Virus record (IMG/VR): IMGVR_UViG_3300027896_000142
Location: 1-31,744 of that record
DNA: 31,744 bases
Direction: 5' to 3' (one strand)
Source: a virus
The stretch's first letter is position 1; every line of letters begins with the position of its first letter. Position numbers and translations under genes: made by a program. This document shows, one piece after another, positions 1 through 31,744 of this stretch. Under the pieces are notes generated by a model. That model did no database searches. It saw only the letters and a list, made by a program, of their open reading frames with translations, and was not told where the DNA came from.

Positions 1-10
1 CTTTGGAAGG

Positions 11-772
11 CTAAGAAAAGACTGGAGTCATGTTAAGAGCCGTTGCGGTAGTGAACGAAGTTGCGGCAACTGAGCCGTCCACGATCTTCCAGCAATCCGC
101 GTCCGGCAGCACCCATGAGTGGAAAATCTCATAAGGCATCGTGGCTCTACCCCAATTACCCCACAGGAGTTTTCCCCACGAATTAGTTATGACGTATCCT
201 GTTTTGTCCCAACCGTTTACTCTGACACAATGGCCGCCATCGGAATGTGCGGACGGATCGGGGAATACGTTGAATTTGTCCATCCAGTTATCCGGCCAAT
301 CACAGGCTATGATAAAAGTCCCGTAAGTATAAATTATCTGTTTTACCATTATGTCAGTGAAGCTCTTATCAATGCGGTAATAAGCCGCCAGTTTGTACCC
401 GGGATCGAAGGCAGACGTGGTCTTTTTTAGAAAACACCCGGCAACCTTACCTTTGATAGGCATACCTTTTTTCAGCATGAGGTCGCAACAGTCCCGTGGA
501 TAGGCGCCGCCGCCGGGTTGGGCGATAGGCTTATAGAGGGCATCCGGATCGAAAGGCGGTACGGTTTTACCTTTTGCCGTCCTTTCGTCAATCCTTGCTC
601 CTGTGGACGCGAAAGCGACACATTCCAAAGTCTGTCCCTGGTCGAGGACGACAGGATTCAGTACATAGTCAAAGGTTTCGGGTAGAGCAACCGGCGCCAG
701 TCCAGTGAGTAGTTTGCTCGCCCTGTAATCCAATTCGCTTGGTGGGTCTTTTAATGCTCCGCCTACTCTCAT
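11..772 (-). CDS. Papain-like (C1 family) cysteine peptidase
   Basis: A 253-residue protein with the papain-fold signature. Seen: the oxyanion Gln45 and catalytic Cys51 lie in LDQGQTLECVAFA (equivalent to the family QGxCGSCWAF), the catalytic His181 in DGGHCVRVNGWD, and Asn197 in TNSWGKLLWGNWG. The full Cys-His-Asn triad is therefore present. There is no signal peptide and no recognisable cell-wall-binding domain. The ATG overlaps the stop of the upstream lipoprotein gene (ATGA), and AAGGAG sits 6 nt before it. It is the last gene visible in the late operon, next to membrane and lipoprotein genes, so a role in lysis (cutting peptide cross-links) or in processing or entry is inferred, not shown. 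The fold call is confident; the biological role is not. Confidence 0.9.
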   Translation of the reverse strand: MRVGGALKDPPSELDYRASKLLTGLAPVALPETFDYVLNPVVLDQGQTLECVAFASTGARIDERTAKGKTVPPFDPDALYKPIAQPGGGAYPRDCCDLMLKKGMPIKGKVAGCFLKKTTSAFDPGYKLAAYYRIDKSFTDIMVKQIIYTYGTFIIACDWPDNWMDKFNVFPDPSAHSDGGHCVRVNGWDKTGYVITNSWGKLLWGNWGRATMPYEIFHSWVLPDADCWKIVDGSVAATSFTTATALNMTPVFS

Positions 773-1071
773 GGTATCTCCTTACTGGCCGTCTGGCCGT
801 ATCTACCTATAGCTGTTATGGTTATCCTCGGGCAGAAATTAGTCACGGGTAAAGTAATGTAATGCAGCGTCCCATATTCAGGCTCAAGGGCAGATGTATA
901 GCAAAGCCCATTTTGGCAGTACGTCACCTTACAGACAGCATCTTGATTAGTCTGCCATGCCACGCAATAACACCCGCAGTCATCGCTTGTTGCTTTGGGG
1001 TTAGTGATCTGTAAAGGAACGCAGGCCGCCAGCAATAAAACCAGCAGCCCGATAATCCATAATTTAGACAT
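769..1071 (-). CDS. Small cysteine-rich lipoprotein, possible spanin component
   Basis: A 100-residue protein with an N-terminal hydrophobic stretch ending in LLLAACVPL, a clear lipobox with Cys17 as the lipidated residue. The mature part has several further cysteines and a short beta-rich C-terminus (ITITAIGRYGQTAS) reminiscent of an Ig/FN3-like strand. It overlaps the membrane-protein gene upstream by 8 nt and the cysteine peptidase downstream by 4 nt, so the three are probably translated together. A small lipoprotein in the lysis region suggests an outer-membrane spanin, which would imply a diderm host. It is longer and less proline-rich than typical Rz1 proteins, so that role is only a suggestion. 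Confidence 0.72.
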   Translation of the reverse strand: MSKLWIIGLLVLLLAACVPLQITNPKATSDDCGCYCVAWQTNQDAVCKVTYCQNGLCYTSALEPEYGTLHYITLPVTNFCPRITITAIGRYGQTASKEIP

Positions 1072-1696
1072 CGCCCAAATCCTTGATCTTGAGAACCTGG
1101 CGAATCGGCATTAACACCTGACGGAATAAACCCTCAGAATGGACGGCGCAAGCTACCTGATGGAGTCGCCAGTACCCGTTATAATCAGCGCACTCCTGCC
1201 ATGAAGTCGGCGCCGGTAGATTAGTTACCACCTTGAAAGCTGCCGAACAGATGTCCAGCGCGGAATTCAGCACCGCTAATTTGAAACTCATTGATACATT
1301 GACTGAGTTCCACATATTAGCCAACGCCTGAGAGATACGCGGGGAGATAGGCACAGGGTCAATGACCGTTTGCCCGTTCACTTCGCTCTTGTAAGGTATC
1401 CCGTTGTCGTCACAATCCGCATAAATGGCGTTCATTAACGCGCTCAGGTCGCCGTCCGTATCGCCGGCCTTGGGAAGTTTACGGGGAGCCGCAGCCGCAG
1501 CCCTGGATCGCATGATAGCGCCGATTCCGGCAGCCACCGGATAGGTCACGGCCAGGATAGCGGCCAGACAAGCCACGACTGCCACGCTGATCTGCGTGAT
1601 GGGATCGGCCAACGCTGGCCAGTACAGTTTGACGAGTACCAGAATAAGCGCCACAACCGCGCTCACAATGGATAGAATTTTCTGTGAAGTAGTCAC
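1064..1696 (-). CDS. Membrane protein with two N-terminal TM helices, unknown function
   Basis: A 210-residue protein starting at GTG, with GGAGG 6 nt upstream. Two hydrophobic helices span roughly residues 7-25 and 35-58, followed by an Ala/Arg-rich juxtamembrane segment (SRAAAAAPRK) and a soluble C-terminal domain of about 135 residues that I do not recognise. The gene is the first after a rho-independent terminator and lies immediately upstream of the lipoprotein and cysteine peptidase genes. The two-helix hairpin plus the context is compatible with a holin-like or lysis-accessory role, but the large C-terminal domain is unusual for a holin. Function is unassigned. Confidence 0.7.
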   Translation of the reverse strand: MTTSQKILSIVSAVVALILVLVKLYWPALADPITQISVAVVACLAAILAVTYPVAAGIGAIMRSRAAAAAPRKLPKAGDTDGDLSALMNAIYADCDDNGIPYKSEVNGQTVIDPVPISPRISQALANMWNSVNVSMSFKLAVLNSALDICSAAFKVVTNLPAPTSWQECADYNGYWRLHQVACAVHSEGLFRQVLMPIRQVLKIKDLGDV

Positions 1697-1712
1697 CTTT
1701 CACCTCCGAGTG

Positions 1713-1751
1713 AAAAAGAAAACCGCCTGAATGTAAGATTTTCAGACGGTT
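1713..1751 (-). terminator. Rho-independent terminator
   Basis: Read on the minus strand, AACCGTCTGAA pairs with TTCAGGCGGTT (11 bp with one G-U pair) across a 9-nt loop and is followed by TTCTTTTT. It lies between the coiled-coil/TM gene and the membrane protein gene. It should end or reduce transcription of the tail operon before the putative lysis genes. Confidence 0.85.
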
Positions 1752-1782
1752 AAATTGAAACTGATTTAATATCAGGGTGGCA

Positions 1783-2109
1783 TCATTTCACCACGAAGCG
1801 CAGTAAGATTGATATAGCAGCCACAAGCAAACTTATAATGGATATGATATTAACTTTATTGACTGACTTCTGCGAAGCCTTACCTTCTTGTGCAGCTTGG
1901 CAGTTCTCTATCTTAGTAATCCTGTCAATAAGCAAGTCGTGTTCTGAGGGTGTGATGAACTTCAAGGTTTCCAACCGCTTCTCCAGCACTTTAGTTGCCA
2001 GACAAGTAGCCTTATCCATTGCGGCCAGTTTTGTTTCAAACAGTGTAGATTGCGCGTGGAGTTTAGCTTCGATAAACTCTTTCAATGTGATGACTTCTGA
2101 GTTGGTCAT
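1783..2109 (-). CDS. Coiled-coil protein with C-terminal TM helix
   Basis: A 108-residue protein with a long amphipathic helical region (about 8-80) and a single C-terminal hydrophobic helix (about 86-105, IISIISLLVAAISILLRFV). The N-terminal style (EVITLKEFIEAKLHAQSTLFETKLAAMDKA) resembles small phage proteins often annotated as putative holins or baseplate-associated proteins. Its ATG overlaps the stop of the upstream gene (ATGA), and a strong terminator follows it. The C-tail-anchored topology is clear from the sequence; a lysis role is inferred only from position. Confidence 0.75.
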   Translation of the reverse strand: MTNSEVITLKEFIEAKLHAQSTLFETKLAAMDKATCLATKVLEKRLETLKFITPSEHDLLIDRITKIENCQAAQEGKASQKSVNKVNIISIISLLVAAISILLRFVVK

Positions 2110-2348
2110 AACTTAAAAGCCGCCTTGATTGTGTATACTAACGTGGGGATAAGGATCGTTGTTAAGGAGATCCACAAGGCCGTAAAGTAAATAGAGTGGC
2201 GGTCTACTGTTTTGCAGATAGTTGTCACGGGTGCGATTTCTTCCCTGAGATCAAATATTTCTGACATTAAAACCGTCCAGCGAGTTTCCTCGCTCATGTC
2301 TTTATAAGATATGCCATACTTGTCTAAGAATTTCTGGTTCAGTGGCAT
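2106..2348 (-). CDS. Small protein with C-terminal TM helix
   Basis: An 80-residue protein with a soluble N-terminal half and one hydrophobic segment at about residues 52-75 (IYFTALWISLTTILIPTLVYTI), ending in a short basic tail. Its layout matches the next downstream gene (soluble helix, then C-terminal TM helix), and the two overlap by 4 nt, so they may form a hetero-oligomeric membrane pair. No family is recognised. AAGGAGATACGCC precedes the ATG, supporting this start. Confidence 0.68.
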   Translation of the reverse strand: MPLNQKFLDKYGISYKDMSEETRWTVLMSEIFDLREEIAPVTTICKTVDRHSIYFTALWISLTTILIPTLVYTIKAAFKL

Positions 2349-2360
2349 TGGCGTATCTCC

Positions 2361-3926
2361 TTATCCTATTGTCCACTCAATCCAGAAGTTTTTAGAACTT
2401 ACCGCTCCGCCCGGGTTTTCAACCCCGTAATAATAATTATTGGGCACCATAAAAGTCACGGTATACAATCCTGCCGAAACTGCAGAGATACCTATATTTA
2501 TACCCTGTGAGGATACGGAGACATTTGCCGATGATGGCCCGATCTTTCCAGTTAATATCATTAAACCAAATCCATCAGGAGTCATCGTACAGCAGACGTT
2601 GACCATCATTGGCTTACCGGAAGTATTGTGATATGTAACACCGAGAGAACGAGAGGACGTTACATCAGTATATGGGGCAGTAATCTCTGGGTGAACATGA
2701 TCGCGCCTGGCCGCCACTGCCGCGGCTCCTGCAGCCGCCGCGCCGAGCGCCGCAGGCACCGTCGCATCGAAAGCTAAGATTGAAGCATCCGTCCTTATGG
2801 CGGTTGAAGCTGCCCCGGCTGCGTTGGCTGTGGTTAAGGTTAAAGCCGGGGTGCCGAATGAAGTCGTGCCAGGGGTAAGGTCATGCCATCCGGCGGAATC
2901 ATAATAGCGGAATTTACCTGTCGTGGAGTTGTAATAAAAATCCCCTTGTGAAGTTGACGGGTCGGTATTCCCGGAAGGCACGATGATGTATTGATTTCCC
3001 GCAGGTGACATCTTGACCATTTGGGCGCTCGGCACGATAGCTTGTGTCGATACCTGCTGAATAGGGAGCGTTCCAAGGGTGACTTTATATTCCAGCGCGT
3101 AACCTGACTGCGTTAAAAGCCCCTTGATACTCGTGGAGATGTTCGTTATCTGCCAGGTTTTAGCGCTCCATCCAAGAGGGGAATTGGTAATGGCCAACGT
3201 CTGCCCGATTGATAGGCCGGGTTGCCAGCAAGTTACTGTAATGCGCTCGCTGCCGTCGATGGCGTTTGTGTATTCCAAAGTCCTGTATTGATATGGAAAG
3301 GTTGTTGCTAAATTCGGAGAGTCGGACAACCCGAATGGTGCGCTTTCCGGGGTGCTAAGTTGAGCGAAGTAATGCAGGGCTTTATTTGCATCGACATACC
3401 ATGTCCTATTGTCTCCCGGAGTCACCGAATAAATGCCGCGCGTTAAGTCACCCATGCACTTATCTAAATGGGCATCCTTCCATACATAGCCGGGATAATA
3501 GGCGCGCGGGGCCGGGGTGTTTACATACGCGCCCGCGCTTATGGCTGGTAAATAGGTGCTGAATAAATCAAGCACTATCGCCCTCTCTTCGTAATTCAAC
3601 CCGCCCGAGCTGTAATCTTTGTCTATGCCTGTGGTGTCGTAGACTAATTTAGAGTAGTCCTGACAATGGCACTCTTGGTAAAAGTTCGTGTTATTGATAA
3701 AGTCAACCGTCAGGTCTTTGACATACCCGCCGAATATGTTAGCACTCAGCCGGGTATCGTAAATAATGATTTCATCGCCAACCGTGACCAGTGGAGACGT
3801 CAATGGCCCGAATCTTATTGTTGCCGTTCCTATTGCGTTTACGCGCTGGTCTATCTGAAAGCCCTCGCGCATAAAATAGGTTGTCCGGTCTGTCCCGGCC
3901 ACTGTAACGGTTATTTGTACCGTCAT
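2361..3926 (-). CDS. Distal tail/tail-hub protein fused to a fibre-like C-terminus
   Basis: A 521-residue protein. Residues 1 to about 290 read like a siphovirus minor tail/hub protein, with a beta-rich start and the sequence VTVGDEIIIYDT near residue 47. Residues about 325-355 carry a fibre-type G-D-F-Y-Y-N...GWHDL motif. A low-complexity Ala segment (394-406) leads into RRDHVHP (407-413), the His-x-His motif common in phage tail fibres, where it coordinates metal in trimeric fibres. The gene starts in a 4-nt overlap with the tape measure gene, the usual position for the distal tail or tail-lysin-like protein. The hub assignment is inferred from order; the fibre-like C-terminus is visible in the sequence. 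Confidence 0.75.
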   Translation of the reverse strand: MTVQITVTVAGTDRTTYFMREGFQIDQRVNAIGTATIRFGPLTSPLVTVGDEIIIYDTRLSANIFGGYVKDLTVDFINNTNFYQECHCQDYSKLVYDTTGIDKDYSSGGLNYEERAIVLDLFSTYLPAISAGAYVNTPAPRAYYPGYVWKDAHLDKCMGDLTRGIYSVTPGDNRTWYVDANKALHYFAQLSTPESAPFGLSDSPNLATTFPYQYRTLEYTNAIDGSERITVTCWQPGLSIGQTLAITNSPLGWSAKTWQITNISTSIKGLLTQSGYALEYKVTLGTLPIQQVSTQAIVPSAQMVKMSPAGNQYIIVPSGNTDPSTSQGDFYYNSTTGKFRYYDSAGWHDLTPGTTSFGTPALTLTTANAAGAASTAIRTDASILAFDATVPAALGAAAAGAAAVAARRDHVHPEITAPYTDVTSSRSLGVTYHNTSGKPMMVNVCCTMTPDGFGLMILTGKIGPSSANVSVSSQGINIGISAVSAGLYTVTFMVPNNYYYGVENPGGAVSSKNFWIEWTIG

Positions 3927-5170
3927 GTGCCCACACCTGCATATTGATAGCGTGAACGGTTATACATGACCTTTTCAACTATATCGGCCAGGTTATGCTC
4001 TGAAATAACCGAGCCTTGAACGGTGATATTGACTCCACCGCCACTGCCTACGCTTTCGCCTCCGTGGGCCAGGATAGGCACCGGCGCACCGATGGGCCCG
4101 GGGACTATACCCCCGCCGGCAAAGGACGGCAGGGACGGCATGTTGAAGCCTATCGAACCTCCCGAGAATAAAGTAGACAGCCCGGAACCGATGATCTGTG
4201 CGATGAATCCGGCAATCTTACCCAGCACGTCTAAAACGGGAGTCAATACAGTCAATATCATGCCGATTAAATTCAAGATAGGCTCGAGAGCCGGCAAAAG
4301 AGCCTCGATTATATTCAGGACAGGAGTTAGGACAGCCTCAACTAATTTAATCAAAACGTCCATCGGGATAGCTTTTATGATCTTTTCCACGATGGTCACC
4401 AGGGGAGGTAGCAAATCGGTTATCAGCTTGCCGAGCTCCTTGATCGGAAGGGTCTTTATCAAGTCCATGAGCATAGGAATCACCGGCTGCAGGACGGGTA
4501 TGAGCTGCGCGCCGATCTGATTGACGACTCCGCCGAGCTGGGCTTCGATCTTCTCAAGGCCTTCCTGGAAAGTTGCGCCGGATTTAACGGCGGTCTCATC
4601 CATGACGACTCCGAGGGCATGGGCCTCTTTGGCGAAAGCCTGAAGCCCAGCGGAACCCCCGGCCATCATAGGTAACATATCGGTGCCCGATTTTCCGAAG
4701 ATTTTAACCGCCATGGCCGCCCGCTCCGCCGGGTCGGGGATGGCTGAGATAACATCGGCTAATTTGGCGAACTGCTCTTCCGGCTTCAACCCTTGCAAAG
4801 AGGTTAAATCGATTCCCAGCGTGGCCACGGCCTTGCTGCCCATTTCGATATTGACCTGCATGCGTTTGACGGCAGTTTCGAGTCCTGAAATGTCACTCCC
4901 TGAGAGCTTCGCCGCGTAACCGAGTTCCTGTAAAGTGGTCGTGTTCATACCGGTCTTTTGGGACAGCAGTTCAAGGTCGTGCGCCGTTGAGGCGAATTGC
5001 TTGGCCGCGCTTATCCCGGCGCCCACGGCGGCCACGCCGAAACCCGCAATAGCAATTCCTGCCCCTTGGAGCGCGCCTTTCAGCCCGCCCAGGTTGCCGC
5101 CAAACTTCTGGAGCTCAGCACTCGCAGAGTCTTTAAGAGATAGGAGCAGCTTTAATTCTGGCTCTGGCAT
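3923..5170 (-). CDS. Tail tape measure protein (short)
   Basis: A 415-residue protein with tape-measure features: a helical N-terminus (LSLKDSASAELQKFGGNLGG), a first hydrophobic Ala/Gly segment (about 34-58), and a long Leu/Ile/Pro-rich hydrophobic region (about 240-335). A Gly-rich segment with GGGIVPGPIGAPVPILAHGG follows near 350-370, then a C-terminal end of the type NITVQGSVISEHNLADIVEKV common in short tape measures. It follows the tail assembly chaperone pair, as in most siphoviruses. At about 0.15 nm per residue the length predicts a tail near 60 nm, which is short (family rule applied by me). The start overlaps the end of the frameshifted chaperone by 19 nt. Confidence 0.9.
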   Translation of the reverse strand: MPEPELKLLLSLKDSASAELQKFGGNLGGLKGALQGAGIAIAGFGVAAVGAGISAAKQFASTAHDLELLSQKTGMNTTTLQELGYAAKLSGSDISGLETAVKRMQVNIEMGSKAVATLGIDLTSLQGLKPEEQFAKLADVISAIPDPAERAAMAVKIFGKSGTDMLPMMAGGSAGLQAFAKEAHALGVVMDETAVKSGATFQEGLEKIEAQLGGVVNQIGAQLIPVLQPVIPMLMDLIKTLPIKELGKLITDLLPPLVTIVEKIIKAIPMDVLIKLVEAVLTPVLNIIEALLPALEPILNLIGMILTVLTPVLDVLGKIAGFIAQIIGSGLSTLFSGGSIGFNMPSLPSFAGGGIVPGPIGAPVPILAHGGESVGSGGGVNITVQGSVISEHNLADIVEKVMYNRSRYQYAGVGT

Positions 5171-5681
5171 AATTTATCCTCTAAGGTCTTAGCTTCAGTT
5201 TTCATAAAGGCGTATACCTGTTCGATGATTCGTGCCGGGGTAGATTGATATTCTTGATAAGTCCAGCCCATGGCTTTCATAATTTGGTAGGCCCGATAAT
5301 GGCGGGCATCCGCGCCTAAGTCGGTGCCAAAAGAGAGGGTGTTATAAAGGTCTAAGTGGATGCCTTCGGTGAGTTTTTTCGGAATTCATTTGCGGCGGAG
5401 TTGAGTTCGTCTATCTTCTCCAGGAGGCGAGTACGATAGCGTATCCTGAGTTTGTTTATGTTATCAGGGTTGACCGGGTCAGGAAATGACCAGGCTATGA
5501 CGGACCGTTCCAACAGGGCCAGGCGCCCCAGCGTCATGGACATTTTGCCGTCCTGGATTGAGGCCATGGCGTTAAGTACGTAGTCCTGATCGGCCTGGGA
5601 GAGCTCCTCTTTGACATCGGCCCACTGGCCATCTTCAAAAGTCACCCGGACAGTTTCATTCCCTTGAAAAAACTCTGACAT
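5152..5681 (-). CDS. Tail assembly chaperone, -1 frameshift product (gpGT-like)
   Basis: A predicted 176-residue fusion: 103 codons of the zero frame to the AAC of the slippery heptamer, then 73 codons in the -1 frame. The extension begins LTEGIHLDLYNTLSFGTDLG and runs open to a TAA at 5152-5154. The -1 frame has no start of its own in this interval and would otherwise leave an unexplained 181-nt gap before the tape measure gene. It contains a helical segment (RHYRAYQIMKAMGWTYQEYQ) typical of the T part of gpGT. This arrangement is conserved in many siphoviruses (lambda G/GT paradigm). The extension overlaps the tape measure start by 19 nt. Confidence 0.88.
5352..5681 (-). CDS. Tail assembly chaperone, zero-frame product (gpG-like)
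   Basis: A 109-residue acidic protein between the tail-tube-like gene and the tape measure gene. It matches the lambda gpG position and size and contains GQWADVKEELSQADQDYVL. These chaperones bind the tape measure during tail assembly and are absent from the virion. A -1 slippery heptamer lies seven codons before its stop, so this is the major, unshifted product. CATAAAGCCTCC on the plus strand gives a good GGAGG Shine-Dalgarno before the ATG. Sequence similarity to gpG itself is weak, and the call rests on order, size and the frameshift signal. Confidence 0.85.
   Translation of the reverse strand: MSEFFQGNETVRVTFEDGQWADVKEELSQADQDYVLNAMASIQDGKMSMTLGRLALLERSVIAWSFPDPVNPDNINKLRIRYRTRLLEKIDELNSAANEFRKNSPKAST
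5373..5379 (-). promoter_or_regulatory. Programmed -1 frameshift slippery heptamer A-AAA-AAC
   Basis: On the minus strand the zero-frame codons read CGA AAA AAC, giving the canonical X-XXY-YYZ heptamer AAAAAAC in the correct phase. After slippage the next codon is CTC, and the -1 frame stays open for 73 codons. I saw no obvious downstream pseudoknot by eye. Confidence 0.88.
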
Positions 5682-5691
5682 AAAGCCTCCT

Positions 5692-6123
5692 TTAGAATGT
5701 GACTACTGTGATCGCGCCGTCGGAGATCAGTTCAACCGTGAAGATAACCGGGTCTTTGACCTTGGCAGGGATGTCTACCTTGGAAATCCGGCACTCGCCT
5801 GAGATTTTGGCATAGCCCGACGTTGACCCGGCGGGGCCGTAGATAAACGACCTGGTTGCAGTATCCGTGAGATAACTCTTCACCACGTCATAAGCTGAGT
5901 CCGTGGTGTCGTCGAATACACAGGTTAGTTTGATTGAGGCTTTATACAGCCCCATGAGGTGAGAATAGCCCGCAGCTCCGGCCGCCGTGATATCGCCCGC
6001 ATCCCTGTCACCGGGGAGGCCGGTTACGTCCTGGACATAGGCCGAGATATCCTTTATTGAGCCGCCTTGAGTATCGAGTTGAAAGTTTAGAAGCCTGCCA
6101 TGAGCTTTTCCTGAAGTGGTCAT
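5692..6123 (-). CDS. Tail tube-like protein (second copy)
   Basis: A 143-residue beta-rich protein. DISAYVQDVTGLPGDRDAGD followed by a G..HLMGLYKASIKLTCVFDD segment matches the tail-tube pattern of a DvSaYl-like strand, a Gly-rich loop, then a strand ending in an aromatic and acidic pair. The C-terminus has a further strand-rich region. It sits directly upstream of the chaperone pair, the normal location of the major tail protein. The protein at 10240-10968 has the same pattern, so this genome seems to have two tube-like proteins. Which one is the main tube subunit is not decided by sequence. Confidence 0.72.
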   Translation of the reverse strand: MTTSGKAHGRLLNFQLDTQGGSIKDISAYVQDVTGLPGDRDAGDITAAGAAGYSHLMGLYKASIKLTCVFDDTTDSAYDVVKSYLTDTATRSFIYGPAGSTSGYAKISGECRISKVDIPAKVKDPVIFTVELISDGAITVVTF

Positions 6124-6124
6124 A

Positions 6125-6442
6125 TTAACCTCCTGATTCTTGAACTATAACTTGAATATTTACTGTTGATTGAATAATGCCTGTCTGTGTTAATTCAATC
6201 TCACCGAGATAAGTGCCTTCAGCCGTAAAATCCGTCCCGGTTAAAAGATAGGTACATGTCCCGGCGGCCGCGTTGACAATCGTGCAAGCCCCGTTGACCA
6301 GAAGGACATCGGGCTTACCGCGCTGCCATACTTTTAGTTTGATGGTATAGCCGGCAAGGTTAAAAGCCGTTCCGTCGGATTCTGTGATTGTGAAGGTGTA
6401 ATTATAGCCCTTGTCTTTTTGTGGAATCGTAATTGTGATCAT
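6125..6442 (-). CDS. Small beta-sandwich baseplate/fibre-associated protein (BppU-N-like)
   Basis: A 105-residue all-beta protein: ITIPQKDKGYNYTFTITESDGTAFNLAGYTIKLKVW, then CTIVNAAAGTCTYLLTGTDF and GTYLGEIELTQTG. This is the pattern of small phage Ig-like domains resembling the N-terminal domain of BppU-type baseplate proteins: a transparent 'DG..fnLtgytv.lkv' strand, then 'G...y.l...dt...G.Y..eie'. It overlaps the repeat protein upstream by 4 nt. It probably helps attach or decorate a fibre, but that is inferred. The family-level fold guess is moderate in confidence. Confidence 0.65.
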   Translation of the reverse strand: MITITIPQKDKGYNYTFTITESDGTAFNLAGYTIKLKVWQRGKPDVLLVNGACTIVNAAAGTCTYLLTGTDFTAEGTYLGEIELTQTGIIQSTVNIQVIVQESGG

Positions 6443-7536
6443 TCTATCCTCAAAACAAACGACTGCTTATTTAATGGCACTGTGACGGCCTGGTTATTAA
6501 ACGCGACTGTAACGGATTGATTATTAAGCGGGATAACAATAGCCGGTTGGGAATAAAAAAGCCTCTTAACGAGTGACTCGATAAGGTTTACTATATCGGA
6601 TATTATCCGGATGATTCTGGCTCTGCGAACCACAACCTCTGTGATTGCCATAGTATCGTGAGCGAATTTGACGATAGTCCCGATTGTAGACAGGATTTTC
6701 AGAATACTATCTGCTATATTGACGACATTGGCCGACAGGTAAACTGCCCGCGCTCTTTTTAAGATAGCCTCTGTTATAGTGATTGTATCAGCGACCAGTC
6801 TTATTGACCGTAATCTGCGTGCTATGGCTTCAGTGACAGCTACGGTATTGGAGACCAGTTTGACTAACCATTCCTTACGTACCATAGCTTCCGTTATGCC
6901 TATGGCATTGGCAACCAATCTGATAGCGCGGTCAATTCTGGTGATGACTTCTGTGATGCCAACAGTATTAGCCACCAGCCTTATCGCCCTATCTATACGG
7001 ACAAAGGCTTCAGTTATTCCTATCGCATTGGCAGCAAATTTTACTACTCGGTATGCTTTGGTGAGGGCTTCGGTTATTCCTACGGTGTTCGGTATCAGGC
7101 GAATTGATTTTGCCAGTCTCACAAACGCTTCCGTTATATTGATAGTATTGGCCGGGAAACGTATCGACTTGCCCAACCTAACCAATGCCTCGGTTATACC
7201 AATCGTGTTAGTAGATAACCTGACAGCTCGATACCTACAAACAAATGCTTCCGTTATCCCTACTGCGTTCAATGGGAATCTTACTGACCACATCCTGCGT
7301 ACAAAGGCTTCTGTTATGGCCAGGGTATTAGCCGCAAATTGCACGATAGCGGTAATAACTCCCAGTGTTACAAAAGTCTGTCTTTGCTGTGGCTGTTCTG
7401 GTTCGCCCCAGAAATGGGATAGCACCGCATAGTAATTACTAAATGACGATGCTATCCAATCAGCAACAGCCTCTCCCCAGGTGGGCATATGGACAGGCTG
7501 CTGCTGTTGAGGCGGCGGTGGATACCAAATAGGCAT
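6439..7536 (-). CDS. 20-residue repeat protein in the tail/fibre region
   Basis: A 365-residue protein in three parts. The N-terminus has a Pro/Gln-rich segment (YPPPPQQQQPV, 5-15) and a Trp-rich stretch. Residues about 63-327 form thirteen head-to-tail units of almost exactly 20 residues with consensus (R/K)(A/S)IRL.ANT(V/I)GITEA.VR. The tail (about 333-363) has three short 9-residue repeats (PLNNQSVTV, AFNNQAVTV, PLNKQSFVL). The register stays constant to the residue through about eleven units. It lies among fibre genes, so a fibre shaft or tail appendage is a reasonable inference. I do not recognise a named family. The long plus-strand ORF opposite it is a shadow produced by the repeat. 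Confidence 0.85.
   Translation of the reverse strand: MPIWYPPPPQQQQPVHMPTWGEAVADWIASSFSNYYAVLSHFWGEPEQPQQRQTFVTLGVITAIVQFAANTLAITEAFVRRMWSVRFPLNAVGITEAFVCRYRAVRLSTNTIGITEALVRLGKSIRFPANTINITEAFVRLAKSIRLIPNTVGITEALTKAYRVVKFAANAIGITEAFVRIDRAIRLVANTVGITEVITRIDRAIRLVANAIGITEAMVRKEWLVKLVSNTVAVTEAIARRLRSIRLVADTITITEAILKRARAVYLSANVVNIADSILKILSTIGTIVKFAHDTMAITEVVVRRARIIRIISDIVNLIESLVKRLFYSQPAIVIPLNNQSVTVAFNNQAVTVPLNKQSFVLRIE
6556..7356 (-). repeat. Thirteen degenerate 60-bp tandem repeats inside a CDS
   Basis: The 60-bp unit encodes the 20-residue repeat. Units differ strongly at the DNA level while the encoded ITEA core and unit length are kept, so the array is old and under protein-level selection. 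The last two or three units (low coordinates) are the most diverged. Confidence 0.85.
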
Positions 7537-7546
7537 CGACTACCTC

Positions 7547-8047
7547 TTAGTAAATTTCCTCAAAGACCAGATTGCAGTTCCAACCAGTCAAAGTGGCAGG
7601 GTCAGCCGCAAATCTTACGACAAACGCTACAGCGCCAGTCAAGTATATTATCTCTTCCGGAGTCGGGATCCACAGCCAGCCGTTGAGCGCGTTGAATGAG
7701 GCGTTCATCATGTCAACATAGGTCGGGGTGGCGTCTGCGCTTCCCGTGATGCCGCACTTACCGGCGGCCAACGTTCCGCCTATGCCAACGATTGCTGAAG
7801 CTGCACCGCCGTACTTTCTCGGTGTGGGCGTGACGGTAGCCACGGTCAGATTGCCACCTGTCCTCAATGATAGAGCCGCCCTCACCATTGCTGAAGTAGC
7901 GTTGGCGTTCTGGCTGATCTCCACCCGTTTAATTGCCAGCACAGAGCCGGCAGCAGGCGGAGTTGCGACAGGATAGATAGCAGCCAGCACGTTTACGGCT
8001 GTTATCATCGTTGCGTTTACCGATGTTATAGTATAAGTTCGTCCCAT
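7547..8047 (-). CDS. Hypothetical structural protein
   Basis: A 166-residue protein with a beta-rich N-terminus (MGRTYTITSVNATMITAVNVLAAIYPV...). The C-terminus contains GWLWIPTPEEIIYLTGAVAFVVRF and ends WNCNLVFEEIY, a style seen in small virion proteins of environmental phages. AAGGAGG lies before the ATG (8050-8060 on the opposite strand), supporting the start. It sits between fibre-type genes. No family name can be given; a virion component is inferred from position and the absence of enzymatic motifs. Confidence 0.7.
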   Translation of the reverse strand: MGRTYTITSVNATMITAVNVLAAIYPVATPPAAGSVLAIKRVEISQNANATSAMVRAALSLRTGGNLTVATVTPTPRKYGGAASAIVGIGGTLAAGKCGITGSADATPTYVDMMNASFNALNGWLWIPTPEEIIYLTGAVAFVVRFAADPATLTGWNCNLVFEEIY

Positions 8048-8060
8048 GATTGACCTCCTT

Positions 8061-8165
8061 TTATTGAGCTAAAAGCGGCATATAGCATGATCTTAGGCCG
8101 TGATAAGATATTGCCTCCATAATGTAATCATCGAATGTCCACGGAAAGGTTACAGGAAAGGCCAT
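8061..8165 (-). CDS. 34-residue small ORF, unknown
   Basis: The ORF starts MAFPVTFPWTFDDYIMEAIS and ends LLAQ. Its ATG overlaps the stop of the upstream gene by one base (TGATG), with AAGGAG 6 nt before it, and its stop falls just before the AAGGAGG of the next gene. It fills the gap exactly, which is why I accept it despite its size. No function is recognised. Confidence 0.55.
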   Translation of the reverse strand: MAFPVTFPWTFDDYIMEAISYHGLRSCYMPLLAQ

Positions 8166-8485
8166 CACTTCTCCTTAATCGGATTGACTACATTTTTCAC
8201 ATTGGTGACATAGTTAGTCACTACGTCTGTTTTGTTGAGGTTGAGGTTGCTGTAAAGGGCATCTATGGAATCTTGGTGCTTTTGAAATTCATCCTGCAAA
8301 TTAGTTGCGGATATCTGGTTTATGACAGATTGAGTATTTGGTGTATCTGCATCATCGGGTTCGTCGGTTATAATTTCCATTGACCCATCGTTATAACCAG
8401 TAATTTGCATGACTGTTATACCTAACAATTCCCCTAATTCATCACAAGACATTCTGTTAGCTGGTTTTATTATGTACTTCATCAT
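8165..8485 (-). CDS. Hypothetical protein in the fibre region
   Basis: A 106-residue protein. The first 40 residues look like a small folded domain (MMKYIIKPANRMSCDELGEL), followed by an acidic linker (TDEPDDADTPN) and a helical C-terminal half with predicted coiled-coil character (QDEFQKHQDSIDALYSNLNL). The preceding AGGAATAAATG gives a plausible ribosome binding site. Its place directly after a fibre gene and its helical C-terminus would fit a fibre chaperone or attachment protein, but there is no motif to prove it. Confidence 0.6.
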   Translation of the reverse strand: MMKYIIKPANRMSCDELGELLGITVMQITGYNDGSMEIITDEPDDADTPNTQSVINQISATNLQDEFQKHQDSIDALYSNLNLNKTDVVTNYVTNVKNVVNPIKEK

Positions 8486-8493
8486 TTATTCCT

Positions 8494-9465
8494 TTAATAC
8501 GCCGAATATAATATCGGGCACCCGACAGTCAAATAACAATCGGTAGCAACCGCATCCTTCTCAGTAGAAATAACAAAATATGCGCCTGAACTATCGGCTT
8601 GCGGTATATTGGCCGTTGCTGTAATGCTGGCATTAGGCGTAGCAGGGAAACCACTACCAGAATCTACATAGAAGTCTATCTGCGGTGTTGCAGGAGTATG
8701 TATAATTCTAATGCCATAGGTATTCCATTCGCTCATGGTTACACCTAATGAAACCTCGCCTCTGGCTGAACCGTAGCCTGCCCCATAAAGAGCAAGATTT
8801 TTAGTTAGAATCTCAATCCCTTTGTCCGCTATTGCCCCGATAGTAGAAACAGTTTTAAGTTGTACGCGGGCAATAGCATTAGCTGTACTGCCATTTCTTT
8901 CAATGTTAAATTGAATACATTGAGCTTTGCTAAATGGTAAGGCTCCAAAACTTGACCCTGCTCTTAGATTTAAAATAGATATGCTTTCTACTGAAGTGCT
9001 ACTATTGGTTATCCCAGTATTTACAGTAGTATAAGCTTGTGAGCCATACGCCCCCCCCGAACCAGTCACAGATTTTGTCCAGTCTATACCAAGTGTAGTA
9101 TAAGTTACAAAATTTCCTCGCCCCCAAAGGGTAGCAAGAAAATTAGCATCATCCACCAAATTCAAATTAGTAGATGTAACCGACATAGCAACGGCTTCAT
9201 TGATAAATGGTGAGGTAAGTTGACCACCTGCCGCTTCTGTCGCTGCCCCATGTGCGTGTTGGCTTGATACCCATGCAGGAACACCAGAGGCCAACACAAG
9301 TTTATTACCATCAGACTGCTTGGCAAGCCGTGTCAAGTGGGTTCCATCAGCAGCGTACAGAATATCACCAGCAGCCTGATTCTGTAATTGGTGCATATCC
9401 GTTTCCTGCCACTCGGCAGTATTGGCTATGCCTGTCTTAGATTTGTGGATTAGATAGTCGGGCAT
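8494..9465 (-). CDS. Tail fibre-like protein
   Basis: A 323-residue protein. Residues about 25-75 carry the tail-fibre segment QNQAAGDILYAADGTHLTRL...KLVLASGVPAW, the common 'GDiLya..g..l.rL..g..gqvL.s.g.pvW' pattern, followed by HAHG, a His-x-His element like those in metal-binding trimeric fibres. The rest is beta-rich and ends with a possible lectin-like domain (IDFYVDSGSGFPATP..., YFVISTEKDA). The start has AAGGAG 7 nt upstream, located inside the preceding small ORF. The role in host recognition is inferred from family style. Confidence 0.78.
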   Translation of the reverse strand: MPDYLIHKSKTGIANTAEWQETDMHQLQNQAAGDILYAADGTHLTRLAKQSDGNKLVLASGVPAWVSSQHAHGAATEAAGGQLTSPFINEAVAMSVTSTNLNLVDDANFLATLWGRGNFVTYTTLGIDWTKSVTGSGGAYGSQAYTTVNTGITNSSTSVESISILNLRAGSSFGALPFSKAQCIQFNIERNGSTANAIARVQLKTVSTIGAIADKGIEILTKNLALYGAGYGSARGEVSLGVTMSEWNTYGIRIIHTPATPQIDFYVDSGSGFPATPNASITATANIPQADSSGAYFVISTEKDAVATDCYLTVGCPILYSAY

Positions 9466-9595
9466 TGTTCAACTCCTTCTGCGCCTGCTGCTTCATTAAC
9501 CCGTCACTCTGATCACAGGCTATGATGGCTTTCAAATCACAGACACGGTCATGGATCCATGCCAGGTAACATACGTTCTGTTTATTGCAGTCCAT
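9437..9595 (-). CDS. 52-residue cysteine-containing small ORF
   Basis: The ORF starts MDCNKQNVCYLAWIHDRVCD, with four cysteines in the first 30 residues, then a helical segment (GLMKQQAQKELNNARL). It fills the gap between two structural genes, starting 14 nt after the upstream stop, with AGGTG as a weak Shine-Dalgarno. It overlaps the next gene by 29 nt and contains that gene's AAGGAG. Moderate support: the position is good and the composition protein-like, but no homologue is recognised. Confidence 0.5.
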   Translation of the reverse strand: MDCNKQNVCYLAWIHDRVCDLKAIIACDQSDGLMKQQAQKELNNARLSNPQI

Positions 9596-9609
9596 TAGGC
9601 ACCTGTGTT

Positions 9610-10152
9610 TTAGCTTCCGAGGAAGGTGTGGTTCGTAAAGATTTTGGCTGAAGTGCTGGCATCTTTATTCCATGCCGCGCTGAACTTATAACTGTTGAGA
9701 ATCGGGTCAGTCCCACTGGCTCCGGCTTTGGCTATGAAGCACCACTGGATAGCTGTGTAAGGACCATCTCCAGTAGTGAAGGAATGCAGCCAGGTCAGGA
9801 CGGTAGTGCCAGCGCCAGTATTGTCGCTATCGCCATCATTGGTCTTGGGGTACAGAGCGGTTACAGCCTTCCCAGCCTGTTGGCCTGAGTTAAATGTAGC
9901 GTAGGTATCGGTGACGGCAGGAGTAACGGGTCCAGCAGTTGAAAGATAAAGCTGGGTAAAGGCGTTAGTCGGTGACCCTGAAGCCAGTACGCCGATTGAT
10001 ATTTCCTGGGCGTAGAACACGTTGCCCGCGGTAGTAACGATATTCTTTCCGTAGATAAACTGCTTCTGCCCAGTGATGTGATGCTCAAGTACCAGGATGA
10101 TATTGTCTTTGGGCAGCATGAATTCACGATTACTAAATTTACTTTTTATCAT
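9610..10152 (-). CDS. Hypothetical virion-associated protein
   Basis: A 180-residue, mainly beta protein. The N-terminus (NREFMLPKDNIILVLEHHITGQKQFIYGKNIV) is followed by an AGNVFYAQEISIGVLASGSPTNAF segment and a C-terminus ending HTFLGS. It has no enzymatic motif. It sits between the first tail-tube-like gene and the fibre cassette, so it may be a tail decoration or appendage protein. GGAG is present 8 nt before the ATG, inside the end of the upstream 32-codon ORF. Confidence 0.65.
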   Translation of the reverse strand: MIKSKFSNREFMLPKDNIILVLEHHITGQKQFIYGKNIVTTAGNVFYAQEISIGVLASGSPTNAFTQLYLSTAGPVTPAVTDTYATFNSGQQAGKAVTALYPKTNDGDSDNTGAGTTVLTWLHSFTTGDGPYTAIQWCFIAKAGASGTDPILNSYKFSAAWNKDASTSAKIFTNHTFLGS

Positions 10153-10237
10153 TGTTGTCTCCTTTTCGCAGGACGAGCTTTACGTTCTCCTGAGTTTTTA
10201 CTTTGTCGTTAGGGTTTTTCTTTAGCCACTCAAACAT
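10139..10237 (-). CDS. 32-residue small ORF, basic
   Basis: The ORF starts MFEWLKKNPNDKVKTQENVK and is rich in Lys and Asn. It starts 2 nt after the stop of the tail-tube-like gene, with GAGGTG upstream, and overlaps the following gene by 14 nt. Its fit between the two genes and its own ribosome binding site support translation; no function is recognised. Confidence 0.5.
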   Translation of the reverse strand: MFEWLKKNPNDKVKTQENVKLVLRKGDNNDKK

Positions 10238-10239
10238 AT

Positions 10240-10968
10240 TCACCTCTTGATTATTACTGCAAACGTTGTCCCCGTATAAGATGAGGCTGCCCAGCTTATT
10301 CTCAGATATTGCTGGATGGTCCCGGTTGTGGTTTTCCTTTCCGCCGTGATTCCGTTGGCTGTGGTGAAGGTGATCTTATCGGTCGGGGACGAGAAGTTCG
10401 AGGCCGCGGAAGTTTGCACCTTGACCACTAAGGCGTCCGTGGCGCCGCATCCAAAGACCTGAAGCTGCGCGGTCAGGCCAATAGCCGAGGTCGCGCCGTT
10501 ATTGATAACCGTCCCGTTGCCATCCACGGAAGTTAAAGTCTTGGGATAAGCTACAATCGATTCATCCCACGGGTAAGTGTCAACGTGAAACTTCCCCGTG
10601 AATCGATTAACGTCTTTGACGACCGACTTCCATTGATAGGATTGAAGCTCACAATAGGCCGCGCCATAAGCTCTTGATCCCACTGACGAGCCGAATAAAA
10701 ACATGCACGGATAGCCACCGGGGACGTTGTTTACTTCGTACAATCCCCACAGGGTGTTAAAAATCCCCATGTAGTTATCGTCAAATACCGCTTCCAGCGA
10801 CATGTCGGACTGAGGTATTCCGGGTAACGAATGATAGGCGTCCACTCCATCCGCGACAGCGTACTCGGACAACGAGGCATCCGAGTTAATCCCCACGGTT
10901 GAGGCGAGGGGCGAAACATCGTAACCATTTATATATAGTCTTAAATCTTTGCCATGGTAGAGTGCCAT
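10240..10968 (-). CDS. Major tail protein candidate (tail tube)
   Basis: The start chosen is the ATG at 10968 (242 residues) because GGGAGG lies 6 nt before it. The open frame extends 25 codons further upstream, but that part has no ribosome binding site and low-complexity composition. LYHGKDLRLYINGYDVSPLA followed by GIPQSDMSLEAVFDD is the tail-tube pattern (a NG-DvS strand, then a SLEAVFDD-like strand), and FTGKFHVDTYPWDES continues it. A C-terminal add-on domain (about residues 155-242) is probably surface-exposed. It directly follows the tail terminator gene, the canonical place of the major tail protein. Confidence 0.72.
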   Translation of the reverse strand: MALYHGKDLRLYINGYDVSPLASTVGINSDASLSEYAVADGVDAYHSLPGIPQSDMSLEAVFDDNYMGIFNTLWGLYEVNNVPGGYPCMFLFGSSVGSRAYGAAYCELQSYQWKSVVKDVNRFTGKFHVDTYPWDESIVAYPKTLTSVDGNGTVINNGATSAIGLTAQLQVFGCGATDALVVKVQTSAASNFSSPTDKITFTTANGITAERKTTTGTIQQYLRISWAASSYTGTTFAVIIKR

Positions 10969-11064
10969 GCTTGGCCTCCCGTGGCGCCCATGCGCGCCGA
11001 ATTCGTATTTGAAAATTAAAGAGGGCGGAAAACTTGAAGCCAAATATCTGGCGCCGCTGCGCGC

Positions 11065-11469
11065 CTATACCCAGATATCGACTGCCAATCGTGCGCCGAG
11101 GTATTCAATCCCTGAGTAAGTAACCGCGCCGTAATGAGTGACCCCGGTAACTCTTAAGGTGTCGTAACCGTCCGGGTCAACCGCTTCGATAGCTTCTTTG
11201 ATTGATTTGTCCCCGGTGTTTTGTAAATAGGGGTCGAGGTCGTCCTGGGCCTGTTCGATTGACACGCCTTTATTAACCAAAATCTCAATCAGGAAGTGGT
11301 AAATTAAAGTCGCGTTCATGGCCGTGAAGTCATATTCGATCGGGTTAGTGTCCGAGAGTCTTATGTACGCGAGCGGCACATTGACCACAGCCGGGATCTG
11401 AAAGGCACAATTTAACCCTTCGATTGTCTGTAGTCCGGTTAAAAGAGCCTGCCGAATATCACTAAGCAT
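11065..11469 (-). CDS. Tail terminator-like protein
   Basis: A 134-residue protein (MLSDIRQALLTGLQTIEGLN...VPLAYIRLSDTNPIEYD...YHFLIEILVNKG...LGARLAVDIWV). It has the mixed alpha/beta pattern of tail terminators, with an N-terminal helix, a central YHFLIEILV strand and a final strand. It lies between the HK97 gp10-like and tail-tube-like genes and overlaps the former by 8 nt, exactly where the terminator (lambda gpU-like) is expected. It should cap the tail tube and set its end. The assignment rests mainly on gene order and fold style. Confidence 0.75.
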   Translation of the reverse strand: MLSDIRQALLTGLQTIEGLNCAFQIPAVVNVPLAYIRLSDTNPIEYDFTAMNATLIYHFLIEILVNKGVSIEQAQDDLDPYLQNTGDKSIKEAIEAVDPDGYDTLRVTGVTHYGAVTYSGIEYLGARLAVDIWV

Positions 11470-11878
11470 TCCACACGTCCTTTAATTCACCGCCGAAACT
11501 TACAAATACCCCTTCCAGTTGGTCTTTGACCTGGTCAGGGACGGGGCCGAGGAAGGGATAGGCGTGCGTTTGGCCTTCGTGTTTCATTCCAAAGCCCAAC
11601 GGCATGAAATTAATCTGTTTATGGCCATGGCCAAATTCCACCAGAGGGGCATAAAAAACTGAGGTTCCAACCGTGGCCTCTTCGTTGCTTTTGACCTCAT
11701 AGGATATCGAGGAGCGCAGCCGGCCAGTCTGTACTTTCGGGCCGGGCCGCCCTGAGGCGTTAATCATGGCCTGTTTTTGGCAGACCACAGCGGCCTTCGT
11801 TATGAGCGACTTGTCTTTGATGTGAGAATCGACATCTTTGATCTTGGCTTCCAGTTCAGGCATACCTTGAATTTCCAT
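11462..11878 (-). CDS. HK97 gp10-like head-tail joining protein
   Basis: A 138-residue protein with the gp10-family pattern: an N-terminal helix (MEIQGMPELEAKIKDVDSHIKDK), PGPKVQTGRLRSSISYEV (the conserved 'TGrLr.Si' motif), then TSVFYAPLVEFGHGH (the 'YA.yvEfGt' motif) and AYPFLGPVPDQ near the end. This is the standard set for the family. It acts at the head-tail interface or tail completion. It overlaps the connector gene by one base and the terminator gene by 8 nt. Confidence 0.88.
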   Translation of the reverse strand: MEIQGMPELEAKIKDVDSHIKDKSLITKAAVVCQKQAMINASGRPGPKVQTGRLRSSISYEVKSNEEATVGTSVFYAPLVEFGHGHKQINFMPLGFGMKHEGQTHAYPFLGPVPDQVKDQLEGVFVSFGGELKDVWNA

Positions 11879-12741
11879 TAAAAATACTTCCCTATCCGAG
11901 AGCGTTTGTATTCCTTTATAATCTCTTGAACGTCCGGGTCTATACCTTTATATACATTGGTAATTCCCGTGTTGACGTCCCCGACTACGTTTTGAAAGGC
12001 TGATTCCCTTCTCTTCCACTGTCTCATTGAGTGGACCAAGCACGCCTGGGTAATGGCGTCCGGGTATTGATAGACCGATATAGGCGCGTTCTGAAGGTGG
12101 ATTGCGGCGGTCGTGCCGTTGATTCCCCGTTGGATAGTGGCGGTCTTATTGGACGGGGTGAAGGCCGAAATAAACATCTGCTCACTGCCCACTTTAATGG
12201 TCTGACCGGCTGACAACGTGATCCCGGAGGTCGTCATGGTGAGCTGGGCAGCGGTCATTGAGACATCCTGAACGGTCTCCCCGGAGTCCACATAAGCCGG
12301 CGCCGGGTAATCATTCCCATATCCAAACACTCCCACGATCTTAACTGCAGAGCGGATCCCTGACCCGAAATGTCCATAATGCCCCCACGGGTTAGCCTCA
12401 ATTCGTGTTTTCGGCCAGTAGAGCATTCTTGGGTAAGGATAGGTGAAAGCGTCCGGCTGGGCCGTCCCGGAAACATCCAAAGTGTAAGAGCTTTCATACA
12501 CTCCGTCCCCGTCCGTGTCACAGTCTAAAGTGGTGAATGAATAGATATCGTCGTCCAGCACGACACGGACCCCGCCGCCGTCATAGTAACGAGTACCTTC
12601 CCACAGGTAGAAAAACCTCTCGCAGTATTTATCTATCAATCGGGAGGCTTCACCCAACAGGCGCACGAAGTTATCGTCATTCGTGGAGTCCGTGAGTGAA
12701 AAGGCGGCTTTAAATTGGTTTACGTTCGCATAAAGGTTCAT
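11878..12741 (-). CDS. Head-tail connector (adaptor) protein
   Basis: A 287-residue protein with an N-terminal helical adaptor domain (NLYANVNQFKAAFSL...FVRLLGEASRLIDKYCERFFY), as in HK97 gp6-like connectors that bind the portal. It is followed by an inserted beta-rich region (about 50-200) and a C-terminal helical portion (ITQACLVHSMRQWKRRESAF), also typical. The length exceeds the usual 100-120 residues because of the beta insertion, which several siphoviruses share. Its place after the capsid genes and before gp10 fits. Confidence 0.82.
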   Translation of the reverse strand: MNLYANVNQFKAAFSLTDSTNDDNFVRLLGEASRLIDKYCERFFYLWEGTRYYDGGGVRVVLDDDIYSFTTLDCDTDGDGVYESSYTLDVSGTAQPDAFTYPYPRMLYWPKTRIEANPWGHYGHFGSGIRSAVKIVGVFGYGNDYPAPAYVDSGETVQDVSMTAAQLTMTTSGITLSAGQTIKVGSEQMFISAFTPSNKTATIQRGINGTTAAIHLQNAPISVYQYPDAITQACLVHSMRQWKRRESAFQNVVGDVNTGITNVYKGIDPDVQEIIKEYKRSRIGKYF

Positions 12742-12749
12742 TTATTCAC

Positions 12750-12935
12750 CTATGGCTTTGGTGTATTCCTTATATTGACACTCTGATCTGACCACCCGCA
12801 ATACCGACAGTGGAAAATACCGTCAGCCGACTTCTCCAGCGGCCACATACACACCGGGCAGTCCTGCCGTTGATAAGGTTCCGTTTCACACGCCTTTTTC
12901 ATGGCGATGATTTCGTAACCGAGAGGATTTGGCAT
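12750..12935 (-). CDS. Small zinc-ribbon protein
   Basis: A 61-residue protein with CPVC at about 26-29 and CRYCGW at about 43-48, a four-cysteine zinc ribbon. It starts in a TAATG overlap with the upstream small gene and ends 8 nt before the connector gene. Its role is unknown; small zinc ribbons are common in phage head modules. Confidence 0.62.
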   Translation of the reverse strand: MPNPLGYEIIAMKKACETEPYQRQDCPVCMWPLEKSADGIFHCRYCGWSDQSVNIRNTPKP

Positions 12936-13087
12936 TACATCGCCGCCCAGGCCGCGCCTGTCCAGATATACGTTACCTTTGAGTCAGTCGCAAAGAATGT
13001 TGAGCCGACTTTATCAGGGGTGATCGCCGTCCGTTCGGCGGCAAGGCCAATCCACTTATCAATTTTAGATACCAAATACACAGTCAT
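12935..13087 (-). CDS. 50-residue small protein, paralogue A
   Basis: Starts MTVYLVSKIDKWIGLAAERT and ends with FFATDSKVTYIWTGAAWAAM. It has GGAGG 6 nt before the ATG. It is paralogous to the next upstream ORF (13089-13253): both have a (Y)L(V/I)...I..WIGLA start and a GST(F/Y)(F/Y)ATD(S/T)K...YI..G..W end. The 'ATDT...yiydG..W' motif occurs in small phage structural proteins. It stops in a one-base overlap with the zinc-ribbon gene. Confidence 0.65.
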   Translation of the reverse strand: MTVYLVSKIDKWIGLAAERTAITPDKVGSTFFATDSKVTYIWTGAAWAAM

Positions 13088-13088
13088 A

Positions 13089-13253
13089 TTAGACCTCCGT
13101 TACCCAGGTTGAGCCGTCGTAGATATACCACGCCTTAGTATCAGTGGCATAGTATGTTGAGCCTGGGTATATAGGGTTAGCACTGGTAGCCACAGGCATC
13201 GTGTCGCCTGCCAGTCCGATCCATGTTTGAATTTCACCTATTAAATACGCCAT
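13089..13253 (-). CDS. 54-residue small protein, paralogue B
   Basis: Starts MAYLIGEIQTWIGLAGDTMP and ends YYATDTKAWYIYDGSTWVTEV. It is preceded by GAGGTGAAC and separated by 1 nt from paralogue A, so the two are a tandem duplication with clear amino-acid divergence. Its head-module location suggests a minor capsid or fibre-tip element, but function is unknown. Confidence 0.65.
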   Translation of the reverse strand: MAYLIGEIQTWIGLAGDTMPVATSANPIYPGSTYYATDTKAWYIYDGSTWVTEV

Positions 13254-13320
13254 GTTCACCTCTTATGCAGGGTCCGTACCGGGCGTTGCCCCTGCTCTCA
13301 ATCCCCGGCGATCAGTTGAA

Positions 13321-13440
13321 CTATTTGCTGCAGGCCGGGCAAGGATACTTACCTTTGATCTTTCCTTTGCCGTCGCAAACTACGCACTTGTCAGGTTCGA
13401 TAGGATCAATGGGTTCAGGAGTCGGTTTTATTTTGGGCAT
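13321..13440 (-). CDS. 39-residue double-CxxC protein
   Basis: MPKIKPTPEPIDPIEPDKCV then CVVCDGKGKIKGKYPCPACSK. The two CxxC knuckles with the GKGKIKG spacer resemble a single DnaJ-type zinc-finger repeat. GGAGG lies 6 nt before the ATG. The Pro-rich N-terminus is probably disordered. The start overlaps the end of the upstream ORF by 26 nt. Small size limits confidence. Confidence 0.6.
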   Translation of the reverse strand: MPKIKPTPEPIDPIEPDKCVVCDGKGKIKGKYPCPACSK

Positions 13441-13573
13441 CTTTAGCCTCCATTTCTTTAATCAATTGGTCAATGGCATCTGCGGCTCCCATGTTAGCGA
13501 TTGCATCACGCTGGCATTGAAGCCCGATGCCACGGTACATCTGTGCCTTTTTCTTCAGCTCCTCTATTTCCAT
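13415..13573 (-). CDS. 52-residue helical small protein
   Basis: Starts MEIEELKKKAQMYRGIGLQC and continues with a second helix, AADAIDQLIKEMEAK. It begins 3 nt after the upstream gene's stop, with no strong Shine-Dalgarno, so translation is probably by coupling. Charged, amphipathic helices suggest an oligomerising protein. No family is recognised. Confidence 0.5.
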   Translation of the reverse strand: MEIEELKKKAQMYRGIGLQCQRDAIANMGAADAIDQLIKEMEAKDAQNKTDS

Positions 13574-13576
13574 GGC

Positions 13577-14098
13577 TTAGCTCGTATACACGTTGACGTA
13601 ATAGAGTTGCCCGGTGCTGGCTTCCTTGAACAGCGGTATCTTGCCGACCCCGGCGCTGGCCGCACCTGTCGCCCATGCTACGTCAGCCTTTGCGTTGATA
13701 TCGAACATGGCGGTCAGCACCTGTGCGTAGATGTTGGTGCTGAACAGGAACATTGAGCCGGGAGTTGAAGCGAGGATGGCTTCCATTCTCATTCCCACAA
13801 TGACCTTAGTGCTGGTCAGTGTTACACCGTTGTCATAGATTCCGTTGTCCTGCGGGGTCAGGATGTTGGCGCCGGTTACGGCTCCCGCGTCGAGGTTTAT
13901 CCATGAGCCAAATCCGTAAGTATGCCCTGAAAGCGCGCCATCAACGTGGGTCTCGCAGTAGGCCGCCACGCCCAGGTCGTTATAGTGCGCGCCGATGTTG
14001 CCGTAGAAAAAGACTGCGGGTATTTCGTCCGGGAGCTTTTCACCGTCGAATACCAGCCCGCCACTAACCCAACTTGACTTAACTAATGTTGCAGGCAT
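13577..14098 (-). CDS. Hypothetical head-module protein
   Basis: A 173-residue beta-rich protein (MPATLVKSSWVSGGLVFDGEKL...GNIGAHYNDLGVAAYCETHVDG...). The C-terminus ends GQLYYVNVYTS. It has no enzymatic motifs. It lies two genes after the major capsid gene, so it may be a capsid decoration or head-completion protein. GGAGG lies 6 nt before the ATG. Unassigned. Confidence 0.65.
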   Translation of the reverse strand: MPATLVKSSWVSGGLVFDGEKLPDEIPAVFFYGNIGAHYNDLGVAAYCETHVDGALSGHTYGFGSWINLDAGAVTGANILTPQDNGIYDNGVTLTSTKVIVGMRMEAILASTPGSMFLFSTNIYAQVLTAMFDINAKADVAWATGAASAGVGKIPLFKEASTGQLYYVNVYTS

Positions 14099-14227
14099 TT
14101 TTACCTCCGTCCGTAGCTTTCGCTTTTGAGGGAGCGGTTCCCCCTTTTATTTCGATTGGGCTAAGAATAGCCCGGTGTTTGGGAGGGAAGGGGAGCGACT
14201 TGCCCCCCTTCCTCTTTTTCTTTGTCA
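14099..14227. other. Intergenic gap with several hairpins
   Basis: A 129-nt non-coding gap inside the head operon. GGAAGGGG (14186-14193) pairs with CCCCTTCC (14205-14212). GGGCTA (14158-14163) pairs with TAGCCC (14168-14173). On the plus strand the first hairpin is followed by TCTTTTTCTTT, so it looks like a terminator in the antisense direction. It could also act as an mRNA-processing or stability element between capsid-level and lower-level genes. Confidence 0.5.
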
Positions 14228-14710
14228 TTAACTGAGAGCCGTGACCTGTGACTTCTGGGGATAGCGGGGTTTCATTACCGCTATACAGGAAGTCAGTGTC
14301 GCGGCAGCCGAAGCTACCATGCTCAACCTGACATAGGGATATCCGTCGTCAAGGTCAGCGCTCTTAATTTCGATTGCCAGGAGCATCTGGTCAAGCGCGC
14401 CGAGTGCAAATGGCTGTGAAGCTGCTGTTACGGCAGTCCTGGCACCATAAGTGTCATTACCCACGGTGTCCGGGGTCGCGGCAGCGGTCACCCTGTAAGT
14501 GAACGGGATGGTCGTGTTGCCGGCGGCAGCGGCACTGCTGCATTCCTCAACAGTAAGGGCAAGCGTGCCGGACATGGTGCCCATACTTAACAGAAAGATC
14601 ATGCTGTCATAATCTTTCAGGTTTACACACGGTGTAGCGTGGGTTGCCCCATTCCTGTCTTTCGGGGTGAGCAGGTTTACGAAGTTCAATTCGTCAGTTG
14701 TTAATTTCAT
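14228..14710 (-). CDS. Probable minor capsid/decoration protein
   Basis: A 160-residue protein encoded directly after the major capsid gene. It begins MKLTTDELNFVNLLTPKDRN and has a conserved-looking plan: SMIFLLSMGTMSGTLALTVEECSSA (two strands), a YRVTAAATP segment, LLAIEIKSADLDDGYPYVRLS (strand, acidic loop, strand) and a final CIAVMKPRYPQK. The same layout recurs in small beta-sandwich proteins beside the capsid gene in many phages of HK97 type. A decoration role is inferred; the family has no name known to me. Confidence 0.68.
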   Translation of the reverse strand: MKLTTDELNFVNLLTPKDRNGATHATPCVNLKDYDSMIFLLSMGTMSGTLALTVEECSSAAAAGNTTIPFTYRVTAAATPDTVGNDTYGARTAVTAASQPFALGALDQMLLAIEIKSADLDDGYPYVRLSMVASAAATLTSCIAVMKPRYPQKSQVTALS

Positions 14711-14739
14711 GTTCTTTTACCTCTTTTCCTTTATTACCC

Positions 14740-15972
14740 TTACGACCTTATGGCGGTGATGATGTAAGGGCTGAGGGTATTGGAGCCCTTGAACGGGGTC
14801 AGTGCGGAGTTCCAGATCGGCTGGCCGTTTACCCGGTAGATAAACCTGAAAGCCGTCTCGTCGGTCACGAACTGGACGTGTATGGAAGTGGCCATCTGCG
14901 CGCCGCCTTTGTCGATTAAGAGATACTCGGTCGGGTCACACAGAACGATGTCACCGGCTGCGCCCAGGGTCGGGCACTGCTCGATAGCGTAGGCAGGTCT
15001 GCCCATGATGCGCGGCTGTTCGCTGGGATTGGTCGGAGAGCCGGGCCAGCTAAACAGCGGGTAAAGAGCGCCGGCGGTGCCGATCGGGACACTGAGGGTT
15101 GCGAGCTGCTCTTCGCAGTCCTGGTTATAGAACCACACGGAGCGGGAGCGGGAAGCCGCCCACAGTCGCCTCCACATCTTGAGGATGTTCGAGGTTACGA
15201 TGGTTGTCGCGGCCTGGTTAGTCTCTTTGGTGATCGGAACGAGGGCCGGGTTGGATGCGTTGATCAGTCCGAGGGGTTTGCCCGCGCCGTCACCGTTGAT
15301 GATGGCGTCGTCCAGTTTGAAGGCCATTTCCAGCGGGAACCATTTGTTGATGTATCCCGTCAGGCCGACGGAGTCCTGGAGAAGTTCGTCAGTGGCATAG
15401 CACAGGCAGGCGAGCTTTTGAAGCTCAAGAGATATCTGCCTGATGCCCGGTTTGGATGAGGTAATAGTGCCGGCCTCGGCCATCCAGTAACCCCGGATGC
15501 CGCCCCAGCGGGAGCCGTCCACGCGGGACGTTTCGTTCACGGCCGGGATTTTAACGCCGTTGAAGTTGGGGCCGACGGGCTGTTTAGAGCACATGCCCGC
15601 CACGATTGAGGTTGTGTATACCTTGTCGATGATGTTGGGTATGAATTCCTGCGCGACTAAGAACCCGCCGTCTGACGGGATGGCTTCGCCGGCGCCGGTT
15701 GCTTTGGCGTTGGCGGCCAGGAGCCGCTTGTCAACGTCCCTGTGGTTGGTGCGGTAGGCTTTGGCGACAGCTCCGAGCTGTTCGCCGATGCCTTTCTCCC
15801 AGGGCTGATCACCTTCGTCTTTTATGATCTGGGTTACACCAGCGCCGGGGGTGAACTTGCGTTCTACGGTTTTTTCGTACTCAGCGATTATCTCTTCTTT
15901 GGCCTTGATAGTCGCTTCCTTGGCTGCCTCCGCAGCTTTGTCAGTGATTGTTTTCATTTCCTCATCGGTCAT
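14740..15972 (-). CDS. Major capsid protein, HK97 fold
   Basis: A 410-residue protein. The first 60 or so residues are a charged helical delta-like/scaffold domain (TDKAAEAAKEATIKAKEEII). The capsid body starts near AIPSDGGFLVAQEFIPNIID, a classic HK97-family 'GG.lvp.e....ii' entry. GYWMAEAGTITSSKP and the E-loop region follow, then KPLGLINA and the C-terminal A-domain (FRFIYRVNGQPIWNSALTPFKG). It forms the icosahedral shell. The protease gene lies just upstream, consistent with removal of the N-terminal segment. The family call is secure. Confidence 0.95.
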   Translation of the reverse strand: MTDEEMKTITDKAAEAAKEATIKAKEEIIAEYEKTVERKFTPGAGVTQIIKDEGDQPWEKGIGEQLGAVAKAYRTNHRDVDKRLLAANAKATGAGEAIPSDGGFLVAQEFIPNIIDKVYTTSIVAGMCSKQPVGPNFNGVKIPAVNETSRVDGSRWGGIRGYWMAEAGTITSSKPGIRQISLELQKLACLCYATDELLQDSVGLTGYINKWFPLEMAFKLDDAIINGDGAGKPLGLINASNPALVPITKETNQAATTIVTSNILKMWRRLWAASRSRSVWFYNQDCEEQLATLSVPIGTAGALYPLFSWPGSPTNPSEQPRIMGRPAYAIEQCPTLGAAGDIVLCDPTEYLLIDKGGAQMATSIHVQFVTDETAFRFIYRVNGQPIWNSALTPFKGSNTLSPYIITAIRS

Positions 15973-15984
15973 GAGATTTGCCTC

Positions 15985-17595
15985 CTATATATAATGTTTA
16001 GCGATTTCGCGCGCTATGATTTGCGCGATCTGAACCTTATCGTTAACCGAGATGTCGCTCTCGGGTTCGCGCTTGGTCATTTCGACGACCTTATTCATTA
16101 AGTCGTCGGCCCTCTGTTTGTTTTCTTTGCTCATAGAGTCGGCCTGGTTTAAGAGCGTAAGAATATAATCGAACTCGTCTTCCAGTTCCTTTTGTGAGAC
16201 TTTCTTGGGGCCGTGGAGATTGTTTTCAATGGCCTCTTCCAAAGACTCAAACATGGCCTCGTCCATCTTTAAGTCAGAGATGCCCACGCGGGTCTCCACG
16301 AATAACTCAACCTGTTTGGTATGGTCCTTGATCCACTTCTCAGCTTTGGCCTTCGTCCAGTCGTGGTCTTTGGTGTCAAATATATAAGTAATTACCTTTT
16401 TACAATCCACACAATACAGCCCTGAAATGCCGTCCTTTTTAGAGATGGCGATAGTACGGATTTTATGATCGGTGTGTTTGCCCTCTTCGCCTGGGACGGG
16501 AATTCTTATAGTGTTGTCGGTGACCTCGGTCTTCGTCACCTTTTCTTCTTCATCAACAAAGACAATCTCCGCGTTGGCTATGTCCTCGATTAGCTGATTG
16601 ATTACCGAGTCCGCCGACTTGCCCCGCATGGCCATCATGGCGTCCTGGTTGCACGGCACTATGACGTGGGAGATTTCCAGTAATTGATTCTTGGTGTACG
16701 TTATGGCCGGGTCATTCTTTCCTTTACCTATCTTATATTCGATGGGGTTAAAACCCACTGAAAACGCGGCCATGCCTTTTGACGCGAGGTTAAAAGCCCA
16801 GTCCGCCTCTTCGTTGCCTTGGTTGATGTAATATTTGGGTTTAGCGAACAGCCCCTGATCAGTGACGGTCAGTTGCAGCCATTCGCCGATCTGCTTCCTT
16901 AAATCAGAGTAATCATGCGAGCTTACCATGACGGGGCGTTTCATGAAAGCTGTAAGAAACTCGTTGTCCCATGAGGACGGTAAAATAACTTCTTTCGATA
17001 TGTCCATTGAGCCGGTAGACATCGGGATTAGCATTTCGATAGTGCCATCCTCTACGTCTACGCTCTTGACCTCCGGCCTGAATGTTTTATATTTAGTATT
17101 CATACTCTTCTCCTGTTGGGCCGCGCAGAGTTCTTCAAACTTGGCCAGCGCTTCATCGGGGTGCTCTCGTAGGTAGACTTCCAATTTATCGGCCACGTTG
17201 GTGTGCGCGTCGTCGTAAGTCATCCCCCCGGACATGGCGATTCTTTCACTCAATTCATGGCACATGACGAATAGGACTTCTCCTGAGTTGATATCGAAGT
17301 CGATCCATACTTCATTAGCCGGTATCCAGTCATATACAAGGTCATGCCCGCCCTCGGTGTAATCTATCCAAATGTTGTCCCTGACGTACTGGCCATCAAT
17401 AAGGTAGATTGACACAACACCGGGCGCGTTAAGCGGGAGTTTTAACATAGTATTAACAGTCGGATCGTTAGGTTTAACATCGGCGGCGGGTTTTGGATCA
17501 CTTGCTACGAGGGAATCGTCTTTAGTTAAACCCCTGCGCTTCCGCATGTATTCCTTCATGTATTCGTTTCGCTCTTCTTTGGTTTTGAATGACAT
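15985..17595 (-). CDS. Prohead protease with extra N-terminal HE-motif domain
   Basis: A 536-residue protein, about twice the family's usual 200-250. Domain 1 (about 50-165) contains NEVWIDFD (95-101), VMCHELSERIAMSGGMTYDDAH (His113, Glu114 and His131) and VADKLE, a HExxx-type helix that may bind metal. Domain 2 (about 165-325) is an HK97-type U35 protease with VSSHDYS (His227) and GMAAFSVGF (Ser279) at the catalytic positions. Domain 3 (about 340-430) carries a CVDC knuckle, and the C-terminus is helical. Maturation cleavage of capsid protein is the known role of domain 2. The function of the N-terminal domain is unknown. MNTKYK near residue 165 could be an internal start giving a protease-only form. 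Confidence 0.88.
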   Translation of the reverse strand: MSFKTKEERNEYMKEYMRKRRGLTKDDSLVASDPKPAADVKPNDPTVNTMLKLPLNAPGVVSIYLIDGQYVRDNIWIDYTEGGHDLVYDWIPANEVWIDFDINSGEVLFVMCHELSERIAMSGGMTYDDAHTNVADKLEVYLREHPDEALAKFEELCAAQQEKSMNTKYKTFRPEVKSVDVEDGTIEMLIPMSTGSMDISKEVILPSSWDNEFLTAFMKRPVMVSSHDYSDLRKQIGEWLQLTVTDQGLFAKPKYYINQGNEEADWAFNLASKGMAAFSVGFNPIEYKIGKGKNDPAITYTKNQLLEISHVIVPCNQDAMMAMRGKSADSVINQLIEDIANAEIVFVDEEEKVTKTEVTDNTIRIPVPGEEGKHTDHKIRTIAISKKDGISGLYCVDCKKVITYIFDTKDHDWTKAKAEKWIKDHTKQVELFVETRVGISDLKMDEAMFESLEEAIENNLHGPKKVSQKELEDEFDYILTLLNQADSMSKENKQRADDLMNKVVEMTKREPESDISVNDKVQIAQIIAREIAKHYI

Positions 17596-17617
17596 TGTTA
17601 GACCTCTTTGTTATAAT
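17589..17617 (+). promoter_or_regulatory. Sigma70-like promoter for the plus-strand gene
   Basis: ATGACA (17589-17594, one mismatch to TTGACA), a 17-bp spacer, then a perfect TATAAT (17612-17617). The predicted start near 17624 gives a short leader containing GGAGGG before the ATG at 17638. It overlaps the start of the protease gene on the other strand. Confidence 0.82.
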
Positions 17618-17637
17618 AGAAGTGGAGGGATTAAGAA

Positions 17638-17871
17638 ATGCACACTGTTAATGCAATCCAAACGCCGCAAATGATTGATACGGCGCGTCAACTTGAGAAG
17701 CTATCTGGTCATACTGTTTTAATTGAAGGGGACGATAATCCTGATTATGCTTGGGCGAAAATGACAAATAGCAGCGGACGATATGTTTCAGTTATATTCC
17801 CTGTAGACTGGCTATCACGCCCGGTTGCAATCTATAGTGAATTACTAAGAGTACTCGAACAAACAAATTAA
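17638..17871 (+). CDS. Plus-strand single gene (moron-like), unknown function
   Basis: A 77-residue protein and the only gene I accept on the plus strand. It starts MHTVNAIQTPQMIDTARQLE; mid-protein VLIEGDDNPDYAWAKMTN leads to SGRYVSVIFPVDWLSRPV, and the C-terminus is helical. It reads as a small alpha/beta protein. It has its own near-consensus promoter and a GGAGGG site, and it is convergent with the portal gene (4-nt overlap at the ends). An independently promoted gene opposing the late operon is the hallmark of a moron, often expressed from the prophage and affecting the host. No terminator is seen at its end. Confidence 0.75.
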   Translation: MHTVNAIQTPQMIDTARQLEKLSGHTVLIEGDDNPDYAWAKMTNSSGRYVSVIFPVDWLSRPVAIYSELLRVLEQTN

Positions 17872-19820
17872 ACTACGGGCAACCACACGCAACGACAATC
17901 CGGGTGAAGGATGCCGATAGCCTCGGCATCGTCGATTGATTCAACATCCCCATTCATATCATCGCAGTCACCGCAGACTCTATCATCAAGCGCCGTGTAG
18001 AATTCCGCCTCTTTGCAGTCAGCGTCTTTGTAACCCTCAAGGTTCCCCTGGTTACTGGCCATCATAATCTCCGTCCGGGCGATTCTCTCCGCCCTGACCG
18101 GCCCGAACTGGTCAGCCAGCCTTGCCGCAATCTGGTCTATCGATTCGCCCTTGGCAAAACCCTCAGCCAGCGCGGCGCTTAATTCGGCTTCCAAAGTGGC
18201 CCCGATCTCTTCTGCCGCCCAGCCTAACCGCGTCTTTAACCACTTCAAAGAGCGTTTATTCAGTACACCGAAGTCTTTACACTTGTGCGGTTTGGGCTGT
18301 ATGAGTTCTATACCCATTTTATAAGCCGCCAGCATGGCGTTAGACATAGACGGCTTAGCAGCTTCTTTATAGGCGCTCTTGAAGGCTGTTTTGTCTAATA
18401 GTTTGACGTTCTTTGAAGGGTTGGCGTGGAATTTATGCAGGGCTTCGTTCTTTTGGTGGGAGAACATTTTATTCAAATCAGTCTTAAAAGCCGCTTCATA
18501 ATGCTCGGCTCCCGTGACATACGTCCTCCAGTGGGACTCTTTAGCGTCCTCGCTCCACACCTTGCGCTTTGCAGGGTTTTTATCAGGCGCTGTAGTCAAG
18601 TTAGCATCTGTCGGCGCGTTATCTTCTGGCGAGCTGGAACCAAACGGACTGGCCGGGGCTGAGAAGTAAACATCACCCCTGTCGGGATCGTCATCATAGC
18701 CCAGCATTTCGCGGCCTTCGTTACGCGTTATCAGTCCGCCCTTAAAAGCATTGACCGCATTAGTGGTGGCCATCGCCTCGTCCTCAGGGACGGGGTTGTC
18801 GAAGTCCAGGTACAGCCCCTCTTCAAACAGAGGGCAAAGGTTTTCATTCAGGGCTTCGCGGATGTCCACACACTCAGGGACGATGGCGTTTTGCATAAAT
18901 GAGTAATTGGCCGTCTCCGCAACCGCTTTATTCGCGTGCTCGGTGATTCCTAAGACAGAACCGGGCACCTGCATAACTGCCAATATAAGGTCGCGGGTGT
19001 TTTGGCGTAACCCCTTGAAGTCCATGTCGATGTTGGTCTGGGCGATTGCGTTGGCCTTGCCTCCCCACAGGAAGGCCGTTTTGCCCCTGTTGCGGAAGCC
19101 CTTGTGTCGCTCTTCCCATTCCATCATGAGTTCTTTACGAGTCTCAGGATTCGGCATGTCGTTCGCCGGGTATTCGATCACGAATCCCGGAGTCGCATCA
19201 TTGAAAAATAGCTTCTGCTGATAGGCTGCAGCGTAGCGCTCAGAGTCAAGGTCTATTCCTATTGCTTTGGCTGGTGAAACACCACGGTAAGGGTTGGCCG
19301 GGTCGGGGTTGAATATCTGAATGATCTCTTTGATTGAGAAGTCCTGTTTAAACGCGCCCCTTTCGTATCGGTATCCCGCTATGTAATCAGTTGAAGAGGG
19401 TATGACCTGCATGTATTGAGGGGGCGCCAGCCATAGTTCAGCGGGTTGCTTGCCGCGGTTAAAGTTGACGTTCCAAAATGACTCACCCACTAAGTCTTTG
19501 TACTGCTGGTGGAGATAGATAAACTGATAGGACGTGTAAAAGGGATTTATATAATGTAAGAGGTCAAGGATCGGGTGCTTTTCGATTTCGTTTTCATGGT
19601 CGGCGCCGTCGTAAAGCCTCCACCTTGAACAGACCTTGGCCACGGCAGCCGCCCGGACTCTCGCGCACACGTAAAGCCATCCGATTTGACTGTACGCCTG
19701 GAGATATTGGTTAGTCCCCCATGCGGCGGGTATGTTCATTTCATAATATTCAGAGCCGCCGAATTTATAAGGGGATATTAACTTCCTGAAGCCTTCGCCT
19801 ATTTTAGTAAAAATACTCAT
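17868..19820 (-). CDS. Portal protein fused to MuF-like domain
   Basis: A 650-residue protein. The N-terminal two-thirds match the HK97-type portal (QIGWLYVCARVRAAAVAKV, WLAPPQYMQVIP, YRGVSPAKAIGIDLDSE near residue 180, VPGSVLGITEHANKAVAE). The C-terminus (576-650) is MuF-like: RAERIARTEIMMASNQG, then DDRVCGDCDDMNG (CxxC near 616-619) and HPDCRCVWLPVV. A Pro/Asp-rich linker near 390-425 separates the two. Portal and minor head protein are usually separate genes; here they are one reading frame. The portal forms the dodecameric ring for DNA passage and terminase docking. The end overlaps the convergent plus-strand gene by 4 nt. Confidence 0.92.
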   Translation of the reverse strand: MSIFTKIGEGFRKLISPYKFGGSEYYEMNIPAAWGTNQYLQAYSQIGWLYVCARVRAAAVAKVCSRWRLYDGADHENEIEKHPILDLLHYINPFYTSYQFIYLHQQYKDLVGESFWNVNFNRGKQPAELWLAPPQYMQVIPSSTDYIAGYRYERGAFKQDFSIKEIIQIFNPDPANPYRGVSPAKAIGIDLDSERYAAAYQQKLFFNDATPGFVIEYPANDMPNPETRKELMMEWEERHKGFRNRGKTAFLWGGKANAIAQTNIDMDFKGLRQNTRDLILAVMQVPGSVLGITEHANKAVAETANYSFMQNAIVPECVDIREALNENLCPLFEEGLYLDFDNPVPEDEAMATTNAVNAFKGGLITRNEGREMLGYDDDPDRGDVYFSAPASPFGSSSPEDNAPTDANLTTAPDKNPAKRKVWSEDAKESHWRTYVTGAEHYEAAFKTDLNKMFSHQKNEALHKFHANPSKNVKLLDKTAFKSAYKEAAKPSMSNAMLAAYKMGIELIQPKPHKCKDFGVLNKRSLKWLKTRLGWAAEEIGATLEAELSAALAEGFAKGESIDQIAARLADQFGPVRAERIARTEIMMASNQGNLEGYKDADCKEAEFYTALDDRVCGDCDDMNGDVESIDDAEAIGILHPDCRCVWLPVV

Positions 19821-19826
19821 ATCTAC

Positions 19827-21107
19827 CTACGCAAAATCAAATCCGTAATTCCGCTGTTGAATTATCATTAACTCGGTCAGCGCCCACACCATAGCGTCAA
19901 GTCTGTTCGGAGAGTCTTTTGTTTCCCCTGGTATCCACATGGTTAGTTCCTCTTCCAGTAAAGGGAAGTCACCCAGTAAATGACATCTGCCCTGTTCAAA
20001 TAACGCCACAACCGGCTCGGCGCGTACTGCCTTGCCCCGGGTCGCCTGGACATCTTTATAAGATACTGTTAATCCTCTTGACTTGGCGGCCTGGTCGATA
20101 ATGTTCTTTACCATATCGCCGCCGTAGTTCTTTTCCCCGATCACCCTGTCCGCGCAGTAAAAGTCATACGCTTTAATGACAGCGCCCGCCCATATATCAG
20201 GGCCAGCTTTTAATGAATCATCCGCAATAACATAACCGTGGAGCTTGCCTTCAATGGTCGCTATGCCTGCGGTGACAATTCCCGCTTCTGTGGCGCCGCC
20301 GGGCGGGTCTACCCCGACAACTACTCGCTTTAAGTCCGGCAGTTCGGTTACCCGCGTCCTGTCTAAGAGTGCCCGCGTCCACAATGCACCGGGCACATCC
20401 TCTAAATCCTCGGCTAAGATTTCCTGCCGATAAGATATCGAGGACATATCGCCCGCTATTTCGTCGAGAGCCTCTTTTGAAATGACCGGGTTATCCAAAC
20501 TGGTGAAGTGAAAGACCTCCCAGCGGGGCTGTTCGCCCTTCGCTTCGGCGGCCTTCTGTTTTAGCTCAGCCGTCTTATAAAGCTTGGCTGCGTGCCGTGG
20601 GTCTCTGGCCTTGGTAACTGACCGGCTGTGCAGTGAAGGCGGTGTATAAATAAAGATCGCGTCCCCGTTATTATCCAGTAACATCGGGGCGCCGACCACT
20701 TCCCAGGCTTCCTCATTCATGAGTTGATATTCGTCAAGAATCAGGAGGTCGGCATAGTCTCCGCGAAGAGTGTCACTATTCCATGCGGTTTTAGCGCGGA
20801 TGCGTTGCTTGGTGCCGGGTAGCTCTATGCTGTGTATAGTTTCATTTTTAACAAAGATATTAGCGTCAACCGCATCACTTAGCGCCCGCTTAACCTCGAA
20901 CCAAAAGGCCGCGATCTGATCCTCTGTCGGGGAAGCGTACAGCACGCGCCGGCCAGCTAAAAATGCCTTGACCGCTAAAAGTGCGGCGCCTGTGGTCTTC
21001 CCGCCGCGTCGGCCCGCGCGGACAACTTTGCGTTTAGCGGGTGAATCAATAAACTTCTGTTGAATAGGATGCGGCTGTCGAAGTTTAACCTTGACTGCCG
21101 TTTTCAT
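19827..21107 (-). CDS. terL: Terminase large subunit
   Basis: A 426-residue protein. The ATPase domain has Walker A GRRGGKT (32-38) and Walker B LLILDE (121-126), with IFIYTPP as the coupling motif near 151-157. The nuclease domain has VVVGVDPPG (Asp267), GEKNYGG (Glu325) and RLDAMVWALTEL (Asp404), the three acidic positions of the RNase-H-like fold. It packages DNA into the prohead through the portal. It overlaps the small subunit gene by 23 nt. All key residues are present. Confidence 0.96.
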   Translation of the reverse strand: MKTAVKVKLRQPHPIQQKFIDSPAKRKVVRAGRRGGKTTGAALLAVKAFLAGRRVLYASPTEDQIAAFWFEVKRALSDAVDANIFVKNETIHSIELPGTKQRIRAKTAWNSDTLRGDYADLLILDEYQLMNEEAWEVVGAPMLLDNNGDAIFIYTPPSLHSRSVTKARDPRHAAKLYKTAELKQKAAEAKGEQPRWEVFHFTSLDNPVISKEALDEIAGDMSSISYRQEILAEDLEDVPGALWTRALLDRTRVTELPDLKRVVVGVDPPGGATEAGIVTAGIATIEGKLHGYVIADDSLKAGPDIWAGAVIKAYDFYCADRVIGEKNYGGDMVKNIIDQAAKSRGLTVSYKDVQATRGKAVRAEPVVALFEQGRCHLLGDFPLLEEELTMWIPGETKDSPNRLDAMVWALTELMIIQQRNYGFDFA

Positions 21108-21498
21108 ACTCTACCGTGATCTTGACTTCTTTATCCTGGTCAGTGTTCTCACCAAAGGCCAGTTTACCCACCTTTTGAAAGTTGGCCAGGGCCACAGCTA
21201 TGTCTTTGGCCGGCTTCCGCGCTTTGATATCCTCTGCCACTAACCCATAACCAGCCCTTGCGAGCTTTAACGAGTCCGAATCAAACTGAGCGATATCAGT
21301 GGCCATTTCAGAGGAGCGCTTTTCTGTGGCCTGCTTGGTGGTCGTGACTCTCCAGAGCTTCCTTTGTTCTACCCAGTTCTCCCGCTTGGCATGGGTTTTG
21401 AGCTGGCGCTCCCCTATCTTAAAGTCCCCTGCAATATCGGCCAGTGACTTATTACTTGTGACGTATGCTGTTTTAACTAATTCCCAGTCTGTTCTCAT
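21085..21498 (-). CDS. terS: Terminase small subunit
   Basis: A 137-residue protein directly upstream of terL. An N-terminal helix-turn-helix (TDWELVKTAYVTSNKSLADIAGDFKIGERQLKTHA) matches small terminases that bind the packaging site. A central helical oligomerisation region and an acidic C-terminus (TDQDKEVKITVEYENGSQG) follow. The start lacks a strong Shine-Dalgarno, but TGCACCAT occurs twice just upstream, once covering the ATG. The order and the HTH make the call good. Confidence 0.85.
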   Translation of the reverse strand: MRTDWELVKTAYVTSNKSLADIAGDFKIGERQLKTHAKRENWVEQRKLWRVTTTKQATEKRSSEMATDIAQFDSDSLKLARAGYGLVAEDIKARKPAKDIAVALANFQKVGKLAFGENTDQDKEVKITVEYENGSQG

Positions 21499-21582
21499 GG
21501 TGCAATTAAAGTGTATTCCTGTATTTATTTTATGGTGCAGTTTGCGGTTCGGCTGTTTTGCCCGTGAAATTCTGCCAGCGGG

Positions 21583-21972
21583 CTATATAAATTCATCCGC
21601 TGAAGGGATATAACAGCCTTCTTCGGCTGCCCATCTCATTATCTGTTCTATGTAATCAGTAAATTCTGCGGTGCTGAGTTTTGTAGTGCTGCGCACCGTT
21701 ACCAGTCCTGAGTCCTCATGGAGTTTCAGGAACTTAAATTTTAAGGCTTCGTGCATTTCTTCTGAGCTATACCCGAAGTGATTACCCAGTATCTCAATGA
21801 TAACGCCCCAGTAGTACCTATTCTGGCTAAGTGTTCGGTTGTGCCTTTCCTTTTGAAGGATTAACTCTATCCGTTTACCTTCAAGGCTGGCCAGATAGAC
21901 AAGGTATTTTTCAGGTGAATCGAATCGAATGTGTCCCTTTTTTATTTCCCCGTGAAATACAAAACTGTTCAA
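21583..21972 (-). CDS. NinB-like recombination protein
   Basis: A 129-residue protein. RTLSQNRYYWGVIIEILGNHFGYSSEEMHEALKF is the diagnostic stretch of the NinB/Orf family: 'R..sQNryyWg.i...a...G.s.eemHe.lK'. It is followed by KLSTAEFTDYIEQIMRWAAEEG, also typical. The lambda homologue binds single-stranded DNA and assists RecBCD-independent recombination. It overlaps the HNH gene by 4 nt (ATGA). The 84-nt gap to terS holds no gene. Confidence 0.8.
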   Translation of the reverse strand: MNSFVFHGEIKKGHIRFDSPEKYLVYLASLEGKRIELILQKERHNRTLSQNRYYWGVIIEILGNHFGYSSEEMHEALKFKFLKLHEDSGLVTVRSTTKLSTAEFTDYIEQIMRWAAEEGCYIPSADEFI

Positions 21973-22667
21973 ACGCTTATCATTTCAAGTTGTTTATTCA
22001 TAAAGGCCAATATTGCCTTCCCTGCATAAGTCCCGCTGTGCTTTATATCGCATTCTTTGCAAAGCGTCCGGCCATTCGATAGTTCAAATCTCAAATCAGG
22101 GAATAATGAGAATGGTTTAATATGATCGGCTACTAACCTTCCGCCGCGAATGTGGCATATCTGGCAAGTGTAATTATCCCGTTCAAATACTGCCCTGCGC
22201 CACTGTTTCATTTCAAGCGAGTTTCTAATCTGAGAGTTTATCGCTGTTTTCCCGTCCTGCCAGTTCCAATGTTTAGCACCTCGCAAATTCGGCTGAGGTT
22301 TCCCCTTAAACGCTAAACCCATCTTACGGCTTACCTCTTCCCTGTTTTCAACGAAGTGCTTTATGGGTTTCCCCTTCTTAGCCAGTGATAACGCTTTCCG
22401 ATGCTCAATGGTTAAGGGATTGCCCTTTCTTGCTTGACTGATTTTATCCCGAACCCCTTGAGTCCTCGGTATGCCCTTCATGGCAGAGGGGTGGCCAGCA
22501 CGCCCTAACGCCAAGCCCTGTAATTGTTTATCTGTTGCCTTTTTCCCAATCAGAGTTTTGCCATAACAAACGCTACTACAATATAACTGGTTACGTGTTG
22601 CGCAATCCTTAATAGCATTGAATTGCTTACCGCATACCAGGCAATTCTTGTAACGTGCTGTCCTCAC
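21969..22667 (-). CDS. HNH homing-type endonuclease with zinc finger and NUMOD repeats
   Basis: A 232-residue protein with a GTG start. The N-terminal CLVCGKQF...CSSVC looks like a zinc finger. Three NUMOD3-like segments follow (GHPSAMKGIPRTQ, ARKGNPLTIEHRKALS, AFKGKPQPNLRGAKH). The C-terminal HNH domain has W-RRAVFERDNYTCQICHI, VADHIKPFSLFPDLRFELSN and TLCKECDIKHSG. This is the standard structure of free-standing phage homing endonucleases. It sits inside a broken ParB-like gene, so it probably entered by homing. Confidence 0.92.
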   Translation of the reverse strand: MRTARYKNCLVCGKQFNAIKDCATRNQLYCSSVCYGKTLIGKKATDKQLQGLALGRAGHPSAMKGIPRTQGVRDKISQARKGNPLTIEHRKALSLAKKGKPIKHFVENREEVSRKMGLAFKGKPQPNLRGAKHWNWQDGKTAINSQIRNSLEMKQWRRAVFERDNYTCQICHIRGGRLVADHIKPFSLFPDLRFELSNGRTLCKECDIKHSGTYAGKAILAFMNKQLEMISV

Positions 22668-22669
22668 AC

Positions 22670-22888
22670 CTAATTATAATCCCAATCACCATAAATATCA
22701 AGATGGCCGCCGATCAGGACGTTGCCGCGCTTGTTTAATATAAGCGGCTCCACCATGTCGAACTCGGTGATCGACTTCCTGAGTTTCTCATACTCGGGAT
22801 CACCGGGCTTTAAGTCTTTGCGGGGATTGTACGGCGCGGGATTTATTTTGTTTATGGCTATAGTTTCAAGTTTCAAAACGGCCACCAT
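22670..22888 (-). pseudogene. Truncated ParB-like N-terminal domain
   Basis: A 72-residue remnant. KLETIAINKINPAPYNPRKD and EKLRKSITEFDMVEPLILNK then VLIGGH match the ParB/sulfiredoxin-like N-terminal domain (motifs 'pyNPR', 'l..Si..fG...Pi.v' and 'viaGh'). The family continues GHqRl.a, but here the frame diverges immediately after GGH and stops within 11 codons, exactly where the HNH gene begins. It is read as an interrupted or decayed gene, with the remainder absent downstream. The start has no clear Shine-Dalgarno. Confidence 0.75.
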
Positions 22889-22969
22889 GGGGAATTAAGA
22901 CGTAAAATAGCGGTTAGTTCCAAAAGAATAAACAGATAGATTAAAAATAGTTGGAGGTTGTACATCGAA

Positions 22970-23045
22970 TGGTAGCAGGGACAGGATTTGAACCTGTGAC
23001 CTCGTGGTTATGGGCCACGCGAGCTGCCATCTGCTCTACCCTGCG
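22970..23045 (-). tRNA. tRNA-fMet (anticodon CAT), initiator type, CCA encoded
   Basis: A 76-nt cloverleaf: acceptor CGCAGGG/CCCTGC with position 1 C facing position 72 T (unpaired), D-stem GAGC/GCTC, anticodon stem CGTGG/CCACG, loop CCCATAA, T-stem ACAGG/CCTGT with TTCAAAT, then A-CCA. The 1:72 mismatch and purine-11/pyrimidine-24 pair are bacterial initiator features. Only two of the three usual G-C pairs at 29-31/39-41 are present. It reads minus strand, just after a GC-rich non-coding stretch. Confidence 0.93.
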
Positions 23046-23385
23046 GTGCTGCGCGTCTGTTTTGAATGTGGGACTGACGAGTTTACGATTGCGGATGTGC
23101 TCAGCGCTGCGCGCCAAGGTGGTGACCGGTGCAAACCGGGTGCATCCGGCCTATTCAGTCCCCGGTGACCTCGCCAAACGCTCTATTGCGTACGCCGTCT
23201 TTCAAGCGTGCTCAAATGCCGGGCTTTCTGTGCGCACATAATCACCCGGGCTTACAGGCGTCTGGTTAGCGTAAGATATCCCGCCTCGGTTTCGCCGCGT
23301 CTGATTCCGAAGAATCTCCCCTTAGTGGCTCGACCGATATTTACCGTCTCTCACGGATGGACAACGGGAATATTTCTTGAGAAAT
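23046..23385 (-). ncRNA. GC-rich non-coding stretch, possible structured RNA
   Basis: About 340 nt without a convincing ORF on either strand. On the minus strand it contains GATTC-TTCG-GAATC (UUCG-capped, 23303-23316), the self-complementary TGTGCGCACA (23229-23238), several CCGG-flanked hairpins at about 23110-23165, and three copies of CAGACGC. It begins just past two terminators and runs straight into the tRNA gene. Large structured RNAs next to phage tRNAs are known in other phages, but I cannot match this one to a named family. The plus-strand ORF across it is the usual tRNA-antisense artefact. Confidence 0.4.
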
Positions 23386-23386
23386 A
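23371..23386. promoter_or_regulatory. Inverted repeat, possible operator
   Basis: TATTTCT-TG-AGAAATA, two perfect 7-bp arms with a 2-bp centre, located just past the tandem terminators and before the non-coding stretch. It partly overlaps the T-tract of the first terminator. It could be a repressor site or only part of the terminator context. Confidence 0.35.
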
Positions 23387-23421
23387 AAAAGGCCGCCTCG
23401 GTCAGTGGTGCCGGGCGGCCT
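23382..23421 (-). terminator. Rho-independent terminator (second of a tandem pair)
   Basis: On the minus strand AGGCCGCC pairs with GGCGGCCT (8 bp), followed by TTTTTATTT. Together with the neighbouring terminator it ends the early operon. Confidence 0.92.
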
Positions 23422-23429
23422 AACACAAT

Positions 23430-23456
23430 AAAAAAGGACTTCCGTGCAGAAGTCCC
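23430..23456 (-). terminator. Rho-independent terminator (first of a tandem pair)
   Basis: On the minus strand GGACTTC-TGCACG-GAAGTCC is followed by TTTTTT. It lies about 35 nt after the stop of the last early gene. The perfect stem and the T-run make this a strong terminator. Confidence 0.93.
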
Positions 23457-23491
23457 AATTACCAGTAGTGTAAAGGTTTTTAAGTGTGTTG

Positions 23492-23923
23492 TCAAGTTTT
23501 CTGCTCAGCGTTGCCAAGCCTTTTACCATTCAGGTAGTTCTTCATCCGTCCTATTGTCCAGTCATTCTCACAGTAGCTCGGCTTAAATTTGCCCTGGCAG
23601 CCGGCACACGGGTCAAGCATGCAGCCTGATATAATCCGCCGTTGGAGGTTGCTTAGTTCCCGGTGGTTGGCCGCGATCAAAAGCAAAGATGGGGTGATGC
23701 CCAACGAGATCAGTCCCCAGATGTCATGCTTAGGGGCAAGGGAAGATATCCCTGCGTCTATATCTGATTTCCAGATTGTTAAGGTCTGCTGCGGGTTGCT
23801 GATTCCTTTGCTCTTAGTGAAGGCTTTCATCTCATCAAATATGCGCGGCGACAGCCCGCATGACAGGTCGAGATAATTGATTAAGATAAACCGGATGAGA
23901 GGCTTGGAGTAACTCTCCGTCAT
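23492..23923 (-). CDS. Hypothetical protein with Cys cluster, end of early operon
   Basis: A 143-residue, mostly helical protein (MTESYSKPLIRFILINYLDL...). A C-terminal CMLDPCAGCQGKFKPSYCENDW segment probably binds zinc, followed by DWTIGRMKNYLNGKRLG. It is the last gene before two tandem terminators and overlaps the upstream gene by ATGA. The start has GGAGGTGAA. Small late-gene regulators of phages occupy this place (between replication genes and terminase), but no regulatory family is recognised. Confidence 0.65.
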   Translation of the reverse strand: MTESYSKPLIRFILINYLDLSCGLSPRIFDEMKAFTKSKGISNPQQTLTIWKSDIDAGISSLAPKHDIWGLISLGITPSLLLIAANHRELSNLQRRIISGCMLDPCAGCQGKFKPSYCENDWTIGRMKNYLNGKRLGNAEQKT

Positions 23924-24084
23924 TTCACCTCCGTTATCTCGCCATCCGGGGTTACTTCAATATAAGGTGCTCGGGGTTTTTCGTCAGTCAGGAATACGTT
24001 GTATATCCCTTGGCGCTTCAGATAGACCGTATGCCCGACCAGCCGCACTGTTGTTACGGCGTTATTCAGTGTCACTGGATGCAT
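23920..24084 (-). CDS. 54-residue hypothetical protein
   Basis: Starts MHPVTLNNAVTTVRLVGHTV and continues VYLKRQGIYNVFLTDEKPRAPY to a C-terminus of beta character. GGGAG lies 5 nt before the ATG. It overlaps the upstream gene by 23 nt and the downstream one by 4 nt (ATGA). The coupled position and beta-strand pattern support a real gene; no function is recognised. Confidence 0.6.
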   Translation of the reverse strand: MHPVTLNNAVTTVRLVGHTVYLKRQGIYNVFLTDEKPRAPYIEVTPDGEITEVK

Positions 24085-24259
24085 GATCACTCCCTGGCTG
24101 TTGCCTCATTAATTGATCTATTTCTTCAAGAGGTTCTATTCGACCGCTTACTTCGACCGGTTTGGTTTTCTTCGGCTTCGGCGCCATACCCAGCGCTTTC
24201 ATGCGGATGAACCACTGAATACGGCCGTGGTCTGACAAAGCATCGATCCACTCAGGCAT
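24062..24259 (-). CDS. 65-residue hypothetical protein
   Basis: A polar protein (MPEWIDALSDHGRIQWFIRM...) with a basic Lys/Pro segment (APKPKKTKPVEV) and a helical acidic part (IEPLEEIDQLMRQQ). It overlaps its neighbours by 8 and 23 nt. Its GGAG site lies within the upstream gene. Function is unknown. Confidence 0.55.
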   Translation of the reverse strand: MPEWIDALSDHGRIQWFIRMKALGMAPKPKKTKPVEVSGRIEPLEEIDQLMRQQPGSDHASSDTE

Positions 24260-24848
24260 AGTCTTTATCTCCTGCTCCCCGGGGCCCGCGGTAATTAAGA
24301 CCCACCAACAGGTCAGTGATTATCACCAGGTTGACATTGCGGCCGTTGAATTCTCGGCAGTAGCGGATAATAAAGGCCCTCAATGCGTCGTCGGTTATGT
24401 GCCAGCTGGCATTGGTGGATTGATGTGGCCTGACACCATTGTGATAAGTAGCCGCCAGGGCGCCGCTATCGATGTAGGTCTGTATCCTCTTGTGATCTAC
24501 TCCGAGTATCTCCGCGACGTCCATTTTGGTAAACCACCCATCCCGGGACCGTAAGGATAACCCCAATCTAACAACCCTATTTTTCACTGAATGAACTGAA
24601 CGCTTCATCATTTTCGCCACTTCTGGGAGAGGGAATTGGGGGACCAGCTCGCGCAATCTCTCATCCTCTTCTTCCAACCAGTTTACCCGGCCGGTTAACT
24701 TACCCACGCCGAGCACATGAACCTTCCCCACGACAGCATGGTAGCTCACCCCCAAGGCGGCGGCGATCTCCATCTTGGAGGCGTTCGTGCCCCGGTAATG
24801 AATCCGTACATAGTCCAGTTCGCCGTCAGTCCAGTTGTGCTTAACCAT
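24252..24848 (-). CDS. DNA-binding protein with two Myb/SANT-like and one MerR-like HTH
   Basis: The start chosen is the ATG at 24848 (198 residues, MVKHNWTDGELDYVR). GGGAG is 4 nt upstream, and the position overlaps the end of the previous gene; the longer frame adds 21 codons without a site. Domain 1 (NWTDGELDYVRIHY...ASKMEIAAALGVSYHAVVGKV) and domain 2 (NWLEEEDERLRELVPQF...VAKMMKRSVHSVKNRVVRLG) are tandem GcrA/Myb-like three-helix units. A third HTH (FTKMDVAEILGVDHKRIQTYID) is MerR/excisionase-like, and the C-terminus is unassigned. It is probably a transcriptional regulator of the early-to-late switch, from its position near the end of the early operon. Confidence 0.75.
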   Translation of the reverse strand: MVKHNWTDGELDYVRIHYRGTNASKMEIAAALGVSYHAVVGKVHVLGVGKLTGRVNWLEEEDERLRELVPQFPLPEVAKMMKRSVHSVKNRVVRLGLSLRSRDGWFTKMDVAEILGVDHKRIQTYIDSGALAATYHNGVRPHQSTNASWHITDDALRAFIIRYCREFNGRNVNLVIITDLLVGLNYRGPRGAGDKDYA

Positions 24849-25008
24849 CCAGCTCCCATCTCTTATCGAGCATGGCGTTGTATTCTCTGCAATAGCGATA
24901 CCACCACTCAACCAGCTCCGGACCTTCCGGTAATAAGTTGGTACTCAGTTCACGTTTACACCACGGCTCGAAGATTTGCCAATGTGCTTTTATAAAGTCA
25001 AGATTCAT
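24841..25008 (-). CDS. 55-residue small protein, duplicated copy 1
   Basis: Starts MNLDFIKAHWQIFEPWCKRE and continues LLPEGPELVEWWYRYCREYNAML. It is homologous to the ORF at 26281-26475. The ATG at 25008 is preferred (GGAG upstream inside the HNH gene) over the TTG/GTG starts further out. It overlaps the HNH gene upstream. Short, aromatic-rich and helical; unknown function, but consistently placed after the same HNH gene in both copies. Confidence 0.65.
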   Translation of the reverse strand: MNLDFIKAHWQIFEPWCKRELSTNLLPEGPELVEWWYRYCREYNAMLDKRWELDG

Positions 25009-25240
25009 GCTCAATAACTCCGTGGAATTTAGAATGACATCGCCCACAAATTAGCCGGCAGTTTTCGGCTGTGCTTTGGCCTCCGTGTGATTTGAAGGTA
25101 AGATGGTGCAGGCTTAAACCTCTCCAATCCGGCAGTTTCCCGCACTCCTGGCAGAATCCCCCATGCTCGGCCAGTAACTTAGCCCTCAATTCATCCTCTG
25201 AGCGGAGTTGTGCGGCCCGGCGGGTACTGATGCGCTTCAT
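24979..25240 (-). repeat. Direct repeat, copy 1 (262 bp)
   Basis: This 262-bp block matches 26446-26707 with about 20 mismatches by hand count and no gaps (about 92%). It covers the HNH gene and the first codons of the following small gene. Same orientation, 1.2 kb apart. Confidence 0.92.
24998..25240 (-). CDS. Small HNH endonuclease, copy 1
   Basis: An 80-residue protein. FCQECGKLPDWRGLSLHHLTFKSHGG then NCRLICGRCHSKFHG gives the HNH core (His-His, Asn, His) and a CxxC/CxxC zinc-binding frame. Its basic N-terminus (MKRISTRRAAQLRSEDELRA) probably contacts DNA. It differs from copy 2 by only two residues (K/R and A/T). It sits at the end of VRR-NUC in a 4-nt ATGA overlap. Small HNH proteins near packaging or replication genes can nick DNA in phage metabolism; the exact role is not shown. 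Confidence 0.88.
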   Translation of the reverse strand: MKRISTRRAAQLRSEDELRAKLLAEHGGFCQECGKLPDWRGLSLHHLTFKSHGGQSTAENCRLICGRCHSKFHGVIEHES

Positions 25241-25545
25241 TTCGTTAGCGTCTCCTGGATATACGGCCAGTCAGCCGGTTTCCAAAGGTAAATTTCCGCG
25301 CCAGTCATGCTTAATTCGCATTTCCATATCAACTGGTCGTCTGACATTTTTCCTTTATCCGATTTGAGTTCAAACAGCAGGAGCCGCCCGTCTTTTGTAG
25401 CGATGTAGTCCATTAGCCCTTTATGTCCGGATAACGGGGTATACCAGGAGCCATCCTTGCGGCGGGCCGGGCGATAATGCGCCCACAGCCAGCCTTTTAA
25501 TTCCAGTAAATCTTCAACGGCTGAGGCGAATTGCTTCTCGGTCAC
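25237..25545 (-). CDS. VRR-NUC domain nuclease
   Basis: A 102-residue protein. The PD-(D/E)xK core is visible: GHKGLMDYIA (Asp46), LLLFELKSD (Glu59 and Lys61) and KMSDDQLIW (Gln71), the VRR-NUC arrangement with a Y-x-x-P-x-G-like lead. The C-terminus is PADWPYIQETLTK. These small enzymes cut Holliday junctions or flaps and are common in phage replication modules. Overlaps on both sides are ATGA-type. A decayed copy of the same gene lies at 27237-27365. Confidence 0.9.
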   Translation of the reverse strand: MTEKQFASAVEDLLELKGWLWAHYRPARRKDGSWYTPLSGHKGLMDYIATKDGRLLLFELKSDKGKMSDDQLIWKCELSMTGAEIYLWKPADWPYIQETLTK

Positions 25546-26288
25546 AGGCTTAGCTCCGCTTGTTTTTCAGTGGATTGTGCGGGGAAATCAAATTCAAAGG
25601 ATTCCTGCATACATCGTTTAGCGGCGATCTCGCAGTATTTTTCCTCAATTTCAATTCCAGTTGACATCCGGTTTGAAGATTTCGCAGCAACAAGGGTTGT
25701 CCCACTTCCGCAGAATGGGTCTAAGATTATCGTGCCTCTATCAGATAACCAATTAATTAACTTGATAGCAATCGGCACACTCTTTTCTGACGGATGGAAC
25801 TCATGTTTACCATAATAAAAATACTCACGGATTATATTTGGCTGATTCTTTGGGATACGCTCTTTGAAATCCGTGTGCTTCCCACGAACTATAGCTATCC
25901 AATCAGTTTGGTTACGGAATGGGCTACCCATGCCCACCATTTCCCTATCATGTATTATAACTTGGCTAACACGCCGCTGGTCGTAATAGTCCTCGGCAGA
26001 TTTGCCTAACACCTCATCATATATTGCCGCCGTTCTCCAGTCACACCATAGACACCACGGTGCTGATGGCTTAGATGCCCGCTGGAGTTCCTTGAAAATT
26101 ATTTCCAGCCAGGTTTCAAAGAATTGGGAGTCGGTACGAGAAGCAAATCCGTTACTAAAACCTCCCGTAAATGAAAAAGGTGGGTCAGTCAATACTAAAT
26201 CCACCTTTACATCAAGTGCAGGTAATATCTCACGGCAATCACCGTGGATTATTTTTACCCACTTATCCTGATAATAAGGCTTAATCAT
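25542..26288 (-). CDS. DNA methyltransferase, beta-type (N6-adenine or N4-cytosine)
   Basis: The start chosen is the ATG at 26288 (248 residues) because GGAGG lies 6 nt upstream; the open frame continues 23 codons further. Motif IV DPPF (35-38) comes before motif I DPFCGSGT (190-197), so the order is permuted as in beta-class enzymes. The HPSEKSV segment (165-171) is also typical. The target-recognition region lies between about 45 and 160. No restriction partner is nearby, so it is an orphan enzyme, probably protecting phage DNA from host nucleases. Confidence 0.9.
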   Translation of the reverse strand: MIKPYYQDKWVKIIHGDCREILPALDVKVDLVLTDPPFSFTGGFSNGFASRTDSQFFETWLEIIFKELQRASKPSAPWCLWCDWRTAAIYDEVLGKSAEDYYDQRRVSQVIIHDREMVGMGSPFRNQTDWIAIVRGKHTDFKERIPKNQPNIIREYFYYGKHEFHPSEKSVPIAIKLINWLSDRGTIILDPFCGSGTTLVAAKSSNRMSTGIEIEEKYCEIAAKRCMQESFEFDFPAQSTEKQAELSL

Positions 26289-26475
26289 CGGCTCCCTCCG
26301 GCGGCTCCGGCGCCACAATCTCCCTCTTCTGGTCAAGCATGGCGTTCCAGGCCGCACAATATTTATAAAACCACTCGACCAGCTCAGGGCCTTCCGGTAA
26401 TATCAAAGAGTGAGTTTCAGCCAATACCCAGGGTTTGAAAATTGGCCAATGTGCTTTTATAAAGTCAAGATTCAT
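26281..26475 (-). CDS. 64-residue small protein, duplicated copy 2
   Basis: Starts MNLDFIKAHWPIFKPWVLAE and continues LILPEGPELVEWFYKYCAAWNAML. It is a paralogue of 24841-25008 with a longer C-terminus (APEPPEGADD). GGAG stands 9 nt before the ATG, and it overlaps the HNH gene at its start and the methyltransferase at its end. The paralogues are much more diverged than the adjacent HNH copies. Confidence 0.65.
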   Translation of the reverse strand: MNLDFIKAHWPIFKPWVLAETHSLILPEGPELVEWFYKYCAAWNAMLDQKREIVAPEPPEGADD

Positions 26476-26707
26476 GCTCAATAACTCCGTGAAATTTAGA
26501 ATGACAGCGCCCGCAAATTAAGCGGCAGTTTTCAGTTGTGCTTTGGCCTCCATGTGATTTGAAAGTAAGATGATGCAGGCTTAACCCCCTCCAGTCCGGC
26601 AACCGTCCGCACTCCTGGCAGAATCCCCCATGCTCGGCCAGTAACTTAGCCCTCAATTCATCCTCTGAGCGGAGCTGTGCGGCCCGGCGGGTGCTGATGC
26701 GCTTCAT
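26446..26707 (-). repeat. Direct repeat, copy 2 (262 bp)
   Basis: Partner of 24979-25240, same orientation. It ends exactly at the HNH start codon, beyond which the two copies differ completely (VRR-NUC end versus methyltransferase end). The duplication edge therefore falls at the gene boundary. Confidence 0.92.
26465..26707 (-). CDS. Small HNH endonuclease, copy 2
   Basis: An 80-residue protein almost identical to copy 1 (two substitutions). It has the same HNH core SLHHLTFKSHGG...NCRLICGRCHSKFHG and cysteine frame. It follows the second methyltransferase in a 4-nt overlap. Most of the DNA differences to copy 1 are silent, so both copies appear to be under selection to stay functional. Confidence 0.88.
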   Translation of the reverse strand: MKRISTRRAAQLRSEDELRAKLLAEHGGFCQECGRLPDWRGLSLHHLTFKSHGGQSTTENCRLICGRCHSKFHGVIEHES

Positions 26708-27240
26708 AAGTTGGCCCCGGTTAAATCCAAGTGACTATTTATCTTGCACTCGACAGTTACAATCGTGTCGTTATGCGCTCGACCGTGGCAGACAAGCAAT
26801 ATTTCAATAATCTCAAATCCGTGTGTTTTTCCCATGCCAATCGAGTTCCAACCACAGGAAATAGCCAACCCACCAGGAATTATTAGCGGAGATATGACAT
26901 CGCGTAAATCACTATAAAAGTTTGTTGAATGTCGGGCAGTTATTTCCCCAACTCCGGCCTCTGCATAACACTCCCGCATTTGTTGATATGAGTATGGTGG
27001 ATCGAAAAGAACCCCTTTATACTGACCTGATAATAGGCGTAGAAATTCCAAAGAATCTAAATGATATTTGGCGGGTCTTTCGGGATTGAGGTCATTGGTT
27101 ATTTCCGCAGGACTTGCCATGCCTGCAAATGGGTCAATCCATCCCTTGCCATCCCCAACATAATGTGTAACCAATTCAGCAATAGGTGGGATTAAGAACG
27201 TCCACTTATTAGGCATGGCCCACACGCGGTTTATTTTCAC
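26704..27240 (-). CDS. DNA adenine methyltransferase-like protein
   Basis: The start chosen is the GTG at 27240 (178 residues), which overlaps the upstream stop as GTGA, with AGGAG further upstream. Motif I WIDPFAGMASPAEITNDLNP and motif IV VLFDPPYSY (DPPY) are intact. The SAM-binding fold continues with PGGLAISCGWNSIGMGK. The C-terminus ends IVTVECKINSHL. This is the second orphan methyltransferase. It lies between a decayed VRR-NUC gene and HNH copy 2. Confidence 0.82.
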   Translation of the reverse strand: MKINRVWAMPNKWTFLIPPIAELVTHYVGDGKGWIDPFAGMASPAEITNDLNPERPAKYHLDSLEFLRLLSGQYKGVLFDPPYSYQQMRECYAEAGVGEITARHSTNFYSDLRDVISPLIIPGGLAISCGWNSIGMGKTHGFEIIEILLVCHGRAHNDTIVTVECKINSHLDLTGANL

Positions 27241-27365
27241 TTCGTTAAGGTCTCCTGGACAAATTCCCAATCCTCCGGCCTCACGATCCTGGCCGGGGCC
27301 ACCTTATTGAGCCGGTCTAACCAGGCGAGTTGAATTATTTGTTGCATAAACTGAGCTTCGGTCAT
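27237..27365 (-). pseudogene. Internally deleted VRR-NUC copy (42 codons)
   Basis: Starts MTEAQFMQQIIQLAWLDRLN and ends RPEDWEFVQETLTK. The ends match the intact VRR-NUC at 25237-25545 (MTEKQFASAVEDL... and KPADWPYIQETLTK), but the middle 60 or so residues with the catalytic Asp, Glu-x-Lys and Gln are gone. It still has ATGA and GTGA overlaps with its neighbours, so it may survive as a coupling peptide. It is best read as a remnant of the duplicated block. Confidence 0.75.
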
Positions 27366-27760
27366 GACGACCTGCCATCGAAAATAATTAACGCGCTCGG
27401 GAATGGGCAGTTAAATTTAGCACCGCCAAATTTTAAGCGACCTCGGATGAACCGGATCTCAGTAGCTTTCATACAATAGTCATGCCACCAAATTGTGTCC
27501 GTCCGGCTCGGAATCAAGAAAACTACCAATTTACCTTTCTTTGATTCTGCGTATCCTTTCGCCAGCCAACGCCCTACCTCGTGGCCATAGGGCGGGTTGC
27601 AGTAGGTCCGGCTCCCCCATTCTGACTCCAAAGCGTCGACGCCCGTGTTGTTCAACGGGCATGGGTCATAATTAAAATGAAATTCTTTATTGAGGTCCGT
27701 ATATAAACTGATCGGCGTAGGCCAATGCGGAGATTGTGAAGAGAATAAAATCCTGTTCAC
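27362..27760 (-). CDS. Phage Dam-like DNA N6-adenine methyltransferase
   Basis: A 132-residue protein with a GTG start preceded by GGGGG. HWPTP near the N-terminus and YDPCPLNNTG...SRTYCNPPYGHEVGRWL are the signature of the phage Dam family, with the catalytic NPPY at 55-58. LVVFLIPSRTDTIWWHDY and FIRGRLKFGG follow as in the family. It methylates adenine in short sites, which can hide phage DNA from restriction. This is the third methyltransferase in the early operon. Confidence 0.92.
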   Translation of the reverse strand: MNRILFSSQSPHWPTPISLYTDLNKEFHFNYDPCPLNNTGVDALESEWGSRTYCNPPYGHEVGRWLAKGYAESKKGKLVVFLIPSRTDTIWWHDYCMKATEIRFIRGRLKFGGAKFNCPFPSALIIFDGRSS

Positions 27761-27828
27761 TCTTTTCCCCCATACTTAGCCGGGTCTGTATTATTGAGTA
27801 TCCCGCCGGGGACAGGTTGCCTGATCAT
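27757..27828 (-). CDS. 23-residue coupling ORF
   Basis: MIRQPVPGGILNNTDPAKYGGKE is 23 codons long (first 20: MIRQPVPGGILNNTDPAKYG). It starts in an ATGA overlap with the replication gene's stop and ends in a GTGA overlap with the Dam gene. Perfect fit on both sides suggests it carries ribosomes between the two genes; too short for any homology call. Confidence 0.5.
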   Translation of the reverse strand: MIRQPVPGGILNNTDPAKYGGKE

Positions 27829-28625
27829 CGCTGCACCATGTGGGCATACTTCCCTTGCTTAAATTTGTCGCCGGGGTATACCTGCTCGTTTGGTTTATTC
27901 TTGATTCTGTAATTTTGCCGGGCAATCTCGCCGTCAAGGAATTTCTCTATACCCCTTGCTAAAAATTCCCCGATGGTCCACCTGTGTTTGAAGTAATACG
28001 CAGGGGAGAGTACAATCTCGGCGTAATTACTCATAGCTTTGCAAAGTTCCTCGGCAGAGTGTTCTTTTAAGCTCGCGCTGATAGCCGATTGAAACTTATT
28101 TGTCAGCTTTTGGTGAGCCATGATACCCAGCGAATTCCAGTGAATAAATATGTCTTTTGATATAGTGTCTTTTGTATTGTCTTTTGATAGTGTCTTTTGA
28201 TTAATATGTAGGGCATTATCACTTTTGATAACGGGTATTATCGCTTTTGATAACGATTCATTATCACTTTTGATAATGACATTATCTGTTTTGATAATGG
28301 GCGCGGGGTTATCAGTTTTGATAATGCCAAAAGGAATCCACGCTTCAAAATCCTTCTGCAGAGCATAAGAACCGTTGTCAGTTTTGATAATGTTGTGCGT
28401 TATCAGTTTTGATAATGCACGGCAGATGTTAGGCTTATCCAGGCCGGTGAGCTCCACGAACTGCGCCAGGGTGATCAGGTCGGCTTTCTTATTCCAGCCG
28501 TAGGTCTTGCGGACCACTGCGTCCATGACCTGCCGGACCTCGCCGGGGATTCGGAACTTACAAAGCTGCTCCATGATCTCCGTCGCTATCCTGATGTGTC
28601 CATTTTCAAGTTGAGGATTCGCCAT
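27825..28625 (-). CDS. Phage replication initiator (O-type)
   Basis: A 266-residue protein. The N-terminal winged-helix (NPQLENGHIRIATEIMEQLC, VRKTYGWNKKADLITLAQFVELTGL, NICRALSKLITHNII) is the phage_rep_O domain that binds the origin. The middle (about 85-140) holds IIKTDN/IIKSDN repeats encoded by the DNA iterons. The C-terminus (about 170-240, KLTNKFQSAISASLKEHS...YYFKHRWTIGEFLARGIEKFLDG) resembles the helicase-loader-contacting region of O/DnaD-type proteins. It recruits the host helicase to the origin within its own gene, as in lambda. The start has no unusual features and lies 3 nt after the HNH gene. Confidence 0.9.
   Translation of the reverse strand: MANPQLENGHIRIATEIMEQLCKFRIPGEVRQVMDAVVRKTYGWNKKADLITLAQFVELTGLDKPNICRALSKLITHNIIKTDNGSYALQKDFEAWIPFGIIKTDNPAPIIKTDNVIIKSDNESLSKAIIPVIKSDNALHINQKTLSKDNTKDTISKDIFIHWNSLGIMAHQKLTNKFQSAISASLKEHSAEELCKAMSNYAEIVLSPAYYFKHRWTIGEFLARGIEKFLDGEIARQNYRIKNKPNEQVYPGDKFKQGKYAHMVQR
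28141..28415 (-). other. Replication origin inside the initiator gene: seven iterons plus AT-rich segment
   Basis: Seven 16-bp copies of the imperfect palindrome TTATC-(A/G/T)(C/G)-TTTTGATAA: 28216, 28238, 28261, 28282, 28309, 28375 and 28400 (starts). The first five start 21-27 bp apart, about two helical turns. Next to them, 28141-28210, is an AT-rich tract with four further GTCTTTTGAT-like elements, a candidate unwinding element. The layout equals the lambda origin (iterons in gene O, then an AT-rich part). Confidence 0.88.
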
Positions 28626-28628
28626 CGT

Positions 28629-29030
28629 TTAACCCGCAAGTTTATCATGGAATTTTCTATGGCAGGATCGGCATAAAACTATTATGTCTGCCAGCCTTTC
28701 ATAACCTATATTGGCATATGATTTGTGGTGGGCATGGATCTCACCGCCGGTATTACACACCTCGCACTTGCGCCTGGCTCGTTTGTACGCTTTACTGCGC
28801 AGAATTTTCCATGGTTCGCTGCCCAAGTATGTCATGTAGTCAGTCGATGCCTTACGTTTGATATCCTCATTTACTGCGTCCACCATCTCATCAGGATTTA
28901 ACTTTGCATGGCACATAATCCAAAGCCACCAAAAAGAACTACCTCCCTCAGTACCCTCTGGCAAGCTGTCCATGGCCGCCCGCATCCTATTAAGACGATC
29001 ATCCACAACGGGTCCACTTAGTTTAGGCAT
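28629..29030 (-). CDS. HNH endonuclease with N-terminal domain
   Basis: The start chosen is the ATG at 29030 (133 residues, MPKLSGPVVDDRLNRMRAAM). AGGAGG stands 3-5 nt before it; the longer open frame begins inside the leader hairpin. The N-terminal half is helical and unassigned. The C-terminal HNH part has CEVCNTGGEIHAHHKSY and IIVLCRSCHRKFHD, with all metal- and zinc-binding residues. It is the first gene after a promoter-hairpin leader, directly ahead of the replication gene. Confidence 0.85.
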   Translation of the reverse strand: MPKLSGPVVDDRLNRMRAAMDSLPEGTEGGSSFWWLWIMCHAKLNPDEMVDAVNEDIKRKASTDYMTYLGSEPWKILRSKAYKRARRKCEVCNTGGEIHAHHKSYANIGYERLADIIVLCRSCHRKFHDKLAG

Positions 29031-29131
29031 ATCCCTCCTGGAATAAAAATACCCCGGCACGACGCGGGATGCAGCCGCTTCCATATTGCTATGTTCATGC
29101 CGGGGCGTTTGTATTCTAAGATTTCAGACAT
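29018..29131 (-). CDS. 37-residue leader ORF across the attenuator hairpin
   Basis: Starts MSEILEYKRPGMNIAIWKRL and ends GGICLN. It runs through both arms of the hairpin at 29052-29105 and stops 11 nt inside the HNH gene. A ribosome translating it would open the hairpin. The start overlaps a four-codon ORF (ATGCAGTATGTCTGA) with AAGGA upstream. It is suggestive of leader-peptide control, but could be chance. Confidence 0.4.
   Translation of the reverse strand: MSEILEYKRPGMNIAIWKRLHPASCRGIFIPGGICLN
29042..29105 (-). terminator. Terminator-like attenuator hairpin in an mRNA leader
   Basis: On the minus strand CCCCGGCA (from 29105) pairs with TGCCGGGG (to 29052) around a 38-nt loop and is followed by TATTTTTATT. 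It lies between a likely promoter and the first gene of the early operon, so it is better read as an attenuator than as a simple end. Confidence 0.7.
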
Positions 29132-29154
29132 ACTGCATCTATATCCTTTTCTAC

Positions 29155-29181
29155 TTTATACCTTCCATTTTAATTTGTCAA
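29155..29181 (-). promoter_or_regulatory. Likely early promoter
   Basis: On the minus strand TTGACA (29181-29176) and TATAAA (29160-29155) are separated by 15 bp, a little short of the optimum. The expected transcript begins near 29147 with a leader of over 100 nt ending in the hairpin above. A perfect -35 and a 5/6 -10 support it; the spacer weakens it. Confidence 0.6.
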
Positions 29182-29460
29182 TAGCAATTTAATCCCCAGG
29201 GCTGCGTAGATCAGTCCACAGATCAGGATGCTTAAAAGGATCCCGGCCAGCAGGTAGTCATAAAGCCGGTTGGTGGCGGAGGACCTGGCCGCAGTGGTTG
29301 GCAGCGGGGGCGCCGGGATAGCGGCGGCGGGCGGCACGGGGGCTGTTGTGGGGCTGGCCGGTAACGGCGCGGGTTCTGTTATCAGTATCTTTTCAACGGG
29401 TTTATATTTCCTCGCGTTTTGATTACCAGGCGCGGCCCCGCGAGGTTTCTTTGAAAAGGA
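29170..29460 (-). pseudogene. 96-codon open frame without a start: Pro-rich linker plus TM helix
   Basis: In the same frame as the zinc-finger gene just upstream, directly after its TAA, 96 sense codons run to a TAA at 29170-29172. They encode KKPRGAAPGNQNARKYKP (a 'GAPkGNqNA.K' motif known from the N-termini of many phage proteins), a Pro/Ala-rich linker, then a TM helix (LLAGILLSILICGLIYAALG). No ATG, GTG or TTG lies in the N-terminal part. It is either a nonsense-interrupted C-terminus, a readthrough extension, or a gene that lost its start. The composition is clearly protein-like. Confidence 0.5.
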
Positions 29461-29835
29461 TTAAGCCTTTTCTTTCTTGCCCCGTGCCCATTTATGACCA
29501 TTGGGATTTTTATCACATTGACATTCATGTACCTGCATGCCGCGTTCACCTCCGAATTGCCGGCCGCAGAATGAACAGTTATAGGTTTTAGTAACCACTG
29601 CCGAAGCCTCTGATTTAATGAGCGGCTCTTTTGCTGGAGCTTTTGAGTGATCGAAGTCCGCGCCGGTTGTCGCCTTATCTTTACTCGCCGCCTCAACCAT
29701 AAACTCAGCTCCCGCTTTAGTAAAATAACGGTTTTCATTGGCCAGGAAACATATCACCTGATCTTTATCCCACATGATCTTGACGACATTACCTTTGCCA
29801 TATTTGGGATGCACTACGAGATCACCTACTTTCAT
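29461..29835 (-). CDS. DUF3553/CarD-like N-terminus plus C2H2 zinc finger
   Basis: A 124-residue protein. MKVGDLVVHPKYGKGNVVKI is the start of a DUF3553/CarD-like Tudor-type domain, which in related proteins contacts RNA polymerase or nucleic acid. A linker of about 35 residues leads to YNCSFCGRQFGGERGMQVHECQC (a C2H2/C2HC finger). The end is very basic (GHKWARGKKEKA). AGGTG stands upstream of the ATG. It is probably a phage regulator or DNA-binding accessory. See the open frame that continues past its stop. Confidence 0.75.
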   Translation of the reverse strand: MKVGDLVVHPKYGKGNVVKIMWDKDQVICFLANENRYFTKAGAEFMVEAASKDKATTGADFDHSKAPAKEPLIKSEASAVVTKTYNCSFCGRQFGGERGMQVHECQCDKNPNGHKWARGKKEKA

Positions 29836-29960
29836 AGTTCACCTTTTAAGTGGCCCGCCCCCAGCATTGGGTAACCGAGGGCGGGCGATAAGGAGGGGCA
29901 GCCTGGCTCGGCGATTTTCGCTTGCAGCCCGCCGATAGTTCTTCCAGACACCAGGTTCCC
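29836..29960. other. Short gap with GC-rich hairpin
   Basis: Between two early genes. On the minus strand GCCCGCCC pairs with GGGCGGGC across a 17-nt loop, with no T-run after it, so it is not a normal terminator. A 69-codon frame across the gap (29846-30055) lacks a ribosome binding site and I do not accept it. Confidence 0.5.
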
Positions 29961-30347
29961 TCATAATTTCCATTGGTCACATACCAGAGTGTTATTTCCG
30001 TCTGTTTCTTTGGTGGCTGAATGACAGTCTGTTGCCCTGGCGTTGCAGTTGTCACAGAGATTGACCGACAATATTTTCATGTCTGGGTTTGTGGTTGCGT
30101 TGCTGTTTGTGCCGTCAATGACTGGCGCCGTGCCGGCACGGGCCTTCCTGACCGGTTTTCTGCAGGCTGATGGCCGGCGTAGATATTGGCCTTCGGCGGC
30201 CTTGGGAAGCGGAACTCCGCCGAGGAAAGAAATCATCTCGCCTTTGCAAGTAAAAGCCGACAACTTCCCATCTAAAATTAATCCAAACTGCCACTCTACT
30301 GAAAAAGGAGGTATCCCGCCCAGCTTTCTAATTAACCAGTTACGCAT
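29961..30347 (-). CDS. Hypothetical protein, cysteine-containing C-terminus
   Basis: A 128-residue protein. MRNWLIRKLGGIPPFSVEWQ opens it; the middle (about 50-85) is basic and low-complexity. The C-terminus reads NLCDNCNARATDCHS...NTLVCDQWKL, a four-cysteine pattern found in small phage zinc-binding proteins. The ATG overlaps the upstream stop (TAATG). The unusual middle could mean that two proteins have fused. Function is unknown. Confidence 0.6.
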   Translation of the reverse strand: MRNWLIRKLGGIPPFSVEWQFGLILDGKLSAFTCKGEMISFLGGVPLPKAAEGQYLRRPSACRKPVRKARAGTAPVIDGTNSNATTNPDMKILSVNLCDNCNARATDCHSATKETDGNNTLVCDQWKL

Positions 30348-30958
30348 TAGCTGAACCTCGTTTGAGTCCGTTCCACGGGTGTGATTAAAACTCCGGGCAC
30401 CGGCAACTTATCGTACTTGTGCTTGGCCTTGATCTTGGCCATGTCCGGGCTGCAGAGCTCGCGCGGGACCAGGTCCGGGTCCCTTATCTCATAGTTCCAG
30501 CTTTGGATAACTGACGTGGTGCTCATATTCCCCCGCACCATCTGACCGACCGGCGCGATAATGGCCGCCGCAGCCTCGTAGACCTCTCCGGTAGTTTTGC
30601 ACTCCTCGATTTTCTTGGCCTCTTCCTGCATCTGCATCTCAAGTAAAGCGTCGGCCTCGGCCTTCTTTTTCTTGTAGTAAGTTAAGAGCGCCTGGTCTAA
30701 CCGGCTGACCCCGAGCTGGACTCTTGACTGGACGGGTTTATATTTGTCGTCTACCGCTTTCCCTCCGTCCAGGAAGGGTTGTTTTTCCTCTTTCCGTGAC
30801 TCTTCCAGGGAATTGACGATCTTTTTCCCAATTCCCAAGAGATCGGACATATTGGAAAGTTGGCTATCATTCTCAATGACAATTTCCTCAATTAACCACG
30901 GGAAAAATTCAGTCTCCGCGCGGCGAACTAATAATTGCAGCGTGTTTATCTCATTCAT
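30347..30958 (-). CDS. Phage protein of the recombination/single-strand annealing neighbourhood, function unknown
   Basis: A 203-residue helical protein. LEESRKEEKQPFLDGGKAVDDKYKPV then a long coiled coil (LDQALLTYYKKKKAEADALLEMQ) and a C-terminus DPDLVPRELCSPDMAKIKAKHKYDKLPVPGVLIT. This combination ('eesRk.eK.P.ld.gk.id..fkp', then 'vP.ell.pD..kik', then 'iPGv.i') recurs in phage proteins encoded near RecT/ERF-type annealing genes. The biochemical role is not known to me. It overlaps the next gene by 1 nt and the HNH gene upstream by 4 nt. Confidence 0.72.
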   Translation of the reverse strand: MNEINTLQLLVRRAETEFFPWLIEEIVIENDSQLSNMSDLLGIGKKIVNSLEESRKEEKQPFLDGGKAVDDKYKPVQSRVQLGVSRLDQALLTYYKKKKAEADALLEMQMQEEAKKIEECKTTGEVYEAAAAIIAPVGQMVRGNMSTTSVIQSWNYEIRDPDLVPRELCSPDMAKIKAKHKYDKLPVPGVLITPVERTQTRFS

Positions 30959-31551
30959 TTATCACCCCTTCCCGCTGGAGATAACTGCCATTGAAGTAGT
31001 TTGATTTGCTTAGTTTGGTTTTCGATTAAATCTTTCAGTTCTTGAATTTGCTTGTTACGACCATCAGCCAAGCCTTTTGTATAACCATCACGGTATCCCT
31101 TACTATGACCAAGAAGATGTGCCCCGCCTGTCGTCAATTCAAGATTCTCGATTCGGTTATCAGTTTTGATACCGTTCTTATGGTGGACGAATTCCCATGA
31201 TTGGAGACATCTGCCAAGATGTTTGGCCATTACTAACCGATGTTCTGCGACATAACTTCTACCTTTAGCCATCGGAGAGAAGAAATCATCCTTAGGGAGA
31301 TATACCCCTACATATCCACGATCGAGAGCGTAAATCCCACCTTTCCATTGAGAACTATTTGTCCCGGTCATTGCGCAGAGAAGGCATATCTCATTCCTTG
31401 GCTTGCCTTTTACTATCCTTATCCATCTTTCCTTTTTGCAAGCTATGCAAGCATGCCAAATAAACCGATCAGTACTTTTGAACCCAATCTCTGCCCCTCG
31501 TTTTATCTCGCCTAACTCGTTACCGGCACGTTTGATTAAATCCTGCAGCAT
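30955..31551 (-). CDS. HNH homing-type endonuclease
   Basis: A 198-residue protein. An N-terminal CIACKKERW...CLLCA zinc-binding pair is followed by QWKGG and the HNH_3-type core AEHRLVMAKHLGRCLQSWEFVHHKNGIKTDNRIENLEL. The C-terminus is a coiled coil (KQIQELKDLIENQTKQIKLLQ). This is the common design of free-standing phage homing endonucleases. It sits between an alanine-repeat gene and the recombination-neighbourhood gene, with 1-nt and 4-nt overlaps, so insertion did not break the operon. Confidence 0.92.
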   Translation of the reverse strand: MLQDLIKRAGNELGEIKRGAEIGFKSTDRFIWHACIACKKERWIRIVKGKPRNEICLLCAMTGTNSSQWKGGIYALDRGYVGVYLPKDDFFSPMAKGRSYVAEHRLVMAKHLGRCLQSWEFVHHKNGIKTDNRIENLELTTGGAHLLGHSKGYRDGYTKGLADGRNKQIQELKDLIENQTKQIKLLQWQLSPAGRGDK

Positions 31552-31744
31552 TATTTCGCCTCCCCGAATAACCCCGCCATCAATTCGTCAAGGTGTTTAC
31601 GTTGCCATTCAATCTCGGCAACCCTGGCGGCATCCCAGGCGGCAACCCTGGCGGCATCCCTGGCGGCAACCCTGGCGGCATCCCTGGCGGCAACCATGGC
31701 GGCATCCCAGGCGGCATCCCAGGCGGCAACCCTGGCGGCAACCA
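31551..31744 (-). CDS. Ala-rich tetrapeptide-repeat protein (5' end outside window)
   Basis: The gene enters from the right edge and ends with a TAA sharing a base with the HNH start (TAATG). It encodes units of the type (V/D)AA(R/W), for example [16 protein letters not shown], then [22 protein letters not shown] long regular helix with Trp/Arg and Asp every four residues is expected. Similar Ala-Trp repeat helices occur in uncharacterised phage proteins. The start and total length are unknown. Confidence 0.75.
31633..31744 (-). repeat. 12-bp tandem repeats in the Ala-repeat gene
   Basis: Units of the form GGCGGCAACCCT or GGCGGCATCCC(T/A) (plus strand) repeat about nine times and continue past the window edge. 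Each 12 bp gives four residues. Near-identical units suggest recent expansion by slippage. Confidence 0.85.

Follow-up and report, generated by a model that had tools for sequence, protein, structure and literature searches.

Standalone VRR-NUC proteins of bacteria and phages are dimeric and cleave four-way junctions (PMC4103454). In lambdoid phages, orf/ninB is located upstream of the interchangeable rap or rusA, encoding structurally distinct resolvases (PMC4118853), and phage resolvases take part in recombination, in concatemer formation or in the debranching of DNA that precedes packaging (PMC3485210). Genes that were duplicated and then diverged have been described within, for example, Paenibacillus larvae phages (PMC4168068). 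The stretch of DNA analysed here (the window) is the IMG/VR record IMGVR_UViG_3300027896_000142, a linear sequence of 31,744 bp from an uncultivated virus. Its layout is siphophage-like, with tail, capsid, portal, TerL and TerS genes, a weak match to NinB, small overlapping genes and replication protein O, and an array of nuclease and methyltransferase genes forms the variable recombination/methylation cassette of this genome.

The intact VRR-NUC of the array shares with the standalone phage resolvases (PF08774; stNUC, saNUC and psNUC; PDB 4qbn and 4qbo) a single domain of ~100 amino acids, the D-ExK-Q site, the fold and a location in the replication/recombination region; it differs in that its sequence is only distantly related to theirs, and in being coupled to an HNH gene and present in duplicate, with one copy gutted. 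The lambdoid orf/ninB and rap/rusA region (PMC4118853) is similar in having replication protein O, NinB, an interchangeable resolvase and many small overlapping ORFs, but here the predicted resolvase is a VRR-NUC, NinB adjoins the terminase genes, and methyltransferases and an HNH duplication have been added. Duplication and divergence within one phage are shared with the Paenibacillus larvae phages (PMC4168068); here, unlike there, they concern a nuclease block and come with a deletion remnant and an apparently homogenised tract. The components are known and their arrangement is new, and it represents ordinary phage mosaicism, unusually well preserved, not a new system.

All genes of the array are encoded on the minus strand, in the order Dam, 42-codon VRR fragment, MTase 2 (MT2), HNH, small ORF, MTase 1 (MT1), VRR-NUC, HNH and small ORF. 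The upstream neighbour (27362..27760) is a Dam-family N6-adenine methyltransferase of 132 aa (Pfam PF05869, E 3.5e-16; phrog_111). All frames are open and all junctions are start/stop overlaps, mostly ATGA or GTGA. The original prediction had given this transcription order, a twofold occurrence of HNH plus small ORF (262 bp, about 20 mismatches), two amino-acid changes in the 80-residue HNH and a 42-codon fragment retaining only the first and last VRR segments. All four were borne out, the repeat being 263 nt with 20 mismatches, the changes K35R and A58T, and the retained segments positions 1-14 and 72-101 of the VRR-NUC family.

The intact VRR-NUC gene (25237..25545) encodes a predicted Holliday-junction resolvase of 102 aa. 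In an alignment of 24 sequences G43, D46, E59, K61 and Q71 are invariant, which includes the catalytic D...ExK...Q pattern, and the AlphaFold2 model (pLDDT 92.7) was matched by Foldseek with prob 1.00 to the FAN1 VRR-NUC domain, VRR_NUC 4qbn, RecU and archaeal Hjc. When the phage protein alone was scanned with Pfam, PF08774 gave no match, so that the family assignment rests on relatives, profile and fold: a relative in locus L132 (52%) passes PF08774 (35.5 bits, cut-off 23.8), and a profile of VRR relatives matches FAN1 at E 0.005 and 4qbo at E 0.03. Relatives in viral contigs reach 53% identity, and none were found in the search of bacterial genomes. Since the phage carries NinB, and a VRR-NUC in place of RusA, this protein most likely acts as the Holliday-junction resolvase of the phage, as its modelled fold suggests. 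It would resolve recombination intermediates and remove branches from concatemers prior to packaging, a task that falls to RusA in the related phage L092.

The 42-codon ORF (27237..27365) is a VRR-NUC remnant, i.e. an internally deleted gene, still in frame, of which the first helix and the C-terminal end are left, as judged from the profile, shuffled sequences and a DNA repeat. Positions of about 15-71, with all the catalytic residues, are absent. Against the family profile the remnant scored 15.2 bits, whereas the highest of 5000 shuffled sequences scored 10.4; in pairwise alignment with the intact VRR, none of 5000 shuffles reached its score. Its best match among 63 VRR sequences was the VRR of the phage itself (72, against 56 for the next). 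Also at the DNA level the two VRR 3' ends constitute a 43-nt repeat (74% identical), with an offset of exactly 2000 bp. The offset at the HNH genes is 1467 bp, and the difference of 533 bp corresponds to the length of the MT2 gene once its 4-nt overlap is subtracted. In one copy, MT2 is thus located precisely where VRR and HNH meet. MT2 itself (26704..27240, GTG start) is a phrog_11619-type DNA methyltransferase (E 4e-35) with 38 viral relatives, of up to 72% identity.

Downstream of each VRR gene lies an HNH endonuclease gene of 80 codons, copy A (26465..26707; PF01844, E 6.6e-10) behind MT2 and copy B (24998..25240; PF01844, E 1.2e-9) behind the intact VRR-NUC. Both retain the zinc cysteines (two C-x2-C pairs) and the H..N..H motif residues of PF01844, and the HNH protein is a predicted second nuclease beside the VRR-NUC. 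Overlapping the HNH 3' end is a small ORF, of 64 aa in copy A (26281..26475) and 55 aa in copy B (24841..25008); the two are 64% identical. The repeat comprises 388 ungapped nt (24853-25240 and 26320-26707), starts exactly at the HNH start codon and holds 67 mismatches, 47 of which are in the last 125 nt (~38%, about 62% identity). A changepoint at small-ORF codon 12, equalled in none of 2000 permutations, delimits a high-identity tract (7.6% mismatch; 24978..25240 in copy B, 26445..26707 in copy A) that covers the HNH gene and the first codons of the small ORF. The HNH pair has a dS of 0.43 and a dN/dS of about 0.03, which supports strong purifying selection on both genes, and codons 13-52 of the small ORF have a dS of about 1.75, a saturated estimate. 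The small ORF was without a match in the Pfam, NCBIfam and PADLOC scans, and copy B gave one weak PHROG match of unknown function (E 0.005). A helical hairpin was weakly predicted for it (AF2 pLDDT 73, a low-confidence model built from two sequences). We found no significant relatives of the small ORF in an alignment search of the viral contigs and all fetched loci, and none of the HNH protein, used alone as query, in the viral contigs, nor in a search of plasmids. In mycobacteriophages (L241 and others) an HNH gene about 40-44% identical adjoins Erf-like recombination genes, and its second pair of zinc cysteines is altered (CGHGTTGCHG).

The nearest informative genome is that of L092 (TerL 74% and NinB 88% identical). 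Flanking genes on both sides are conserved between the two phages, and the interval between them in L092 contains a DnaB-like ATPase, RusA (phrog_34, E 2e-7) and then an MT1 homologue; VRR, HNH and small ORF are all absent from it. The original prediction had called for a search for single-copy versions of the block, and these were found in part: L132 and L014 share with the array a VRR-NUC followed by an overlapping small HNH gene, in single copy (frameshifted HNH in L132), but both pairs lack the small ORF. Constant co-occurrence of the small ORF with HNH does not hold outside this phage genome, since the small ORF was found in nothing else that was searched. L130 carries a VRR (53%) without a matching HNH, and in L343 the order is different (HNH, replication-O-like gene, MT1, VRR). 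HNH-like ORFs were present near 14 of 89 VRR ORFs by a motif search that misses the frameshifted HNH of L132; 11 of these belong to another, less closely related HNH type, and two represent the same L014 locus. The VRR-HNH pairing is thus occasional, and VRR, HNH, MT1 and replication-O-like parts are interchangeable cassettes. None of the relatives searched, a set that may lack nearly identical records, had a duplicated block or an intermediate state.

We consider it probable that an old block duplication, insertion of MT2, loss of the VRR core, later conversion of the HNH tract and a role of VRR-NUC as resolvase jointly explain the locus. A VRR-NUC/HNH/small-ORF block would have been duplicated in tandem, long enough ago for strong divergence of VRR and small ORF, and gene conversion between the copies would later have re-homogenised the HNH tract. 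The spare, redundant resolvase gene would have lost its core by a clean in-frame deletion that left a 42-codon frame. The ends of this frame still overlap Dam and MTase 2, so that translational coupling along the operon would have been kept. The block duplication proposed originally thus stands insofar as VRR, HNH and small ORF are all present twice, and falls short in that the divergence is uneven and the block not of one age. The proposal that one copy gained a methyltransferase and lost its nuclease core is supported by the exact position of MT2 and the absence of the core. As to the HNH copies being either selected or recently converted, the low dN/dS is in line with selection and the identity contrast points to later homogenisation. 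In this way 2.5 kb of DNA would record several steps of cassette evolution: resolvase-type exchange, duplication of a block, a methyltransferase inserted precisely at a start/stop overlap, an in-frame deletion of the core of a nuclease that had become redundant, and homogenisation of an HNH tract beside a diverged small ORF.

Between the copies, similarity is far higher in the HNH gene and in small-ORF codons 1-12 than in the VRR ends or in the distal small ORF. A single duplication of uniform age, in which the HNH tract is merely under stronger selection and gene conversion played no part, would agree with the HNH dN/dS and with the synonymous contrast between HNH and distal small ORF, which is marginal (p 0.02 by Nei-Gojobori counts, 0.23 by same-amino-acid codons). 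Stronger constraint on HNH could indeed account for part of the identity contrast. Yet codons for the same amino acid differ far less in HNH (15/76) than between VRR and remnant (11/16; p = 0.0002, in a comparison that depends on a gapped alignment of 42 codons), and identity drops sharply both at small-ORF codon 12 and at the HNH start codon, where the 43 nt of the VRR 3' end contain 11 mismatches and the initial 101 nt of HNH only two (p 3e-5). Moreover, these 101 nt hold only two of the 20 mismatches (p 0.03). The uneven divergence is thus more in keeping with gene conversion that acted later on the HNH tract than with a single recent duplication, and we regard a uniform age as rather unlikely. 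Mobility is common among HNH genes, three more of which are present in the phage, and the repeat starts exactly at the HNH start codon with HNH as its most similar part, all of which would agree with a small mobile HNH plus small-ORF cassette that inserted again behind another gene, the VRR fragment being an unrelated older remnant. This is unlikely, as the VRR 3' end is repeated alongside (with an offset that MT2 explains exactly) and VRR is followed by HNH in L132 and L014 as well. The much greater divergence of the small ORF, compared with HNH, also indicates that such a unit did not move as a whole recently. An HNH-carrying transposon, intron or intein was rejected as well: neither bounding terminal repeats nor intron or intein borders were found around the HNH repeat, whose ends coincide with gene boundaries.

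Three DNA methyltransferases adjoin the nucleases and MT1 matches type II MTase profiles, as might be expected of a phage-borne restriction-modification or defence system. However, the VRR-NUC has a Holliday-resolvase fold and no PADLOC match, the HNH protein matches a type IV model only via its generic HNH domain, and the array nucleases gave no match to restriction-nuclease families beyond generic HNH. Nor are the nuclease-methyltransferase pairings kept in relatives, which have methyltransferases without these nucleases and nucleases without methyltransferases. We have set this reading aside as very improbable. Chimeric assembly or a misplaced repeat must be considered for a metagenome contig judged from its sequence, but the copies differ throughout (67/388 nt), the open frames are joined by start/stop overlaps, and the array is flanked on either side by genes in synteny with L092, so that an artefact is highly improbable. 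Next to the favoured history of duplication and conversion, there is a slim chance that HNH and the overlapping small ORF are a functional pair (a nuclease with a partner for specificity or control) of which two versions are maintained. Conversion and selection would then keep HNH the same while the distal small ORF diversifies, giving one nuclease two modes of targeting or control, and the VRR remnant might be expressed as a mini-protein. If conversion holds, the locus offers a testable case of one near-identical nuclease with two diverged partners.

MT1 (N6_N4_Mtase; 25542..26288; PF01555, E 1e-22) is located between both copies and, like MT2, is low in GC (MT1 GC 43% and GC3 41%, MT2 GC 44% and GC3 40%, neighbours GC 45-54% and GC3 52-65%). 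Without MT1 and MT2 the array reads as a plain tandem repeat of VRR (remnant in one unit), HNH and small ORF, which supports the block duplication and suggests two methyltransferase arrivals. Methyltransferase insertion may therefore have happened twice. On the other hand, MT1 lies directly upstream of an overlapping VRR in L305, so that it need not be a late insertion and may be an old neighbour. MT1 is also mosaic relative to L092 (4375-5049), L298, L305 and L326: its first 37-46 residues are 74-84% identical, a C-terminal motif is about 50-57% identical to several relatives, and the middle, where target recognition probably resides, is unrelated, a pattern suggestive of recognition-domain swapping.

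Elsewhere in the window the three further HNH genes (21969-22667, 28629-29084 and 30955-31551) are unrelated to the two of the array, bringing the total to five in 31.7 kb, and one of them has a weak NUMOD3 match. A predicted protein encoded at 6626-7340 has repeats spaced about 60 bp (xxITEAxVR motif) and is probably a structural repeat protein, and twelve-base tandem repeats (GGCGGCAACCCT / GGCGGCATCCCT) at the extreme contig end (31592-31735) encode an Ala-Arg-Asp/Val repeat. For the host there is only a hint, in that TerL relatives were found in environmental viral contigs and in L210 (JAFGHL010000054.1), which is binned as Dehalococcoidia and has a TerL that is 75% identical. Finally, several direct repeats of ~18 nt (TTATCA[GC]TTTTGATAA) within the replication protein O gene (28200-28430) resemble lambda-type origin iterons.
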